Source of the DNA: an uncultured Christensenella sp.
GTDB lineage: Bacteria; Bacillota; Clostridia; Christensenellales; Pumilibacteraceae
DNA: 64,000 nt
NCBI GenBank assembly: GCA_949948895.1
Contig: CATLHE010000004.1
Location: 1 to 64,000, forward strand
Reading direction: 5' to 3'
Below, in pieces: positions 1-64,000 of the stretch (within the stretch, counting starts at the first letter, position 1; every line of letters starts with the position of its first letter). Below the pieces are notes generated by a model. That model was not told the origin of the DNA and did not search any database. It was given only the letters and a program-made list of their open reading frames with translations. Position numbers and translations under genes: made by a program.

Positions 1-181
1 CGTCGTACTCGTATTCGCTTTGGATGATTGTTATCTCTATCTCCTCGCCCGCTCTTTCCTCGGCATTCGGTTTATTGCAGCCGAGCATGACAAGACTCGC
101 GACTAACACTATTAAAAGTCCTATGAGTAATCTGAATTTTCCCTCGCTCCGCTTGTTTTCACGCGCTTTTATTTCTTCCAT
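1..181 (-). CDS. Lipoprotein, N-terminal part only (runs off the window)
   Basis: An open frame starts with ATG at 181-179 on the minus strand and continues past the window edge, giving 60 codons. It begins MEEIKARENK, then a hydrophobic stretch and the lipobox LVMLGC at about residues 33-38, so the product should be exported and lipid-anchored at the cysteine. A good ribosome site (AAAGGGG) lies about 6 bases before the ATG. After the cysteine the sequence is acidic (NAEERAGEEIEI). Too little is present to name a family. The frame is short because of the window edge, not because it is spurious. Confidence 0.7.
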   Translation of the reverse strand, partial: MEEIKARENKRSEGKFRLLIGLLIVLVASLVMLGCNKPNAEERAGEEIEITIIQSEYEYD

Positions 182-582
182 GATTAATCCCCTTTTTAAG
201 TTTTTCGGTTCGTTTACCGTTATCTTATTATACCATTTTTATATTTCCCTGTCAATGGGGTTTCTCAATTCTTTTAGGATCTTTTTATAGGTTTTTATAT
301 TTATACTCAATCAAATACCCGATTCCGTCACGCTTTTCGACGGATATACTGATTCAGTCTCTATCCATACATTAATTGCTCTTCTTCTATATATAGGAGC
401 AAACACTATAATCACATGTCGTATGTGTTAAAATGTTATTATCCATTTGGATTGACTTCCTTTGCTCTTTAATCTTGGTGTCGGAACCAGCCCTATTATA
501 ACAAAGGAGGTCTTTTTAGTCTATTTGCATAGCTTAAGCTAGATTGTTACCACTTGCACGGCAAGTGGTTTATTTAACATAT
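182..582. other. Gene-free AT-rich stretch with an isolated GGAGG site and a hairpin
   Basis: No convincing gene is seen. A perfect 8-bp stem with a 3-base loop lies at 550-568 (CCACTTGC/GCAAGTGG) followed by a T-rich run. An AAAGGAGG ribosome-like site at 503-510 is followed only by a short run with several stops. The arrangement resembles the remnant end of a mobile element or a short leader, but this cannot be decided from the sequence. Confidence 0.35.
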
Positions 583-611
583 AAAAAACCGCACATCCGT
601 GCGGTTTTTTA
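583..611. terminator. Bidirectional intrinsic terminator
   Basis: A-run, stem CCGCAC/GTGCGG (589-594 with 599-604), loop ATCC, then TTTTTT. It works in both directions and sits just past the stop of the minus-strand GH32 gene. Confidence 0.85.
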
Positions 612-628
612 TCTTATCTACATTTAAT

Positions 629-1987
629 TCAGCCGACGATGTCGAATCTTCGGTATGTGAAGTTGTCGGCGTCAAGTTCGAGTTCGAGCCTGTCGGCGTC
701 GAATTCGGGATATATCACTGACGACATTGCTCTGCCGTCGGCAAATATCTCTACGGAGAACCTGTCGATGACTATCTCCAGCCTGTTGAACACGCCTTTT
801 TCATACGGCATGCGTCTTATCTGCGCGATCGAGTCCTCGTCTTTTTCCTGCCCCACTATCTTTTCGCCGGCGTTCGATCTGTCAAAAACCCAATAATCGC
901 CGTCTAGAGTGAGCATGGCGTAATGCCGCCCGTTCATGCGCATTTTCATCTTGAAAGCGCGTAGTCCCGACATATTTATCTTGACCGACCCGCTTACCAG
1001 CCTGTCTGTTATTTTGCCGCTGTTTTCTACAGACAGCATCTCTCGCCCCGTATACACAGGTGTCTGCCACAGTCTGTTGTTTTTTACTTCCACCTTTCTC
1101 GGCACGGTGAGCATACCCGCAAAATCATACTTGGCAGACGGATTGTTTCTCTCCCACATATTCATCCAGCCTATCATGATCTGATTGCCTAAAAAAGTCT
1201 GCGGCGCATAAAAATCAAAGCCGTAGTCGACGGGCTCGCCGCGTCCCGACTCCACAAACCCGGTCTTATAATCGAGCTTGCCCACACGCGCGATCGTCGT
1301 GTGGAGATTGACGTGCGCATGCCCTTCGGGCGGTTGATTCTGCTCGCAATACGTCAACAAGCCTATCTCGTCGCAATAGTCGGGACACTCTATCATGATG
1401 CCCTTGCTGTCTCTATGTAGAAGTTCGCAGACGTACTTCCATTTAAAGAGGTCGTCCGATTCAAATAACAGTATCCTGCCCGTACCGCCCCTGCGTTTTG
1501 CCGCTATCAGCGCGTAGAACCTGTCGGCGTGCCGCAAGATCTTCGGATCGCGAAAATCGATCGGCGTGTATTCGCTCGGAAGTTCGTTTTCGCCTATCAC
1601 GACGCCGTGCTTGACAAAGTGCACGCCGTCGTCGCTCGATGCCAGACATTGAAGCTGTCTTATGTTTTCTCCGCCGCCGTTGTTGCGATAGCTTGTGTAC
1701 AGCAGCCACAGCTTGTCCTTCCAAACGATCGCACTGCCCGAAAAGCACCCGTCGTCGTTTTCGTCCGGGTACAGCGCGATAGGAAGTCTTTCCCAATGCG
1801 TCAAGTCCTTGCTTTTGACGTGTCCCCAATGCATGGGACCCCATTCGACGCCATGCGGATAGTATTGAAAAAATACGTGGTACTCGCCGTTGAAAACGAC
1901 CAAGCCGTTGGGATCGTTGATCCAGCCCTTTCCGCCGGTTATGTGAAACTCGGGAAGAATTTTTTCATGTTGTAATTCGTCGGTCAT
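629..1987 (-). CDS. GH32 beta-fructosidase, cytoplasmic (sucrose-6-P hydrolase/levanase type)
   Basis: A 452-residue protein without signal peptide or membrane segment, so it acts in the cytoplasm on imported sucrose or fructo-oligosaccharide, releasing fructose. The three GH32 catalytic motifs are present: WINDPNG (residues 22-28, nucleophile Asp25), FRDP (transition-state Asp) and IECP (acid/base Glu). The C-terminal third is the usual GH32 beta-sandwich (FNRLEIVIDRFSVEIFADG). The start ATG at 1987 has the site AAGGAAAGGG. It lies 125 bp downstream of the large fructan operon, with its own predicted promoter (2050-2078) and a hairpin between, so it can be expressed separately. Whether the substrate is phosphorylated cannot be told; no PTS gene is nearby and an ABC importer is, which favours unphosphorylated oligosaccharides. 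Confidence 0.93.
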   Translation of the reverse strand: MTDELQHEKILPEFHITGGKGWINDPNGLVVFNGEYHVFFQYYPHGVEWGPMHWGHVKSKDLTHWERLPIALYPDENDDGCFSGSAIVWKDKLWLLYTSYRNNGGGENIRQLQCLASSDDGVHFVKHGVVIGENELPSEYTPIDFRDPKILRHADRFYALIAAKRRGGTGRILLFESDDLFKWKYVCELLHRDSKGIMIECPDYCDEIGLLTYCEQNQPPEGHAHVNLHTTIARVGKLDYKTGFVESGRGEPVDYGFDFYAPQTFLGNQIMIGWMNMWERNNPSAKYDFAGMLTVPRKVEVKNNRLWQTPVYTGREMLSVENSGKITDRLVSGSVKINMSGLRAFKMKMRMNGRHYAMLTLDGDYWVFDRSNAGEKIVGQEKDEDSIAQIRRMPYEKGVFNRLEIVIDRFSVEIFADGRAMSSVIYPEFDADRLELELDADNFTYRRFDIVG

Positions 1988-2049
1988 AATTACCCTTTCC
2001 TTATTTCTGTCAGAGAATCGAAATGCGTTGTTAAAAGTTTATTGTTTGT

Positions 2050-2078
2050 ATTATACCATGGCAAATCGCGCGACGCAA
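2050..2078 (-). promoter_or_regulatory. Predicted sigma-A promoter of the cytoplasmic GH32 gene
   Basis: Minus-strand TTGCGT, 17-base spacer, TATAAT, about 60 bases before the ATG at 1987. The -35 region overlaps the hairpin at 2069-2101. Just upstream, bases 2079-2088 (CCGCTTGGAT) match one half of the operator at 23155-23176. Confidence 0.6.
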
Positions 2079-2101
2079 CCGCTTGGATCGCGTCGCGCTC
2101 T
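2069..2101 (-). terminator. GC-rich stem-loop between the two fructan transcription units
   Basis: GCGCGACGC pairs with GCGTCGCGC around a 15-base loop, 12 bases after the stop of the 1155-residue lipoprotein gene. It lacks a clear U-run, so it may end transcription weakly or protect the 3' end of the long operon mRNA. Confidence 0.45.
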
Positions 2102-2112
2102 TGCCTTTTTAT

Positions 2113-5100
2113 TTACAGGGAGTCGCGCTCCGCCTTTGTGAGCGCGCTGCCGAGAACGGCGCCCTCGGGCGCGGCGTCGAGATTGACCCTGAAGTCGTCC
2201 ATTACGACACAGCCGTAATCGCCCGTGGCGTTGTCCACCACCTCGAAGTAACACGACGTTTCCTCGGCGTTATCCGCCTGATAATAATAATGCACCATGA
2301 CGGTGTCCGCCGTGTATGCGTTATTGCGGAACGTAGCAAGCGGTTTACCGCTCGCGCTGTACAAGACGATATAAACTTCGCTGTTATGCGCCGCGCCGAA
2401 TCGGAACGATACTATGCCGTTCTTTTCGAGAATGAACGCGCCGGAGCGCACTACGCCGCGATTACCTTCGACGTTGACGTATTCGCTGCCGTTATCGAAG
2501 TAGAAAGTAAACAGGTAGTTTCCGTCTTTGACGCCTTCGTTTGTCTGATACCAGCCTTCAGCCTTCTCGGTATCGGTGACCGCGCCGAGCGACTCTCCGC
2601 CCGTTGTCCAACCGTCGAGATTACCCGTTTCGAAACTCCCGTTTACCATAGACGCATACTCCGATCTATGGTCGGTCGCAGTCGCGCTGCCCGCGGGCGC
2701 GCTGTCGAGATTGACGTTGAAGTCGTCGACAGCAAAGCAGCCCCAACCCGCTACGGCGTTATCCACGACGCGGAAGTAGCAGAGCGCGTCATCTGTCAAC
2801 GTGTTCTTATAGCTATAGCTCTTGAGTTTTCCGTCCTCTATATTGTCGTTGCGGAACACCGCTACCACCGTGCCGCTTTCGGCATTGACAAGCTCGATAT
2901 AAACGTTGCGATTGCCGCCGCCACCCATTTTGAACGACACGAACTTGCCCGCTTTAAGCACGAACATATTGCTCGTGAGCGTGCCCATATTGCCTTCGCG
3001 GTTTATCTCGTGACCGGGGTTCGGCTCGCCTACCCAGCTCCACCAAGAGAACAGCTTGCTGCCCGTCTTGCCGTACTCGACGCCGTTATTGGCGGGATCG
3101 CCGTTGTGCCAATATTTATCGTCCGAAGTGACTGCGCCGATATCGCCGCCGGAAACAAACCAACCCGCCATGTCGTTCTCGAATCCGCCGTTATAAATAT
3201 CGTACACGGTTGCGGGACGCTCGGTAATATCCACTGCGTCAATAAACCCGTCTATCGGCGCGGATTCATAATACGTCTCGAACGAATCGCAGAACAGCAC
3301 GCCGTAATCGGACGCCGCCATATCTATCACTCTTATATACACGGTCTTGCCTGCCGCGCTTTCGGGCAGCACCGCTTTGTACGCTATGAGCGTGCAACCG
3401 CTCTTGAGTCCCGCGGTCGTTTCCGCCCAAGCGCTGTTGCCGTAGCGGGCAAGTATCGTACCACCTTGCGCGTCGACAACGTCTACGAACACGTCGTGCT
3501 TCGCGCCGCCGAGTTTGAATGTGATCACTCGGCTTTGCGATACTTTAAACGTAGAGCTCACGAGCGCGCCTATGTTTTGCTCGAACTTATCCTCGGGCTC
3601 ATACGCGGAGAAGAACTTGCCGTCGGCATTATACGGATACCCCCCCCCATTGTTTTCGTTGGTCCAGTACGCCGTTGCCGAGCTGACGTTACCTATGTTT
3701 CCTATCTTTGTCCAATCGTCCAGCCCGTTGTCGAACCCGCCGTTTTTAATGCGGTACGCACTCGAATCCCTGACTTTGAGTTTGTAAGTATACGTTACGC
3801 TACGCGTGCCGTCTATAACCGCCTCGATGCTGAGCGAGACATCCGTCGGCTCTTCGTCAAAGCTTCCCGTCACCGTGTACACGCTTCCCGTTACGGCGCC
3901 GCCGTTCACTTTGTACGAGGAAACGTTTTGCGCGTTGTTGATATTGGACGAAAGATCGATCTTACATGCTCCGTTGTAGAGGTCGGCTACCGTCGTCGCG
4001 GTCACCTCGGACTTCTTTGCCGAGGGCGTCGTGTCCGTAACGTTGACGGTCACAGTAAACGAAGCAGTCTTTGTGCCGAGCACGGGATCGACCGCCGTTA
4101 CGTTTACGGTAAGCACGAGCCCGCTGACCGCCGCCGTCGCGGTATAGGTGAGCGAATCGCCGCTTATGCTTACGCCCGTGTCGGGCGTTACGGTATAGCT
4201 GTACGTAAAGTCGGAACCGCTTGCCGCAGTCATCTCGAAGTCGTATGTTCCGCTCGATTTTTCAAACAGATCGAAAGAGATAGTGCCGTTGTTGAACACG
4301 GGCGCGCCGTCCGCCGCGGACGACACGTTGACCGTAAACTCTATATCGACGTCGCCGCACGAGAGAGTCACGGTTATATTTCCGACCGCAACGGCGGTGA
4401 TAGTGAGCTTGCCTGCCGCGACTGTCGCAGTCGCAACGCCGCCGTCCGAAGACGAAGCGCTCACCGCATTGCCGTGCGTGACGATATAGTCTGCAACGTT
4501 GATCTCCATATACGTCGAGCCGTCTACGGAAAGGTTTACCGTTATGCCGTCCGCAACTTTTTCGGCGGCTTTTCTTTCCAGCTTGCGCGTTATGTTAAGA
4601 TCGGTCTCAACCACTATCGTCTCGCCCGGCTGTTTGACTTCGCCGTTCACGTCCCAACCGACAAACTCGAAATCGGGGTCGGGCGAAGGCACTGCCTGAG
4701 GCAGAACAAAAGTCCCGCCCTCGACGACGGTCGCGACCTCTTCGCCGTCCACCGTAACGGTGTATTCGACTGCGGGCGCGGGCTCTACCGTGACTCCGAA
4801 CTCTATCTCTATCTCGCCGCAAACGACCGTTACGGTCGCGCTTCCTTCGGCTTTGGGAGTAATTACTATCTTGCCATCGGCTATGCTCGCTTCGACGGTA
4901 TCGCCGTCGTCGCTTTCGGCAGTGACCGTCGCGCCGTACGCGGTTATGTAATCGGCTAAATCGAGTTTTACTACGATGCCGACCTTTGCCGTTATCGGCT
5001 CGCCGTCTTTGACCTTGACAGCCGCTTTGCGCTTTGTGACGGTCGTGATAACGATATTTTCGTTGACGGTAACGGTATCGGACGGCGCTTTATGTTCCGT

Positions 5101-5580
5101 TCCTACTTCGTAGTAATCGAACTCCATATTGGGATCGGTCACTACGGGCGCGGGAAGCGTGTACGTTTCGCCCGCACGCACATACGTGACTGTGCCATCG
5201 AGCGTGACCGTATATTCCATAAATACGGACACGTCGAACGTGACGGAAATATCCTCGCACGTAAGCGTGACCACCGCGTCTCCGACGGCTGCGCCCGTTA
5301 CCGTGAGCAGTCCGTCCGCCACAGTTGCCGTAGCGTTGTCCGTGCTCGAACTTGCCGTAACGGCGTTATTATTTGCCGTTATATGATCGGCTACCGTGAT
5401 ATTTTTGCTCTTTCCCACCGCGATCTCGAAGTCGTATCCGTCGCTTACTTTGACGGGCGGAACGGGACCGGGATCGGGCTCTTCTTTTTCGCCGCACGCC
5501 GCCGCAAACATGCCGAGTGCAAAACTCAGCGCGAATACGGCGATCGCATTGACGATTCTTTTTGCTGTCTTTTTCATCAT
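2113..5580 (-). CDS. Large modular surface lipoprotein: Ig-like repeats plus three NGGFE/GW modules
   Basis: 1155 residues. A signal peptide ends in a lipobox-like AAAC at about residue 29, so it is anchored outside the membrane. Next come three Big_2-type Ig-like repeats (near 55-118, 205-267 and 355-417; each starts with an xxxADxI(T/V) strand and ends VTLxC..xxxxVxV) with interleaved YTV(T/D) strands and a GW/YYEVG segment. The C-terminal half holds three copies of a roughly 180-residue module starting (K/Y)NG(G/S)F(E/D)xGxLxGW and ending in a CYFxVVDNAxxxxGCxxxDDF strand. No catalytic motif is seen, so a carbohydrate-binding or cell-surface scaffold role is inferred from the fructan context. 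A run of nine G at codons 645-647 keeps the frame open. The gene is 13 bp behind the related 855-residue lipoprotein gene. Confidence 0.8.
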   Translation of the reverse strand: MMKKTAKRIVNAIAVFALSFALGMFAAACGEKEEPDPGPVPPVKVSDGYDFEIAVGKSKNITVADHITANNNAVTASSSTDNATATVADGLLTVTGAAVGDAVVTLTCEDISVTFDVSVFMEYTVTLDGTVTYVRAGETYTLPAPVVTDPNMEFDYYEVGTEHKAPSDTVTVNENIVITTVTKRKAAVKVKDGEPITAKVGIVVKLDLADYITAYGATVTAESDDGDTVEASIADGKIVITPKAEGSATVTVVCGEIEIEFGVTVEPAPAVEYTVTVDGEEVATVVEGGTFVLPQAVPSPDPDFEFVGWDVNGEVKQPGETIVVETDLNITRKLERKAAEKVADGITVNLSVDGSTYMEINVADYIVTHGNAVSASSSDGGVATATVAAGKLTITAVAVGNITVTLSCGDVDIEFTVNVSSAADGAPVFNNGTISFDLFEKSSGTYDFEMTAASGSDFTYSYTVTPDTGVSISGDSLTYTATAAVSGLVLTVNVTAVDPVLGTKTASFTVTVNVTDTTPSAKKSEVTATTVADLYNGACKIDLSSNINNAQNVSSYKVNGGAVTGSVYTVTGSFDEEPTDVSLSIEAVIDGTRSVTYTYKLKVRDSSAYRIKNGGFDNGLDDWTKIGNIGNVSSATAYWTNENNGGGYPYNADGKFFSAYEPEDKFEQNIGALVSSTFKVSQSRVITFKLGGAKHDVFVDVVDAQGGTILARYGNSAWAETTAGLKSGCTLIAYKAVLPESAAGKTVYIRVIDMAASDYGVLFCDSFETYYESAPIDGFIDAVDITERPATVYDIYNGGFENDMAGWFVSGGDIGAVTSDDKYWHNGDPANNGVEYGKTGSKLFSWWSWVGEPNPGHEINREGNMGTLTSNMFVLKAGKFVSFKMGGGGNRNVYIELVNAESGTVVAVFRNDNIEDGKLKSYSYKNTLTDDALCYFRVVDNAVAGWGCFAVDDFNVNLDSAPAGSATATDHRSEYASMVNGSFETGNLDGWTTGGESLGAVTDTEKAEGWYQTNEGVKDGNYLFTFYFDNGSEYVNVEGNRGVVRSGAFILEKNGIVSFRFGAAHNSEVYIVLYSASGKPLATFRNNAYTADTVMVHYYYQADNAEETSCYFEVVDNATGDYGCVVMDDFRVNLDAAPEGAVLGSALTKAERDSL
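3640..3648. repeat. Nine-base homopolymer (C9 on +, G9 in the coding strand)
   Basis: An uninterrupted mononucleotide run inside the lipoprotein coding region, encoding Gly-Gly-Gly. Slippage by one base would truncate the protein in its first NGGF module. The same tract length occurs at 52897-52905. Confidence 0.9.
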
Positions 5581-5593
5581 ATCCCCCTTTTTA

Positions 5594-8161
5594 TCAATTA
5601 CCCGCGTCGAGCTTATTGACCGCGCTCACCCACGGAATATTGTACGTAGCGACGCCCGTAGCGGACGTTTTGTTGTTCAGCTTGACCGTATCGAACGCCT
5701 CGGCGCTCGGCGCGGTTTCGTGATATGTGACTATATCGTCGAAGAACGCGAAGTTCCATCTTTCCGCCTCGGCGCCCTCGTCGCAAAGTTCCACGAACAG
5801 CGTTTCGCCTTTGTACTCTTCGAGATCGGCAAAGAACGTAGTCATCGTCGCAAGCCTGCAACCTTTGTCTATGTACGGGAAGTTCGAATCGTCGAACGCC
5901 GTGTTGCCGTACTCGGCTATGAGCTCGGGCGTTTCGCCCGCTTTATACACCTTGACGACCGCAGCGCGTCCGCCCATCTTAAAGCTTATAAATCCGCTTC
6001 CGCCGAGAGTAAACGTTTCGGACCTTATCGCATAAGTGCTAGTTTCGTCGGGCGTAGCTTTCCAACCGTCAAAGTGGAACAGTCCGCCGTTGTTATACGG
6101 TATGCCCTCATTCCAGAACACGTCGCCCGTTTTTACGCCGTCGATCGCCGCGCCGCCGACTACCGTCCAGCCCGTTATATCGCCGAGCTCGAACCCGCCG
6201 TTGACAAGATTGTACCCGTCGTCGGGTAAAAGCGTCGGTCTCGAATCGACCGCCTCGACGACATCCTTTTTAAGTTCGGGCGTTTCTTCGTAATACGTTA
6301 TAAAGCTGTCGCAAACGACGAATCCCCAATCCTTTGCCTCGTCGGCATTGTCTACGACGCGTATCTTTATAGACCGCCCCGCCTCGACGCCGAGATCGAT
6401 AAGATTGGCGTGGTATTTGACCATGTTTGCGAGATAGCTGTTCACGTTGATACCGTCCGTGCCGTTATCGCGGAAGCCGAGGTTGGCAAAGCGCACGAGC
6501 TCTTCTTCCGTATCTGCGTCAATAATAGACACATAGCACTTTGCGGGATTCCCGCCGCCGCCAAGCCTGAAAGTGATATCGCCCGTACCGCCGAGAGTGA
6601 ACGCCGAGCTTGTAAGCGTGCCCGCCGCCGCTTCGTTTGCCATGCCCGTAAAGAAATACTCGCCCTTTTTGTTGTACGGATACTTATCCCACCAGACCGG
6701 GATTTGGGAGACTTTGCCTATGTCGCCCACGAGCGTCCAGCCTTCGAGATCGCCCGTTTCAAACGTGCCGTTTTTGACCTGATGCGGACTGTCCGGTGCA
6801 AAGTCGAAAAGATCGGGGTCGGGCTGTACTTCAAACGCTACGCCGCCGTAAAAAGTCGGTTTTGTTTCGTGATAGGTCTTTACGCTATCGAGCGTGATGC
6901 ACCCGAGCTCGTCGCCGCTCGCGTTTTCGTCAACGACTTCTATGTACATCGTTTTGCCCAGATACTCCGAAAAATCTCCGTAGTACTGCACGAGGTTCAG
7001 ACAGCGCATACCGTTTTCCACATAAGGGAATTGGTAATTCCAAAACTTGAAGTTGGAATACCTGCCGACACATTTATCTCCGTCTTTCTTGTCTTTTACC
7101 ATAAACCGAAGATAGGTCAGCTGATTGTTGCTGCATCCGCCCAGCTTATAGCTTATGTACCCGCTTCCGCCCAAGACGAACTCGCTCGAGCGCATGACGC
7201 CCGTCGCCGTCGGCTCGTAATAGCCGTAGTGATAATTGCCGTCGCGGTCGTAAGTGATACTCTCGTTCCACCAACACTTTGCGTTGTTTACGCCGTCGTT
7301 GGAAAACGCGCTTCCGCTCACTACCGTCCAACCGCCGAGCGAGCCGCTCTCGAATCCGCCGTTTGCTATCTCGTACTTGTTGGGCGGCGTAACGTCCGTC
7401 GTATAGTCGCGCGTCTTAACATACAGCGCGCCGTCCGCCTGCGAGCTTCCGCCGCCAATGCGTATATCGTCCACGCTTATATAGCCGTAATAAACGTCCG
7501 TATCGTTATCCACTATACGGATATACATCTCCTCGCCGTAATACTCGGATAGGTCCTCGCTATAAGTGCTGAAGTTATCCGTACAGCACGTACCGCTGAG
7601 ATACTTGTTTACGTCTACGTAAGATTCGGTATGCTCGAGGAAATATTTGTTTGTGAACTTAGCGACCATTCTATCGTCGGACGCGGTGTACACGCCGACG
7701 TAACACGTTTTTTCGGCAGGCTTTTTTGCCGCGTTTTCACCCTTTCCGTACACGAGCGCGCCGCCCGCAAGCTTCATCGATACCGTGCCGTCGCCGCCCA
7801 AAACAAAGTTTTCGGAGCGTATGCTGCCCGTGTACCCGTGCGGACGCTTGCCGTCGTACGCCTTGCCCGAAAGATACCAATTGCCCGTATGCCCGACGGG
7901 AATCCTTTTATGGTCGGGGTCGTAGGAAAAACTGAACTCCCCGACGGACGATACGCTGTCGTCGTCGAACGCGTCGCCGCGCTCTACCGTCCAACCGCTC
8001 AGTGTGGACGACTCGAACCCGCCGTTGACAAGGCTTGTCACCGCGTCGAATTCTTTTGTCTCGCCCTTGGGCGAACACCCCAAAAGCCCCAGCCCCGCCG
8101 CGACTATCGCCGTCACGGGAAGCGCGGAAAGTATCGCTCTTTTTACAGTCTTTTTCATCAT
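5594..8161 (-). CDS. Surface lipoprotein with four tandem NGGFE/GW modules
   Basis: 855 residues with signal peptide and lipobox LLGC (Cys about 29). The rest is four tandem modules of about 190-230 residues starting near 45, 265, 475 and 660. Each opens with NG(G/T)FExGxLxGWTVV, has a central (R)SExFxLGGxGxIxxKxGG strand and ends with a metal-site-like (V/E)xxDxxxxxxxxxxDxxxxY stretch. The module type recalls CBM-like jelly rolls, but I cannot name a family. No catalytic residues are recognised. Two adjacent ATGs are possible (8161 and 8158); GGAGG lies just before both, and the first overlaps the upstream TGA as ATGA, suggesting translational coupling. Likely role: binding fructan at the cell surface (inference from operon). 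Confidence 0.82.
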   Translation of the reverse strand: MMKKTVKRAILSALPVTAIVAAGLGLLGCSPKGETKEFDAVTSLVNGGFESSTLSGWTVERGDAFDDDSVSSVGEFSFSYDPDHKRIPVGHTGNWYLSGKAYDGKRPHGYTGSIRSENFVLGGDGTVSMKLAGGALVYGKGENAAKKPAEKTCYVGVYTASDDRMVAKFTNKYFLEHTESYVDVNKYLSGTCCTDNFSTYSEDLSEYYGEEMYIRIVDNDTDVYYGYISVDDIRIGGGSSQADGALYVKTRDYTTDVTPPNKYEIANGGFESGSLGGWTVVSGSAFSNDGVNNAKCWWNESITYDRDGNYHYGYYEPTATGVMRSSEFVLGGSGYISYKLGGCSNNQLTYLRFMVKDKKDGDKCVGRYSNFKFWNYQFPYVENGMRCLNLVQYYGDFSEYLGKTMYIEVVDENASGDELGCITLDSVKTYHETKPTFYGGVAFEVQPDPDLFDFAPDSPHQVKNGTFETGDLEGWTLVGDIGKVSQIPVWWDKYPYNKKGEYFFTGMANEAAAGTLTSSAFTLGGTGDITFRLGGGGNPAKCYVSIIDADTEEELVRFANLGFRDNGTDGINVNSYLANMVKYHANLIDLGVEAGRSIKIRVVDNADEAKDWGFVVCDSFITYYEETPELKKDVVEAVDSRPTLLPDDGYNLVNGGFELGDITGWTVVGGAAIDGVKTGDVFWNEGIPYNNGGLFHFDGWKATPDETSTYAIRSETFTLGGSGFISFKMGGRAAVVKVYKAGETPELIAEYGNTAFDDSNFPYIDKGCRLATMTTFFADLEEYKGETLFVELCDEGAEAERWNFAFFDDIVTYHETAPSAEAFDTVKLNNKTSATGVATYNIPWVSAVNKLDAGN

Positions 8162-10689
8162 TCCTCCGCCAGATCGCCGATATTGCCGAAGTACGGCGGC
8201 GTTATCGAGCCGTCCGCCGAATACGCGCTTTGCATTTGCGTTATCTTTAACTTGGTGACGGTCATGCCCGCGTTTTCGTCAACGAGCTTAAAATGATCGG
8301 AATTGCCGTACTGCGGGTAAATGCGCATCGTGCCGCTCACCGTATCGTTTAAGTACACTTCGAGCATCGATCGGTCGAGAAGCACGGTCATTTTAAACGT
8401 GCGCGTTTCGCCGTAGGCAAAGTCGTGGATAGAGCTAACGTCCACTTCGGGACGAAGCGTCGACTTCGATCTGTCGATGCTCGCTCTTCCGTTTGCAAAA
8501 GTAATAAACGTGCGTTCCGTAGCGCCCAATACTTCCACGGGGTTATATCTCACGCCAAGCTTTGCGGCATAACTGTCCGAAGTCGGCGCTATGGTAAATT
8601 CCATATCTATCTTGACCGTATCGCCGCGGATATCGGCTATCTCGCCGTTTATCTCGTCGGCGGTCTTGCCCGCGCCCTCGTACTCGTACAGCACTTCTCC
8701 GTAAAGACTTTCTATCTCGCGTATGGGTCGGCGTATCACGTTGTTTCCGTCGTCTGAAAGATAAAGTTCGAGCGGGAATGCAAAGTTATGCGCCCAGCCC
8801 GAATAATAGCTGAGGCTCGTGCCCGCGTCCTTACCCTGAGCAATGGCGTATATGACGGTACGACCATCTTCGTAAGTCATACCCGCTTCGCGCTCTTCGT
8901 CGGTGAGGAACGTGTAGCCGTTCTGTCCCGTAAACGTAGCGGTGCCTATATCGAACAGCCGCGGTTCGTGGCTGTCGGGAATAAAGCGGCACGCCTGTTT
9001 ATCAAACGTTCCTATCCAATAATAACATTCCACTTTGGGCGAATTTTCGCCGCGCGCGTACTGCGGACAGTCGAACAGTATGTATTTTGTCTTACTGCCG
9101 TCCTCCGTGGATATGGGCAGCATCACCACGCACTCCCAATGCTCGCCCGCCACGTCGTACTCGGGGTACGGACATTCGTACACAAAGCCGTGGTGCTCCC
9201 AATCGTGCATATCCTGCGAAGTGAATATGTTTGCCGTGCCGCCCGCGCCGGGAACGGAGGTGGACACGAGCATAAAGTATTGGCTCGTTTCGTCGTCGTA
9301 CCACACGAACGGGTCGCGGAACTGATCGCGTTCGCCCATACTGTCGTCGTTCGGTTGTGTTACCGTCAGTTTGTCTTCGACTATCCATTCGGTAAGATCG
9401 GGGTCGTCGGGATCGGCGGCATGCGCAAACGCCACATTCTGCCCGCCGTGATTCGGGTTGCCGTAACGGTTTGTGCCTGCCGTTATCGCGAGCCATGGCG
9501 TGCCGTCCGGTCCTATGCACGCGCCGCCCGTCCACACGCCCTCGGGACAAATGCCCTTTGTGGGAACGACCGCGTCTTTTACGTACTTCCAATGTATCAT
9601 ATCGTCGCTCACGATATGGCCCCAGCGAATCTGCGACCAGTACGGTCCCGACGGATTGGCTTGATAAAACACGTGATATCTGCCTTTGTAATAAAATGGC
9701 GAATGAGGCTCGTTCATCCACACCGCGGGCGGTATCGCGTGATACTGCGGGCGGTATCTGTCGCCCTCGAATACGCTCGGGTCGAGCGCGATCTCACTGT
9801 AATCGAGCATAGGTTTGCCGCCTGCGGCGCAATCGTCGTACAGCGCTCTTATCTCCGACGGAGCGAGCGAACCGTCGTACATTTTGACCTCGTCCAAAAG
9901 CCCCGACGGCATTTGCCGCGCCATGGAAAATTCCGTCACGGGTTGGCAGTACGCGCCTATATGCAAAGAATCGGAGTTTTCGACTATCTCGGTATTGACG
10001 AGCTCGGGGATTATGTCCTCGTACGCCGTCACGCCGTTATAAAACAGCCCGATATATCCGCTGTCGCCGTCGAAGCTGACCGCGATATGCGACCATTCGT
10101 AAAGCGGCAATGCGTTGATGGGATCGTAAAACCCGACGACAAACGTTTTTGCCGTGTCGTAATTGTAAAGCGCGAGCTGTATGCCCCACAAGCCCAGACG
10201 ACCGTAACCGAAGCAAAAGCCCTGACCCATTTCGAGGTTGCCGTTGTTTACGACCGAAGTAAGCCGCGGGTGACCTTTTGCATCCGACTTGTCGTTATAC
10301 TCGGGCAGGTTTTCAAACACGCGCGGCGCGACCCATGCGGAAAGAGTCAAGCCCGTAGTCGGTGAAGTAAAGTTATCCGTCTCCACATTGACCGAAAACC
10401 CGTCCATGTACAAAGATTTGCCCTTTACGCCCGCTTTAACGAGCGGCGCGGTGGGTTCTTTGACAAGATACTCCGCGTTGTCGTCCGAAAAAATATAATT
10501 GAGCTTGTCGTATTTGCCCGTGCCGTCGTTGTACGTCGTATAACCGTTTATCTTTTCAAACGAATACGACGCGATGAGCTTGGGCGAGCCGTCGTCTCCG
10601 CCGCCCGCGCCGCATGCCGCGAGCCCCATCGGCAAAGCGACGACCGCCGACATCAAAAGCGCTATCAACTTGTTTTTTGTATTTTTCAT
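8158..10689 (-). CDS. GH32 surface lipoprotein with N-terminal LamG-like domain and variant nucleophile motif
   Basis: 843 residues. Lipobox LAAC (Cys26) places it outside the membrane. Residues about 35-290 form a concanavalin/LamG-like domain (LTLSAWVAP, EWSHIAVSFDG, LLDEVKMYDGSL). The GH32 five-blade domain follows, with FRDP and an EC motif (HWECVVM). At the nucleophile position the usual W(M/I)NDPNG reads WMNEPHS (324-330): Glu327 replaces Asp and the following Asn-Gly is His-Ser. Downstream FYYKGRYHVFYQ is normal, so the alignment is secure. Activity may therefore be altered (different fructan linkage, transfer, or binding only); NEPH-type variants may also be a known subgroup. It is followed by the four-module lipoprotein with an ATGA overlap and preceded at 29 bp by the permease genes. 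Confidence 0.88.
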   Translation of the reverse strand: MKNTKNKLIALLMSAVVALPMGLAACGAGGGDDGSPKLIASYSFEKINGYTTYNDGTGKYDKLNYIFSDDNAEYLVKEPTAPLVKAGVKGKSLYMDGFSVNVETDNFTSPTTGLTLSAWVAPRVFENLPEYNDKSDAKGHPRLTSVVNNGNLEMGQGFCFGYGRLGLWGIQLALYNYDTAKTFVVGFYDPINALPLYEWSHIAVSFDGDSGYIGLFYNGVTAYEDIIPELVNTEIVENSDSLHIGAYCQPVTEFSMARQMPSGLLDEVKMYDGSLAPSEIRALYDDCAAGGKPMLDYSEIALDPSVFEGDRYRPQYHAIPPAVWMNEPHSPFYYKGRYHVFYQANPSGPYWSQIRWGHIVSDDMIHWKYVKDAVVPTKGICPEGVWTGGACIGPDGTPWLAITAGTNRYGNPNHGGQNVAFAHAADPDDPDLTEWIVEDKLTVTQPNDDSMGERDQFRDPFVWYDDETSQYFMLVSTSVPGAGGTANIFTSQDMHDWEHHGFVYECPYPEYDVAGEHWECVVMLPISTEDGSKTKYILFDCPQYARGENSPKVECYYWIGTFDKQACRFIPDSHEPRLFDIGTATFTGQNGYTFLTDEEREAGMTYEDGRTVIYAIAQGKDAGTSLSYYSGWAHNFAFPLELYLSDDGNNVIRRPIREIESLYGEVLYEYEGAGKTADEINGEIADIRGDTVKIDMEFTIAPTSDSYAAKLGVRYNPVEVLGATERTFITFANGRASIDRSKSTLRPEVDVSSIHDFAYGETRTFKMTVLLDRSMLEVYLNDTVSGTMRIYPQYGNSDHFKLVDENAGMTVTKLKITQMQSAYSADGSITPPYFGNIGDLAEE

Positions 10690-10718
10690 AGCTTTATAAA
10701 TTCACCCGATAGTGGTTT

Positions 10719-11678
10719 TTATATCTTGAGTCCCGCCGAGCCGAAGCCTTGGACTATGTACTTTTGCGCGGCGATATAGATGATGAAAATAGGTATGCTC
10801 GTGACGACGAGCGACGCCATTATCTCGCCCGTTGTAACGCCGTCTATGTTTTGTATGGTCTGCAAAACGGCTTGGATGGGCATGAGATCCTGATACCCCG
10901 TCAACAGCATCATCGGCCACAGATAGTCGTTCCACACGCCGATAAAGCAGAATACGGCGACGGTCGCTACGATGGGCTTACTCAGAGGCAATATTACTTT
11001 GAAAAATATTTTGAGGTTGCCCGCGCCGTCTATCCTCGCCGCTTCCTCGTAGTCCTTGGGGATGCTCTCGAAAAACTGCATAAACAGGAATATATTGAAT
11101 ATGCTGATGACCGCGGGCAAGATAACGCCCGCAACGCGCATCGGTCCGTTTAGGTGCAGCATTTCCGTGACTATGGTGTACAGCGGGATAATGGAAGTTT
11201 CAACGGGCACGATTATCAAAAATATGATTATCGCCGTGAAAAACTTTTTACCCGGAAAATCGAACTTGGAAAGAACGTAACCCGCAAGACCGTTGACTAT
11301 GATATTGAGCACGATCGCTATAGCCGCATACATCAAGCTATTCAGTGCGTTGCGCCATATGCCGTAGTCCGTAAACACCTTTGCATAGTTGTCGAAAAAC
11401 GTTCCGAGATTGGCAAAGTCGGGCAAAAACAGCGCAATGCCCGTAGCGCGGTCGGCGGCGATCTGACTCTTTGTCGATACCGCCAGCATGTACAGTATGG
11501 GCATGATAAAGATAAGCGACAATACTATGCCCGCTATATACCACGCCGTGTCGAGCGCGACCTTCTTTTTGGCGACGGGTATCTTTGCCTTGGTGTATTC
11601 CTCCGCCGCGGGTGCGGGAGCGGCGTCCGCAGTCGTAGTCTCGTCCGTCAAGACCGCCGTGTTATCTATATCCGTCAC
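10719..11678 (-). CDS. Sugar ABC transporter permease, MalG/MsmG type
   Basis: 319 residues with the GTG start at 11678-11676, chosen because it forms a GTGA overlap with the stop of the partner permease and follows AAGGAAGGTG. A longer frame to 11858 would run through the partner gene. An unusual Ala/Thr/Glu-rich cytoplasmic N-terminus (about 45 residues) precedes six membrane helices. The permease loop motif EAARIDGAGNLKIFFKVILPLSKP (the EAA loop contacting the ATPase) is clear. It should form the heterodimeric channel with the 11675-12640 product and use the ATPase encoded at 21459. Confidence 0.93.
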   Translation of the reverse strand: MTDIDNTAVLTDETTTADAAPAPAAEEYTKAKIPVAKKKVALDTAWYIAGIVLSLIFIMPILYMLAVSTKSQIAADRATGIALFLPDFANLGTFFDNYAKVFTDYGIWRNALNSLMYAAIAIVLNIIVNGLAGYVLSKFDFPGKKFFTAIIIFLIIVPVETSIIPLYTIVTEMLHLNGPMRVAGVILPAVISIFNIFLFMQFFESIPKDYEEAARIDGAGNLKIFFKVILPLSKPIVATVAVFCFIGVWNDYLWPMMLLTGYQDLMPIQAVLQTIQNIDGVTTGEIMASLVVTSIPIFIIYIAAQKYIVQGFGSAGLKI

Positions 11679-12640
11679 TTTAACACCTTCCTTTGGACCA
11701 GCGTGATCGCGCCTATTACTATGGTCATCATCAACGCCACTGCGGACGACAGACCTATAAGCTTGGAGCCGTAACCCATTTGATACATATAATAGCTCAA
11801 CGTGACCGTGTGCAGTTCGTAGCCCGTCATCAACATCGGTTGGATCATGACGCGGCATGCGCCGACAAACACGGTTATCATTATGTACAGTAGCGTAGAT
11901 TTGAGCCCGGGCACCGTGATATTGACAAACTTATCCCAGCCTCGCGCGCCGTCGAGCGACGCCGCCTCGTAGAGATCGTTGCGGATGTTGGTAAGACCGG
12001 AGCTGAATATGAGCATTTGATACCCGCAGCCCTGCCATGCGCTCAAAAGCACTATCCAAAGCATAGCCGTTTCCTTGTCCCGTAAAAAGTCGATGGGTCC
12101 TACGCCGAACATGCCTAAAAACGAATTCAAAAGACCCGACTCGTTGGGCGCGAGTATTTGAAGCCACAAAAACGAAGTTACGGTAAGCGATATGACGACG
12201 GGCGCGAAAAAGCATACCTTAAACACCTTGACGCCGCGCTTTTTGCGATTGGTAAAAAGCGCGAGCAAAAGCGCCAATCCTATCTGCAACGGCACGACCA
12301 GCACCACAAACAGCGCGGTGTTTTTAATTGCAAACCACAGCTCGCCCTTATTGGATATCTCGGTGAAAAGCTCTGTAAAGTTGGAGACGCCTACAAAGTG
12401 GATGTCGTTGGGATAGTACATGTGATAGTCCGTGAACGCATAACCCAACGAGAACAGTATGGGCAGCAGTACGAACACAAACGCAAGCGCTATCGCGGGC
12501 GCCATCATCAGGTAGCCTGCAATACACTGTTTCAAGTGATACTGCACATTGGCGCGCTTTGCCTTGACTATGTCCACGGCTATAAGCGCCGCGAGCGCAA
12601 CGGCAAACGCCGCCAATATGATAATTGCGATAGTCGTCAT
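11675..12640 (-). CDS. Sugar ABC transporter permease, MalF/MsmF type
   Basis: 321 residues, start ATG at 12640 with AAGGAG 4 bases upstream, and 8 bp behind the binding-protein gene. About seven hydrophobic segments are visible, including an extra N-terminal one followed by a charged stretch (KAKRANVQYHLKQ). The EAA loop reads YEAASLDGARGWDKFVNITVPGLK. Together with the next permease it would import fructose-containing oligosaccharides. Substrate assignment rests on the operon rather than on the permease itself. Confidence 0.93.
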   Translation of the reverse strand: MTTIAIIILAAFAVALAALIAVDIVKAKRANVQYHLKQCIAGYLMMAPAIALAFVFVLLPILFSLGYAFTDYHMYYPNDIHFVGVSNFTELFTEISNKGELWFAIKNTALFVVLVVPLQIGLALLLALFTNRKKRGVKVFKVCFFAPVVISLTVTSFLWLQILAPNESGLLNSFLGMFGVGPIDFLRDKETAMLWIVLLSAWQGCGYQMLIFSSGLTNIRNDLYEAASLDGARGWDKFVNITVPGLKSTLLYIMITVFVGACRVMIQPMLMTGYELHTVTLSYYMYQMGYGSKLIGLSSAVALMMTIVIGAITLVQRKVLK

Positions 12641-12648
12641 GATGCTCC

Positions 12649-13986
12649 TTATCTATCGTTTCTGTTTATCTTGGTCTGCAAGCTTGTAACGCGATCGGGT
12701 AAAACTTTTTCCACGCTGTTTTCGCTCAAGCCCGATATTATAAGATTGAACTCGGTGGAAAAATCGCTGTAAGCCGCCATAGCGGGACGGGGCTTACCCG
12801 TGTTTACGAGCTGATCGTACAAAACGCCCTCGGGCGACAGCGGCGCATAATCGATCTGCATGGTCGTCTTTGCGGGAAGCATGCCCGTAGCGTCCGTTAT
12901 TCTTTTGGCGCTCTCGTCCGAAGTCATCCACTTGATAAGCTTGACTGCGGCGGATTTATTCTTTATGCCGTTATTGGTTATGGCAAAGCTCCAGCTGCCC
13001 GTTGCCGACACCGCGGGCTTGCCCTGCGCGTGCGGATACGGCAAAATTCCCCAGCCGTTCGTAAAGTTGGACGCATACTGATTGTTTATTTCGGGAATGG
13101 TCCAGCCCGACGACAAAAACATACCGACCGAGTCGCTCGTCAAGAAATCGGTGCTGTTGATGTTGTAGCCCGTATAGCCGTTATCGATGCAGTCTTTGAT
13201 AAACTTGAACCCCGCTTTGGTCTCGGCGCTGTCGAGATATCCGCCGACTGTCTTGCCGTCGGGCGATACGTACTCGCCGCCCGCGGCGTTTCCGAGCGGG
13301 TACAAGAGGAATGTAGAAGTCTCGCCCTTAGCCGTGAGTTGCATATCAACGGGCGTTTTACCCTTGCTCTTGAGCTTGGCGCACACCGACTTGAATTGCT
13401 CGAAAGTCCAGCCGTTTGTCTTGTAGTTGTCGATCTCCGTATCGGATACGCCCGCGTCATTGAGGAGCTTTTTGTTGTAGAAAAAGCCCGCGCTCGACTC
13501 CTGAATGGGCAAGCCGTATACCTTGCCGTCCACCTTATTGACGGAAGCGGGAATAAACTCGTTTACGTAATCGCCTATAAGATCGGTCATATCCACAAAC
13601 ATATTGCTTTTGGCATAGCCGGCGCACTTGGGCGCGTCAAACGCTATTATGTCGTGCAACTTGCCGCCGCCCTGCCCGTATAGCGTGGATATAGTTCCTT
13701 CGTATTGATCGACGCCCGAAGTCTGCGCTACAAACGATATCTGCGCTTTGATGTTTTCGGACTTGTACGCCGCGTTGAATTCGTCCACGCATTTTTGATA
13801 CGCCTTGCCTTCCTGAGTGGAAGAATCCTTGTGCACCATGATAGTGACGAGCGTATTGCCGTACTTGTCGGTGCGGCTTTCTATCTCTTCGCGTCCGCCG
13901 CCGGGACCGCACGCCGCGAGCGAACCCGCCAAAAGCGCCGCCGCCGACACTATCGCTACCGTTTTGAATATTCTCGATCTTTTCAT
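12649..13986 (-). CDS. Extracellular solute-binding lipoprotein of the sugar ABC importer
   Basis: 445 residues from the ATG at 13986. An upstream ATG at 13992 is only 2 bases from GGGAGG, so the second start is preferred. Lipobox SLAAC near residue 26. The mature part is a family-1 sugar-binding protein (VTIMVHKDSS, FNAAYKSENIKAQISFV, DIIAFDAPKCAGYAKSNMFVDMTDL, NGWTFEQFKSVC, SWSFAIT, AAVKLIKWMTSDESAKRI). It captures the sugar outside and delivers it to the two permeases encoded directly downstream. Likely ligand: fructo-oligosaccharides, from context only. Confidence 0.92.
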   Translation of the reverse strand: MKRSRIFKTVAIVSAAALLAGSLAACGPGGGREEIESRTDKYGNTLVTIMVHKDSSTQEGKAYQKCVDEFNAAYKSENIKAQISFVAQTSGVDQYEGTISTLYGQGGGKLHDIIAFDAPKCAGYAKSNMFVDMTDLIGDYVNEFIPASVNKVDGKVYGLPIQESSAGFFYNKKLLNDAGVSDTEIDNYKTNGWTFEQFKSVCAKLKSKGKTPVDMQLTAKGETSTFLLYPLGNAAGGEYVSPDGKTVGGYLDSAETKAGFKFIKDCIDNGYTGYNINSTDFLTSDSVGMFLSSGWTIPEINNQYASNFTNGWGILPYPHAQGKPAVSATGSWSFAITNNGIKNKSAAVKLIKWMTSDESAKRITDATGMLPAKTTMQIDYAPLSPEGVLYDQLVNTGKPRPAMAAYSDFSTEFNLIISGLSENSVEKVLPDRVTSLQTKINRNDR

Positions 13987-14050
13987 GATCATGACCTCCC
14001 AGTCATTGCTTTTTATTGTTCGCGCGGCTTGCGCCAGCGCAGTTATTACG

Positions 14051-15022
14051 TTATTTCGTAGTCGTGCCCACGACGAATTTACTCTCGTGAACGACTTTTT
14101 CGGGCACTTCCTTGCCCTCTATCTTTTTTATCAAAAGTTCCATCGCCGTGTATGCCATTTGCTCTACGGGCTGTTCCACGCAGGTGATCGCGTGCGAATC
14201 CGACCACGACCCGAACATTCCGTCGTACGCCACTACCTGCACGTCGCCCGGAATGGTTTTGCCCTGCTTTTCCGCCTCGGCGCAAAACGCCGTCGCTACG
14301 CTGTAGCCCGCCGCAAATACGCCGTCGGTATCGCCAAACAACTTCAAATATTTTTGCGCGAGCGCCGCCTCCTCGCCGTGGACTATGGCGTCGTTAACAA
14401 CGCATTCTTCCATGCCGTGACGGCGCATGACGTCTCTGTACGCCTTTTCGCGAAGCTCTACTTCCGATTCCACCTGCGGTTTTGAGCCGATATACCCGAT
14501 ACGCTTACAGCCCTTGGATATGAGATACTCGACGCTTTTTTCGGTGGCTTTGTAATTGTCGCTCGTGACAAACGGTATGCCGTCTGCGAGATGTCTGTCC
14601 ACCGATACGAGCGGACAGCCGCAAAACTCCTCGGGGCGGTGCACGAAATGCGTTACGAATATCGCGCCGTCCACCTCGCGCTTTTTTATCTTGTCGATTA
14701 TGTTGCTTTCCTTTTGCACGCGTTGCTGCGAAGCAACGAGAAGCACCGAATACTTGTGCCTATCCGCCGCCTGTTCTATGTACTCGGCAAACTGAGCAAA
14801 AAACGGATGGTACACGACGGGTATCATCAACGCGATGATACCGCTTCTTTGTTCGCGAAGCCGTTTCGCCATGCTGTTGGGCGTATAGTTGAGCTTGCTC
14901 ATCGCCTGCTCGACCGCGCGCTTCGTGCTCTCGTTGACGGACTTGCCGCCGTTGAGAACGCGCGATACGGTACCCACTCCCACGCCCGCCATTTTTGCTA
15001 CGTCCGCTATGGTAGCCGCCAT
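14051..15022 (-). CDS. LacI-family transcriptional regulator of the fructan locus
   Basis: 323 residues. The N-terminal helix-turn-helix ATIADVAKMAGVGVGTVSRVLNGGKSVNESTKRAV and hinge helix LNYTPNSMAKRLR are typical of LacI/GalR. The rest is a periplasmic-binding-protein-like effector domain (GIIALMIPVVYHPFF, VDGAIFVTHF, GDVQVVAYDG). Start ATG 15022 follows GGGGAGG. It is embedded in the operon, 1 base after the giant GH32 gene and 64 bases before the binding protein, so it probably represses its own operon through the palindrome at 23155-23176. The effector is likely a fructan-derived sugar or phosphate (inference). Confidence 0.93.
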   Translation of the reverse strand: MAATIADVAKMAGVGVGTVSRVLNGGKSVNESTKRAVEQAMSKLNYTPNSMAKRLREQRSGIIALMIPVVYHPFFAQFAEYIEQAADRHKYSVLLVASQQRVQKESNIIDKIKKREVDGAIFVTHFVHRPEEFCGCPLVSVDRHLADGIPFVTSDNYKATEKSVEYLISKGCKRIGYIGSKPQVESEVELREKAYRDVMRRHGMEECVVNDAIVHGEEAALAQKYLKLFGDTDGVFAAGYSVATAFCAEAEKQGKTIPGDVQVVAYDGMFGSWSDSHAITCVEQPVEQMAYTAMELLIKKIEGKEVPEKVVHESKFVVGTTTK

Positions 15023-15023
15023 A

Positions 15024-18000
15024 TTACACCTCCCCTTCAGTCGCGATACCGCCGTCGTTGTCGGACTCGTCGCGTTTTTCTATGCTGTCGGCTTTGTTGG
15101 AATATCCGAACTCGCCGTAAGTGACCGCCTTTAACTGCCCCGCAAAAAGGAAGGGCGCGCGGATGAGCGAGACCAAGCCGCAAAAGAATATCTTGATACC
15201 CAGCCAAACCGTTTTGAGCGCAGCCAAGCAGTAGCGCATCGCCACTTTGAACTTGTTGCCTTCCTTATCCACGTCGAATATCTCTTTCACTGTGCCCGAC
15301 GTCTTTATTGGCGCGAGCGTCTTATTGTAAAGCTTGCCGTGCCACACGAGCTGAGCGGTATACGGATACCCGAAAAGCAAAGCTATCGCAAACAGCACCC
15401 AAAGCGCCACGTTGCCTATGGGCGCGGTGAGCGCGCTGACCAAAAGCACGAGCGCGATAGGACCGCTTACGCATGCCGCCGCTATAAGCCCGAAGTTGCG
15501 CCGCCGTATAGCTGCCGTGCGATCGGAATACGGCGACGGAAGAGCAAGCTTGCCTTTCTTGGCAAGCGCCGCAACTATGACTAAAGCGATGACGCATATT
15601 ACGACGACACCTAGCACTATGCCGAAACCTATACCGAAAGCCGTGTAATCGAGCGGCACGGGCGGTATGTAAATGCTTATCGTTTCTTGTTCCGTACTCA
15701 TTACGGAAACGATAAACACCGTGCCGTCAGAAAGTTCTACGGTGTTGTCGCCCGCGCCGAGAGCCGAGCTTTTTATTTTGAGCGTATATCCTGTCACGTC
15801 GTAATACGCCGACGCTATGGCTATACCGTTTATCTTGACGTACTCGGTCGTGCGCTTGCCGATAAATACGGAAGCGTCGTTGCCTCCCGTCACCGTTATG
15901 TAGCCTATATCGCATTGCGGTATGGACTCTACGCGCACCGTTACCTCAAACGAGAACTTGTCGCCCGCAACGCGAAGATCGTACTCGCCCGTCGACGGAA
16001 GCACCGAGAAGTATTCCTCGTTTATCATAAGCGCGCTTCCGATCACGGTATAAAAACCGGCGGGTATCTCGGTATTTTTAAAAGTCCCGTTTATAATTTT
16101 ATCTACGCGGGTATTGCCGCCGAGTCCGATCTCGAGCGCGCCGTCGGCGTACTCGTACTCGTCGTAAACGATCTTTACCGACTTAAACGTAGCACGGGTC
16201 GCGCAAGCGTTGAGCCCCAATCTTCCGCTCTTGGGCTCGTTTTCGCCGAGCGTGGCGTTTATTACTTCCTTTCCGTCTATAAACACCTTAACGGCATTGC
16301 CCTCCACGATGGCGGTGAGCGATATATTGTGTATATCCGTCGGCGTAAAACTTGCCCGAGCGATCTCGGGAGTGCTGTCCGACCACAGCTTGACGACCTT
16401 GCCCGGATCGTCGTAGTTGACTATTATGTATCTGTCGAGCCCGTCGGCGGAATCTTCCGCGGTCGCGCGAAACACCAACGCCGCAGCCGCGCCCGTGCCG
16501 AGGTCGAAAGTCGCGCTGTAAATAAAATCGGCACATTCTTCTCGGGCGAGAATAAATCCGTCGCCGCCCGGCTGTTCTCCGATAATACAGTCGCCCGAGA
16601 CCAGCCACTTGCCCGATACAACGCCTTCGGCGCTGAAAGTAAGGTCGCTGTTGGCGGCGCCCGAATGTACCGTAACGTCCACAAGCTTAAACGCTTCGCC
16701 GCTGTTTACCTTTATAACGGCGTTACCCGCAGAAAGCGCTTTCACGGTAAAGCCCGAGCTCGTTGCGGCGAGCTCGACGCATTCGCCGCCGCTCACTATT
16801 TCGTAAGACGGCTTGCCGTCGGAGACTACAGTCACTTCTTTTTCGGGAGTGAGCGTCGTATCGAGTTCTATATCGGTATCGGATATATACAAAACGCTCT
16901 CGGCGGCGCTGTCGCGCCACACCGTGCCCATAGCATTGACTTTGAGCTCTATGATGTTCAGATCGCTCTCCGACTCGAAGCTCATGCGCGACGAGTGCGG
17001 GTCGGCGAAAGTAAGCACATAGAAAGGAACGGTAAATCCGTCGCAGTAGACCTCTACATTGTTCCTGTCCACGAGTATGTAAAAATCGAGCACAACATTG
17101 GTCTTGCCCATGCCCGAAGCATATCTTTTTGCATAATTGGGCTGAGGGAAAGCTATGCCGCCGTCGTCGGTATGCGTGCGGTCGACATAATAGCCCTCGC
17201 GCTTGTTCCAACCTATTTCGGTATACCGCGAGCCGTCGGCGTTCATGTTCACCTTGAACGCCACGCCCGTTCGCGACGGGTTGGACAGCGTTGCTTTTAT
17301 CTCCGCCGTGCGGCTGTTTATCCCGTCGAAAATACCGTCCGCCATAGGCGAATAGTAAATATCGACAAGCGAGGTCTTGAGTTTTTGAAACTCGCCGTCC
17401 TCTACCGTTATCGGCGTGGTCGTGAGCGTCTCGCCTTCTAGTCCGTACATGACTGGGATCGTCATGCCGCCGCCGTTCCACACTTTGCGCGCCGTTTGCA
17501 ATACTCCGCTTTCTATGGACTCTGCCGCGTTGGGCACGCCGGAGAACCAGCTGAGCCCCACGTTCTTTCCCGCGTACGCGCTGTCCGAATCGTCGTCTAT
17601 ATAAAAAGTCTGCGCGGCATAAGAATCCACGCCGTAGTCCATCTTTTTGAGCCGCGGGTTGTCGCGCAAAAGCGTCGTGATCTTATTGCCGCCATCGTCG
17701 CGCATAACGATCATACCGTTCTCGTAAGAGAGATCGCACACTATATAGTAACGCGACGTAAACGTTATGACTGCGCGCTCTCTGTTGCCGTCCGACACGA
17801 ACACGACGTCGGGACACTCGGGACGGTATACCTCGTATACGCCCGCATGCTCCCACTCGACGAGGTTTTTGGACTTTAAAAAGAACAGCATGTTGTCTTC
17901 CATATCGGTAAGAGCCATGCCCCACTTGTATCCGTCCGCTATGCCGGGCAAGTCGGAAATATCAAAGACCTTCGGGTCACGCCACGACCCGCCCTGAACG

Positions 18001-19181
18001 GGGTTGCCGTTAAGATCGAGCGAAGTCGAGCTGTCTATATTGTCGCGCTTGTTCCAGGACAGACCTCCGTCTGTACTGTACATAACTATCTGATGGCGGT
18101 TGCCTCTGCCGTCGAACCGCGTGTAAAACCCGATAAGCCCCAGCGCGCCGCCGACGCTCTTATCCGATACGTCGCCGAACCAGAGATATTCGTTGTCGAT
18201 CTTGTCGCTGTCGCCTTTGTGATACACGCGCGCCGATCCCGACCACATAGCGCCTATGCCGTGGTCTATATCGCCCTCCATGGAAAGATCGCGGTCGGGC
18301 ACGAGCGCGATCGGCAACAGTTCCCAATGCACGAGGTCGCGGCTTCTCGCGTGTCCCCAATGCATGGTGTCCCAGGTATTGCCGTAGGGATTGTGCTGAA
18401 AATACAGGTGATAGTAACCTTTATAATACACCAATCCGTTAGGGTCGTTGTTCCAATGCGCGAACTGCGAAAAATGATACTGATTGCGGTATATCTCGGC
18501 ATAGTTTGAGTAATCGGTCTCGCCTATCTCCTCGTCGACAAAGCGGACATTTGCGTTAAAGCAGTTATAGCCAAGCCTGCCGCCTTCGTAAGAAAGCGTC
18601 TTCGCGTCGTCGCCTTCGCCTACTGTCACGGCGTTGAGGTCGAGTTTTACCGCCTCTTCGCTGCCGTCGACGTACGCGAAACGCCGTATGCCGTCAGCGT
18701 AAAACTCGGCAAACACGCTGTCGCCCACGGGCGTTATCACAACTTTGAGATAAACCTTGCCTATCGTCGCTGTGCGGCTCGCCACGTATTCCTTTTCTCC
18801 GTCGTTCATGAGCTCGGTGCCCACATAGTATTCGCTGTCTATAACGTGCACGGTCTTTTCGCCCGAGCTGTAATCGAAGTACATCAGTTTGACCGCATTT
18901 GCCGCGCGATCCACGTTAAACACCCAATACGAAAGGTCCTCGGTCGCGCCGAACACAAGTCCCGCCGCACTGCCGTGCTCGAACTCCGCCGTCGCCGAAA
19001 ACGCGAACTTTTCGTCTTTTTCGTACCGCGCGTCGGTAAGAACGAAAACGTCGTCGTCGCCTTCGAGCACGTTTTCCGCCCGCGCCGAAAACGCCAGCGA
19101 AAAAACGACCGCCGCAAATAACAACACGCATGTGATCATGCTCCAAAGCGCATATTTGATTTTCGATCCCGTCATTTTCAT
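15024..19181 (-). CDS. Giant membrane-anchored GH32 fructanase with CBM66-like domains and C-terminal membrane helices
   Basis: 1385 residues. An N-terminal signal/anchor (11-34) is followed by a CBM66-like sandwich (36-215, ending RLGYNCFNANVRFVDE). The GH32 catalytic domain has WNNDPNG at 243-249 (nucleophile Asp246), WRDP at 400-403 and RPECPD (acid/base Glu455), with its beta-sandwich to about 770. An Ig-like stretch and a second CBM66-like sandwich (about 845-1020, ending RLGLNACATRATFKSV) follow, then a small C-terminal domain. The last 200 residues hold a long hydrophobic helix, a two-helix hairpin, a further hydrophobic segment and an acidic cytoplasmic tail. This differs from the LPXTG or lipoprotein anchoring usual for such enzymes. 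It would cut levan or inulin at the cell surface. An ATG two codons in (19175) is an alternative start; no strong ribosome site is seen. Confidence 0.9.
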   Translation of the reverse strand: MKMTGSKIKYALWSMITCVLLFAAVVFSLAFSARAENVLEGDDDVFVLTDARYEKDEKFAFSATAEFEHGSAAGLVFGATEDLSYWVFNVDRAANAVKLMYFDYSSGEKTVHVIDSEYYVGTELMNDGEKEYVASRTATIGKVYLKVVITPVGDSVFAEFYADGIRRFAYVDGSEEAVKLDLNAVTVGEGDDAKTLSYEGGRLGYNCFNANVRFVDEEIGETDYSNYAEIYRNQYHFSQFAHWNNDPNGLVYYKGYYHLYFQHNPYGNTWDTMHWGHARSRDLVHWELLPIALVPDRDLSMEGDIDHGIGAMWSGSARVYHKGDSDKIDNEYLWFGDVSDKSVGGALGLIGFYTRFDGRGNRHQIVMYSTDGGLSWNKRDNIDSSTSLDLNGNPVQGGSWRDPKVFDISDLPGIADGYKWGMALTDMEDNMLFFLKSKNLVEWEHAGVYEVYRPECPDVVFVSDGNRERAVITFTSRYYIVCDLSYENGMIVMRDDGGNKITTLLRDNPRLKKMDYGVDSYAAQTFYIDDDSDSAYAGKNVGLSWFSGVPNAAESIESGVLQTARKVWNGGGMTIPVMYGLEGETLTTTPITVEDGEFQKLKTSLVDIYYSPMADGIFDGINSRTAEIKATLSNPSRTGVAFKVNMNADGSRYTEIGWNKREGYYVDRTHTDDGGIAFPQPNYAKRYASGMGKTNVVLDFYILVDRNNVEVYCDGFTVPFYVLTFADPHSSRMSFESESDLNIIELKVNAMGTVWRDSAAESVLYISDTDIELDTTLTPEKEVTVVSDGKPSYEIVSGGECVELAATSSGFTVKALSAGNAVIKVNSGEAFKLVDVTVHSGAANSDLTFSAEGVVSGKWLVSGDCIIGEQPGGDGFILAREECADFIYSATFDLGTGAAAALVFRATAEDSADGLDRYIIVNYDDPGKVVKLWSDSTPEIARASFTPTDIHNISLTAIVEGNAVKVFIDGKEVINATLGENEPKSGRLGLNACATRATFKSVKIVYDEYEYADGALEIGLGGNTRVDKIINGTFKNTEIPAGFYTVIGSALMINEEYFSVLPSTGEYDLRVAGDKFSFEVTVRVESIPQCDIGYITVTGGNDASVFIGKRTTEYVKINGIAIASAYYDVTGYTLKIKSSALGAGDNTVELSDGTVFIVSVMSTEQETISIYIPPVPLDYTAFGIGFGIVLGVVVICVIALVIVAALAKKGKLALPSPYSDRTAAIRRRNFGLIAAACVSGPIALVLLVSALTAPIGNVALWVLFAIALLFGYPYTAQLVWHGKLYNKTLAPIKTSGTVKEIFDVDKEGNKFKVAMRYCLAALKTVWLGIKIFFCGLVSLIRAPFLFAGQLKAVTYGEFGYSNKADSIEKRDESDNDGGIATEGEV

Positions 19182-19237
19182 TCTATCGTCTCGACCCCTT
19201 GATTATCGGTATAACTGTTGCGTTTTTTTCGCATTTG

Positions 19238-20140
19238 TTATTTGAGATATTTTTCCACCGCGCTCGCATCGGGAAGATTATCTATCGCGCCGCGCCCGAG
19301 CGTATTGAGCGCGCCGCACACGTTTGCATAACGCAGCGCGTCGGTTAGCAATCCGTCGGTATATTCCGCGCCGCGCGCCGTATCTAACTTTTTCAAAAAC
19401 CCCGCATAGAACGCGTCGCCCGCGCCCGTCGTATCAACAGGCTTGACTGCGATGGACTCCGTCGCGCCTTCTTTTCCCTTATACAGCCAACGACTTCCCC
19501 GACCGCCGAGCGTTACGCATACGAGCTTATCGCGAAGTCCTTTCACATAGTCCGCGCCGAATATCGCGTATTCGTCCTCGGAAAGCTTAACGATATCGGC
19601 AAGCTCTATGTATTTTTTATACAGCGTCACAGCGGTTTTCTCGTCGCGGAAAATATCGGTGCGGTAATTTACGTCGAAGCTGACCGTCTTACCCGCTTTT
19701 TTTGCGCGCGCCATTATCCCGTCGGCGTAGTCTCTGCCCTCTTTTTCGGAAAGCATGAGCGAGCCGACATGAACGATATCCGCTTTTTCGAAAAGCGCGT
19801 CGTCTATGCGCGGCAAAACGTAATCGGCGGTCGACTTGCGGTAAAAGCAAAACGATCTTTCGCCCGTCTTGTCTATATCGACAAAAGCGAGCGTGGTATT
19901 GCGGTCTTTTTGCGTCGCTATGAATAGCTCGTCAAGCCCGCGCGATGCGGCAAACTTTTTCAAGTACTCGCCTATGATATCGTCGCCCACACTGCCGACG
20001 AATGCGCTTTTTCCGCCAAGCTTTTTTATGGCGCAGGCAACGTTAAACGGCGCGCCGCCCGCCTTGCGTTCGTAAAAGAACGCGCCGTCCCGTTCGCTTC
20101 CTATCATGTCGACGAGTATTTCGCCTACGCACAGTATCAT
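19238..20140 (-). CDS. scrK: PfkB-family fructokinase
   Basis: 300 residues. PfkB/ribokinase signatures are clear: N-terminal GGAPFNVACAIKKLGG, a central FDVNYRTDIF strand and the C-terminal catalytic motif TTGAGDAFYAGFLKK (GAGD with catalytic Asp). VGSVGDDIIGEYL matches bacterial fructokinases. It would phosphorylate free fructose released by the cytoplasmic GH32, feeding glycolysis. Start ATG 20140 overlaps the upstream stop as ATGA, so it is translationally coupled to the membrane-protein gene. Substrate choice (fructose rather than ribose or gluconate) rests on the operon. Confidence 0.9.
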   Translation of the reverse strand: MILCVGEILVDMIGSERDGAFFYERKAGGAPFNVACAIKKLGGKSAFVGSVGDDIIGEYLKKFAASRGLDELFIATQKDRNTTLAFVDIDKTGERSFCFYRKSTADYVLPRIDDALFEKADIVHVGSLMLSEKEGRDYADGIMARAKKAGKTVSFDVNYRTDIFRDEKTAVTLYKKYIELADIVKLSEDEYAIFGADYVKGLRDKLVCVTLGGRGSRWLYKGKEGATESIAVKPVDTTGAGDAFYAGFLKKLDTARGAEYTDGLLTDALRYANVCGALNTLGRGAIDNLPDASAVEKYLK

Positions 20141-21438
20141 AGTTTGCCGTCCTCCGTATTACCTATCCCGTTCGTTGTTTCTTGCGCCGCCGCTTGACGC
20201 GGTTCGGAAGGATCCGATTCTTTTCCGTCCTCGGCTCGCGCCGCGCGCTTTTTCGCCATAGAAGATATTGTCAGCATGACCGCCGTCCTTATCGCGAGCA
20301 CCAGGAAAAACGCCGCGCCGGTCAGCCATGACAATATGCTTTGCGATACCAAAAACCCGAGCGCAAACGTTACGAATCCCGCAAACAGCGCGGACCACGG
20401 TATAAAACCGCACACCGTTTTTGCCGCTGCGCCAAACGTGAGCTCGTCGTGCTTTAAAAGCTTAGTCATGCAGAACATGATGACTATGACAGCAACGGCT
20501 ACGAGTATTATGAAGGGCATGGTGAAAAAGAAATTGATTATCGCGTTGTACACCGTCATTGCCGACGCGCCCTTAAAACTCATAACTATAAAGTCGTCTA
20601 TCGCCGCGGCGGAAGTGCCGATCGCGCCGTTATCGAGCTTACCGTAATGACCGTAAAACGTTTGTTCCGCGCCCGTTTTCGTGACGAACGAGCCGACCAT
20701 CGAATCGCAAAACACAAACAGCGTATTCTTGCGATCGGAGTAATTTTGATAGTAGTAATTGCGCGTTTTTGGCGCGCTCCCGTCGCGTTCGTACTCGGTA
20801 AGCGACGGATAGTAACTTCGTATATAAAGATCGTACAACGCGTCGGTATATTTATCGCCCGACAGCTTTTTCACCTCGGCGTAGGCGTCTGCCGTTTTGT
20901 CGTCCGTCCTTTCGTCCAGATAGCTTTCGCACTTTTGCACCCACTCGCCGTCTATGACGCGCTCGTTCCCGCTGTAACGTATTTTAAACTTGTACAAAGT
21001 TTTTACGTCCGCATCGAGTTCTAGATACTGTTCGTAAGATATCTCTTTGCCACTGTCGGACACGCAGTACGCGGTAAAATCGTCGTACGTTTTAGCAGGG
21101 CGCGTATCCAAAATAACGTCGTAGCCGCGGGAATAATTTTGTTTGTCGTCCGTATTGCCTACGGTGTCGATAATGCGATCTGCGTAGAGCGTGCCACTCT
21201 TGACGGTAAGCGGCGCGCCGTCATCCGAAAACGCTAGACGCACCGTCTCCGTAAACTGTGGCGCATTGCGATAGTTGGCTTTAAAAGTAAGAGTATGCGC
21301 GGCGATAAGACCGAAGAGCAAAAACAAAATACCCAACAGCGCGGCAAGGAATAACCATCCCAAACCGCGCTCAGGCGCTCGCGTTGCCGTTTTATGCGAG
21401 AAAAAACTCAATCCTATGTATTTAAGTCCCTCTGTCAT
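20137..21438 (-). CDS. Membrane protein of unknown function in the sugar operon (YvdJ/MalA-like layout)
   Basis: 433 residues. One hydrophobic helix (about 26-50), a 240-residue probably extracytoplasmic part rich in Tyr/Asp, then about four hydrophobic helices (around 295-320, 335-355, 360-380, 385-405) and a charged Glu/Ala tail. The layout resembles the DUF1189 maltodextrin-utilisation membrane proteins that accompany MalK-type operons, but I see no diagnostic motif, so this is a guess from topology and position. It lies 20 bp behind the ATPase gene and overlaps the fructokinase start by 4 bp, so it belongs to the same transcript. Confidence 0.75.
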   Translation of the reverse strand: MTEGLKYIGLSFFSHKTATRAPERGLGWLFLAALLGILFLLFGLIAAHTLTFKANYRNAPQFTETVRLAFSDDGAPLTVKSGTLYADRIIDTVGNTDDKQNYSRGYDVILDTRPAKTYDDFTAYCVSDSGKEISYEQYLELDADVKTLYKFKIRYSGNERVIDGEWVQKCESYLDERTDDKTADAYAEVKKLSGDKYTDALYDLYIRSYYPSLTEYERDGSAPKTRNYYYQNYSDRKNTLFVFCDSMVGSFVTKTGAEQTFYGHYGKLDNGAIGTSAAAIDDFIVMSFKGASAMTVYNAIINFFFTMPFIILVAVAVIVIMFCMTKLLKHDELTFGAAAKTVCGFIPWSALFAGFVTFALGFLVSQSILSWLTGAAFFLVLAIRTAVMLTISSMAKKRAARAEDGKESDPSEPRQAAAQETTNGIGNTEDGKL

Positions 21439-21458
21439 ATCCGCCCTTTTTAGTAGCT

Positions 21459-23117
21459 TTATGCTTTTGCCGTCGGTTTTTTAGCCGCCTTGGGCTTTGT
21501 CGTCGCACTCGGCTTTTTAACCGCTTTGACAGGATTCTCGTCTTCCGCACCGACCGCCGCCGATTCGGCTCGAGCCGCCGCTTCGCTCGCTTTGTTGTTA
21601 AACTCCCGTCCGAGCAAACTCTCCCCGCTCTCAACGTCGAAGAAGTGCAGTTTTTTCTCGTTGAACGCGAGCTTGACTACCTCGCCCGGAGCGTATGCCA
21701 CTCGGTCGTTAAGGCATACGATATATTCCGTGTCGCAAAGCTTGACAAACAAATGCGTGTTGTCGCCCAAAACTTCTTTTATGCTCACGCTCACGGCGAG
21801 CCCGTCGTTTGCTATGTCGATGCTCTCGCCGCGCGCGCCCATAACCACCTTGTGTTCCGCGCCGTCGAGTATATCTTCGCGCACGGTGCGCATGTTTTTG
21901 AGATCGAACGAAAGAGTCTGACCGTCGGCAAAAGTCACATTGAGCTTGCCGCCCGAAGCGCGCGCCGTCACGTCGAAAAAGTTCATTTGCGGCGTACCGA
22001 TAAAGCCCGCAACAAACTTGTTTTGCGGGAAATCGAAGAGATTTGTAGGCGTGTCTATCTGCTGAACAAACCCGTCCTTCATGACGACTATACGCGTTCC
22101 CATAGTCATCGCCTCTATCTGGTCGTGCGTCACGTATATAAAGGTCGTCTTGAGTTCGTTATGTAGTTTGACTATTTCGGAGCGCATTGCCGTGCGCAGT
22201 TTTGCGTCTAGGTTGGAAAGCGGCTCGTCCAAAAGGAACACTTTGGGTCCTCTGACCATTGCTCTGCCGAGCGCTATGCGCTGACGCTGTCCGCCCGACA
22301 TATCCGACGGCTTGCTGTTCAACAGCTCGGTTATACCGAGTATGCCCGCCGCCCACTTGACCTTTTCGTCTATCTCCGCACTCGTATAGTGCCGCTCTAC
22401 GTAAAGCTGTACGGGCGTGGACTCGTAATATCTAAGGTCGGCGGTAAGCTTGTCGCAACGCGCCTGAGCTTCGGCTTTGAGTAAGTCTGCTCGCTTTACG
22501 ATATCGCCTTCCGCATCTATTGCGGCAATGCGCGCTTCCAATGCAGCTTTGGCCTCCGCGTCAGTCTCGCGCTTGGCTTCTGCGGCGAGTCTTTTTATAT
22601 GCGCCGTCACGTCCGCGCGCGCATGCTTTTCGGCAGACGCTATATCCTTTTCGGTTTTTGCGATCTGCTTTTTCAACTCTTTTATCTTTTTATCGTCTAT
22701 GCCTACGACTTCGTTGCCGAATTCGTCGCGCTTGGGTTCCGCTATCTTGCGCATGCGTAAACCGAACGCAATATTATCGTAAGAAGTCATGTGCGGATAA
22801 AGCGCATAGCTCTGGAAAACCATGGCTATATCGCGATCTCGCGGCTCAACGTTGTTCATCAGCTTATCGCCTATATAAAGCTCACCCGAAGTAATGTCTT
22901 CAAGCCCCGCGATCATACGAAGAGTAGTCGATTTGCCGCAACCCGACGGTCCGACAAAAACGATAAACTCGCCGTCCTCGATCTCCATGGAAAAATCTTT
23001 GACGGCGACAAAATCGTCGTTTACCCTCGCCACCTTCGTCTTGCCCTTGCCTTTGCCCGAAGACTTGTGCCTCGCGGGATAGACCTTACGGACATGCTTC
23101 AACGATAAGCTTGCCAT
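21459..23117 (-). CDS. msmX: Sugar ABC importer ATPase (MsmX/MalK type) with a ~115-residue helical insertion
   Basis: 552 residues from ATG 23117 (GGAGG 5 bases upstream; a GTG one codon earlier is less likely). Walker A GPSGCGKSTT (about 57-66), Q-loop VFQSYALYPHM, signature SGGQRQ (about 275-280), Walker B VFLLDEP, H-loop YVTHDQIEAMT, then a TOBE/OB regulatory region (KNKFVAGFIGTPQMNFFD, VVMGARGESIDI). Family members are about 370 residues. The excess is a highly charged, probably coiled-coil insertion (about 130-245) between Q-loop and signature, in the helical subdomain that touches the permeases, plus a Lys/Ala/Pro-rich tail of about 50 residues. First gene after the LacI operator; it should energise the importer encoded 9 kb downstream. 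Confidence 0.93.
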   Translation of the reverse strand: MASLSLKHVRKVYPARHKSSGKGKGKTKVARVNDDFVAVKDFSMEIEDGEFIVFVGPSGCGKSTTLRMIAGLEDITSGELYIGDKLMNNVEPRDRDIAMVFQSYALYPHMTSYDNIAFGLRMRKIAEPKRDEFGNEVVGIDDKKIKELKKQIAKTEKDIASAEKHARADVTAHIKRLAAEAKRETDAEAKAALEARIAAIDAEGDIVKRADLLKAEAQARCDKLTADLRYYESTPVQLYVERHYTSAEIDEKVKWAAGILGITELLNSKPSDMSGGQRQRIALGRAMVRGPKVFLLDEPLSNLDAKLRTAMRSEIVKLHNELKTTFIYVTHDQIEAMTMGTRIVVMKDGFVQQIDTPTNLFDFPQNKFVAGFIGTPQMNFFDVTARASGGKLNVTFADGQTLSFDLKNMRTVREDILDGAEHKVVMGARGESIDIANDGLAVSVSIKEVLGDNTHLFVKLCDTEYIVCLNDRVAYAPGEVVKLAFNEKKLHFFDVESGESLLGREFNNKASEAAARAESAAVGAEDENPVKAVKKPSATTKPKAAKKPTAKA

Positions 23118-23154
23118 CACTTCCTCCGATTTACTTTATTCCGCACGACAAAAC

Positions 23155-23176
23155 CGCTTGGAATCGATTCCAAGCG
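23155..23176. promoter_or_regulatory. Perfect 22-bp palindromic LacI-type operator
   Basis: Half-site CGCTTGGAATC followed directly by its exact reverse complement, with central CG, as in LacI/GalR operators. It starts one base after the -10 element and covers the expected start of transcription, so binding would block initiation. The LacI gene at 14051-15022 lies in the operon. Confidence 0.88.
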
Positions 23177-23177
23177 C

Positions 23178-23206
23178 ATTGTACCACACATGCTCGGATA
23201 TGTCAA
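23178..23206 (-). promoter_or_regulatory. Sigma-A promoter of the fructan operon
   Basis: Minus-strand TTGACA (23206-23201), 17-base spacer, TACAAT (23183-23178). The operator lies immediately downstream. This is the only strong promoter seen between 23.2 kb and 2.1 kb; the genes are spaced by overlaps or gaps of at most 64 bases. Confidence 0.85.
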
Positions 23207-23212
23207 TACTTT

Positions 23213-25024
23213 TTAACGAATTTTTGAGGAATTTATTATATCCGCTCGGGCATGTATCATATCCACCAACTCTTTATTGTCTTTTAACAGCTCAAACAGG
23301 CAGTACAATTGTAGCGATACTTTCATTTTGGTATTATTGTCGTTGTCTTTATTCAATAAATCTTTAAACTCGTCTATGTTTTCGCAGGAATCAAAATCTT
23401 CCATAGATATAAACGCTTGACTGCATATCTCGTTAAAATCCGTAATGACGCATTTTTTCTTAAGCTCGTCATTGGTTATTTTATTTTTGTATTTCTTATG
23501 CATATCCTTAATCTCATGTTTTGTCAGATCCAAAAATGTTATGCCGAAGAAATCGGGCTTACCGCCCCTGTCCAATAATCTGATAAATCCGCAAATATGC
23601 GTTGAATCCATATACTTAGCAATAGTTTGGGCTGTATCCGTCTCACTCGTTGGATCGCATATATAACTCTCTTCAACAAGTTCGCGCACCATGCCATAAG
23701 TAATGAATTTTTTAAAATCACACGTATACTTTCGCATTTTTTTAATGTATTTTTTAATTATGTTCTTATCTTTTTCTTCTTGCATCAATTGAAAATATTC
23801 TTTGACTCTATTATCATAGTCTTCTTGCATCGACAACAAACTCGCGTTTTTATTATTAAATTTTCCACTTTTATCCATACATTTGATTAACTTTTTCTTC
23901 TTTAGCTTTAAGCCTTTGGTATGATCGTCATAGATTTCTATAATATCTTTCAGCTGACTCTGTTTCGATCGATCATTGACGGAAGTCGCGGATGTAACTT
24001 CTTCCCTCTTTGTTTTTTTCGATTTACGGCACCCCATCAAATCGGAAAAATCGGAAGATCCCGAGCCGCTCGGCACGAATGTATTGTTATTATAGTCGTT
24101 CCTATTTTGCACATTGATAACTAAATAACCGTCACTTGTTACTGCAAGAGTATTGACGCCTATAATGTTTGCCGCAGGGCTTTGAGATAAATCGAATAAA
24201 AGCCCTGAACTATCAACGTTCATATCTTTCCCGCAAAAGATTGACGAGCCGTCGTATGAAAAATATCGATTATACATCTGATCGTTTGTTGTAATATTGG
24301 TAAAATAATCAGTTTTCTCGACTTCTACTAATTTGATATCCTTAAATAATTTCAATACCTTAAGCTCGCTAGAGTCACCGCTGTATTTCGGGTCGGATAA
24401 TCTATTAATAACCTCGCTCAAATTATTTTGTTCAGCCAAAACGGTTTTCACAAACATATCCGTTCGCAAACGCACGAGATCACTGTTGAAAATGCTTTTC
24501 CCTTGAGATATCTTATTTTCTACTATCCTATAAAGTACTTCGCTGCGGTCTTTCCCAATCTTTCGTTTTCGGGGGTGAACATTAAGAAGCATGTCGTTCG
24601 ATCTTTTATAAAGCGCATCATTTACAATATCGGAATAGAGAAAGTATTCTCCGTCATATTCACCCCATTTATATGCATTATCGCTATAATCGGCAGTGAT
24701 CCCCGTCGTTGCCTTGCTTATTATTTCGGATTTATACTCATTGCTTTGCAATAATTGCCTGTGAAAATAAGAATGTCTCAGATCATTTATCGACTTTACA
24801 GTTCCAAGTAAAGATATAAGAAAAGATAAGGTCGAAATAACGATACTTACGATTTCTTTGGTATTATCGGCAGTTTGAGTGCAGAAAGAAAAAACACTGT
24901 CAAGAATACCGCCCAACGAAATGAGTACCAAAACCGAAAAAGCTATCGTAGACGTAATAAAACCCGCTGACAAAATCGCTAAAAACTTATGGTATTTTTC
25001 TTTGTATTTGCTACCTTTTTTCAT
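23213..25024 (-). CDS. Two-helix membrane protein with a divergent Nudix-like domain
   Basis: 603 residues. Two hydrophobic helices (about 17-40 and 57-78) are followed by a 200-residue charged linker. Residues 289-326 (GVNTLAVTSDGYLVI ... FVPSGSGSSDF) look like the first strands of a Nudix domain; after a 110-residue Lys-rich insertion, MVRELVEES at 445-453 matches the core REUxEE of the Nudix box (the box Gly is Tyr, the upstream Glu is missing), and LLDRGGKPDFFGITFLDL fits the following strands. Membrane attachment with a nucleotide-handling cytoplasmic domain is therefore proposed. The gene is visibly more AT-rich, with Lys/Asn/Ile-rich coding, than its neighbours, and has its own promoter, which suggests transfer. 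It could be a stress or conflict effector; function is unknown. Confidence 0.7.
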   Translation of the reverse strand: MKKGSKYKEKYHKFLAILSAGFITSTIAFSVLVLISLGGILDSVFSFCTQTADNTKEIVSIVISTLSFLISLLGTVKSINDLRHSYFHRQLLQSNEYKSEIISKATTGITADYSDNAYKWGEYDGEYFLYSDIVNDALYKRSNDMLLNVHPRKRKIGKDRSEVLYRIVENKISQGKSIFNSDLVRLRTDMFVKTVLAEQNNLSEVINRLSDPKYSGDSSELKVLKLFKDIKLVEVEKTDYFTNITTNDQMYNRYFSYDGSSIFCGKDMNVDSSGLLFDLSQSPAANIIGVNTLAVTSDGYLVINVQNRNDYNNNTFVPSGSGSSDFSDLMGCRKSKKTKREEVTSATSVNDRSKQSQLKDIIEIYDDHTKGLKLKKKKLIKCMDKSGKFNNKNASLLSMQEDYDNRVKEYFQLMQEEKDKNIIKKYIKKMRKYTCDFKKFITYGMVRELVEESYICDPTSETDTAQTIAKYMDSTHICGFIRLLDRGGKPDFFGITFLDLTKHEIKDMHKKYKNKITNDELKKKCVITDFNEICSQAFISMEDFDSCENIDEFKDLLNKDNDNNTKMKVSLQLYCLFELLKDNKELVDMIHARADIINSSKIR

Positions 25025-25050
25025 AAAAACCCCATTGATATATTTTAATG

Positions 25051-25079
25051 ATTATACCAAATAACACAATGATTTTCAA
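25051..25079 (-). promoter_or_regulatory. Sigma-A promoter of the 2TM-Nudix gene
   Basis: Minus-strand TTGAAA, 17-base spacer, TATAAT, 27 bases before the ATG. Confidence 0.7.
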
Positions 25080-25163
25080 GCAATTATCAAACTTTTACTC
25101 TCATATAGTAAGTGACGCGAATAATTACGCCGTCGAACAAAAATGAATACGCCTTTCAATATA

Positions 25164-25194
25164 AAATCCCCTCGCGGTCAAGCGAAGGGATATT
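25164..25194 (-). terminator. Stem-loop terminator after degV
   Basis: Minus-strand ATCCCTTCGC and GCGAGGGGAT form a stem with one mismatch around a 6-base loop, followed by TTTTAT, 22 bases past the DegV stop. Confidence 0.65.
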
Positions 25195-25216
25195 CGATCA
25201 TATTATTTGCGGGTAG

Positions 25217-26086
25217 TTATCTGCCCTGTTTTTTGCTTACGCCGAGCCCCATCGCGCCGATACCCACGTGACACGCGATACTGCACGAAAGCGGTTCGTA
25301 AAATACGTCTATATCGGGAAACGCTTCTTTGACCGAGTCGCGCCAAAGCATTTCTTCCTCGGGAGATTCGAGAGTGCTGGTCGTGCCTATCGAAAGATTC
25401 TCGTGCGGCACGTCCTTGAAGCGCTTTTTGATGTCTTTGTCGATAGCGTCTATCATGACGGCTATGCTCTTTTTCATGCCGCGCACTTTTTTGAACGCGT
25501 CGAGCTTTCCGCCCTGTATCGTAAGCACCGGCTTGATATTGAGCACGGTCGCTATCGCCGCCGCAGCGCGCGTCGCTCTGCCGTTTTTGAGCAGATATTC
25601 CATCGAATCGACCGTTATGTATATACTCGATTCGTATGCGTTGGCTTCAAGCGCGGCTTTGATCTCACTCCCGCTCTTTCCCGCATTGGCAAGCGCGACG
25701 GCGTCGAGCACCGAGTCTCTTAAAGTGACGGAGATCCTGTGATTATCCGCAACGAATACTTTTCCGTCGAAGTCTTTTGCGAGCGCGGTAGCGGTATCGC
25801 ACGTTGCGCTCAGTCCGCTGGACATGGGGATAAACACGACCTCGTCGTAACCGGAAGCAAGAAGTTCCGACCACTTGTCGCAAAGTATCTGCGGCGCGGG
25901 CTGCGACGTGGAAACGTCTTTATGCTCGCGCATTTGCGCATACAGATCGGCATGCACTATACTCTCGTGTTCGAGATAGCTGTTGCCATCCACAATGACC
26001 GGCATGGGTATCACGGCGACGCCGAGCTTTTTGCCCTCTTCTACAGAGATACCGCTATTGGTATCTGTCATTATCGCAACTTTCAT
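25217..26086 (-). CDS. DegV-family fatty-acid-binding protein
   Basis: 289 residues from ATG 26086, preferred because GGAG lies 6 bases upstream; a start at 26107 would begin before the ribosome site. DegV hallmarks: KVAIMTDTNSGISVEEGKKLGVAVIPMPVIVDG, TSQPAP, FIPMSSGLSATCDTA, MEYLLKNGRATRA, KPVLTIQGGKLDAFKKVRG and a C-terminal HVGIGAMGLG. Members of this family (FakB-like) present bound fatty acids to a kinase for phospholipid synthesis; no FakA kinase is nearby. It is divergent from a TetR-type gene 185 bp away, with its own promoter and terminator, so it is probably monocistronic. Confidence 0.92.
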   Translation of the reverse strand: MKVAIMTDTNSGISVEEGKKLGVAVIPMPVIVDGNSYLEHESIVHADLYAQMREHKDVSTSQPAPQILCDKWSELLASGYDEVVFIPMSSGLSATCDTATALAKDFDGKVFVADNHRISVTLRDSVLDAVALANAGKSGSEIKAALEANAYESSIYITVDSMEYLLKNGRATRAAAAIATVLNIKPVLTIQGGKLDAFKKVRGMKKSIAVMIDAIDKDIKKRFKDVPHENLSIGTTSTLESPEEEMLWRDSVKEAFPDIDVFYEPLSCSIACHVGIGAMGLGVSKKQGR

Positions 26087-26127
26087 ATGTAACTCCATAA
26101 TTGACAAATCATCTATTATGCGCTATA

Positions 26128-26156
26128 ATTGTAACATACCGCACCGCTTGCGACAA
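26128..26156 (-). promoter_or_regulatory. Predicted promoter of degV
   Basis: Minus-strand TTGTCG, 17-base spacer, TACAAT, about 42 bases before the preferred ATG. Confidence 0.6.
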
Positions 26157-26271
26157 TCGCGAATGTGATATAAAAACGCCCGTTTCGTTTCACTTGCACG
26201 CATCGCAGTCGCATTTTCGCGTCAAAAACGGATATAATTCTTTAAAGCATAGATCGCTCATCGGTGAAAGA

Positions 26272-26847
26272 ATGAACAAAAAAACGGAAATCAACAAAGC
26301 TGTCAAACGCAAAATAGCCGACGCTCTTCTCGCTCTCATGCGCGAGAAAAGTATTGCCGACGTTACGGTCACGGAACTCGTGAACGCCGCGGGCGTGGCG
26401 CGCGTTACGTTTTACCGCAACTATTCGTCCAAAGAAAACGTTTTGACAACGCTTATCGACGACGCGCTCGAAGAGCTTATGGACGGGCGCGATTACCACG
26501 AAATGGACTATATGACTTACCGCCATGTGCTTGCGGCGTTCGAGATGTTCAAAAAGCGTCAATCCGACGTTTCCGATCTGTATCACTCGGGTTTTGCGAT
26601 ACTGCTGTTGGAGCGCCTTAACGATTTTCACGCGGCTATCGCGGGCGGCATGCCCAACAGCTCCGCAGACAAGTACGCCGTATATTTTTACATGGGCGCG
26701 ATGTTCGATATCGCCGTCAATTGGATAGAAAACGGCTGCGTCGAGCCTACGAAAAGCATAGCCGAAGTATTTTGCAAACAGCTCGGCATAGACGTGCCCG
26801 AAAACCGCATACCCGAAGCCGAAGAGCCTACGCAATCAAACGCTTGA
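26272..26847 (+). CDS. TetR-family transcriptional regulator
   Basis: 191 residues from ATG 26272. A longer frame to 26101 is unlikely because its first 57 residues lie before the canonical N-terminus and in the divergent promoter region. The TetR helix-turn-helix is clear: ALLALMREKSIADVTVTELVNAAGVARVTFYRNYSSKENVL. The C-terminal ligand domain is short and lacks a recognised signature. It is 61 bp upstream of the pnuC-like gene on the same strand and divergent from degV, so either may be its target. Another TetR with the same helix pattern (ITVTELCDTAGVVRKTFYRNFESK) is at 61547-62110. Confidence 0.88.
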   Translation: MNKKTEINKAVKRKIADALLALMREKSIADVTVTELVNAAGVARVTFYRNYSSKENVLTTLIDDALEELMDGRDYHEMDYMTYRHVLAAFEMFKKRQSDVSDLYHSGFAILLLERLNDFHAAIAGGMPNSSADKYAVYFYMGAMFDIAVNWIENGCVEPTKSIAEVFCKQLGIDVPENRIPEAEEPTQSNA

Positions 26848-26908
26848 CATAAACTTTTATTTATCATAAACTTCACAGCAGAATCAAAACTCGTTTTTTC
26901 GGCATACA

Positions 26909-27667
26909 ATGAAAAAGTTTTTAAATATATTCAAACCCGCCAATATCATAATTTGGAGCGTAAGCATCGTCGCCGTCATAGTATCGTTTATCGCGTTTAA
27001 AAACCGCGAATACGTATACCTCATCGGATCGATCATAGGAATAACCTCGCTCGTATTTTTATCCAACGGCAATCCTATCGGGCAAGCCTTGATAGTCGTT
27101 TTTGCCGCATTTTACGGCTTTGTATCGTACTCGTTTTCGTACTACGGCGAGATGATAACCTACCTCGGAATGAGCGTACCCATAGCTGTTTGGGCATTTA
27201 TATCGTGGCTGCGCCACCCTTTTACCAAAGGCTCCGCCGAAGTAAAAGTCAATACCGTATCTAAACGCGAATGGCTGTTTTTTGCCGTCGGCGCGGTCGC
27301 CGTTACGGTGGCGTTTTACTTTATTCTGCGCGCGCTCGGCACAGCCAATCTTATCGTGAGCACCGTTTCCGTTTTGACCTCGTTTTCCGCCGCTTACCTG
27401 ACGGCGAGGCGCAGCAGGTTTTATGCGGTGTTCTATGCGCTCAACGACGTGGTGCTCATAATTTTATGGGTATTGGCTAGTTTAGAGAGCATATCGTACG
27501 TACCTATGGTCATTTGCTTTTTCGCGTTCCTCGCGCTCGACACGTACGGTTTTTTCAATTGGAGCGCCATGTCAAAGCGTCAACGCAAAGCCGAGGCGCT
27601 TGCGGCTAAGCCCAATGCTTCCGAAGCATCCGAACCCGATACGGCGACAGACTGCGACGGACAATAG
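26909..27667 (+). CDS. pnuC: PnuC-like nicotinamide riboside/vitamin transporter
   Basis: 252 residues with about seven hydrophobic helices. PnuC-type features are the glycine- and tyrosine-rich GNPIGQALIVVFAAFYGFVSYSFSYYGEM, the pair YALNDVVLIILWVLAS and a terminal YGFFNW. PnuC proteins move nicotinamide riboside (or thiamine/riboflavin relatives) by facilitated diffusion, and a kinase traps the product inside. The hydrophilic Ala/Glu tail after residue 225 is nonessential-looking. It follows the TetR gene at 61 bp, ribosome site weak. Its stop is 3 bp from the stop of the convergent Na/Pi gene. Confidence 0.85.
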   Translation: MKKFLNIFKPANIIIWSVSIVAVIVSFIAFKNREYVYLIGSIIGITSLVFLSNGNPIGQALIVVFAAFYGFVSYSFSYYGEMITYLGMSVPIAVWAFISWLRHPFTKGSAEVKVNTVSKREWLFFAVGAVAVTVAFYFILRALGTANLIVSTVSVLTSFSAAYLTARRSRFYAVFYALNDVVLIILWVLASLESISYVPMVICFFAFLALDTYGFFNWSAMSKRQRKAEALAAKPNASEASEPDTATDCDGQ

Positions 27668-27670
27668 TTT

Positions 27671-29341
27671 TCATACTTTCGTTCTTATAGTTTTCGCCAC
27701 GTTTATAAAGTGATCGGCAACGCGCTCGGCGTTTGACGAAAGCGAAAGATACTGCGCGCCGACTTCCGCCGTGCACTTCCCGTCTTTAAGCCGCGCTATG
27801 TGCTTGACGGACATTTGCGCCGTCGCGTCGTCTACGTTTTCTTCGAGAGCGAGCGCGCTACCCAGCGCGGTGCCGTCGCCCGTTTTGTACGCGGCGACGA
27901 CTTCTTTATACAGCTTATTGATGAGGCTTTCCAGCTCGATTATTTCTTTTGTCGCTTCGTCGGAAAAGCGCGAACCTATATCGGACAGCTTGTCCGCATA
28001 CTCGATTATGTTTTCCGCATAATCGCCCACGCGTTCCAAGTCCGACACCGAGCGTATAGCGGACGATAGGTATACGCGGTCGGGCTCGCCGAGGTCCTCT
28101 TTTAATAGTTTGACTATGAACCGCACGAGTTCTCTGTTTAAAAAGTTCAAGCGCTCTTCGTTGCGCCTGAACGCGGCTATATCTTTGTAGTCGAGCGTGC
28201 GCGCCGTATAGCACGCGTACCCGAAGTTTTGCATCGCTACGTCCGCCATTGCCAAAACTTCGTTTTTTACCTGCTGCACGGCGAGCGGCGGGGTCTTTAA
28301 CATGTGTTCTTCCACAAACGCGAACCTCGGCGAATCGTCGCCGCCGCCCTTGTTTTTGTCGGGCACGAGTTTTGTCACAAGCTTTACGAGCGGCGTAGTC
28401 AAAGGGAGGAATATGCACACGGTTATCACATTGAAAAACGTGTGGAACATGGCGAGCTGCAACTGCGGCGCGTGCGGGAAGATTCTTTCGAAAAGCACGC
28501 CGTAATCTGTGCCGCCGAGCCGCATGAACAGCCCGACGAGTAGGAATACAGTTGCGCCGCCCACGTTGAAAAACAAATGTATTAGCGACGTGCGCTTCGC
28601 GTTTTTGGTGCTTGTAAGCCCCGCGATAAGCGCGGTCACGCACGTGCCGATATTCGAGCCCATCGTGATATAAACGCCCTGACTGAGCGAGATAAGCCCC
28701 GTTACCGTCATAGTTATCGCCATCGAGGTCATGACCGACGAGCTTTGCACAAGCGCCGTCAACAGCGCGCCGATAAGTACCAATAGCACGGGATTTTTAA
28801 ACGTTGCCAAAAACGCGCGGACGCCGTCGAGTTCGGAAAACCCGCTCATTGCGCCGCTCATCATGGAAAGCCCGACAAACAGCATGCCGAACCCCGCCGC
28901 TATGCCGCCGATCTTTTTCGTTTTGTCTTTTCTTGCAAACGCGAGGATAAACGCGCCTATGCCCGCAAAAGTCGCAAAAACGACCGACGTGGATATCGAA
29001 TTTTCTCCGAACAGTCCGATAGCGACGAGCTGACCGGTGATCGTCGTGCCTATGTTTGCGCCGAATATGACGGTGGCAGCTTGCGCGAGCGACATGATCC
29101 CCGCATTGACAAAGCCTATGACCATGACGGAAGTCGCGCTCGAACTCTGTATGACCGCGGTCGTCGCCGCGCCTACGCCCACGCCCACCAATTTGCTCTT
29201 GGACGCTTTGTTGAACAACTTTTTAAGCTTGCCGCTGCCGAGCGCTTCCAGATTGGCGCTCATCATCGAACAGGCTATAAGAAACACCCCCACGCCCGCT
29301 ATCAGCGTAAGCGCCGCCGTGGCGATACCTATCGCATCCAT
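27671..29341 (-). CDS. Na+/phosphate cotransporter family protein with PhoU-like tail
   Basis: 556 residues. Two inverted PF02690-type repeats carry the characteristic QSSS motifs (VIQSSSATSVMVIG near 65 and ALVQSSSVMTSMAI near 212) and GANIGTT / GSNIGTC. About eight membrane helices. From about residue 350 a cytoplasmic PhoU-like helical domain follows (FRRNEERLNFLNRELVRFIVKLL, IRSVSDLERVGDYAENI, YLSLSSNAERVADHFINVAKTI). Family role: sodium-driven phosphate movement with the PhoU part as regulator. Ribosome site AAAAGGAG is 6 bases before ATG 29341. Confidence 0.92.
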   Translation of the reverse strand: MDAIGIATAALTLIAGVGVFLIACSMMSANLEALGSGKLKKLFNKASKSKLVGVGVGAATTAVIQSSSATSVMVIGFVNAGIMSLAQAATVIFGANIGTTITGQLVAIGLFGENSISTSVVFATFAGIGAFILAFARKDKTKKIGGIAAGFGMLFVGLSMMSGAMSGFSELDGVRAFLATFKNPVLLVLIGALLTALVQSSSVMTSMAITMTVTGLISLSQGVYITMGSNIGTCVTALIAGLTSTKNAKRTSLIHLFFNVGGATVFLLVGLFMRLGGTDYGVLFERIFPHAPQLQLAMFHTFFNVITVCIFLPLTTPLVKLVTKLVPDKNKGGGDDSPRFAFVEEHMLKTPPLAVQQVKNEVLAMADVAMQNFGYACYTARTLDYKDIAAFRRNEERLNFLNRELVRFIVKLLKEDLGEPDRVYLSSAIRSVSDLERVGDYAENIIEYADKLSDIGSRFSDEATKEIIELESLINKLYKEVVAAYKTGDGTALGSALALEENVDDATAQMSVKHIARLKDGKCTAEVGAQYLSLSSNAERVADHFINVAKTIRTKV

Positions 29342-29404
29342 ACAAGTCTCCTTTTTATATTGTATGCGATTTTTGCCGCATTAAGTATTTTTGCCGCGCA
29401 CGCG

Positions 29405-29442
29405 AAAAAAAGACCTCCGCGTAAGATATTTCCGCGAAGGTC
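29405..29442 (-). terminator. Terminator of the pth-mfd-alkD operon
   Basis: Stem GACCTTCGCG/CGCGGAGGTC (one mismatch; 29412-29421 with 29433-29442) followed on the minus strand by TTTTTTT, 8 bases after the alkD stop. Confidence 0.85.
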
Positions 29443-29449
29443 GGGCGTT

Positions 29450-30160
29450 CTATTTATTTTTGATTTTGAGCGTATTCAGGTAATTCTTTGTTTCGGGCGA
29501 TATCCTGTAAGACTCGCGCGCTTTTTGTATCGCTTTGTTATGTACGAACACGGGGAGCGTTTTGCTCTCGATAAGCGGCAGGGTCGTATCAAACTGCTTG
29601 ACAAGAGCTTCCGCGAGCAGCCACGCCGCCGCCATATCCACATAATACTCGCCGTATGCGATCTTTGTTTCGAGCGTATGTAGCGTGTTCTCGATATGCG
29701 CCCCGTCGAGACAATACCCGAGCATGTAAATAATATAAAACCTTTTTTCGTACTGACCCTCGCAATTTAAAAGATACGAAAAGTCTTTAAGAACTCTATC
29801 CGTATCGACCCAATCCAAAAGCGGTACGACGCAGTCGGTATGCGCCCACGACCCGAAGACGGGAATGAGCTTTTTCAGATATTCGCGCGTGGCTTCGTAA
29901 TCGCCCTTTCTCGCCGCCAAGCACCCGATAAAAAGCACAACGTCGTATATGCGCCTGCCTTCCGCGTCGGCGAAAAAAGCTTTGATTATGTCGTCGCGTT
30001 TTTCTATAGGCACGCTTTTTGCGAGCTTTTTTATTATCGGAGTGCGCACGCCAAGCGACCCGTACTCGCAGTTGATTATGGGGTCGTTGAACGCCTTGTA
30101 TTTTAAATCGACGTTTTCTTCGAGCGCCGATCTCGCCTGTTCGTAAGTTTCTATCTTCAT
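29450..30160 (-). CDS. AlkD-like DNA alkylation repair enzyme
   Basis: 236 residues from ATG 30160, which overlaps the mfd stop as ATGA; a longer frame to 30202 lies inside mfd and is rejected. HEAT-repeat helices typical of AlkD: YKAFNDPIINCEYGSLGVRTPIIKKLAK, EGRRIYDVVLFIGCLAARKGDY, then the active-site segment FGSWAHTDCVVPLLDW (Trp and Asp equivalent to the AlkD catalytic pair), and MAAAWLLAEALVKQFD. AlkD glycosylases excise bulky or charged N3/N7-alkylated bases without base flipping. Co-transcription with mfd makes a DNA-repair role coherent. Confidence 0.9.
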   Translation of the reverse strand: MKIETYEQARSALEENVDLKYKAFNDPIINCEYGSLGVRTPIIKKLAKSVPIEKRDDIIKAFFADAEGRRIYDVVLFIGCLAARKGDYEATREYLKKLIPVFGSWAHTDCVVPLLDWVDTDRVLKDFSYLLNCEGQYEKRFYIIYMLGYCLDGAHIENTLHTLETKIAYGEYYVDMAAAWLLAEALVKQFDTTLPLIESKTLPVFVHNKAIQKARESYRISPETKNYLNTLKIKNK

Positions 30161-33100
30161 GCTGTTTTCCTTTCTCCCTTGTCCGCTACCGCTATGAGCC
30201 ACGCCGACAGCGACTTGACGCTGTCGAAAACTACGATCGGGGCTTTTACCGCGTTGAGCGTGCCGCCGAACTTTTCAAAGTCCTCGGGCACGTCTTTTAT
30301 ATCCGTAAACTCCATCTTCGCGCCCGAGCGCAAAAGCGTGACTATCGACGCGTTTCGGCTCGACGCGAGGTTTTTCAAGAGCCCGACCGTCGCGAGATTT
30401 TTTATCTCGACGGGCACTCGCTCGTATGCGTCCTTGAGCTCGCTAAGCAGCTCGTCGCGTTCTTTTACGGTAGACAGCTGCGAGATCCTGCGGTACAGTT
30501 CCACGCGCACCGCGGAATCGCAGAAGTCCTTTGGTATGACCGCCGTGAAATCCACTTTCATTACGGCGTCCTTGTGCGTTCTTACAGCCGCGCCGCGTAT
30601 TTCCGCGACCGCCTCTTGCAAGAGCTTGCAGTACATGGAATATCCGACCGACACTATATGCCCGTGCTGTTCCGCGCCGAACACGTTGCCTATGCCGCGT
30701 ATGCGCATGTCCTGCTCTGCGATCTTGACGCCGCTGCCGAGGTCGGTGTACCGCGCTATCGATTCAAGTCTTTCCATTGCTTGCGGCGTCAGTCGCGATT
30801 CGTCGCCGTAAGTAAAGTATACCTGCGCGACGCGGTCGGAGCGCCCCACTCTGCCCTTTAACTGATACATCTGACTGAGCCCCATGTTTTCCGCGCCGTA
30901 AACGACCATGGTGTTTGCATTGGGTATGTCAATGCCGTTTTCTATAATAGTAGTCGCTACCAATACGTCCGCCTTGCCCGCGGCAAAATCCTCGACCGCC
31001 GCGGTCATTCGTTTTTTGTCCATTTGACCGTGGGCGTAGGTTATTTTTATTTTGGGCATGAGCGCTTGGAGCCTGCCCGCGTACTCGGCAATACCCGTGC
31101 CCGGTGTGTTCACGTAATTATACACGATAAACACTTGCCCGCCGCGCTCGACCTCGCGCGTGACGGCGTCGGCGACAAGCGCGTCCGAGTATTCCGTTAC
31201 GTATACCTGCGCGGGCAGTCTGCCCGTAGGCGGCGTTTCCAGCATGGACACGTCGCGAATGCCCGTGAGCGCCATATGCAGCGTTCTGGGTATGGGCGTT
31301 GCCGAAAGGGTGAGAACGTTGACGTCGGTCTTGAGGTTTTTGATCTTTTCCTTATCCGACACGCCGAACTTTTGTTCTTCGTCCAGCACCAACAGCTCGA
31401 GTTTTTTGAACTTGACCTTGCCGCCCAACAGCTTGTGCGTGCCGCAGACTATGTCTATCGAGCCGTCTGCGAGTCCTCTAAGTGTTTCCGCCTCGTTCGG
31501 TTCGGTGCGCGAGAACGCCGCGACTTTCACGCCGAACTTTTCCATGCGGTCTTTGGTCGTTTTGTAATGCTGATGGCATAGCACGGTCGTGGGCGACAGG
31601 AACGCGACCTGACCGCCTTCCGCTATCACTTTGAACGCGACGCGGAGCGCGACTTCCGTTTTGCCGAAGCCCACGTCGCCGCAGATAAGCCTGTCCATTA
31701 TTTTCCCGCGCGTCAGATCGCTCACGCACGCGTCTATCGCGGCGAGCTGATCGGGCGTTTCGCTAAACGCGAAATCGGCGGAGAACTCGTCGAACAGCGC
31801 GCTTTCCTCGGCGTACTTTTTGCCCGTCGACGTTTCGCGTTTCGCGTACAGTTCCAAAAGGTCGAACGCCATGGCTTTGAGCCGTGATTTTACGCGGGTC
31901 TTGGTGCGTTCGAACTCGCTGCCGCCGAGTTTATTGAGCTTGGGCGGGTTGTCGGTAAAGTCGTACTTGCTCAGCCGTCCCATGTTTTCGACGGGCACGT
32001 ACAGAGTGTCGCCCGCGGCGTACTTGACCGTGATATAATCGCGCTCGTACCCGCCGAAGTCGACTGCGCCCACCGCCTCGCAAATGCCTATGCCGTGCGT
32101 TTCGTGCACTACGTAATCGCCGGGCTTGGGCAGTTCTTTTATGCCCGTTCTCTTTATCGATTCAAACGGATCGCGTTTGAGTCCGACGTTGCGCATGCCG
32201 ATGACGACAAGGTCCTCGTCGAAAAATACGCCGCCGTCGGCTGTCGGCGCGACGTATTCCACGTCGAACACGCCCAGCTTTTCCAAGCCGTCTCTTATGT
32301 CCGCGCCGATACACACGGTTATTCCGCGCGACCGCCACGCCTTTACGTCGTCGGCTAGTCCCGATAGCGCACGCCCGTACAGCGGAAGATCGAGGCTCTT
32401 GTACTTATACACGGCGTCGGGCTCGAAAAACCGATTGGCGGAGTCTATCGAATGAAAGCACAGCGTCGCGCCGACGGCGCTCGGTTTTTGGGTCAGGTTG
32501 TGTTCCGCCGAGCACGGCGCTTCGTTCGCTTCTATCAAGCGCTTCGCGCGCGCTATGTGCTCGCGATAGCAAAACACGCACGCATCGTACACGCTTTTCG
32601 CGTCCTCTATTATAATGGGAAGAGAACAGTACTCGTCGAGCGTAGTGTGCGGGAACAGAGAGAGCGCGGTCGCGCCGCCGTCGGTATCGCCCGCAAGCAG
32701 GCGGTCTTTCAGCCTGTGCTCGACCGGCACGCCCGCTATCTTGCGCGCGTTGCCCGCTTTTTCGAGCTTTTCCGCCGCCGCCGTCGCGTCAAGCCCCGCA
32801 AGCTCGCTCGCGGGGTACGCGGTAAACTCTTTCAGTTCGCCGCCCGCGGTCTGGGTATTGACGTCGAGCGCGCGGATGCGCTCTACTTCCGAGCCGAAAA
32901 ACTCTATCCTTGCCGCTTCGCCGCCCGCCGTGCACACGTCGAGTATATCGCCGCGCACGGCAAAGCACGACGGTTCGTCTACGTGGCCTACGCGCGTATA
33001 CCCCGCCGCGACGAGTTTTTTTATCGTCTCGTCCTGCTTGTATTTTTTTCCTACTTCAAACTCCGCCGCCGCAGCCGCGACCGCGGCTCTCGGCGGGAGT

Positions 33101-33450
33101 ATTTGCATCAATGCCTCGGCGGTTGTAACTACTACCGTGCTTTTGCCCGCGGCTATATTGTATAGCGCGCGGCACCTGGCGCCGTCGTATCCGCCCGTTG
33201 CCAATAACACGTTGTTCTTTGCAAGCAGCAGTTGGGCTTTCGGGTAGTGCAGCGAGAACTCGGTAAACGCCGTTCGCGCCGCTACCGCGTCGGCGCATAC
33301 GTATAAAAATTTATCGAACGCCAAACAAAAAAGCCGCGCGTCCGATTTGGTCAACCCGAAAACGGACGTGCGCTTACCCGACCTCACGACGCGCACCGCG
33401 TCGCCTATCGCGCCTTTTGCCGCGCCGATTATATCGCCTATCTTTCTCAC
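30157..33450 (-). CDS. mfd: Transcription-repair coupling factor Mfd
   Basis: 1097 residues, slightly shorter than the usual ~1150. A UvrB-like N-terminal region is followed by the RNA-polymerase interaction domain (PGDYVVHETHGIGICEAVG), then the SF2 translocase with Walker A GDVGFGKTEVALR, DEEQ box LVLDEEQKFGV and motif III SATPIPRTLHMALTGIRDVS, and the TRCF C-terminal domain. It removes RNA polymerase stalled at lesions and recruits UvrA. Start is a GTG at 33450, one base after the pth stop; no better ATG was seen upstream. It is in one operon with pth upstream and alkD downstream. Confidence 0.97.
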   Translation of the reverse strand: MRKIGDIIGAAKGAIGDAVRVVRSGKRTSVFGLTKSDARLFCLAFDKFLYVCADAVAARTAFTEFSLHYPKAQLLLAKNNVLLATGGYDGARCRALYNIAAGKSTVVVTTAEALMQILPPRAAVAAAAAEFEVGKKYKQDETIKKLVAAGYTRVGHVDEPSCFAVRGDILDVCTAGGEAARIEFFGSEVERIRALDVNTQTAGGELKEFTAYPASELAGLDATAAAEKLEKAGNARKIAGVPVEHRLKDRLLAGDTDGGATALSLFPHTTLDEYCSLPIIIEDAKSVYDACVFCYREHIARAKRLIEANEAPCSAEHNLTQKPSAVGATLCFHSIDSANRFFEPDAVYKYKSLDLPLYGRALSGLADDVKAWRSRGITVCIGADIRDGLEKLGVFDVEYVAPTADGGVFFDEDLVVIGMRNVGLKRDPFESIKRTGIKELPKPGDYVVHETHGIGICEAVGAVDFGGYERDYITVKYAAGDTLYVPVENMGRLSKYDFTDNPPKLNKLGGSEFERTKTRVKSRLKAMAFDLLELYAKRETSTGKKYAEESALFDEFSADFAFSETPDQLAAIDACVSDLTRGKIMDRLICGDVGFGKTEVALRVAFKVIAEGGQVAFLSPTTVLCHQHYKTTKDRMEKFGVKVAAFSRTEPNEAETLRGLADGSIDIVCGTHKLLGGKVKFKKLELLVLDEEQKFGVSDKEKIKNLKTDVNVLTLSATPIPRTLHMALTGIRDVSMLETPPTGRLPAQVYVTEYSDALVADAVTREVERGGQVFIVYNYVNTPGTGIAEYAGRLQALMPKIKITYAHGQMDKKRMTAAVEDFAAGKADVLVATTIIENGIDIPNANTMVVYGAENMGLSQMYQLKGRVGRSDRVAQVYFTYGDESRLTPQAMERLESIARYTDLGSGVKIAEQDMRIRGIGNVFGAEQHGHIVSVGYSMYCKLLQEAVAEIRGAAVRTHKDAVMKVDFTAVIPKDFCDSAVRVELYRRISQLSTVKERDELLSELKDAYERVPVEIKNLATVGLLKNLASSRNASIVTLLRSGAKMEFTDIKDVPEDFEKFGGTLNAVKAPIVVFDSVKSLSAWLIAVADKGERKTA

Positions 33451-33451
33451 G

Positions 33452-34018
33452 CTACAGCACCGATACCGTCAGCGTCTGCCACGCCGTGCCGCTCAGCCAG
33501 TCCTCGGCAAAGTCCGCCGCTGCCGCGCACGCTTTTTCCATCAGGTCTTTGTACCCCGCGGGGATCTTTGAGAGCACATAGTCGGCTAACTGCATGTATT
33601 CGGGCTTTTTGCCTATGCCTATCCTTACGCGCGGAAACTCGCCCGTACCGAGCTTGCTCACGATATCGCGCATGCCGTTGTGCGTGCCTGCGGACCCGTT
33701 CTGCCGCGCTCTTACCGTGCCCTTCTCCATGTCTATATCGTCGTAGAAAACGAGTATGTCCTTGGGCTCGATCTTGTAGTACCGCGCCAAAAACGACACT
33801 GCGTCGCCCGATAGGTTCATGTATGTATTCGGTTTGCAAACGATTGTTTTTTGACCGAACAGCGTCGCCGTAGATAGGTACGCGTTGCTCTTTTTGTCCA
33901 ATGCGAAATCGGGCATAATAAACCTCGACGCGAGTAGGTCCGCCGCGCCGAAACCTATGTTGTGATATGTGCCCCGATACTCGTTATCGGGATTGCCCAG
34001 CCCGACTACGAGCTTCAT
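33452..34018 (-). CDS. pth: Peptidyl-tRNA hydrolase
   Basis: 188 residues, standard length. GLGNPDNEYRGTYHNIGF holds the catalytic His about residue 20; KPNTYMNLSGDAV and the FYDDIDM...RARQNGSAGTHNGMRDI segment are family signatures. It recycles tRNA from stalled peptidyl-tRNA. The pth-mfd gene order is common in Bacillota. ATG 34018 directly follows the stop of the DUF1858 gene, so the two are translationally coupled. Confidence 0.96.
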   Translation of the reverse strand: MKLVVGLGNPDNEYRGTYHNIGFGAADLLASRFIMPDFALDKKSNAYLSTATLFGQKTIVCKPNTYMNLSGDAVSFLARYYKIEPKDILVFYDDIDMEKGTVRARQNGSAGTHNGMRDIVSKLGTGEFPRVRIGIGKKPEYMQLADYVLSKIPAGYKDLMEKACAAAADFAEDWLSGTAWQTLTVSVL

Positions 34019-34243
34019 TTATTTATCGAGCGCGGCGTTGAGCTTTTCCAAGAGCTCCGTCACGTCGTTGCCGTGGACTTCAGCCGCTTCTTCGACGGTC
34101 TCGCCGCGCGAGATCGGGCAGCCCAAGCAGTGCATTCCCATATCGAAAAATACCTGTTGCACTTCCTCGAGCGCCGCGTCGTTTTCTTGCGCAAGGCACA
34201 GTACGTCGTAGATCTTCATATCCGCAGTGACTTTGTTTGACAT
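34019..34243 (-). CDS. DUF1858-type redox-motif small protein
   Basis: 74 residues from ATG 34243 (AAGGAG 7 bases upstream; the longer frame to 34291 is rejected because it overlaps the promoter). The sequence MSNKVTADMKIYDVL...MGMHCLGCPISRGETVEEAAEVHG is the DUF1858 'hybrid-cluster-associated' pattern with one CxxC (Cys-Leu-Gly-Cys). Biochemical role unknown; a disulfide or metal-related function is suggested by the family name only. First gene of the pth-mfd-alkD operon. Confidence 0.88.
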   Translation of the reverse strand: MSNKVTADMKIYDVLCLAQENDAALEEVQQVFFDMGMHCLGCPISRGETVEEAAEVHGNDVTELLEKLNAALDK

Positions 34244-34281
34244 TTCATACTCCTTTCTATCCGTCTGTATTTCGGTTATTA

Positions 34282-34310
34282 AGTATACCAACCGCCCCCG
34301 TTTTTGTCAA
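34282..34310 (-). promoter_or_regulatory. Sigma-A promoter of the DUF1858-pth-mfd-alkD operon
   Basis: Minus-strand TTGACA, 17-base spacer, TATACT, 38 bases before ATG 34243. Confidence 0.85.
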
Positions 34311-34357
34311 CCTTTTTTTAAATGCCGTATATGGGCGTTGGCAATTCGTACATTGTT

Positions 34358-34404
34358 GCACTCGGCTAATGGCTATACCGTTTAAAAATTTCTTTATCGC
34401 CACT
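34358..34404. repeat. Direct repeat, copy 1 (47 bp, pairs with 34605-34651)
   Basis: Starts GCACTCGGCTAATGGCTATA; 44 of 47 positions match the copy at 34605-34651. Confidence 0.85.
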
Positions 34405-34454
34405 TTTACCTGCCGTGTGATTTATGGTATTTGAAGTGTATCTCCAATATTGTT

Positions 34455-35050
34455 GTCATTCTGAGCTTGCGAAGAATCTAGGCGACCCGCCGCATGGCGT
34501 AAACGTTAAACAAACTACAACCCCAAAACATACTTGTTTTTATTCGGGTGAAACATAAAATCCCCATCATCGCCCACACACGACAGACGCCAAGCGTAAG
34601 GCTTGCACTCGGCTAGTGGCTATATCGTTTAAAAACTTCTTTATCGCCACTCGCCGCAGAATTATATCACTAACCAAGAATCTTTGTTGTGTCATTCTGA
34701 GCTTGCGAAGAATCCAGGCGACCCGCCGCATGGTTGCATTGTCGAACAAACGATAACTCACTAACGTGTGCTGCTCTTATTCGGGTGTACCCTCAAATCA
34801 TCTTCGCGTTCATACACGACATACGTCCAACATTTGGTTGGCGGAGCGCCGAGGTCGTCGCTCCCTACGGTCGTTTGAAAGTTCGTTACCGTCCTCTTGT
34901 CATTCCGAGCCTGCGAGGAATCTAGGCGATCCGCCGCACATACGACACAAAAAACAAACAACAACCCATAAATGTTAACGCTCTTTTTCGGGTGTTACCT
35001 CAAATCATCTTCGCGCCACACACGACTAACGGTCACGCGTCAGGCTTGCT
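34455..35050. repeat. Tandem mosaic intergenic repeat, about three units
   Basis: Three imperfect units about 236 and 208 bp apart. Each contains (a) a GTCATTCTGAGC..GCGAAGAATC box ending in CGCCGCA (34455-34497, 34691-34733, 34899-34938), (b) a T(A/T)TTCGGGTG box (34541, 34778, near 34985) followed by a CAAATCATCTTCGCG-like stretch and (c) CACACGAC. No coding frame survives. Box (a) resembles GTCATTCTGAG-type interspersed repeats seen in many bacteria. Confidence 0.8.
34605..34651. repeat. Direct repeat, copy 2 (47 bp, pairs with 34358-34404)
   Basis: Starts GCACTCGGCTAGTGGCTATA; three transitions separate it from copy 1. Confidence 0.85.
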
Positions 35051-35815
35051 CTCGTCAAAATCGAATATTTCGGTATATTCCGCAACGCAATTAGTGCCGC
35101 CGAACTTGTTCACTCGAAACTTTTCTGTAACAGTCGCTTTTACCGGCTTTTCGCCGTCCACCGTAAGCGTGAGCTTGATGCTTTCGTACTCGGGATAGTC
35201 CTTGCCGCCGAGCGTCGTTCTTACCTCGTTGCGCGAGTACACCGTTGCTCTACGCGGTTCGAACACGAAAGTATACGTGTTATCTCCGCTCTTTTTTGCT
35301 TCCGTGACCGCGCCAGCTATCTCGTACTTGACGATACCCGTGTACGGCTTGCCGAACGCCGCCTCGAACGCGTCACTATCATACGTTTTTTCCGCGCCGT
35401 ACACGAACCGCTTGTTCTTGTATTCGGCGCGCGCGACAGTATACACGCCGTCCTTGTATGATTTTTTCATGCCCGCTTTTACAAACGCGGACTTGCTCTC
35501 CACTATATCTATAAACCCGTCGCCCGACACGACCCTACCGCCCGTCGCCTTTTGCGAGTACGGAATACCAAACACTCGCGCTTTGATAACGCCGTGCATT
35601 TCGGTCGTGAACGCGTGGCTTTGGGCATACGCGTCCGCCGCCGTCAGTTTTTGCATAGCCTCGCCGTCGATACTCGACGCGGCGGTGGCCGTGCTGTCCG
35701 TGCGCGCGCGGCGCGTTGCGGGCAACAATGCCGCAGACGTCAACGCGATCAGAATAAGCAATATTATCGCTATCGGCGCGACCCGCTTTACCGCGATCAC
35801 AGTCTTTTCTTTCAT
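35033..35815 (-). CDS. Signal-anchored protein of unknown function
   Basis: 260 residues. One N-terminal hydrophobic segment (about 12-30, IAIILLILIALTSAALL) with no lipobox, so probably an anchored extracellular protein. The rest is beta-rich with alternating charged strands (VARAEYKNKRFVYGAEKTYDSDAFEAAFG, YPEYESIKLTLTVDGEKPVKATVTEKFRVNKFGG) resembling repeat-containing outer-surface or lipoprotein-chaperone folds; no family recognised. The ribosome site is weak. Its 3' end overlaps the mosaic repeat: the last codons (SKPDA) run into the CCACACACGAC-type sequence, so the stop may have been supplied by the repeat. Confidence 0.65.
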   Translation of the reverse strand: MKEKTVIAVKRVAPIAIILLILIALTSAALLPATRRARTDSTATAASSIDGEAMQKLTAADAYAQSHAFTTEMHGVIKARVFGIPYSQKATGGRVVSGDGFIDIVESKSAFVKAGMKKSYKDGVYTVARAEYKNKRFVYGAEKTYDSDAFEAAFGKPYTGIVKYEIAGAVTEAKKSGDNTYTFVFEPRRATVYSRNEVRTTLGGKDYPEYESIKLTLTVDGEKPVKATVTEKFRVNKFGGTNCVAEYTEIFDFDESKPDA

Positions 35816-36057
35816 GACCGTAGTATGCCTTAGCGCCGCTGTTTTTAAACATCAACCAAACACGGTTTGGATGTTTGTCGAGTGTTTACAAAAGTAATCG
35901 GTTTTGCGTAACGCCCGAATAATTACACCAAAGTTTACAGTCGGTCGTATGGCGTGACGACTCGTCAAGCCGTTGTTTTTCACAACGTGCTTGGTCGGGT
36001 GCATCCATAAACAAATTACCCACGCAAACACACGACAGTCGCCAAGCCTTCGGCTTG
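35816..36057. other. Intergenic stretch with interspersed-repeat fragments
   Basis: Contains the hairpin CCAAACACGGTTTGG at 35856-35870 followed by a TGTCGAGTGTTTAC tail, and near 36020-36056 the CACACGACAGTCGCCAAGC box followed by a short CCAAGC/GCTTG hairpin. No gene is seen. Confidence 0.7.
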
Positions 36058-38853
36058 TTAGACTTTATATATCGCAGTGCCGTACGCGCCGAGAGCGGCG
36101 CTTCCGAACAACAGCTCGCCGCTCTGTGAGACTGTTTTACTGCCGCTCCCGTAATTATGATAAACAACGAGTTTCTCATCGGCGTTTTGCACGGTTATCC
36201 TGAGCATACCGTCGTAAACATCGCAAGTAGCCGTACCGTTTATGAGCGCGGGGTGCGCGTCGCGTACCGCAGTAAGCCCCTTTACGTAATACAACAGCGA
36301 ACTCTCGTCGCCCGCCTGCTCCGCAACGCTCGCGACCGCGGTGTTGGTCCCGCCGTACCCGATACACGTGCACTTGTTTTCCCAGTCCTGTGTCCAGCGC
36401 ATGGACTGACGGAACGCGTTATCGCCGCTGCCGTTGTTCTTAAGCCCGATCTCGTCGCCGTAATATATCCAGCTCAGTCCCGGCAGAGTCATTACCGTAG
36501 CAAAGTACAGCTTCATCTTTTGCGTATCCGCGCCCATGACCTTGCTGAACCTGTCCTTATCGTGATTGGACGTGATCATCGAGTTTATGGGCTTGTCTTC
36601 GCGATATAACGCGTACTGCGCCGCGTTATAATTGAACTTATCCGCCGCTGCTGCCGCATTGCCCGTGTTTATACGCGATGGCAGATCGAAGTACGTATTA
36701 AAATCGAACAGCGAGTCCATGCCCGCATAGAACGGCGCAACGCACGCGACGTCGCCGCTGAGCTGTTCGCCGAGCAAAAAGCAATCGGGGTACTTGGTTT
36801 TGAGATTGTGATTGAACTCTTTGAAGAACTCGACGTTCTTGGTCATATTGAAGTTATACCCGGTATCGTAAGCCGCCGCTTCCACGTCGCCTGACGCGTT
36901 CTCGCTCTCGTCCCACATAAACACGTGCTTGATAGCGTCCATGCGGAACCCGTCAAGCCCGTACGCCATCCAATACATGGCTACGTCCGACATAGCGTCT
37001 CTGACCTGTTGACAATCGTAATTGAGCTCGGGCATCCACTCCCCGAACGACGAATAATAATACCACCCGTCGCCCGCCGAGCAATAGCGGTTGCCGCCCG
37101 TATTTTTCCATCTGTAAAAATCGCGGTACTTGACCTCGGCGGTCGTGCCGTCCTGATACGTGACCGTCTCCACTACGCCCTTTTTCGACTTGATAAACCA
37201 CTCGTTGCTTCTTGACGTATGATTAACCACGAGGTCCATTATCACCTTTATCCCGCGCTCGTGCGCCTTGTACACAAGCTCGCGGTAATCGGCGTTAGTG
37301 CCGAACTTGGGATCGACCGAATAATAATCGTAGCAATCATACCCGTGCAGAGAATCGCTCGACTGAATGGGCGTGAGCCACAATACGTCCACATTGAGCC
37401 CGTCGAGATAATCGAGCTTGCTTATTATACCGCGGATATCGCCCACGCCGTCGCCGTCGCTGTCGCAGAACGACGCCACGAATATCTGATACCCTACGCC
37501 CATATCCTCGCAGCCCGACGCGGTGTCCATTACGGGCAGTGCCGCCGCCGTCGCGCGGTTCACGTTATTGGCGCTCGCTCTCAAAGGCTCCGTAACGGGC
37601 GGAACGTCGCCGCCCGAATTCCCGCCGCCCGTAAACGAACTACTGCCGCGATTGGTCGCGCCTTCTTTGATATACCAATGATAACTGTTGCCTATCTTCT
37701 GCGCGGAAGAGACGGTCACGGCACAGTCGTTGCCGTCTTCCGTTCCCCACGTGCCCGACGCGCTTATTACCGCGGCTTTAAAATTGACCTTGGCGGGCGA
37801 ACCGAGCATAGAAAGATCGATGGCGTACACCTTGCCCGACTCGTCCACAATGCTCGACGCGTACCGCGTTCCGCCGGCATTGTCCAGCCACACCCACAAG
37901 CACCAGCCGTCGTAATCGCCCGCGTCTCTGAGGTAATGTATATACAGTGTATCGGCTATTTGCAAGCTCGCGCCCGGGACATACCCGCTCGGCATATCCG
38001 ACCCGCTCCGCCACTTGGCAAACAGCGTCGTATTTTTAGTGAGCGCGGTCGAATCGAAGCTCCATTTATCCGCGCCTTCTTCTATGTACCACCCGTCGAG
38101 CGTATAGCCCTCGCGCGTAACCGACGGCGCGGCGAGTCTGCTCCCGTAAACAACGGTCTGCGCGGGAGGATTGCTCAGTCCCGCTTTCCGTGCGTCCAAA
38201 CCGACGTTGAAAGTCGCAGTGACTTTGCCGCGCGACGGGTCGGGCGTAATGGGATCGGGATTCGGATCGGGGTCGGGATCGGGGTCGGGATCGGTCCCGC
38301 CCTTAGGCGTCCACTTGGCGTAGAGCGTGAGCGGCGCCGAAACGGTGTCGTACGCGAAATGCCATTCGCTCACATAATTCTCGTCGGCGTACCAGCCCGC
38401 AAACACAAACCCCTCGCGGGTGATCGCGGGCGGCTCTTGCACTCTGTCGCCCACCGTCAATGTTTGCGACGGCACGGCAATCGAACAGCCCGTTACAAAG
38501 TTTACGACGCACGTCGACGGCGAGGTCTTATTCCGCCACTTGGCGTAGAGCGTAATGTTGCCGTCCACTCTGTCGACGTCGAAATTCCATTCGGTCTTGT
38601 ACTTGGCGTCTTTATACCAAGCGACAAACTCATAGCCCGCGAGCGTGGGGTCTTCGGGCTTGACTACCAAAGCCCCCGACGGCAGAGACTGCGCCCGAAC
38701 GCTGCTGCCGCTTCCCGTTACGAAAGTGACCGTGTACTTTTGTTCGGGCGTTCTGCGGTTACAGCCCGCAAGCGGCATTGCGGCGAATATGACGGCGGTA
38801 AGCACCGCTATCACTATCGCTATCGGCTTAATCGAACGTGTCTTTATATTCAT
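36058..38853 (-). CDS. GH13 alpha-amylase-type surface lipoprotein with InlB-like repeats
   Basis: 931 residues from ATG 38853; a longer frame to 38988 would run inside the upstream gene and past the lipoprotein signal. Lipobox LAGC near residue 30. Three Listeria/Bacteroides (InlB-B type) repeats follow (each GYEFVAWYKD...WNFDxDxVxxNITLYAKW), the first two with a DPDPDPNPDP linker, then a pullulanase-associated/CBM41-like domain (YIHYLRDAGDYDGWCLWVWL). The GH13 barrel has DLVVNHTS, GFRMDAIKHVF (nucleophile Asp), LLGEQLSG (acid/base Glu) and MITSNHDKDRF. It would attack starch- or glycogen-like glucans outside the cell. Start overlaps the preceding gene by 26 bp. Confidence 0.9.
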   Translation of the reverse strand: MNIKTRSIKPIAIVIAVLTAVIFAAMPLAGCNRRTPEQKYTVTFVTGSGSSVRAQSLPSGALVVKPEDPTLAGYEFVAWYKDAKYKTEWNFDVDRVDGNITLYAKWRNKTSPSTCVVNFVTGCSIAVPSQTLTVGDRVQEPPAITREGFVFAGWYADENYVSEWHFAYDTVSAPLTLYAKWTPKGGTDPDPDPDPDPNPDPITPDPSRGKVTATFNVGLDARKAGLSNPPAQTVVYGSRLAAPSVTREGYTLDGWYIEEGADKWSFDSTALTKNTTLFAKWRSGSDMPSGYVPGASLQIADTLYIHYLRDAGDYDGWCLWVWLDNAGGTRYASSIVDESGKVYAIDLSMLGSPAKVNFKAAVISASGTWGTEDGNDCAVTVSSAQKIGNSYHWYIKEGATNRGSSSFTGGGNSGGDVPPVTEPLRASANNVNRATAAALPVMDTASGCEDMGVGYQIFVASFCDSDGDGVGDIRGIISKLDYLDGLNVDVLWLTPIQSSDSLHGYDCYDYYSVDPKFGTNADYRELVYKAHERGIKVIMDLVVNHTSRSNEWFIKSKKGVVETVTYQDGTTAEVKYRDFYRWKNTGGNRYCSAGDGWYYYSSFGEWMPELNYDCQQVRDAMSDVAMYWMAYGLDGFRMDAIKHVFMWDESENASGDVEAAAYDTGYNFNMTKNVEFFKEFNHNLKTKYPDCFLLGEQLSGDVACVAPFYAGMDSLFDFNTYFDLPSRINTGNAAAAADKFNYNAAQYALYREDKPINSMITSNHDKDRFSKVMGADTQKMKLYFATVMTLPGLSWIYYGDEIGLKNNGSGDNAFRQSMRWTQDWENKCTCIGYGGTNTAVASVAEQAGDESSLLYYVKGLTAVRDAHPALINGTATCDVYDGMLRITVQNADEKLVVYHNYGSGSKTVSQSGELLFGSAALGAYGTAIYKV

Positions 38854-39754
38854 TTTCCGCTCTGTCCTCCGAGTTATGCTTTTTATGCGATTTTTTTGCG
38901 TTTTGTCCGTTTTTGTCGAGCCTAGCCGCAAGTCGAGCGCGGTCGTACTCCGGTCTATATTTATTGCCCGATCTTCGGGTATCGGCATTGCCCCGCGCCG
39001 CTCGTCCTTCGAGCGCTCTTCGCCGCGTTCTCATAAACAGCATGGTCGCGGCAACCACCGCCGCGCCGACTATCATGACGCTCGCTACGCGCACCGTCGC
39101 CGCGCTCCCGCCGAACATGCCGACTACGAGAAGCGCTATGCCCGTTACCGTAACCAAAGCTACGTCCGCAACGAGCACGCCTTTGGGGGCTTTTCCCGCG
39201 CGCTTTGCCAAAAACCGCAGGACCGTGTCGGTAGCTATTCCCGCCGCAAACAGTATCGCCCCGACCGCCGTGATAAGCACCGCGTTCTTCAAAACGCCGT
39301 ACACCGTTACGACCGCGCCGACCGCGGCAAGCGCGAGCACGGCGTAACAAAACCGCGAATACACGACGTGCTTTTCCGCGAGCTTTTTTTCCTTGGTTTT
39401 GAGCGCGACGGTCTTGCCCGTTTTTTCGCGCCACAGTTCGGTAAGCTCGGCGTTTACCCTGTCGATAAACGCGCGGCGTTTGCCGTCCGCGGCGTACTTT
39501 AACGCATTTTGACAGTACGGCGACGAGAACGGCGTATCGGGAAACTTCCCGCCCTCTTTCGCGGCGTTCTCTACTTTTTCTTTCAAGCCCTCGACGAGCG
39601 CGGCGTCGCACGAATAGCCCGAACGGCACAGCATGAGACACCACCACAGCTCACTGTCGTCGGGCTTGGCGTCCAATGCCTTTATCAGCTTGGTCTCGGC
39701 TATTGCAAACTTGCCTGCGGCAAGCGCTTTTTTCCCATCGGTAAGATTTGACAT
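38828..39754 (-). CDS. TPR-like N-terminus plus four-helix membrane protein, unknown function
   Basis: 308 residues from ATG 39754. Starts at 39805 and 39778 are excluded because a perfect promoter (39777-39805) covers them. Residues 1-50 look like a tetratricopeptide-type helix pair (GKKALAAGKFAIAETKLIKALDAKPDDSELWWCLMLC); a charged helical region follows, then four hydrophobic segments in the second half and a strongly basic and Asn-rich tail. No family recognised. The TPR start suggests protein contact in the cytoplasm. The downstream amylase gene overlaps its last 26 bp, so the two are probably co-transcribed. Confidence 0.75.
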   Translation of the reverse strand: MSNLTDGKKALAAGKFAIAETKLIKALDAKPDDSELWWCLMLCRSGYSCDAALVEGLKEKVENAAKEGGKFPDTPFSSPYCQNALKYAADGKRRAFIDRVNAELTELWREKTGKTVALKTKEKKLAEKHVVYSRFCYAVLALAAVGAVVTVYGVLKNAVLITAVGAILFAAGIATDTVLRFLAKRAGKAPKGVLVADVALVTVTGIALLVVGMFGGSAATVRVASVMIVGAAVVAATMLFMRTRRRALEGRAARGNADTRRSGNKYRPEYDRARLAARLDKNGQNAKKSHKKHNSEDRAENEYKDTFD

Positions 39755-39776
39755 ACAAACGCTTTCGTCCGCATCC

Positions 39777-39805
39777 ATTATATATTCGCAGACGCGTTTT
39801 GTCAA
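39777..39805 (-). promoter_or_regulatory. Consensus sigma-A promoter inside an apparent upstream frame
   Basis: Minus-strand TTGACA, 17-base spacer, TATAAT: a full consensus. Transcription would start near 39770, about 16 bases before the ATG at 39754, which fixes the start codon. Confidence 0.9.
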
Positions 39806-40120
39806 CCAAGCACAGCTTGGATTTATTCTCGTGTACCAACCAAATGTTGGACGCCTGTCGTGTATTTGCGTGAATGATTTGTTTTACGTTACACCCGACC
39901 AATCACAGATTGGATTTCTGTCGTGTGTGGGCGCGAAGATGATTTATCGTTTCACCCGAATAAGAACGGAAACGATTATATAAATCCGTAGGGAGCGCAG
40001 ACCCCGTGAGGGATTGAGCGACAGCACAGTGCGCTGTCGCGCCCGAACGTTCTTGCAAGCTATGCTTGCAAGAACCGCTTAGCGGTTGGCGCTCCGCAAA
40101 CACTTGATTGGTTGTAAAAT
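39806..40120. repeat. Interspersed-repeat cluster with variable hairpins
   Basis: Two hairpins CCAAGCACAGCTTGG (39806-39820) and CCAATCACAGATTGG (39899-39913), each followed by an ATTT..TCGTGT tail, then CACCCGAATAA. Near 39990-40100 lies a GTAGGGAGCGCAGACCC box and a GTTCTTGCAAGC/GCTTGCAAGAAC hairpin. No gene is seen. Confidence 0.75.
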
Positions 40121-40152
40121 AAAAAACGCTCCGTTTCGAGCGGAGCGCTTTT
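40121..40152 (-). terminator. Terminator of the 77-residue membrane protein gene
   Basis: Stem CGCTCCG/CGGAGCG with a 7-base loop, followed on the minus strand by TTTTTT. Confidence 0.85.
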
Positions 40153-40164
40153 ATCTATCCGATA

Positions 40165-40398
40165 TCAGGTCAAAATCAGGCGCTTGAAGCAGATGCACCA
40201 GATAAGGTCGACCCAGCCGAGGATCACGCCGGTAGGCAGTATGGCGAGAATGAGGAATATTATCTGACCCAAAGCCTTGCCGTGTATCGCCGCCGAGCCG
40301 CGGACGAGAACTTCCGTTATCCAGTTAACGCCGGGGATAAGAAGCAGTAAGACCTGCACGATTCTCGGTAAACCTTTAAAACTGCTGACAAATGACAT
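40165..40398 (-). CDS. Mini membrane protein, two predicted helices (paralogue of 40533-40751)
   Basis: 77 residues from ATG 40398, placed 8 bases after AGGAGG; a longer start three codons up would use a GTG within the ribosome site. Two hydrophobic segments (about 13-27 and 44-68, GQIIFLILAILPTGVILGWVDLIWCICF) are separated by a short turn. It shares the pattern LP-I-x-V-LxLIPxxxWIxxxxxR with the gene 130 bp upstream. Function unknown; it may be a membrane-stress peptide. Confidence 0.7.
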   Translation of the reverse strand: MSFVSSFKGLPRIVQVLLLLIPGVNWITEVLVRGSAAIHGKALGQIIFLILAILPTGVILGWVDLIWCICFKRLILT

Positions 40399-40495
40399 AT
40401 CAGCCACCTCCTTATTTAGGAATAGATATCTCTGTACAATTTTATGTTTTTTTCAAAACATTTATGCAACGCGATAAAAAATATCGACGGCATAC

Positions 40496-40528
40496 AAAAA
40501 AGCGCTTTGCAGCGCTTTTTTCTTTTGC
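40496..40528 (-). terminator. Terminator between the two mini membrane protein genes
   Basis: Stem AAGCGCT/AGCGCTT with a short loop; the minus-strand reading is followed by TTTTTT. Confidence 0.85.
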
Positions 40529-40532
40529 TTGA

Positions 40533-40751
40533 TTATATCGGCAACAAGCGGAGAATATGCTTGCTCACGATCATGAGGATAAGGTCAACGATCCAAAGGA
40601 TAAAGCCGAGACCTATGAGACGGATGATACCAGCGAGAATCTTGCCGTCCAAGAAGCGCGTGATCGCGCCAAGGATCCACGAAGTGAACGGAATTATAGC
40701 AAGTATAACGCTCACTATGTACGGGAGACCCAAGTAATCACTCTTTGCCAT
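40533..40751 (-). CDS. Mini membrane protein, two predicted helices (paralogue of 40165-40398)
   Basis: 72 residues; GGAGG sits 7 bases before ATG 40751. Two hydrophobic helices (about 11-30 and 42-66; IIRLIGLGFILWIVDLILMIVSKHILRLL), with Trp and Arg flanks. Own promoter (40780-40808) and terminator, so a free-standing unit. Being paired with a paralogue and separately terminated suggests regulated expression; no known family was recognised with confidence. Confidence 0.75.
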   Translation of the reverse strand: MAKSDYLGLPYIVSVILAIIPFTSWILGAITRFLDGKILAGIIRLIGLGFILWIVDLILMIVSKHILRLLPI

Positions 40752-40779
40752 TTTCTTACCTCCTTGATTTACTGTATGT

Positions 40780-40808
40780 ATAATAACACATATATACGCC
40801 TAAATCAA
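40780..40808 (-). promoter_or_regulatory. Sigma-A promoter of the 72-residue membrane protein gene
   Basis: Minus-strand TTGATT, 17-base spacer, TATTAT, 28 bases before the ATG. Confidence 0.75.
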
Positions 40809-40882
40809 GTATTTTATTTAAACTTTTGACCATTTATTTTACTTTCGATTAGCGGCGGTAGAGACTAAGAGAATTATGCCTC

Positions 40883-40912
40883 TTGACATAATAAATCAAG
40901 TTATGATATACT
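40883..40912 (+). promoter_or_regulatory. Sigma-A promoter of the GH3 gene, leaving almost no leader
   Basis: TTGACA (40883-40888), 18-base spacer, TATACT (40907-40912). The ATG begins at 40920, only 7 bases later, so transcription should start at or within a base or two of the A of the start codon. Confidence 0.75.
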
Positions 40913-40919
40913 GTACTAA

Positions 40920-43292
40920 ATGGACGCGGAAAGACTCGATATCGAAAAAACTTTAAAGTTTCTCACGCTTGACGAGAAGATCCGCATGCTGTCGGGCGAC
41001 GGCATGTGGCATACTTTCGGCGTGGGCGAACTTCCGCGCGTTCGCATGTCGGACGGGCCCAACGGCTTGCGCATGACCGACGGCGCGGGCACTTCCGCGC
41101 TCCCCGCGACGTGCTTTCCCACTCCGTCCATGCTCGCTAACAGCTGGGATCTTGCTCTTCTTTACAGCGTGGGCGCGGCAATAGGCAAAGAAGCTACGGC
41201 AATGGGCGTCAATCTACTTCTCGCGCCCGGCGTCAATATAAAACGCGACCCGCGCGGCGGGCGCAACTTCGAGTACTATTCGGAAGACCCGTATCTTTCG
41301 GGCGTGCTCGGCAAGGCTTTCGTTTCGGGCGTGCAGTCGACGGGCGTCGGCGCGTGCGTGAAACACCTTGCGGCAAACAATCAGGAAGGCAACCGCATGT
41401 ATGCCGATTCCGTTGTCGATCCGCGCGCGCTTCACGAAATTTATTTAAAACCGTTCGAGATCGCGCTTTCCGCCGAACCCGAAGCGGTCATGTGCGCGTA
41501 CAACAAGCTCAACGGGCAATACTGTTCTCAAAACCCGTATCTGCTAACGACGTTCCTGCGCGATACGCTCGATTATAAAGGCGTTACCGTTTCCGATTGG
41601 GGCGCGGTACGCGACCGCGCCGCCGCGCTCAAAGCGGGGCTCGATCTCGAAATGCCGGACTCTTTCGGCTTGTCCGAAGAAAACCTGACGGCGGCGCTCG
41701 AGCGCGGCGAGATCACCGAGACCGATATAGACAACGCGATCAAGCGCATACTTCGACTTATAGACAACGTTTACCTCGAACCGTACGGCGATTACGACGC
41801 TGATGCGCACGACAGGCTGTGCTACAACGCCGCCGTCGAGTCTTGCGTACTGTTAAAAAACGACGGCGGGTTTTTACCGCTTACGAAAGACGTGAAAGTA
41901 GCGGTCATGGGCGGTTACGCCGAGCACTCGCCCATCGAGGGCGAAGGCAGTTCGCACGTCGTTCCGCTCAAAACGATCTCGCCGCTCGACGCGTTTTCAC
42001 GCCGCGGCGTGGAAGTCACTTATTACCGCGGGTATTCGGACGACGAAAAAGAAAACGCCAAGCTTTACGAAGAAGCCCTGTCGGGCGCGTCGGCTGCCGA
42101 CGCGGTAGTCGTGTTTGCGGGCGTTCCCGCGCCCGCCGAGGGCGTGGACAGGCATACGCTCGCGCTCCCGCCCGAACAGAACAAACTCATATCCGCGCTC
42201 ACCAACGCAGGACACCGCGTGGTCGTCGTTCTCGCAGTTCCGGGTCCCGTGCTCATGCCTTGGATCAACCGCGTTCGCGCGGTGCTGTACTCCGGACTCA
42301 ACGGTCAGAACGGCGCGCTTGCCGCCGTCGACGTTTTGTACGGCAGGGTCAATCCGCGCGGCAAGCTTGCGGAGACCTTCCCCGAAAACGAGAACGAGCT
42401 CACTGCGGACTTCGGCGCGCGTTACGCGCCATACCGCGAAAGTATTTACGTCGGATACCGTTATTACGACGCTACGGAAAAACCCGTGCTGTTCCCGTTC
42501 GGGCACGGGCTCGGTTATGCCGACGTCGAGTACGGCGAAGTGCGCGTCAAGCGCCTCGGCGGCGCGGAGTTCGAGGTATCGGTCGAGCTGACCAACCGCT
42601 CGCCCCGCGACGCTTACGAAACGGTGCAGGTCTACGTTTCCGACCGCACGGGCAGAGTGATGTGCGCGAAAAAACAGCTCGTCGGGTTCAACAAGGCTTT
42701 TATAGAAGGCATGACGACTGCCGTGGCGACCGTTCGGCTCGACGGCAAGGCTTTTGAGTTTTACGATCCGACCGCGAAAAAATTCCGTATTTGCGACGGC
42801 GAATACAAGATACTCGTCGGCGCTTCGTCTGCGGAAATAAAACGTGAAATAACAGTCAAGACGGACGGCGACTTTTTCGATATGATACCCGTTCCGCCGT
42901 CGTACGCCGACCCGGAGCGCAGCGGGCTTACGGACGAAGATTTCGAAACTCTGTACGGCGCGCCGCTTCCCGCGCCCGCGCCGCGACCGGTAAAAGGCAA
43001 GCACAGTCTGGACAGCTGTCTCGACGACGTCAAGCACACGCTCGCGGGCAGGATAGCGGTCTCGGCGGTAAAGCGCCGCGCCAAAAACGTAGGCGACGAC
43101 GGTTCGCCCGCGCGCGAGGCGTTTTTGAACTCCGCGCTTTTCACCCCGCTGTCGGCGGTCGCGAGCATGTCCGACGGCGCAATGACGCCGCGGCTTGCCA
43201 AAGGCATTGTGGAAATGGCTAACGGTAAATTTTTCAGAGGCGTAAAGACCATGCTGTCCAAGCAAAAGAGCGACAAGCTGCCGCACGACTAA
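40920..43292 (+). CDS. GH3 beta-glucosidase-type glycosidase, cytoplasmic
   Basis: 790 residues without signal peptide. GH3 signatures: LTLDEKIRMLSGDGMWHTFGVG, GVNIKRDPRGGRNFEYYSEDPYLSGVLG, ACVKHLAANNQE and KGVTVSDWGAV (nucleophile Asp near 230). The C-terminal sandwich has VAVMGGYAEHSPIEGEGSSHV with the candidate acid/base Glu, and a FnIII-like domain (FEVSVELTNRSPRDAYETVQVYVSD). Hydrolyses beta-linked gluco- or xylo-oligosaccharides after uptake. ATG 40920 has no Shine-Dalgarno and abuts its own promoter, suggesting a leaderless mRNA; the frame begins with the normal GH3 N-terminus, so the start is right. The RelA/SpoT gene follows at 40 bp. Confidence 0.92.
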   Translation: MDAERLDIEKTLKFLTLDEKIRMLSGDGMWHTFGVGELPRVRMSDGPNGLRMTDGAGTSALPATCFPTPSMLANSWDLALLYSVGAAIGKEATAMGVNLLLAPGVNIKRDPRGGRNFEYYSEDPYLSGVLGKAFVSGVQSTGVGACVKHLAANNQEGNRMYADSVVDPRALHEIYLKPFEIALSAEPEAVMCAYNKLNGQYCSQNPYLLTTFLRDTLDYKGVTVSDWGAVRDRAAALKAGLDLEMPDSFGLSEENLTAALERGEITETDIDNAIKRILRLIDNVYLEPYGDYDADAHDRLCYNAAVESCVLLKNDGGFLPLTKDVKVAVMGGYAEHSPIEGEGSSHVVPLKTISPLDAFSRRGVEVTYYRGYSDDEKENAKLYEEALSGASAADAVVVFAGVPAPAEGVDRHTLALPPEQNKLISALTNAGHRVVVVLAVPGPVLMPWINRVRAVLYSGLNGQNGALAAVDVLYGRVNPRGKLAETFPENENELTADFGARYAPYRESIYVGYRYYDATEKPVLFPFGHGLGYADVEYGEVRVKRLGGAEFEVSVELTNRSPRDAYETVQVYVSDRTGRVMCAKKQLVGFNKAFIEGMTTAVATVRLDGKAFEFYDPTAKKFRICDGEYKILVGASSAEIKREITVKTDGDFFDMIPVPPSYADPERSGLTDEDFETLYGAPLPAPAPRPVKGKHSLDSCLDDVKHTLAGRIAVSAVKRRAKNVGDDGSPAREAFLNSALFTPLSAVASMSDGAMTPRLAKGIVEMANGKFFRGVKTMLSKQKSDKLPHD

Positions 43293-43332
43293 TCATTACG
43301 CCTGCCGCAAAAAACTCATTAAAGGCAACGAC

Positions 43333-44613
43333 ATGGACAAAATAACGATCTTTTCATACATAGACAGCGCTTGCGACGTTCTCGACGAAAACGCAAGCGG
43401 TTTTTCTCATGCCGCCGAGCGCTTGACCGAATACTTGCAAAACACTTTCGGCACGATCGACGCGACCATAGGCATTACTTCGCGCATAAAGACGCGCGAC
43501 AGTCTCAAAGAGAAAATACTCCGCAATCATTTGTACAACGACCACCCCGCCGACAGACTTGTATTTGAAATGCACGACATCATAGGCGTGAGGCTTGAAT
43601 GTCGATTCTTTAAAGACGAGGCGTTTTTGTATTCCAAAATACGCGAGCTGTTCGACGTGCCGCTCGGCGACGGAATGTACTGCCCGCAGGGCAAAAAGAC
43701 CATTCGGTTAAAGCTCGATACGCCCCAGCCCGAAAAACAGAAGAACGGGTTCAATATTTACCGCATCGACGGGAGCATTACTTACGCGGGCGAAAATTAT
43801 AATTTCGAGCTTCAGATAAAATCGCTTGTCAATAGTTTTTGGTCGGAGATAGAGCACAAGCTCATATATAAAAACATTCGGTATAACCAGTCCGACAATC
43901 TTATGAAAGAACTTTTAAACTCCATCCACGAGAGTCTTACGGGCGTCGATCATCAATTGAATCTCATATTCGACAGGTTCACCGACAACGCCATAGAAAA
44001 CCAGCGCGCTCAGCTCGAGAGCATGCTGTCGCTCGCGCTCAACGAGATGTTCACAGCTATCATTCGTTCGCAGACGGGTATTTCCGTTTCTATCTCGGAC
44101 TACTCGGAAGCGGTGGTCGCCTATCTCTTGTCCGCTTCGTCGTACATGAAAGGCGCGAACGAGGGGTTGCCTTTGCGCAAGATAGTCAAGAACGCGCTTA
44201 TCTCCGATACGCAAAACGGCGAAAGCGACGAGGACGACGATGAGGATATCAATTATTCGGGCGTGCTCATAAGCCTTATGGATTGGCTGCGCAACGTCGA
44301 TTACAATACCATTGCCATTGGAGAAAAATTCGAGCTTGCTCAGCCCGACGGCATCAACGGCGAGATCGCGCGCGTGTTTTTACGCCATATCAACGACGAT
44401 TTCTATCTGAATACGTTTTTCCATATATTCTTTTCCATTGAACGCGGAAACGACGACGAGGACTTTAACGATTATATCGCGTACTATGCGGGACGCGTGC
44501 TCGCGGGCAAGACCCAAGAACAGATATACCGCACGCTCGCCGCGCTCGGCGAGATACCGGCGCACAAGCTCCCACTCGAGTCGACTATAACTACGCTCGC
44601 CGCCCTCCTCTAA
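43333..44613 (+). CDS. RelA/SpoT-domain (p)ppGpp-synthetase-like protein with a large C-terminal domain
   Basis: 426 residues. The N-terminal half matches the RelA/SpoT nucleotidyltransferase: TSRIKTRDSLKEKI (49-62), HDIIGVRLECRFFKD (81-95) with the Asp-Gly-Arg core, and NFELQIKSLVNSFWSEIEHKLIYK (157-180). No HD hydrolase domain precedes it, so it belongs with small alarmone synthetases or their toxin relatives. Residues 220-426 are an unrecognised mostly helical domain with an acidic run (GESDEDDDEDI). It may make (p)ppGpp or a modified nucleotide, or act on tRNA as some ToxSAS members do; no antitoxin-like gene is beside it. Ribosome site weak; 40 bp behind the GH3 gene. Confidence 0.82.
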   Translation: MDKITIFSYIDSACDVLDENASGFSHAAERLTEYLQNTFGTIDATIGITSRIKTRDSLKEKILRNHLYNDHPADRLVFEMHDIIGVRLECRFFKDEAFLYSKIRELFDVPLGDGMYCPQGKKTIRLKLDTPQPEKQKNGFNIYRIDGSITYAGENYNFELQIKSLVNSFWSEIEHKLIYKNIRYNQSDNLMKELLNSIHESLTGVDHQLNLIFDRFTDNAIENQRAQLESMLSLALNEMFTAIIRSQTGISVSISDYSEAVVAYLLSASSYMKGANEGLPLRKIVKNALISDTQNGESDEDDDEDINYSGVLISLMDWLRNVDYNTIAIGEKFELAQPDGINGEIARVFLRHINDDFYLNTFFHIFFSIERGNDDEDFNDYIAYYAGRVLAGKTQEQIYRTLAALGEIPAHKLPLESTITTLAALL

Positions 44614-45218
44614 CCAACCAAGCGCAGCTTGGATTTCTGTCGTGTGTTTGCTTGGTCGGTGGAACGGCGGTGCACCCGACCAAACACGGTTTGGATTTTG
44701 TCGTGTATTTACATTGTGATTTATTTTACATTACACCCGAATAAAAGCAAAACAGAATATCCCGCTATCGATACCTGTCATCCTGAGGCGAAGCCGAAGG
44801 ATCTAGGGCGTTAGCCCGCATGGTTAATGTAATGTTTGATTTAAGTGTCAATCCTGCGGCTACGCCAAAGATTCCTCGCAGGCTCGGAATAACAAGAAAC
44901 AATAATTGACGCTCAAACCGTAGGGCGGGCAGACCCTTGCCCGCCGTTGTTTTTTGTACCGTGTTTACTCGGGTGAACCGCAAAATAAATCGCCTACGCC
45001 CACACACGACGTACGCCAAGCCTTTGGCTTGTCATCCTGAGGCGAAGCCGAAGGATCTAGGCGATCCGCCGCAGAACGTATACGTTAAACTAATCGCAAC
45101 CAAATCGTAGGGAGCGCAGCCCCTTGCGCTCCGCAAGCCTTACGCTTGGCGACTGTCGTGTGTGGACGCGGTCGCTTGAATGGCGTTACACCCGAATAAA
45201 GGCAACAGATAAAACAAT
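44614..45218. repeat. Dense cluster of interspersed mosaic repeats
   Basis: Hairpins CCAAGCGCAGCTTGG (44618-44632) and CCAAACACGGTTTGG (44680-44694) each with ATTTcTGTCGTGT tails; GTCATCCTGAGG..GAAGGATCTAGG boxes at 44777-44823 and 45031-45074, an inverted copy GATTCCTCGCAGGCTCGGAAT at 44870-44890, GTAGGG(A/C)G(C/G)GCAG boxes near 44921 and 45107, and CACACGAC boxes. No coding frame is credible here. Confidence 0.8.
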
Positions 45219-45476
45219 TTATTTTTTAAATTGTTTATTAAACTCTTTCAGATCGGCTTTTGTTTCTTCGGACAGCTTATCGTATTCCACGTTTTCGACA
45301 GCGCCCTGCAAAACGTACAAAAACACCAGACAAATATCGGGATATCGTAATTTCAGTCTGAAAAACGCTTCTTTACTACCCAGCTCTATCAGCTCTTCCG
45401 CCGAACCGATACCGACGGATTTAAGTTTTTTCGACATTTCGGCGCCGATATTTTTTAGCGTTGTCAATTCGCTCAT
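45219..45476 (-). CDS. TfoX C-terminal-domain protein
   Basis: 85 residues, start ATG 45476 with AGAGGAA upstream. MSELTTLKNIGAEMSKKLKSVGIGSAEELIELGSKEAFFRLKL is the helix-hairpin-helix-like TfoX_C pattern, a stand-alone domain of unknown function in many Bacillota. It ends in a Lys-rich tail. It is not expected to control competence without the N-terminal domain. Solitary, flanked by repeats and by the LRR gene. Confidence 0.85.
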   Translation of the reverse strand: MSELTTLKNIGAEMSKKLKSVGIGSAEELIELGSKEAFFRLKLRYPDICLVFLYVLQGAVENVEYDKLSEETKADLKEFNKQFKK

Positions 45477-45517
45477 ACTCGATTCCTCTGTAAATAATCT
45501 TTTATTTGTATAACATT

Positions 45518-45556
45518 ATAAAAGCGCGTCGACGGTACTCCGTAAGGCGCGCTGTT
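45518..45556. terminator. Probable terminator downstream of the LRR lipoprotein gene
   Basis: AGCGCG (523-528) pairs with CGCGCT (548-553) around a long loop, with T-rich flanks on both sides. Weaker than the others. Confidence 0.45.
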
Positions 45557-45562
45557 TTATTA

Positions 45563-46918
45563 TTAACGCAACTGCGGATTGGTCGCGACGATATACAGCG
45601 TCGCGCCGTAAAAGCGCGGGTCGCACGACGGCTCGCCCGCTTGCGCCACATACTCTATGGCCTCGAACTGCTCTTTTGTTCCGTTATAGTTTACTGCTTT
45701 GAGCGCGGTATCGTCGAGGAACGCACCTTCGCCGAACGCTTCGAGTTCTTTGCACACGGTGATCTCGACCAGTCGCGAACACCCCGCAAACGCGTAATCG
45801 CCTATCTCCGTTACCGACGGTGAAAGCGTGACCGTTACTATCGGAGCGCCCGCAAACAGCGACGGCGCGACGGCGTACGGCGTATCCGTCGTGGGCAGTA
45901 TCGGCTTTAAGTCCGCGTAAGGCACGCCCACGAGATACGTTTTTTCGGTGGAAGACGATCTGTAAAACACATACTCGCCGTTGCGCTTTATCCCGCTCGG
46001 CTCGTCTGCTTCGCGGATATCCAATGCGTACATGCCTACGCCGCCGAACCCGTCGCCGCCTATTGAGACACCGAGCCGCGCGTTGTCGTACACCTCGTAA
46101 AGGAATCGGCAGTATTTGAATGCGTCCGTACCTATATGTTCGAGAGTTGCGGGGAGCGTTATGCTTTTGAGCGCGGTGTTCATGAACGCGCGCTCGCCTA
46201 TCGAGCTCGTGCCGCCGAGCGAAGCCTCGCCGAGCGCAGTGCAGTTGGCAAACGCCGCAGTATCTATATATTTAAGGTCGTCGGAAAAGCTTACCGATCT
46301 CAACGCGCCGCACCCGTAAAACGCATACGGCTTGATACGCGTCACGCCCGTAGGCACGCGGACGGAACTCGCACGCGCGCCGTCTATAAAAAAGTCAGCC
46401 GACGTCGAGACGGGGTTTGCCGCGGGATCGGCAAATGTTATTCCGCACCAATCGGCTACCGAGCCCCAATACAGCACCACGCCGAGGCTCTCGCACCCGC
46501 CAAACGCCGAGCCCGCGATACTCGACACGCCGTTGCCCATTTCAAGCATGCGAAGCTGCGAACAGTCGTAAAACGCATAGCTCCCTATATGATCGATACT
46601 GTCTGGTATCTTGACTTCGTACAGAAAATCGCAGTCACGAAACGCGCCGTCGGCTATCGCCGCTACGGGCTTACCCAAGTACGACGACGGGATTTCTAGC
46701 GTCGACACGTCCTCGCCTCGCTCTTTTGCTCCGTCTATATAGTCGGCGGAAAAGCCCGAAACGGTATAAGTCCCGCGTCCGTCGTAACTGTACGAAAGCG
46801 CGTAATCGGGCTTATCCTCTTTGGTACTGCGGCTCTTATCGTTATTTCCGCACGCCGCCGTAACGACTGCGAGCGCCGCCACAGTAACGCACATGAGCGC
46901 CGTTTTTAATTTTTTCAT
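45563..46918 (-). CDS. BspA-like leucine-rich-repeat lipoprotein
   Basis: 451 residues from ATG 46918 (GGGAGG 6 bases upstream); the frame to 47017 is rejected because it precedes the signal peptide. Lipobox-like TAAC at about residue 24. A short beta domain is followed by at least six LRR_5 repeats (for example IADGAFRDCDFLYEVKIPDSI, IGSYAFYDCSQLRMLEM, IGDYAFAGCSRLVEITV). Such proteins mediate adhesion or protein binding at the surface. Last gene of the HAD / PF06541 / LRR cluster (40 bp gap). Confidence 0.87.
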   Translation of the reverse strand: MKKLKTALMCVTVAALAVVTAACGNNDKSRSTKEDKPDYALSYSYDGRGTYTVSGFSADYIDGAKERGEDVSTLEIPSSYLGKPVAAIADGAFRDCDFLYEVKIPDSIDHIGSYAFYDCSQLRMLEMGNGVSSIAGSAFGGCESLGVVLYWGSVADWCGITFADPAANPVSTSADFFIDGARASSVRVPTGVTRIKPYAFYGCGALRSVSFSDDLKYIDTAAFANCTALGEASLGGTSSIGERAFMNTALKSITLPATLEHIGTDAFKYCRFLYEVYDNARLGVSIGGDGFGGVGMYALDIREADEPSGIKRNGEYVFYRSSSTEKTYLVGVPYADLKPILPTTDTPYAVAPSLFAGAPIVTVTLSPSVTEIGDYAFAGCSRLVEITVCKELEAFGEGAFLDDTALKAVNYNGTKEQFEAIEYVAQAGEPSCDPRFYGATLYIVATNPQLR

Positions 46919-46958
46919 TGTCTGCCTCCCATACCCCGCGCGCCGCGGGCGCGCCTTT

Positions 46959-47765
46959 TTAGTTATCGTAGCTATCCTTTCCCGCGTCGCTATCGGGCGC
47001 AACGGGTGGTTTTGCACTTACCGCCTCATCGGGTTTCTTTTTCGCGTTCGGTCTGTGATAGCGCGAGTTTGCTGTGTATTCTTCGAGGTTAGCCGTCATG
47101 CCGCGCGCCGACCTGAACGGAAACACAAAACTCGCTTTTTTCTTGCCCGCTTTCTCGAGCCCGTCTTTAATGCTCTCTTTGAGTTTCTCGAACGACACCA
47201 CTATATGCCGCTCGTCGGCAAAACGCTTTATCTTTGCCGTAAGGTCGATAGAATGTGCGAGATCTATAATGAGCACGCCGAAGAAGAACCCGACCACAAA
47301 CGCAAACGGCATATTGTCCACGAACCACGCCGCCGCGCCCACGACAAACCTGTCGATGACAAGATAGTAAAACGCCGAAACCAAAAGCCACAGAAATGAG
47401 AACAGCGGACATATTATGCCCTGTATATTGCCCCAACGGTCGGTATAGTCCCACAGCTTGATCTTGAGCCCTTTTATAAATATAAGCCCCGCGACATACT
47501 CGATAAGCACCATTGCCGCAGTCATTATCGCGATAACGATCGCCGCGTCGCCTGCGGCGCTGCCCGTACTTACGGGTATTTGCGCTATCGCGTACAGTCC
47601 CGCAAGCCCGAATCCGTACAGCGGCAAATACGGACCGGTGAGAAAGCCCGGGTTGATCCACTTTTTAGCGGTAAAGCACCGCCTAAACACAACTTCTATG
47701 CACCAGCCGAGCACGCTTCCCACAAAAAACAAAAACGCCGCCGTCAATAAGTACTTAACTATCAT
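46959..47765 (-). CDS. Putative membrane protein, 'ABC transporter type IV' (PF06541) family
   Basis: 268 residues. Several hydrophobic helices: AFLFFVGSVLGWCIEVVFRRCF, GFGLAGLYAIAQIP, VAGLIFIKGLKIKLWDYTDRWGNIQGIICPLFSFLWLL, AFVVGFFFGVLIIDLAHSI. The WGNIQGIICPLFSFLW stretch is characteristic of the family. A Lys/Pro-rich cytoplasmic tail follows. The family name is historical and the function is unknown. It sits 30 bp behind the HAD gene. Confidence 0.85.
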   Translation of the reverse strand: MIVKYLLTAAFLFFVGSVLGWCIEVVFRRCFTAKKWINPGFLTGPYLPLYGFGLAGLYAIAQIPVSTGSAAGDAAIVIAIMTAAMVLIEYVAGLIFIKGLKIKLWDYTDRWGNIQGIICPLFSFLWLLVSAFYYLVIDRFVVGAAAWFVDNMPFAFVVGFFFGVLIIDLAHSIDLTAKIKRFADERHIVVSFEKLKESIKDGLEKAGKKKASFVFPFRSARGMTANLEEYTANSRYHRPNAKKKPDEAVSAKPPVAPDSDAGKDSYDN

Positions 47766-47795
47766 TCATGCTCCGTACATGCGCCGAGAGTGCGG

Positions 47796-48509
47796 TCACA
47801 GCCCCAGCTCGTCGAGGTAGGCGTTGAGTTCGATATACCCGCCGTGCGGCACGGCATTCAGGTCGAACCCGTCGCCGTGCAACAGTCCGTCGGTGAGCAA
47901 AAAGAATTTGAACCCCGCCGCTATCGCCGCGCCGTCTTCCACCGCGTCGTTGCCTATCATGAGACACTCGTCGGGACGCGCGTTTATTACTTCGGCTATC
48001 TCCGTAAAGTATGCGGGATTGGGTTTGCAGTAATGCGAATTTTCGTACGAGGTCACGTGACAGAACACCGACGGCTCAATACCCGCCCAGCGCACGCGCC
48101 GCTCCTGCGCTATGCGCGGAAACACGGGGTTGGACGCGAGCACGAGCCTTAGCCCCGATTTGGCGGCAAGCCGTTCGACTACCGCTTTCGCGTCGGGGTT
48201 TACTTGTGCGACCGACTTTAACCCGTCGAAACTCGTTTCGTAAAACTCGTCGAATATTTTTTCTTCGCTCCTGTCTCGGTCGGGGAACGCCTTGAAAAAC
48301 GCCGCCCAAAACACGTCGTTATTGAGCTTTTTTCCGTCGTTTTCCACCATATCCGTCGCGCCCTGCGCCACCGCCGACACCACCGCCCGCGGCTGATATC
48401 CGTACTTTGCCGCATGCGCGCCAAGCGCGGTAAAATACTGCCGCGTAAACACGTCCTGATCCATTGGAACGAGCGTTCCGTCCATATCGAATAAAACAAC
48501 TTTTATCAT
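47796..48509 (-). CDS. HAD-superfamily hydrolase
   Basis: 237 residues from ATG 48509 (GAGG 4 bases upstream; an earlier start at 48527 is less likely). Motif I VVLFDMDGTLVP, motif II LVLASNPVF, motif III region KPNPAYF and motif IV CLMIGNDAVEDGAAIAAG. It removes phosphate from a small metabolite; substrate not deducible. It has its own predicted promoter at 48545-48573 and leads into the membrane-protein gene. Confidence 0.88.
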   Translation of the reverse strand: MIKVVLFDMDGTLVPMDQDVFTRQYFTALGAHAAKYGYQPRAVVSAVAQGATDMVENDGKKLNNDVFWAAFFKAFPDRDRSEEKIFDEFYETSFDGLKSVAQVNPDAKAVVERLAAKSGLRLVLASNPVFPRIAQERRVRWAGIEPSVFCHVTSYENSHYCKPNPAYFTEIAEVINARPDECLMIGNDAVEDGAAIAAGFKFFLLTDGLLHGDGFDLNAVPHGGYIELNAYLDELGL

Positions 48510-48544
48510 ACTGCCTCGCGCCGACAAGCTTTCGGCTTTGGAAT

Positions 48545-48573
48545 ATTATACACCGATACGCTTCGCTTGTCCA
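48545..48573 (-). promoter_or_regulatory. Predicted promoter of the HAD gene
   Basis: Minus-strand TGGACA, 17-base spacer, TATAAT, 36 bases before the ATG. Confidence 0.65.
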
Positions 48574-48640
48574 CTTTTTTGATAAACATGTTCAGCGCTT
48601 TTGTAGCACTCATAACATGCGACATGAGCCGAACTACAAT

Positions 48641-48670
48641 AAAAAACGACAGGCAAAGCCTGCCTGCCGT
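48641..48670 (-). terminator. Terminator of the glf operon
   Basis: Stem CGGCAGGC/GCCTGTCG with one G-U pair, then TTTTTT on the minus strand, 40 bases after the glf stop. Confidence 0.8.
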
Positions 48671-48711
48671 AAATACCTTGATATTATGTTTGCGCTTTTA
48701 TGACGCCTAAC

Positions 48712-49839
48712 TCATTTACATGCAATATCACCGAGTTCATGGTTTGCAAGCTTTATTGCCGCGGCGACGGTGTCGTCCATATCGTAATACTTGTATCCCG
48801 CGAGCCTTCCGCCGAAAAGCGTGCCTTTCAAGCCCTGCGCTTTTTTCGCGTACTCGGCGTACAGCGCGGAGTTTTTCTCGTCGTTTATCGGGTAGTACGG
48901 CTCGCCGCCCTTGACAAACTTTTCGGGATACTCGCGAGTGATAACGGTGCGGCCTTCCGCCGCCGACGTTTTGTCAAAATGCTTATGCTCGATTATACGC
49001 GTATACGGCACGCCGAACTCGGTATAGTTGACTACGGCATTGCCTTGATAGTCGTCCGTTTCGAGTGTCTCCGTCTCGAACCTCAGCGAACGGTATTCGA
49101 GCTCGCCCAGCTCGTAATCGAAAAATCTGTCTATCGCGCCCGTGTACAGCGTGCGCTCAGCCATGCCGTCGAATTTTTTTCTGTCCGAAAAATAATCGAC
49201 GCCCGTGAGCGTTTCCACACCGTCGAGCATTTTCTTTACCATGGGCGTATACCCGCCTATGGGTATGCCTTGGTATCTGTCGTTAAAGTAATTATTGTCA
49301 AACGTGAACCTGAGCGGAACGCGACTGATGATAAACGCGGGCAAATACTTACAGTCTCTGCCCCATTGCTTTTCGGTATAACCCTTTATAAGCGTTTTGT
49401 ATACGTCCTCGCCGACGAGCGAGATCGCCTTTTCTTCCAAGTTCTTCGGGTCGGTTATGCCCGCGCGCTCACGTTGCGCGGCGATAACGGCGCGCGCCTC
49501 GGCGGGCGTTTTGCAACCCCATAACTGATAGAAAGTGAACATATTAAAAGGCAGGTTGTAAAGCTTGCCTTTATAATTGGCTATCGGGCTGTTTACGAAA
49601 TTATTGAACTCGGCATAGCGGTTGACAAATTCCCAAACGCTCTTGTCGTCGGTGTGAAAAATATGCGCGCCGAACTTATGCACGATAATACCGTCGCGCA
49701 TCTCCGTAGCGATATTACCGCCGACCGTTTCGCGCTTTTCTACGACCAAGCACTTCTTGCCGCGCTCTTTCATGATAGCGGCAAAACACGCGCCGAAAAG
49801 CCCCGCTCCCACAATAAGGTAATCGTATTTCTTGCTCAT
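48712..49839 (-). CDS. glf: UDP-galactopyranose mutase
   Basis: 375 residues, normal length. FAD-binding start YDYLIVGAGLFGACFAAIMKERGKKCLVVEKR, then GGNIATEMRDGIIVHKFGAHIFHTDDKSVWEFVNRYAEF and NLPFNMFTFYQLWG, all typical of Glf; GYTEKQWGRDCKYLPAFIISRVPLRFTFDNNYFNDRYQGIP is the family core. It makes UDP-galactofuranose for surface glycans. ATG 49839 has GGGGAAATA before it; the glycosyltransferase gene ends 39 bp upstream, so they form one operon. Confidence 0.96.
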   Translation of the reverse strand: MSKKYDYLIVGAGLFGACFAAIMKERGKKCLVVEKRETVGGNIATEMRDGIIVHKFGAHIFHTDDKSVWEFVNRYAEFNNFVNSPIANYKGKLYNLPFNMFTFYQLWGCKTPAEARAVIAAQRERAGITDPKNLEEKAISLVGEDVYKTLIKGYTEKQWGRDCKYLPAFIISRVPLRFTFDNNYFNDRYQGIPIGGYTPMVKKMLDGVETLTGVDYFSDRKKFDGMAERTLYTGAIDRFFDYELGELEYRSLRFETETLETDDYQGNAVVNYTEFGVPYTRIIEHKHFDKTSAAEGRTVITREYPEKFVKGGEPYYPINDEKNSALYAEYAKKAQGLKGTLFGGRLAGYKYYDMDDTVAAAIKLANHELGDIACK

Positions 49840-49878
49840 TATTTCCCCGAACTGCGCTTACGCGCGCGATAATTATTA

Positions 49879-51381
49879 TTATTCGACTTCCGTCGGAGGC
49901 TCTTCCGTAAGAGCCTCTCCGTCCACATTCGTACTTTGTTCCGTTTCCACCGTAGGCACATCGCCGTCGCCTTGCGCGCCGTCATCGATTGCGCCGTCAA
50001 TTTGCGCGCCGTCGTTCGGCACTTCGTCTGTCGCGTCGACGTTACTTACGCTATTCTCTTCGTCCGTGACCGCCGCCGCTTCAAGCGCGGGCTCGACGGT
50101 CTCGCCGCCCTGCGCGCCGGAAGCTACCACGTTGCGCTGTATAGCGTGCCACTTGGGTTTGCTGAATACGCCGATGGTTATCGCCGCGGCGTAGATTATC
50201 ATAAATACAGGGAAAAGGAATACCGTGGGCATAAGCTTACGGATGGGCGCTTTTATGCGTTTGCGCTCCAGCAGTACCGCAAGCAACGCTTGGAGTATGA
50301 ACATGGCTACAAACGCAAACGCCAACGAGTAGCATATCGTCGAAAGATACGTCCAAAATATATCCCAATTACCCATTATCCCGTGATATATCAACACATA
50401 TGCATAATATATGGGTAGCCACAGACACATCAATACGCACACGGGTATAAACATGAGCGTGAGGAACATATCGAGATAAGTCCACTTCCATCTCACGAAA
50501 AACAGCAAAAACGACTTTATGCCCTGCGTATAAAACAGCTTATTGAGCGCGCCCGCCATTCGCTTATAGCGGCGGAACGTGTCTTTTATGGTAGCGGGCT
50601 GATCCTCATAAACGATAGCGTCCTTGACGTACATCGTTTTTATCTTGTCCTGATTGAGACGGCGCATGGTAAACTCGCTGTCGTCGGACGAGGTCAAACA
50701 ATCCCAACCGTGCTTCTTGATGATCTCCGCGGAAAACATCATTCCCGCGCCGCCGAGCATGGTGCCCTGACCGATAGCCGAGCGGAAATTGCTCGCAAAG
50801 CGGCAGTCGCGTATGTACCAAAGCCCCGATATCCCCGCAATAACGTTTTGATCGATATTTTTGGAGTTGGAGTAGCCGCGGGCGCACTTTACTCCCGCAT
50901 GGAAAGCGTCGTTCATGCGCGAAATATAATCGCGCTCCATGAGGTTGTCCGCGTCGAATTTGATAAACACTTCGTACTCGTCGGGACGCTCCTCCATGAT
51001 CTTTTCAAACAGGTATTTGAGCGCGTACCCCGCTTTTTTATGCTTGGGATCGTCGTCGAAACGCTCATACACGATAGCGCCCGCTTGCCGCGCGAGCTCC
51101 GCCGTGTTGTCCGTGCAGTTATCCGCGACTACGTACACGTCGAACTTGTCTTTGGGGTAATCGGAAGCGAGTATGCACTTTATGGTATCGGCAATTACCG
51201 ACGACTCGTTACGCGCGGGTATGACAATGCCGAACTTGTGCTTGACTTCCGAAACGGGATACTTCTTTGCCCGCACAAAAAACAGTAATATGTATATAAG
51301 CTGAATACCGAACGCTATTCCGATAATCGTCAGCAATACTTGATCGTTTATGATTGATAGTATTCTGTTAAACTCGTCCAT
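49879..51381 (-). CDS. Membrane GT2 glycosyltransferase with acidic C-terminal tail
   Basis: 500 residues from ATG 51381 (GTG at 51387 also possible). N-terminal membrane helix, then the GT-A domain: IVIPARNESSVIADTIKCILASDYP, VVADNCTDNT, KFDADN (DxD-like metal site), a GGAGMMFSAEII and TSSDDSEF motif and RRYKRMAGAL (QxxRW-like). Several membrane helices follow (LFVRWKWTYLDMFLTLMFIPVCVLM, TICYSLAFAFVAMFILQALL, VFLFPVFMIIYAAAITIG). The last ~70 residues are acidic and low-complexity. With glf downstream it probably builds a galactofuranose-containing polymer (inference). It has a consensus promoter. Confidence 0.88.
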   Translation of the reverse strand: MDEFNRILSIINDQVLLTIIGIAFGIQLIYILLFFVRAKKYPVSEVKHKFGIVIPARNESSVIADTIKCILASDYPKDKFDVYVVADNCTDNTAELARQAGAIVYERFDDDPKHKKAGYALKYLFEKIMEERPDEYEVFIKFDADNLMERDYISRMNDAFHAGVKCARGYSNSKNIDQNVIAGISGLWYIRDCRFASNFRSAIGQGTMLGGAGMMFSAEIIKKHGWDCLTSSDDSEFTMRRLNQDKIKTMYVKDAIVYEDQPATIKDTFRRYKRMAGALNKLFYTQGIKSFLLFFVRWKWTYLDMFLTLMFIPVCVLMCLWLPIYYAYVLIYHGIMGNWDIFWTYLSTICYSLAFAFVAMFILQALLAVLLERKRIKAPIRKLMPTVFLFPVFMIIYAAAITIGVFSKPKWHAIQRNVVASGAQGGETVEPALEAAAVTDEENSVSNVDATDEVPNDGAQIDGAIDDGAQGDGDVPTVETEQSTNVDGEALTEEPPTEVE

Positions 51382-51449
51382 GTTCACCGCCGCGCCGCGT
51401 AAAACCGTTACACAGCGCCCTAGCCGTCTTTCGTACCGACCGTGTGATT

Positions 51450-51478
51450 ATTATACACTGCCCCAAACGCATTGTCAA
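51450..51478 (-). promoter_or_regulatory. Consensus sigma-A promoter of the GT2-glf operon
   Basis: Minus-strand TTGACA, 17-base spacer, TATAAT, about 68 bases before the ATG. Confidence 0.85.
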
Positions 51479-51648
51479 GCGCGCGCCCCATTTTTGACCG
51501 CTTTCTAGCTATTATTCCGCGAAATCGCCGTTTTGATACGCGTTATACGGCATTCAACAGCCTTCGTGCCGTCGCAAAAAAAGCATTTAAAAACGGCGCG
51601 CCCGTTATAAACGCACCGTTTACGGTATCTATTCCCATCGTCCGAAGT

Positions 51649-52671
51649 TTATTTTTTCTTGGCTCGCGCTTTTGCGTCTATGGCTTTTTGAATATAGTCG
51701 GTATGACGGTGCTTGTCGTTGCGGGTAAGCAGCGACACGTTCATTGCAAACGTGATAAGCTTTTGCGCCGAGTCTATCGCGGTCTCGCTAACCTTCATCG
51801 CAGTAGGAAGATCGCCGTCGCTCTCTACGGTCGCAAACTGCGACGGAACTTTATCGTATTCGAGCGAAAGCTTCAGCGTGACGCCATCGCCGTCGAGCGT
51901 AATCGCGGCTTTTTTGTCCGCGCCGAAGAAGAACTGTTCTTCTTCCTTGGTGAGCTTGGCTTTCATGCCGGGATAGGACAGCACGGTATTTTTGAGTTCG
52001 TTGTATACGCCGTGAACGGCTTTGGTCTCTATGAGCCTGTCTATAAACGGTTTCTCGGCGGTTTTCTTTGCCGTCGACTTTTTCGCCGCAGGCTTTTTGG
52101 CAGGCGTTTCGGGCGCTGCGCCGTTTTCGGTCTTTGCCGCCGCCTTTTTTGCGGGCGCTTTTTCGGGCTTGACTTCTTCGGGCGCTTTTTCGCCGCCTTC
52201 CGCGACCTCGTCGGATTTGACTTCGGGCGCAGGCTCTTCTTTTACTTCCTCTTCCGCTTGCGGTTCGGATTTGGGTTCGGTTTCATGCGTATCGCTCGGC
52301 GCTTCCTCCGTTATAGGCGCTACGACGGGCTCTTCCTCCGATACGGGCTCGGACGCTTGCGGTTCGGGCTCGGTCTGCTCTTGCGAAACAGGTTCGGTAG
52401 CGGACGCGCCGTCTTCCGATGCGGCGTCCGTCGTACCCGCTTTATCCGCCTCGGCTTCGCCGTCGGGCTTATGTTCTTCGTCCGAAGCGTCCGCTGCTTT
52501 TTCCTCGGCATCCGCTTGGGCGTCGTCCGATTTTTTGGCGTGTTTCTTGGACAGCACCATATATACTACGAGCGCGGCGATTATAAGCACGAGAAAGACC
52601 ACGCCTACTACGTAGTACCAAGGACTGTCGGGATTGGTGAAAGCGTCGCTGACTGAACCGATAAACAACAT
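51649..52671 (-). CDS. Membrane-anchored protein with acidic/Ala/Pro linker and unknown C-terminal domain
   Basis: 340 residues. One hydrophobic helix (about 17-39), then a ~150-residue linker made almost only of Glu, Ala, Pro, Ser and Lys (repeating SEPVSEEEP, KSEPQAEEEVKEEP, KAPAKKAAAK), then a folded C-terminal part (about 210-340: FIDRLIETKAVHGVYNELKNTVLSYPGMKAKLTKEEEQFFFGADKKAAITLDGDGVTLKL). A domain held away from the membrane by a charged spacer is implied; no family recognised. The ribosome site is AGGT 8 bases before ATG 52671 and it has its own promoter. Confidence 0.75.
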   Translation of the reverse strand: MLFIGSVSDAFTNPDSPWYYVVGVVFLVLIIAALVVYMVLSKKHAKKSDDAQADAEEKAADASDEEHKPDGEAEADKAGTTDAASEDGASATEPVSQEQTEPEPQASEPVSEEEPVVAPITEEAPSDTHETEPKSEPQAEEEVKEEPAPEVKSDEVAEGGEKAPEEVKPEKAPAKKAAAKTENGAAPETPAKKPAAKKSTAKKTAEKPFIDRLIETKAVHGVYNELKNTVLSYPGMKAKLTKEEEQFFFGADKKAAITLDGDGVTLKLSLEYDKVPSQFATVESDGDLPTAMKVSETAIDSAQKLITFAMNVSLLTRNDKHRHTDYIQKAIDAKARAKKK

Positions 52672-52689
52672 TCTTCTTACCTCGTCAAC

Positions 52690-52718
52690 ATTATACTAAA
52701 TACGCCAATGTATGTCAA
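52690..52718 (-). promoter_or_regulatory. Sigma-A promoter of the acidic-linker membrane protein gene
   Basis: Minus-strand TTGACA, 17-base spacer, TATAAT, 18 bases before the ATG. Confidence 0.85.
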
Positions 52719-52879
52719 TCCTTTTTGTCTGCCGCGCGCCGCTTTAATTTGCGCATCGACTTTTTCCAATGTGCTTTTCCCGCTTGATTTTACGGCTTAT
52801 CAATGATAAACTGTTTTTATGAATTGTTAGGCGGCGACAAGCCCGCCTAAATGACACAAACCGAAGCGAGGTGAAATAT

Positions 52880-53946
52880 ATGAACATAACTATCGTGGGG
52901 GGGGGAACGTAGGCACTCAATTTGCGGTGCACTGCGCGCATAAAGGTCACGCCGTCATTTCCTACACTTCTCGCGCCGCCGAATATCCCGAAGAGATAGA
53001 AATAGTAAACAAGGACGGGACTTGCTTAATGAGCGGGCGCGTCGAGCCGAGCTACGACCCCGATCGGGCATTTTCGCGGGCGGATATCGTTTTTGTCACT
53101 ACGCCTTCGTTTATGGCGGACAAAATAGCGGAGACTCTCGCCGCTTGGATAAAACCGACCGCCGACATATTTTTGGTGCCCGGCACGGGCGGCATGGAAT
53201 GTCCGTTTGTAAACGCGCTTCCAAACAATCGGGTTTTCGGTCTGCAACGCGTTCCGTCCGTAGCCCGCCTCATAGCAAACGGCAAAGTTTACGCGGAAGG
53301 CTACAGAGCCGAACTGCATTTGGCGGCTTTGCCCAAATCCGAAGCATATCGCGGTTGCCGCATGATCGAGGATATATTCGACATGCCGTGCGAACCTCTA
53401 CCCGATTATCTTAACGTTACGCTCGTTCCGTCCAACCCCATATTGCATACGACACGGCTGTATTCTTTGTTTAAAGATTACCGCGACGGCAAGGTATACG
53501 ACAGGATCCCGCTGTTTTACGAACATTGGAGCGACGATACTTCCGAGATACTGTTCGAATGCGACGACGAAGTGCAAAAGCTTTGCCGCACCCTACCCGA
53601 ATTCGATCTGTCGTACGTGAGATCGCTTCGCGAACATTACGAGAGCGATACGCCGAGCGCGCTTACAGCCAAGATAAGAAGTATCAAAGGCTTTAAAGGA
53701 TTGGCTACGCCGTCCGTAGCGGTAAACGGCGGATATATCCCCGACTTCGACTCGAGATATTTTACCGCCGATTTTTCTTACGGTTTGCAAATATTATGTC
53801 AGATAGCCGACATGGTCGGCTCGCCCGCGCCCAATATGAAAAAAGTCCTCGATTGGTATTTGAAGTTAAAACCTTCGAAAGGTTTCGATTACGCTGACTA
53901 CGGCATAACCGACCTCGCTCGATTCAAAGAGTTTTATTCAAAGTAA
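52880..53946 (+). pseudogene. Opine-dehydrogenase-like gene with a one-base frameshift in a G9 tract
   Basis: GAGGTG precedes ATG 52880. The frame reads MNITIVGGG and then stops at TAG (52910-52912) because the run 52897-52905 has nine G. With one more G it reads GGGNVGTQFAVHCAHKGHAV and continues to 53946, about 356 residues. The result is an intact NAD-binding GxGxxG loop followed by the octopine/nopaline dehydrogenase domain (FLVPGTGGMEC, GLQRVPSVARL, SNPILHTTRLYSLF). Such enzymes reductively join an amino acid and a keto acid. The downstream part has no other breaks. Either the gene is off in this genome by slippage (phase variation) or the assembly lost a G. Own promoter candidate TTGATT-17-TAAACT near 52791. 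Confidence 0.88.
52897..52905 (+). repeat. Nine-G homopolymer at the Gly-rich NAD loop
   Basis: An uninterrupted G run encoding the glycine-rich dinucleotide loop. Nine G gives an early stop, ten G gives a full enzyme. Confidence 0.93.
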
Positions 53947-54098
53947 AATTCCCTTACAAATCATCATTGCGATCGCGCCTTTTTTGCGAAACGGATTTTA
54001 TGCGTTTACAACTTTCACATTGTAAACGCATTGATTTTTATTGTACCGAAGTCGGCGTCCGTATATACGGCGGGCATAAAAAATGCCGATTTATTAAA

Positions 54099-54143
54099 TT
54101 TAAGAAATTTTTAAAGATTCCCGCTATGAAAAAGTGATATAAT
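54099..54143 (+). promoter_or_regulatory. Promoter of the two-component operon with two TTTAARR boxes
   Basis: TTTAAGA (54099-54105) and TTTAAAG (54110-54116), 11 bases apart start to start, then TATAAT (54138-54143), 21 bases after the second box. The layout is identical to that of the ABC promoter at 56109-56153. Confidence 0.75.
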
Positions 54144-54159
54144 CAAACGGGAGCTTATC

Positions 54160-54840
54160 ATGAAATACAACTGTTTGATAGTCGACGATGAGAAAATGCT
54201 GGCGGACAGCACAGCCGAGTACTTCGGACTTTTCGGAGTGACCGCCGCCGTCGTCTATTCCGCGGAAGATTGCGGAAAGTTTTTCGAGACCGACACCGCC
54301 GAGCTCATACTTTTGGACATAAACCTCGGCGACGGCAACGGGTTCGATCTATGCAAAAAGCTACGGCGTTCTACCGACGTGCCCATTCTTTTTATATCGG
54401 CGCGGACGAGCGACGACGATAAAATAGTCGCTCTCGGTATAGGCGGCGACGATTATATCCAAAAACCGTATTCGCTCGGCGTACTTCTCGCCAAGGTCAA
54501 AGCCGTGCTAAAGCGCTACGGGCAAAACGCCGATTCGTATTATTCGGACGGGTATCTCACGATAGACGCGCAGGCAAAGCAGGTGTCGGTAAACAGTATC
54601 CCCGTCAAGCTTACCGCGCTCGAATTCAAGCTTTTGACTTATCTGGCGGAAAACAAAGGAAAAGTCATTTCCAAGCGCGAGCTCTTTGAAAAAGTATGGG
54701 AAGACAAGTTTACGGGCGACGGAACGCTAAACGTGCACGTCCGCAGACTGCGCGAAGCGATAGAACCAGATCCGAACGACCCGAGATATATAGTTACCGT
54801 TTGGGGCGACGGTTATAAATTCACGGGTGACCGCCGATGA
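54160..54840 (+). CDS. OmpR/PhoB-family response regulator
   Basis: 226 residues. Receiver domain with acidic pocket VDDEK, phospho-acceptor Asp in LLDINLGDGNGF, Thr/Ser region ISARTSDD and Lys of IQKPYSLGVLLAKVK. Winged-helix domain from about 130 (LTALEFKLLTYLAENKGKVISKRELFEKVW...LNVHVRRLREAIEPDPNDPRYIVTVWGDGYKF). ATG 54160 follows GGGAGC. The histidine kinase gene overlaps its stop as ATGA. It probably binds the tandem boxes before itself and before the ABC genes. Confidence 0.95.
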   Translation: MKYNCLIVDDEKMLADSTAEYFGLFGVTAAVVYSAEDCGKFFETDTAELILLDINLGDGNGFDLCKKLRRSTDVPILFISARTSDDDKIVALGIGGDDYIQKPYSLGVLLAKVKAVLKRYGQNADSYYSDGYLTIDAQAKQVSVNSIPVKLTALEFKLLTYLAENKGKVISKRELFEKVWEDKFTGDGTLNVHVRRLREAIEPDPNDPRYIVTVWGDGYKFTGDRR

Positions 54841-56102
54841 AAAATCGATTTTTTCTTTTAGGCGTCGCCCTCTTATTCGCAGCCGAGATAGTCGCTCTCG
54901 TCGTGTTCGCCGTTCAAACGCCCGACTCGTCGCAAGACGCCGTTGCCGTCAACGAGGTCGTACAAACCGTAACGAATGATTTCGACGATATCGACAGTCA
55001 TAAAAACAAAACCGCGCTCGACTACGTCGTGATAGACAATAACGGCGACGTTCTTTACAGAACGCGTTCGGGCTTGTCCGAAAACATTAACGCGGCGATA
55101 ACACACAGAGACACCGTGCTCGATATAGAAAAAGACGGGACGGTAGTAGGCAAAGTGATAATCTACAACGACGGGGCGCAAACCTTGCAAGCTCAAAAAC
55201 AAACGGCGGTAACGGTACTGTCGACGGCTGTCGCCGTTCAAGCCCTTATATGCATAGGCTACGCGGTCTATATGTATATTTCCGTCATAAGACCTTTCAA
55301 AAGGCTCAAAGGCTTTGCCGAGCGCGTTGCGGGCGGCAATCTCGACATCCCGCTCGCAATGGACAGGCAAAACCTCTTCGGCGCGTTTACCGAAAGCTTC
55401 GACATCATGCGTTCGGAACTCAGGCAAGCCCGACTTTCCGAAGCGCAGGCGCAAAAGAGTAAAAAGGAACTTGTAGCCAAGCTTTCGCACGATATCAAAA
55501 CCCCGATAGCGAGCATAAAAGCCGTCGCCGAAACGGGCGTCGCCGTTACCCGTAACGCGAAAGACAGAACGAACTATACGCAAATCGTAACAAAAGCCGA
55601 TCAGATAAACACGCTCGTTACCGACCTTTTTACGGCGACGCTGGAAGAATTACAGCAGCTGACCGTAACGCCTACGGACATAGAAAGCAAAAGAATAAAG
55701 ACCATGCTCGAGAATGCCGACTATTTCCGTCGCGCGACCGTTCCCGATATACCCGACTGTCTTGTATACGCCGACCCGCTCAGACTGCAACAGGTATTCG
55801 ACAACATTTTCGCAAACGCCTATAAGTACGCCGATAATACCGAGATCGTCGTGGGCGTGCACAAGACCGCCGAGCGTTTGGACATAAGCATCGAAGACCA
55901 CGGCGGCGGAGTCGACGACGTAGAACTGCCAATACTAAAAGAAAAATATAGGCGCGGAAAAAACGCAACGCACATAGAAGGAGCGGGTTTGGGGCTTTAT
56001 ATATCCGATTATTTTATGAAGAACATGCGCGGCGAACTGAAAATAGAAAACGGCTCGCACGGGCTGAAAGTAACGGTATCATTACTCCCGAGCGGTTTTT
56101 AA
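54837..56102 (+). CDS. Sensor histidine kinase
   Basis: 421 residues. TM1 about 6-25, an extracytoplasmic sensor of about 95 residues (containing YVVIDNNGDVLYRTRSG), TM2 about 125-148, then HAMP (RPFKRLKGFAERVAGGNLDIPL), DHp with phospho-acceptor His in LSHDIKTPIASIKA, and the ATPase domain: N box FDNIFANAYKYAD, G1 IEDHGGGV, G2 GAGLGLYI. Phosphorylates the response regulator encoded 4 bp upstream-overlapping. The sensor size argues for a soluble or wall ligand rather than a BceS-type intramembrane sensor. Confidence 0.95.
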   Translation: MKNRFFLLGVALLFAAEIVALVVFAVQTPDSSQDAVAVNEVVQTVTNDFDDIDSHKNKTALDYVVIDNNGDVLYRTRSGLSENINAAITHRDTVLDIEKDGTVVGKVIIYNDGAQTLQAQKQTAVTVLSTAVAVQALICIGYAVYMYISVIRPFKRLKGFAERVAGGNLDIPLAMDRQNLFGAFTESFDIMRSELRQARLSEAQAQKSKKELVAKLSHDIKTPIASIKAVAETGVAVTRNAKDRTNYTQIVTKADQINTLVTDLFTATLEELQQLTVTPTDIESKRIKTMLENADYFRRATVPDIPDCLVYADPLRLQQVFDNIFANAYKYADNTEIVVGVHKTAERLDISIEDHGGGVDDVELPILKEKYRRGKNATHIEGAGLGLYISDYFMKNMRGELKIENGSHGLKVTVSLLPSGF

Positions 56103-56108
56103 GAAAAA

Positions 56109-56153
56109 TTTAAGGAATCGTTAAAGACGTTTAAGGATCGAAAGCTTTATAAT
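56109..56153 (+). promoter_or_regulatory. Promoter of the ABC operon with three response-regulator-like boxes
   Basis: TTTAAGG (56109-56115), GTTAAAG (56120-56126), TTTAAGG (56130-56136), then TATAAT (56148-56153). The second box is 21 bases before the -10, as at 54110-54143; the third sits over the -35 region, which lacks a TTGACA match. Positive control by the upstream response regulator fits. Confidence 0.75.
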
Positions 56154-56175
56154 ACCCGTTAAAAGGAGGTTTTGT

Positions 56176-56937
56176 ATGCAACGGCAAATTTTATTGAAAA
56201 CGGAAAACCTGAGCAAAACGTTCTCCAACGGCGGCAGGCAGCAGCACGTTCTCAAAAACGTCGATCTCGAACTCTATCAAGGCGACTTTACAGTCATCAT
56301 GGGCGCGAGCGGCGCAGGCAAGTCTACGCTTTTATACGCGCTTTCGGGTATGGACACGCCAAGCCTCGGCAAAATAGCGTTCGGCGACAAAATCATTACC
56401 GATCTTTCGCAAGACGGGCTTGCAGTGTTTCGCCGCGATCACTGCGGGTTTGTGTTTCAGCAGATATACTTGATCGACGGCATGTCCGTAATGGACAACG
56501 TGCTTTCCGCGGGCATGCTCGTAAACAAAGACAAAAAAGCGCTTATCGAAAAAGCCAAGGCGTTGTTTACGGCAGTCGATATTTCGGAAGATACTCAAAA
56601 AAAATTCCCCACACAAATATCGGGCGGCGAAGCGCAACGCGTGGGAATGGTCAGAGCGCTCATAAACGAGCCCGACATACTCTTTGCCGACGAGCCCACG
56701 GGCGCGCTCAATTCCAAAACAGGACTCGACGTTCTCGATACTCTTACCAAGTTCAACGAGCAGGGTCAAAGCGTAGTTATGGTGACGCACGATATCCGTT
56801 CGGCTCGGCGCGGCAATCGCATACTGTACTTGAAAGACGGCGTCATACTCGGCGAGTGCGATCTTGGCAAATACGCCCACGGCGATACTGCAAGGCACGA
56901 AAAACTTACCGCTTTCCTTTCCGACATGGGGTGGTAA
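56176..56937 (+). CDS. ABC transporter ATPase (MacB/BceA type)
   Basis: 253 residues. Walker A GASGAGKSTLLYALSG, Q-loop FVFQQIYLI, signature SGGEAQRVGMVRA, Walker B ILFADEPTGAL and H-loop VMVTHDIRSARRG; ADEPTGALNSKTG is typical of the FtsX-linked exporter ATPases. Start 56176 with AAGGAGG 7 bases upstream. The permease gene starts one base after its stop. Located on the membrane with the two-domain FtsX permease to power export or mechanotransmission. Confidence 0.95.
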   Translation: MQRQILLKTENLSKTFSNGGRQQHVLKNVDLELYQGDFTVIMGASGAGKSTLLYALSGMDTPSLGKIAFGDKIITDLSQDGLAVFRRDHCGFVFQQIYLIDGMSVMDNVLSAGMLVNKDKKALIEKAKALFTAVDISEDTQKKFPTQISGGEAQRVGMVRALINEPDILFADEPTGALNSKTGLDVLDTLTKFNEQGQSVVMVTHDIRSARRGNRILYLKDGVILGECDLGKYAHGDTARHEKLTAFLSDMGW

Positions 56938-56938
56938 A

Positions 56939-59281
56939 ATGAGAAAGTCGATCCTTATAGCGCGCTCGAATATCAGAAAAGCCAAGGGACAGACCGCCGC
57001 CATTATCGTTCTGATCCTACTCGCTTCGTTGCTGTTTAATCTTTGGCTCATGCTGTCCATGGACTACCACGCCAATTTCGACAGATATCACGATAAGCTC
57101 AACGCCGAACACGTAACGCTCGTAGTGGAGCAAAGAGACGGCGGAACGAAGGAGTTTTTGACTCGCACGCTCGACGGCGACAGACGCGTTTCGCAATACC
57201 GTCTGGACGACTGCATGTATATGGTGGGCTCGTTCGCTTATAACGGCGGAATGATGAACGGCGAGTTTGTATTTACGGACAAGGTCACCGCGCTGACGCG
57301 CACCGTCGGCAAAGCGGAGATCGTCGAAGGCAGCAAGATCGCGAGCGGAGTATATCTGCCCATGCTGTATAAAACGGGCGATTATACTGTAGGCAGATCG
57401 ATCGAGATCTCGGTAGGCAGCACGCCAGTCAAGTACACTATATGCGGTTTTTTCAACAGTGCTATGATGGGTTCGCATAATTGCTCGCTGACGCAAATAA
57501 TACTTACCCAAGATAAGTATGCGGAACTCGAAGCAAGCGGACTCGCGCCCAAAACAACGCTGTGCTCAGTGCGATTGAAAGACGTTTCGCAAAACATGAG
57601 CTATGAAACATTGTTAAAAGCGAGCGTTTCCGAACGCTTCCCCAACAACCGCATGACGAGCAACTGCTACGACACGGTGTCGCAGTCGCGCTATATTTCG
57701 CAGATGATCTGTTCATCGATCATGGCGGCAATGGCGTTTTTCGTTCTGCTTATCGCGCTCGTCGTACTTGTGTCCAACATAATCAACTACATTCAGACAA
57801 ACATGAAAAATCTCGGCGCGCTGAAAGCCGTAGGCTATACCTCCGCTCAGCTTATCGCCTCGTTGCTGTTGCAGTTTTTAACGATAACTGCGATAGCCGC
57901 GGCAGCGGGCGCGGGACTGTCGTACGGCGTCTTCCCCGCCGTCAACGCGATGATGATATCTCAGACGGGTATTCCGTACGCCATGAGGTTTTTGCCTCTG
58001 CCCGTATTGATATCTATGATCATTCTTGGCGGGACCGTCGCGCTTGCCGTTTGGCTCGCCGCACGCAGGATCAAAAAGATAGAGCCGATACTCGCACTGC
58101 GCTCGGGCGTGCAAACGCACAACTTCAAGCGCAATCACGTTCCGCTCGAAAAAACCAAACTGCCGTTGAATTTTGCGCTTGCGCTAAAGACCACGCTTTC
58201 GGGCGTCAAGCACAATATCACCGTTTGCATCACCATGCTCGTACTGTCGCTCGTCGTCGTGTTTTCGGGACTGATGACCGAAAACGTCATTAAAGACATG
58301 ACGCCGTTTTTGAACTTGATCGTGGGCGAAACGGCGGACAGCGCGATCAACGTGCAGACCGAGATCGAAAACGATTTTATAGAAAAACTAAACGCCGACA
58401 GCCGCGTGGAAAAGGTTTATCTTTACAATTCGCTGAACGTATCGCACGTCGGCGGAGTCGAGCTCATGGCGACGATGTCGGATGATTTTTCCCGCGTGAA
58501 CAATCGGGCGGTGGTATTTAAAGGCAGGTTCCCCAAGTACGATAACGAGATCGCCATAGCCGCAAAGTATGCGAAAGAAAAACACTTTAAGATAGGCAAC
58601 GAGATCGAGATCTCGGCAAACGGAAAAACGGAAAAATATATCATCAGCGGACTTACGCAGATCACCAATAATCTCGGCAAAGACTGCCTTTTGACAAGAC
58701 AAGGCTACGAGCGTTTGGGCACGTTGCAGAACGCGACTTATTATATCAATCTCTCCGACGATGCCGACGTCGACGCTTTCAACAACGAGATCAAGGAGTT
58801 TTTTGCAGGCAGTATTAACGCGACGATAAACGTTTTGGCGACGGTCGAAGGCGCGGGCAGCGTGTATATCGATCTTATGACTATCATCGTTATAGCCATA
58901 CTCGCGCTTTCAGTCATTATCATTTGCTTCGTGTTGTATTTGCTTGTGCGAACCATGCTCAATAATAAACTGCGCGACTACGGGATAATGAAGTCGCTGG
59001 GTTTTACGACCAAGCAACTGATACTTCAAACGGCGCTTTCTTTCATGCCCGCGATGATCGTTTCCACAGTTGTCGGTCTATTGGTAGGCTGTCTTGTCAT
59101 CAATCCGCTAATGTCGCTGTTTTTAAGTTCGATAGGCATAGTCAAGTGCACGTTTAAAGCGCCCGTCGTATTCAGCGTATTGGCAGGCGTCGGACTTATT
59201 CTGTTTGCCTTTGGGTTTGCGTGTTTGCTCTCGTACAAAATCAAAAAAATAGCGCCGCGCGCACTCTTGACCAACGAATAG
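56939..59281 (+). CDS. FtsX-type ABC permease with two FtsX domains
   Basis: 780 residues from ATG 56939; a longer frame to 56864 is rejected because it overlaps the ATPase gene. Layout: TM near 18-40, a ~230-residue extracytoplasmic domain, three helices with the FtsX core (ALVVLVSNIINYIQTNMKNLGALKAVGYTSAQL), a second TM, another extracytoplasmic domain (ESVALMATM... region), then a second FtsX core (LLVRTMLNNKLRDYGIMKSLGFTTKQL) and final helices. It may export or extract a lipid-like or peptide substrate or confer resistance. A terminator follows at 59328. Confidence 0.92.
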   Translation: MRKSILIARSNIRKAKGQTAAIIVLILLASLLFNLWLMLSMDYHANFDRYHDKLNAEHVTLVVEQRDGGTKEFLTRTLDGDRRVSQYRLDDCMYMVGSFAYNGGMMNGEFVFTDKVTALTRTVGKAEIVEGSKIASGVYLPMLYKTGDYTVGRSIEISVGSTPVKYTICGFFNSAMMGSHNCSLTQIILTQDKYAELEASGLAPKTTLCSVRLKDVSQNMSYETLLKASVSERFPNNRMTSNCYDTVSQSRYISQMICSSIMAAMAFFVLLIALVVLVSNIINYIQTNMKNLGALKAVGYTSAQLIASLLLQFLTITAIAAAAGAGLSYGVFPAVNAMMISQTGIPYAMRFLPLPVLISMIILGGTVALAVWLAARRIKKIEPILALRSGVQTHNFKRNHVPLEKTKLPLNFALALKTTLSGVKHNITVCITMLVLSLVVVFSGLMTENVIKDMTPFLNLIVGETADSAINVQTEIENDFIEKLNADSRVEKVYLYNSLNVSHVGGVELMATMSDDFSRVNNRAVVFKGRFPKYDNEIAIAAKYAKEKHFKIGNEIEISANGKTEKYIISGLTQITNNLGKDCLLTRQGYERLGTLQNATYYINLSDDADVDAFNNEIKEFFAGSINATINVLATVEGAGSVYIDLMTIIVIAILALSVIIICFVLYLLVRTMLNNKLRDYGIMKSLGFTTKQLILQTALSFMPAMIVSTVVGLLVGCLVINPLMSLFLSSIGIVKCTFKAPVVFSVLAGVGLILFAFGFACLLSYKIKKIAPRALLTNE

Positions 59282-59327
59282 ACTCGACGCCTCAAAGCGC
59301 AATAATACTCTCCTATCATATAAATAC

Positions 59328-59358
59328 AGCGCGCTATACGGCGCGCTTATTTATTTTA
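59328..59358 (+). terminator. Terminator of the ABC operon
   Basis: Stem AGCGCGC/GCGCGCT (59328-59334 with 59341-59347), loop TATACG, then TATTTATTTT. Confidence 0.75.
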
Positions 59359-59383
59359 CATTATAGCCGAATTATTGTATAAT
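59355..59383 (+). promoter_or_regulatory. Promoter of the isochorismatase-like gene
   Basis: TTTACA (59355-59360), 17-base spacer, TATAAT (59378-59383), 28 bases before ATG 59412. It overlaps the T-run of the terminator before it. Confidence 0.7.
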
Positions 59384-59411
59384 GACTGAAATAACGATAA
59401 GTGGAGTTTAC

Positions 59412-59894
59412 ATGGGAAACAAAGCATTGGTAGTCATAGACATTCAAAACGACATTACGAAGAACTACAGGGAAATAATCGGCAACGTCAACGCCGCTAT
59501 CGATCGGGCTGTCGCAAACGATATACCCGTCGTTTACATAAAGCATAACAACCTGTCGGCAGGCACCCGAACGTTCAAGCCCGACACGCGCGGAGCGGAA
59601 TTGGTGCCCGAGATGAAAATTGTTTCCGAGAATATTTTTGTAAAAAGCAAGGGCAACGCGCTGACAAGCGAAGCGTTTGCCGACTTTATAAACAAACACA
59701 CAATAACCGAGTTTTATATAGCGGGCGCGGACGCCGTCGCTTGCGTAAAATCGACCTGCTACAATATGACAAAGAGCGGGTTTACCGTTCACGTATTATC
59801 GGATTGTATTACAAGCTACGATAAAAAGAAACTCCCCGAAATGCTCGATTATTACAAACGAATCGGTTGCAGCATCGAAACGCTTAATTGTTAA
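59412..59894 (+). CDS. Isochorismatase-like cysteine hydrolase
   Basis: 160 residues from ATG 59412 (GTGGAG 6 bases upstream; an earlier ATG at 59382 overlaps the -10). Triad positions are visible: Asp in LVVIDIQNDIT, Lys in FVKSKGNAL, and Cys in ADAVACVKSTCYN. Family members hydrolyse nicotinamide, isochorismate or related amides; length and motif favour a nicotinamidase/pyrazinamidase-like or generic cysteine hydrolase, without a firm substrate. Terminator at 59909. Confidence 0.9.
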   Translation: MGNKALVVIDIQNDITKNYREIIGNVNAAIDRAVANDIPVVYIKHNNLSAGTRTFKPDTRGAELVPEMKIVSENIFVKSKGNALTSEAFADFINKHTITEFYIAGADAVACVKSTCYNMTKSGFTVHVLSDCITSYDKKKLPEMLDYYKRIGCSIETLNC

Positions 59895-59908
59895 TACCGT
59901 TATAATAC

Positions 59909-59938
59909 AAAAAACCCCGCTTACAGCGGGGCTTTTTG
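59909..59938 (+). terminator. Terminator of the cysteine hydrolase gene
   Basis: Stem CCCCGC/GCGGGG (59915-59920 with 59926-59931) then CTTTTT; A-run before it makes it work both ways. Confidence 0.9.
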
Positions 59939-59968
59939 TTGTCTTTACAGGACAAAAATACTGCCGTG

Positions 59969-60100
59969 TCCAAAAGGCACAGAAGGGTTGCAGATTGCGT
60001 ACTTTTAAATGCGAACGCGACGGGAATGTAGCCCCACCTACATGACCGAGCGCGAGACACGCAAAAAGGGCGCAAGATGCGCCCTTATGTGCCTTTTGGA
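59969..60100. repeat. 132-bp segment bounded by 12-bp inverted repeats
   Basis: TCCAAAAGGCAC at 59969-59980 and its exact reverse complement at 60089-60100. Between them is a second hairpin AAGGGCGC/GCGCCCTT (60066-60086). Confidence 0.75.
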
Positions 60101-60115
60101 GCTGTTACCGGGATT
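60096..60115. repeat. 20-bp copy of the 3' end of tRNA-Thr (att-like)
   Basis: TTGGAGCTGTTACCGGGATT, identical to 60558-60577 (3' end of the intact tRNA-Thr). Direct repeat in the same orientation, 462 bp away. Confidence 0.85.
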
Positions 60116-60158
60116 GCCGCGGATTCGCGGCGACCTTTGCGCTTCGCGCAAGCGGTTT

Positions 60159-60440
60159 GGCAGATGGGGGCTCGAACTCCGTGAGCCGTAGCGGGCTGAT
60201 TTTGCACGTTTCCGCGTCAGGCTTCGCTTGTAGTACTTCCAGTACAACTTCGCTCGCCTTCCTTGAACCGAGCTAAAATCGGCTCCGCTACAGCGCCTTG
60301 CGGTTTTGGCGGCATAGAAGCAAATAATAGCGGTGAAAGACGCGATGGGCGTAGCCTATGCGCTACGTTCGAGCGGCTTTCGCCGCTAGTATGCCGTTTA
60401 TATGCCGCCAAAACCTCGCGGGTTCGAGCCCCCATCTGCC
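60159..60440. repeat. 282-bp element with perfect 19-bp terminal inverted repeats
   Basis: GGCAGATGGGGGCTCGAAC at 60159-60177 is the exact reverse complement of 60422-60440. The interior holds further stem-loops, including TTGTAGTACT/AGTACAA near 60229-60248 and GTAGCGG../..CCGCTAC arms. The right end, read on +, resembles a tRNA T-arm and acceptor end but does not form a tRNA. No coding frame inside is credible. Confidence 0.85.
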
Positions 60441-60526
60441 CTGTCCCTGCGCCGTTTCTTGTTTTCATTTCATTCTCTTTCTTCTACTCTCGGCGCGCTT
60501 CTCGGTCCTACGATATCAGCTCCAAC

Positions 60527-60557
60527 AAAAAAACCCCGCCGTAAGCGGGGCTTTTTG
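60527..60557 (-). terminator. Terminator of tRNA-Thr
   Basis: Stem CCCCGC/GCGGGG (60534-60539 with 60545-60550), then T-run on the minus strand, starting right after the CCA end of the tRNA. Confidence 0.9.
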
Positions 60558-60558
60558 T

Positions 60559-60634
60559 TGGAGCTGTTACCGGGATTCGAACCCGGGACCTCCACCTTAC
60601 CAAGGTGGTGCTCTACCGACTGAGCCATAACAGC
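60559..60634 (-). tRNA. tRNA-Thr, anticodon GGT
   Basis: 76 nt including encoded CCA. Acceptor GCTGTTA/TAACAGC, D-arm GCTCAGTCGGTAGAGC, anticodon stem CCACC/GGTGG with loop TTGGTAA (anticodon GGT), T-arm CCGGG-TTCGAAT-CCCGG. All arms pair perfectly. Terminator follows directly. The 3' end is duplicated at 60096-60115, as at phage or island attachment sites. Confidence 0.97.
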
Positions 60635-60672
60635 ATATTAAATTGTACTTACTTTATCGAGATTCTCTTACT

Positions 60673-60742
60673 CCGAGGTCTCCCTTACCAAGGCGGTTAT
60701 CCGACTGAGCCCACGCAGCAATCGCGAAGCGATTATAACAGC
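60673..60742 (-). pseudogene. Decayed tRNA-Thr copy
   Basis: Minus strand shares the tRNA-Thr 5' flank (AATATGCTGTTAT at 60747-60735), D-stem GGCTCAGTCGG and anticodon loop TTGGTAAG, but has about 23 extra bases between acceptor and D-arm (an ATCGC/GCGAT hairpin), a mismatched anticodon stem and no T-arm or 3' acceptor. It is not functional. Confidence 0.8.
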
Positions 60743-60926
60743 ATATTGTTTACTTGATCTTGTCAAGGTTATTCGGCAAGCTCTTTCACTGCTCACGTAA
60801 TGATTATTATACTATGCCGCGGGCGGGTTGTCAATCTTTTTGCCGTAGTTTTTCGGGCATAAAAATACGGTCGATACGCGGCATTTGTAAAGCCCGTCCG
60901 CGTCGAAGTCAAGCCCCGCTTTTATT
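60743..60926. other. Gene-free stretch after the tRNA copy
   Basis: AT-rich, with T-runs but no clear hairpin or gene. It carries the likely leader of nothing on the plus strand and the downstream flank of the minus-strand gene ending at 60927. Confidence 0.5.
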
Positions 60927-61412
60927 TCACACGTTTATATACATTATCGCGACCATCGCCAAGACTGCGGCGATCGGAACAGTCAACAGATTAAGCACGA
61001 TAAACACGACATCGGCGAGCTTGGACATTTTGGGCGCGTCGTCGGTTTTTTCGTCGCTCGCAGGCGTTGTCTCCGCCGCGGTTGCGTCCGCGCTCGATTT
61101 TTTTGCGTTATGCTTTCTTATCTCGCCGACGAGCACGGGAACATACGCCAACACGAACAGCACGACCCACAGCGCGGAGCCGAGCGCTATTGCTACGCTC
61201 ACTATAAGGAACAGTATAGGTATCACCACTCCCGAATCTCCGAGCATTGACATGCTTTTATATACTCCCCACGCACCGCCCGCCGCCAAAGCGACAAGCA
61301 ACAGCTGACCTATATAAGATACCGTTCTGCCTATAACGCCGCAACGCTTATACAATGCTTTTGCGTTGCCGAACTGTACGCTTATTCTGAATATGCTTCC
61401 CAATACGGACAT
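60927..61412 (-). CDS. Small membrane protein of unknown function
   Basis: 161 residues. Three hydrophobic helices (about 31-48, 62-95, 136-160), separated by a polar loop rich in Ala/Glu/Lys (KKSSADATAAETTPASDEKTDDAPK). AAGGAGG precedes ATG 61412 by 7 bases. It has its own promoter. No family recognised. Confidence 0.8.
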   Translation of the reverse strand: MSVLGSIFRISVQFGNAKALYKRCGVIGRTVSYIGQLLLVALAAGGAWGVYKSMSMLGDSGVVIPILFLIVSVAIALGSALWVVLFVLAYVPVLVGEIRKHNAKKSSADATAAETTPASDEKTDDAPKMSKLADVVFIVLNLLTVPIAAVLAMVAIMYINV

Positions 61413-61460
61413 GATAGCCTCCTTATCGAGGTCTGCTACAAATTTATGTAGTTATTTGTC

Positions 61461-61489
61461 ATTATACCATGACCATACCGTAATATCAA
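61461..61489 (-). promoter_or_regulatory. Promoter of the 161-residue membrane protein gene
   Basis: Minus-strand TTGATA, 17-base spacer, TATAAT, 48 bases before the ATG. Confidence 0.75.
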
Positions 61490-61546
61490 TATATAACTAA
61501 AAATTCATATTATTTGTCGATCATACGTATAATCGACACCGATCGT

Positions 61547-62110
61547 TCAGGTTATAACAACGCCCAACAACCTAACCGACAAGACCGCCATAGTCGAAGG
61601 CGACTGCTTGCACCCGCCGTTTATCCAAGTCCGAAACACGGACAGTATGCCGTCGGCGATAAACGTCGTGTAAAAATCACCGAGCATCGGATCGAAAGCG
61701 ACCGCATTATGGAGCGAGTTCGTGAAAAAAGTTTCCACGCACTCTCTTATTTTTTTATTTACCGTGTCGTGCAAGCCGCGGTCGGTAAACGCCGCGCCGA
61801 ACCCGCGCTCTGCGGCGATAAACTCGAAACAGTACGCGAGCATATCGCGCGATCGCGTATTTTCTGCGTCGAATCGCTGCGACAGCCCCTCAAACATCTT
61901 ATCGAACTCGAACTTGACGACGGCGGTCTTGGACTCGAAGTTGCGGTAAAACGTTTTGCGCACGACGCCCGCCGTGTCGCACAGCTCGGTCACGGTTATA
62001 TCGTCGAACTTTTTGTTGCGCATCAGCGAAAACAGCGCGCAGACTATTCTGCTTTGAGATCTCGCTTTGCCCGCGTTTGTTTTGCTTGCGTCCGTCAAAC
62101 CCTCTCCCAT
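61547..62110 (-). CDS. TetR-family transcriptional regulator
   Basis: 187 residues. The helix-turn-helix region is SRIVCALFSLMRNKKFDDITVTELCDTAGVVRKTFYRNFESKTAVV, near-identical in pattern to the TetR at 26272-26847. The C-terminal half is helical, with no ligand clue. Start ATG 62110, 4 bases after the sirtuin stop, so it is the last gene of the HAD-HAD-Sir2 operon and may be autoregulatory. Confidence 0.9.
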   Translation of the reverse strand: MGEGLTDASKTNAGKARSQSRIVCALFSLMRNKKFDDITVTELCDTAGVVRKTFYRNFESKTAVVKFEFDKMFEGLSQRFDAENTRSRDMLAYCFEFIAAERGFGAAFTDRGLHDTVNKKIRECVETFFTNSLHNAVAFDPMLGDFYTTFIADGILSVFRTWINGGCKQSPSTMAVLSVRLLGVVIT

Positions 62111-62114
62111 AGCT

Positions 62115-62816
62115 TTACAGCAATTGTCCGATACTGCCGTTAAACTGATTTTTGAATCCCTGTATCGGCGTTTTGTTTATTACTATTATATTGTCCGCGC
62201 CGCCGCGGAAAAATCCGATAAACCCCGCCGCGGGATACACCACAAGCGACGTGCCGCCCACTATCAAGAGGTCGGCGTTTTCTATCGCGCCTATCGCGCC
62301 GTTTACAGTCGATTCGTTGAGCGCTTCGCCGTAAAGCACCACGTCTGGCTTGATCACGCCGCCGCAGTCGCACAGCGGCACATTGGGCGCGCTTTTCATG
62401 ATGTCGTCCAAACCGTAACGCTTGCCGCACTTCACGCACCGATTGCGGTGCACCGAGCCGTGAAGCTCGAACACCCGCCTGCTTCCCGCGGCTTGGTGCA
62501 GTCCGTCTATGTTTTGCGTGACGATAGCGGACAGCTTGCCTGCGCTCTCCCACTCCGCGAGTTTCTTGTGCGCCGCGTTCGGCTTTGCGTCTCGGCATAT
62601 CATTTTGTCGAAGTAAAACCTATAAAACTCGGCGGTATTCTCACGAAAGAACTCTGCGGAAAGAATGGACTCGGGCGGATAACGGTACTTTGTGTTGTAC
62701 AGCCCGTCGGTACTGCGGAAATCGGGTATGCCGCTCTCCGTCGATACGCCCGCGCCGCCGAAAAACACTATCCGCTTTGCGCCGTCAATTTTTTCGAGAT
62801 ACTCTTCGCGCGTCAT
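62115..62816 (-). CDS. cobB: NAD-dependent sirtuin deacylase
   Basis: 233 residues. GGAGVSTESGIPDFRS binds NAD; IVTQNIDGLHQAAG and ELHGSVHRNRC contain the catalytic His; two CxxC-type pairs (CVKCGKRYGL, CDCGGVI) hold the zinc. FYRFYFDKMICRDAKPNAAH follows the small-domain pattern. Removes acetyl or acyl groups from lysines using NAD. Start ATG 62816 overlaps the HAD stop as ATGA. A nicotinamide-riboside transporter (26909) elsewhere in the window fits NAD demand but is not linked. Confidence 0.95.
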   Translation of the reverse strand: MTREEYLEKIDGAKRIVFFGGAGVSTESGIPDFRSTDGLYNTKYRYPPESILSAEFFRENTAEFYRFYFDKMICRDAKPNAAHKKLAEWESAGKLSAIVTQNIDGLHQAAGSRRVFELHGSVHRNRCVKCGKRYGLDDIMKSAPNVPLCDCGGVIKPDVVLYGEALNESTVNGAIGAIENADLLIVGGTSLVVYPAAGFIGFFRGGADNIIVINKTPIQGFKNQFNGSIGQLL

Positions 62817-63520
62817 TTTGCGCCGCCCGTTCTTATGGCGTTTATCGCGGCGATCAGTTCTTTCGGGCTGTCGATTATCCTGTCGGGACCGAGCGGTTCG
62901 ATTCGCGCTCTGTCACGAAATCCCCAAGTAACGGCGATAACGGGTATGCCGCAATTCTTTGCCGTAGCCACGTCGGTCTCGCCGTCGCCTACAAACACGC
63001 ACTCGCCTGCCGTCACGCCGAGTATTTCAAGCGCGCGCTTTACGCCGTCGGGCGCGGGTTTCGGTCTCACCGTATCCGAAGTACCTACGACCGCGTCCGT
63101 CTCTGGAAAAAATTCAAGCCGCAATTTTTGCGCCGCCGCGTCATACTTATTGGTGACTACCGCCGTCTTTATCCCCGATGTTTTCAGTTCGGTCAGCACG
63201 TCGCGAACGCCGTCGTATAATCGCGTCGCGTCCGCGCTGTGCGCGTCGTAGTATTTTGTAAACGCGCTCAAGCACGCGTCAAACTCGGTCGGATGAACAA
63301 ACCCGTCTTTATCGCATGCCCCTGCGTCGCCGCCTTTTACGTGCGTGATCGCGCGCTCTATCAGCCGCGGCACGCCGTTGCCGACAAACGCTCTCGCCTC
63401 GTTATAAGAAAGCGGCGGAAGCGCCACCGCGCCGAGCGCGTGGTTCACCGCCGTCATCAAGTCGTCAAGCGTGTTTAACAGCGTTCCATCGAGATCGAAG
63501 ATTACTGCGCGTACTTGCAT
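62813..63520 (-). CDS. HAD phosphatase, phosphoglycolate-phosphatase-like
   Basis: 235 residues. Motif I VIFDLDGTLLNTLDDL with the second Asp acid/base, cap domain FVGNGVPRLIERA, motif II TAVVTNKYD, motif III KPAPDGVKRALEILG and motif IV VFVGDGETDVATAKNCG. Substrate probably a small phospho-acid, possibly phosphoglycolate, though unproven. ATG 63520 overlaps the stop of the preceding gene (TAATG); ATGA overlap with the sirtuin gene. Confidence 0.9.
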   Translation of the reverse strand: MQVRAVIFDLDGTLLNTLDDLMTAVNHALGAVALPPLSYNEARAFVGNGVPRLIERAITHVKGGDAGACDKDGFVHPTEFDACLSAFTKYYDAHSADATRLYDGVRDVLTELKTSGIKTAVVTNKYDAAAQKLRLEFFPETDAVVGTSDTVRPKPAPDGVKRALEILGVTAGECVFVGDGETDVATAKNCGIPVIAVTWGFRDRARIEPLGPDRIIDSPKELIAAINAIRTGGAK

Positions 63521-64000
63521 TATTGCTCCGTTGTATCGAGAATTTCATCGCGGTGCGCCGCCGCGCCGCCCGGCACCCACACGCTCGCTATGCCGAAGCG
63601 GTTTGCGCCTTCTATATCGCTCGTGCGGTCGTCTCCGATCATGACCGACTCGTTCTTTTCCAAACCGTACTTATCGAACAGTCTTCCGAAATACGCGGGG
63701 TCGGGCTTGCGACAGCCGTGCTCGGAGCTTATGAGCATGCCGTCAAACGCGCCGTCGAGCCCGCATTCTTTTATCTCGTCGTAGGTAAATGCCGCTTGAG
63801 CGTTAGACAGAAGGTACACGTTTTTGCCCATTGCTTTAAGCTCGTCCAAAAGCGCGCGCGCACCGTCGAACGGTGTCAGTCGCTCTATCGACGCGCGGCG
63901 GAATATCCTCAGCGCTTCCGTCGCGGCTTCGCGCGACAGCCGTCCGCCCACGCTCCGCGCCATGCTCTCGAACTGCGTCACGCAGTCGCACTCGGGGAAC
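63520..64000 (-). CDS. HAD-superfamily hydrolase, N-terminus beyond the window
   Basis: The frame remains open to the window edge, so the start is not seen (an internal GTG at 63981 is not the true start). Visible part: cap region PFDGARALLDELKAMGKNVYLLSNAQ (motif II, Ser/Asn), then SSEHGCRKPDPAYFGRLF (motif III Lys) and VMIGDDRTSDIEGANRFG (motif IV). Motif I lies outside. It is first in the visible part of the HAD-HAD-sirtuin-TetR operon. Confidence 0.85.
   Translation of the reverse strand, partial: FPECDCVTQFESMARSVGGRLSREAATEALRIFRRASIERLTPFDGARALLDELKAMGKNVYLLSNAQAAFTYDEIKECGLDGAFDGMLISSEHGCRKPDPAYFGRLFDKYGLEKNESVMIGDDRTSDIEGANRFGIASVWVPGGAAAHRDEILDTTEQ

Follow-up and report, generated by a model that had tools for sequence, protein, structure and literature searches.

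In an uncultured Christensenella sp., a gene resembling opine dehydrogenases is interrupted by a run of nine G at the codons of its cofactor-binding loop, which raises the question of whether the run is a length-variable switch, an error of assembly or the mark of a plain inactivation. The gene lies in the window, meaning the whole stretch of 64,000 nucleotides that was analyzed (positions 1 to 64,000 of contig CATLHE010000004.1), and its features are collected in Table 1. The reading we favor on balance is that of a slippage-prone, contingency-type poly-G tract in a dehydrogenase gene that is otherwise undamaged and was assembled in the OFF register.

Table 1. Coordinates of features in the window and, for the fusion genes, in the loci of dehydrogenase relatives
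Feature	Position	Strand	Basis or remark
Ribosome-site-like GAGGTG	52868-52873	+	Ahead of ATG 52880; sequence
Dehydrogenase 5' frame, MNITIVGGGT then TAG (52910-52912)	52880-52912	+	Sequence, translation
G9 tract, glycines of the cofactor loop	52897-52905	+	Sequence, intact relatives
Remainder of the opine-dehydrogenase-like gene, other frame	52906-53946	+	346 aa, stop 53944-53946
Second G/C run longer than 5 in the window, with no other	3640-3648	- (C9 on +, G9 on -)	In frame in a 1155-aa lipoprotein-like gene
NTP-transferase/aminotransferase fusion, locus L013	7065-8879		Dehydrogenase relative's locus
NTP-transferase/aminotransferase fusion, locus L014	3124-4971		Dehydrogenase relative's locus
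NTP-transferase/aminotransferase fusion, locus L024	8214-10034		Dehydrogenase relative's locus
NTP-transferase/aminotransferase fusion, locus L025	8599-10413		Dehydrogenase relative's locus

Reading frames and product of the dehydrogenase gene

The original prediction had the frame of the first ATG run into a TAG codon at the tract, and the sequence confirms this; the frame and the stop stand as given, and the encoded peptide is ten residues long, MNITIVGGGT instead of MNITIVGGG. The tract is where the two halves of the gene, each in a frame of its own, join, and the codon arithmetic of that prediction is therefore right as well. Judging from the intact relatives, the G9 codes for the glycines of a G-x-G-N-[VI]-G loop, and the N-terminal strand and GxGxxG loop are here split over two frames instead of sharing one with the rest of the protein. 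As at a contingency locus, the length of a repeat tract sets the reading frame. The absence of further lesions downstream, likewise proposed earlier, was borne out: the remainder is open over all 346 codons, matches PF02317 and retains the invariant columns of the family alignment, and its best structure model has a mean pLDDT of 90.6. The frame change at the G9 is the sole lesion detected in the gene.

Both products could be made from the assembled tract if the ribosome slipped by -1 or if slippage occurred during transcription. The codon arithmetic gives the needed shift as -1 on a G-GGG-GGG run, and a small stem-loop begins 2-3 bases after the tract. Compared with shuffled sequences, however, the stem gave z values of -0.42 and -0.83 and a longer stretch 1.16; moreover, it is very near the tract, and no such run is kept by the relatives that were read. 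Expression by slippage is accordingly regarded as very improbable, and a programmed frameshift signal was rejected because the stem does not clearly outperform the shuffled sequences.

The 346-aa remainder matches the Pfam family PF02317 (Octopine_DH) with an E value of 1.7e-27 and 96.7 bits against a cut-off of 30, with an additional weak match to ApbA; no NCBIfam family was assigned to the protein (P0001). Sequence matches in the PDB were octopine dehydrogenase (3c7a, 3iqd) and CENDH (1bg6). Five structure models of the remainder had mean pLDDT values of 90.6, 83.9, 77.5, 70.6 and 58.7, and the top four PDB hits in Foldseek were three octopine dehydrogenase entries and CENDH, at E values of 5e-22 to 2e-17. 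By sequence and predicted fold, the product is a member of the octopine/nopaline dehydrogenase family with a putative opine-forming activity. It shares family, PDB sequence matches and best fold matches with octopine dehydrogenase 3c7a and CENDH 1bg6 and differs from them in that identity in the structural alignments is 19-23% and that its 5' frame is broken by the tract. The enzyme is probably cytosolic, unlike the product of a classical surface switch.

The neighbors scanned here encode a glycosyltransferase, a two-component pair, an ABC transporter ATPase and one protein with no Pfam match above the cut-off. A staphylopine-like role in opine-metallophore synthesis was rejected because the dehydrogenases of that type are more distant fold matches, as was an opine-metallophore operon, to which none of the five scanned neighbors points. 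Among relatives, neighbors were listed at five loci (L013, L014, L016, L024 of genome G018 and L025 of genome G004; L015 and L017 were left out). At L013, L024 and L025 the dehydrogenase adjoins a protein that combines an NTP-transferase with a class I/II aminotransferase domain, at L014 this fusion is one gene away with an ornithine-cyclodeaminase-family gene in between, and at L016 the dehydrogenase stands beside other genes. LicD-family genes lie nearby in L024 and L025. Together, the fusion and LicD neighbors of the relatives perhaps point to an opine-type decoration of a surface polymer. The present genome contains no close homolog of the fusion protein, the best match being 28% over part of the aminotransferase half.

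A search of 61 genomes, which took in 20 of the genus with this one included, matched the dehydrogenase in four: this genome, G018 (55%), G004 (44%) and a fragment in G060. Its distribution is thus patchy, with three of the 20 genus genomes carrying it, and no relative was found in viral contigs. Five further relatives at 46-53% (L013-L017) came from the named genome collection. The loop was read in seven relatives (G018, G004 and L013-L017), the G060 fragment being left out because it begins downstream of the loop. In each of the seven a single open frame runs through GGGN[VI]G or GAGNIG, the longest G run at the loop is a G6 in L013, and a long tract occurs in none of them. The tract is therefore no conserved switch and, of the genomes examined, is found in this one alone. 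None of the seven loci read showed an independent disabling mutation, which the original prediction had named as evidence against itself.

These observations bear on a plain recent inactivation, in which a chance slip at a mutational hot spot would have broken a dispensable gene with no role in switching. The patchy occurrence of the dehydrogenase, the lack here of the fusion partner, which four of the five listed loci of relatives have next to the dehydrogenase or close to it, and the lack of tract conservation in relatives all favor it. However, the 346 codons carry no other disabling change and keep the invariant columns, and the genome retains a distinct class of long G tracts (below), and we consider this explanation rather unlikely.

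Long G tracts in the genome and at an ABC transporter promoter

Across the 1.86 Mb of the genome, 16 overlapping pattern matches resolved into eight separate tracts of at least nine G or C (9, 9, 9, 9, 10, 10, 12 and 12). In 464 kb, made up of 400 kb of contig C1 and the window, G/C runs of length 3 to 9 numbered 5776, 762, 56, 8, 0, 0 and 2. A dinucleotide-Markov model built from the same 464 kb expects 6.2 runs of seven and 1.15 of eight, where none were seen. Genome-wide, the expected number of tracts of at least nine is about 1.05 under this model and about 0.02 from the decay of shorter runs, against the eight seen; against a plain base-composition model, eight tracts would by arithmetic be no excess. 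Because runs fall to zero at seven and eight and yet eight tracts of at least nine are present, the long G tracts are a class apart and not the tail of the short runs, and the G9 of the dehydrogenase is not ordinary noise. Besides the dehydrogenase tract, the eight comprise two that separate a TTGACA from a -10-like box, two that keep the frame of lipoprotein-like genes, two that are seemingly intergenic and one close to the 3' end of a DeoR-like gene, the names lipoprotein-like and DeoR-like coming from reading the sequence.

One promoter tract could be followed across the genus. In this genome a promoter at C5:94173 holds a G9 within TTGACA-18-TACAAT, and the ABC ATPase gene downstream of it has orthologs in 17 of the 20 genus genomes (E 1e-120). 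Where 260 bp of upstream sequence was present, nine of 14 orthologs carry a tract (G9, G10, G10, G10, G11, G11, G12, G13 and G15), situated 67-170 bp before the ATG; G005, G009 and G019 were left out of this count because too little upstream sequence was available. Tract-free promoters in G001, G015 and G018 have spacers of ordinary length and read TTGACA-17/18/18-TATAAT, and no clear promoter box was apparent by eye in G011 and G004. The spacer of the tract-bearing promoters is 18 here and 15, 19, 20, 21, 21, 22 and 22 elsewhere, with G007 having no TTGAC, and some of these lengths shift under other choices of the -10 box. This tract looks like part of a promoter that is retained at a single gene and has an unstable spacer. 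The conservation found at the ABC promoter, as at a contingency locus, contrasts with its absence at the dehydrogenase.

Predicted poly-G promoter spacers across the order

Genomes were searched for TTGAC, 0-8 bases, nine G, 0-10 bases and TANNNT, with the reversed pattern as control. The genus gave 41 matches, which fall at 29 places and come from 12 of 20 genomes, against none for the control, and the family had the pattern in 42 of 74 genomes, which represent 12 of 18 genera, with one control match. In the order sample 90 of 396 genomes had it, from 33 of 142 genera, the control giving none among the matches listed. A sample of the class had it in seven of 391 genomes (one control match), which divide into five of 19 genomes of the same order and two of 372 from other orders. 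On this difference between same-order and other-order genomes, the predicted poly-G promoter-spacer trait is concentrated in this order, though most sampled order genomes are without it. Genomes without the pattern numbered eight of 20 in the genus and, in the wider samples, 32 of 74 (family) and 306 of 396 (order). A G tract of nine is missing altogether from three of the 20 genus genomes (G001, G011 and G018, the last of which holds the closest dehydrogenase). Compared with the reversed control, the tract lies between the -35 and -10 boxes above chance, as judged by position. Poly-G promoter spacers were found at well over 100 places in the order among the matches listed, with up to 25 matches, which may overlap, in the single genome G033.

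Poly-G as the exclusive kind of spacer was rejected, since a poly-C form is also present in seven of the 20 genus genomes, poly-G being the commoner. The poly-C variant is mostly TTGAC-(N)-TAC-(C)n-G and recurs in several species of the genus, with the longest run in G014. Spacer lengths were scored on 120 strings from among the order matches listed and 28 from the own genus (the 29 places less two of G006, plus the ABC promoter of this genome), ties in the choice of the -10 box being broken towards 17. A spacer of 16-18 was found in 52 of 99 scorable strings from the other families of the order versus nine of 26 from the own genus, so a tight spacer in all lineages was rejected. In viral contigs, a slightly narrower pattern ending in TATANT was found in 11 contigs, too few for comparing lengths.

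Additionally, 112 tracts of at least nine were classed in four genomes (G000, G006, G010 and G017); all listed places were taken in G010 and G006, and two places in G017, C5:62541 and C7:67280, were left out. TTGA[CT] occurred within 12 bases upstream of 24 tracts, where uniform chance gives 2.8, another 13 followed a dispersed intergenic repeat and 75 were of other kinds. The TTGA[CT] class was defined after cases had been seen, and the pattern searches are therefore the better test. At least two of the 24 (in L035 and L042 of G017) lie in coding sequence and need not be promoters.

Tract lengths in sister species and candidate switching

The close pair G010 and G006 offered 15 aligned tracts (72-99% identity), whose orthology was inferred from the match. 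Seven differ in length and eight are equal; one of the eight is a promoter tract whose surrounding sequence is 99% identical. Four of the differing tracts (A5, A31, A37 and A51) change the total length and two (A1 and A55) keep it by substitution, and A48 was assigned to neither class on reading the contexts. A further case, L051/L060, is a second copy in one genome with G10 and G11 and was left out because the common stretch is about 75 bp. Two coding pairs differ in both length and frame, and in each the G006 copy is intact whereas the G010 copy is frameshifted at the tract. One is a lipoprotein-like gene (L106 in G006, L130 in G010), the other a LytTR response regulator (L154 and L148, respectively). 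In a third coding pair (L144/L158) the frames differ with a G9 in both, so not every break is a change in tract length. All these differences are between sister species with one genome per species. Loss of mutS as the cause of the tracts was rejected, as mutS1 exceeded the cut-off in every one of the 20 genus genomes (with one internal stop in G013 and a cut at position 773 in G003) and its loss therefore fails to explain them.

Sister assemblies also bear on whether the assembled or consensus tract is simply wrong, the true tract having another length and the gene being intact in cells. The genome is a draft, seven relatives are intact and the dehydrogenase has no other lesion. In addition, sister-MAG contigs end at or beside G tracts (G009:C26, G009:C5 and G006:C77, and perhaps also G005:C6, which begins 86 bp ahead of the ABC gene and does not show the tract), so assembled lengths at such places deserve doubt. 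However, two of the three coding tracts of this genome for which the frame could be judged (the lipoprotein-like L019 and L020) are in frame, which argues, on a tiny sample, that lengths are not generally garbled. We hold an assembly error to be unlikely. It is because the assembled length may be wrong, as those contig ends suggest, that the switch, assembly error and plain inactivation are weighted as they are here.

The switch reading of the original prediction gains credibility from the occurrence of promoter and gene tracts throughout the lineage and from the differing lengths in sister species, twice with a change of frame; against it stands the absence of a long tract in seven relatives. 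In the proposed mechanism, replication slippage would shift the G tract between lengths, of which the frame-joining ones would yield the full dehydrogenase and the assembled one the ten-residue peptide. The lineage would place long G tracts both in promoter spacers, where they may alter the gap between the -35 and -10 boxes, and within genes, where they may alter the frame. We lean toward the view that the dehydrogenase tract varies in the population, that switching is reversible and that it is useful. By a similarly modest preference, the whole order may run a large poly-G phase-variation repertoire, with this dehydrogenase as one coding switch caught OFF. It seems somewhat probable that the G tracts of such a repertoire occupy promoter spacers and also lie inside genes that encode enzymes, lipoproteins and LytTR response regulators. 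If so, stochastic gene switching would be common in this order and hidden by consensus assemblies, and genes called pseudogenes in such genomes may be switchable.

Known systems resemble both placements. PMC5320596 describes a poly-C tract of Neisseria fetA between the -35 and -10 boxes, whose length changes their spacing, and lists porA among transcriptional phase-variable genes. The likeness to fetA and porA is a homopolymer in the promoter spacer, whereas here the predicted spacer tract is poly-G in the direction of the promoter and occurs in another order. The opc gene is a further case of promoter-spacer phase variation in Neisseria. For Campylobacter and Helicobacter, the PhasomeIt paper (PMC6321876) and a Helicobacter canadensis paper (PMC2823697) tie coding poly-G/C tracts to phase variation. 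The association of a homopolymer with a coding region is shared, whereas here the tract occupies the cofactor-loop codons of a metabolic enzyme and is absent from the relatives that were read. Campylobacter and Helicobacter belong to a different phylum from this genome. In the literature surveyed, phase variation by simple-sequence tracts is described mostly in Neisseria, Campylobacter, Helicobacter and other pathogens. Searches of the open-licence literature found nothing joining Christensenellales or opine dehydrogenase with phase variation, and the titles and abstract beginnings that came up named no poly-G promoters in such bacteria.

Several further features of the tracts were noted. Many response-regulator-like genes of G010 and G006 have G9-G11 tracts within the LytTR domain or at, or close to, the 3' end (L148/L154, L129/L096, L152/L160, L095/L086, L103, L117, L092 and L112), and some of these tracts sit where the gene meets a kinase-like one. 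In L148 and L129, Pfam confirmed the receiver and LytTR domains, the other genes being regulator-like by look. At sister-MAG contig ends that lie at or right next to G tracts (L048, L198, L156 and perhaps L197), some of the letters are junk-like and G/C-rich. Finally, a phage-like-looking stretch of G017:C6 (L035, 10230-12866) holds four tracts of at least 10 G within 2.7 kb, one of them inside a DNA-methyltransferase-looking gene that lies in two frames.
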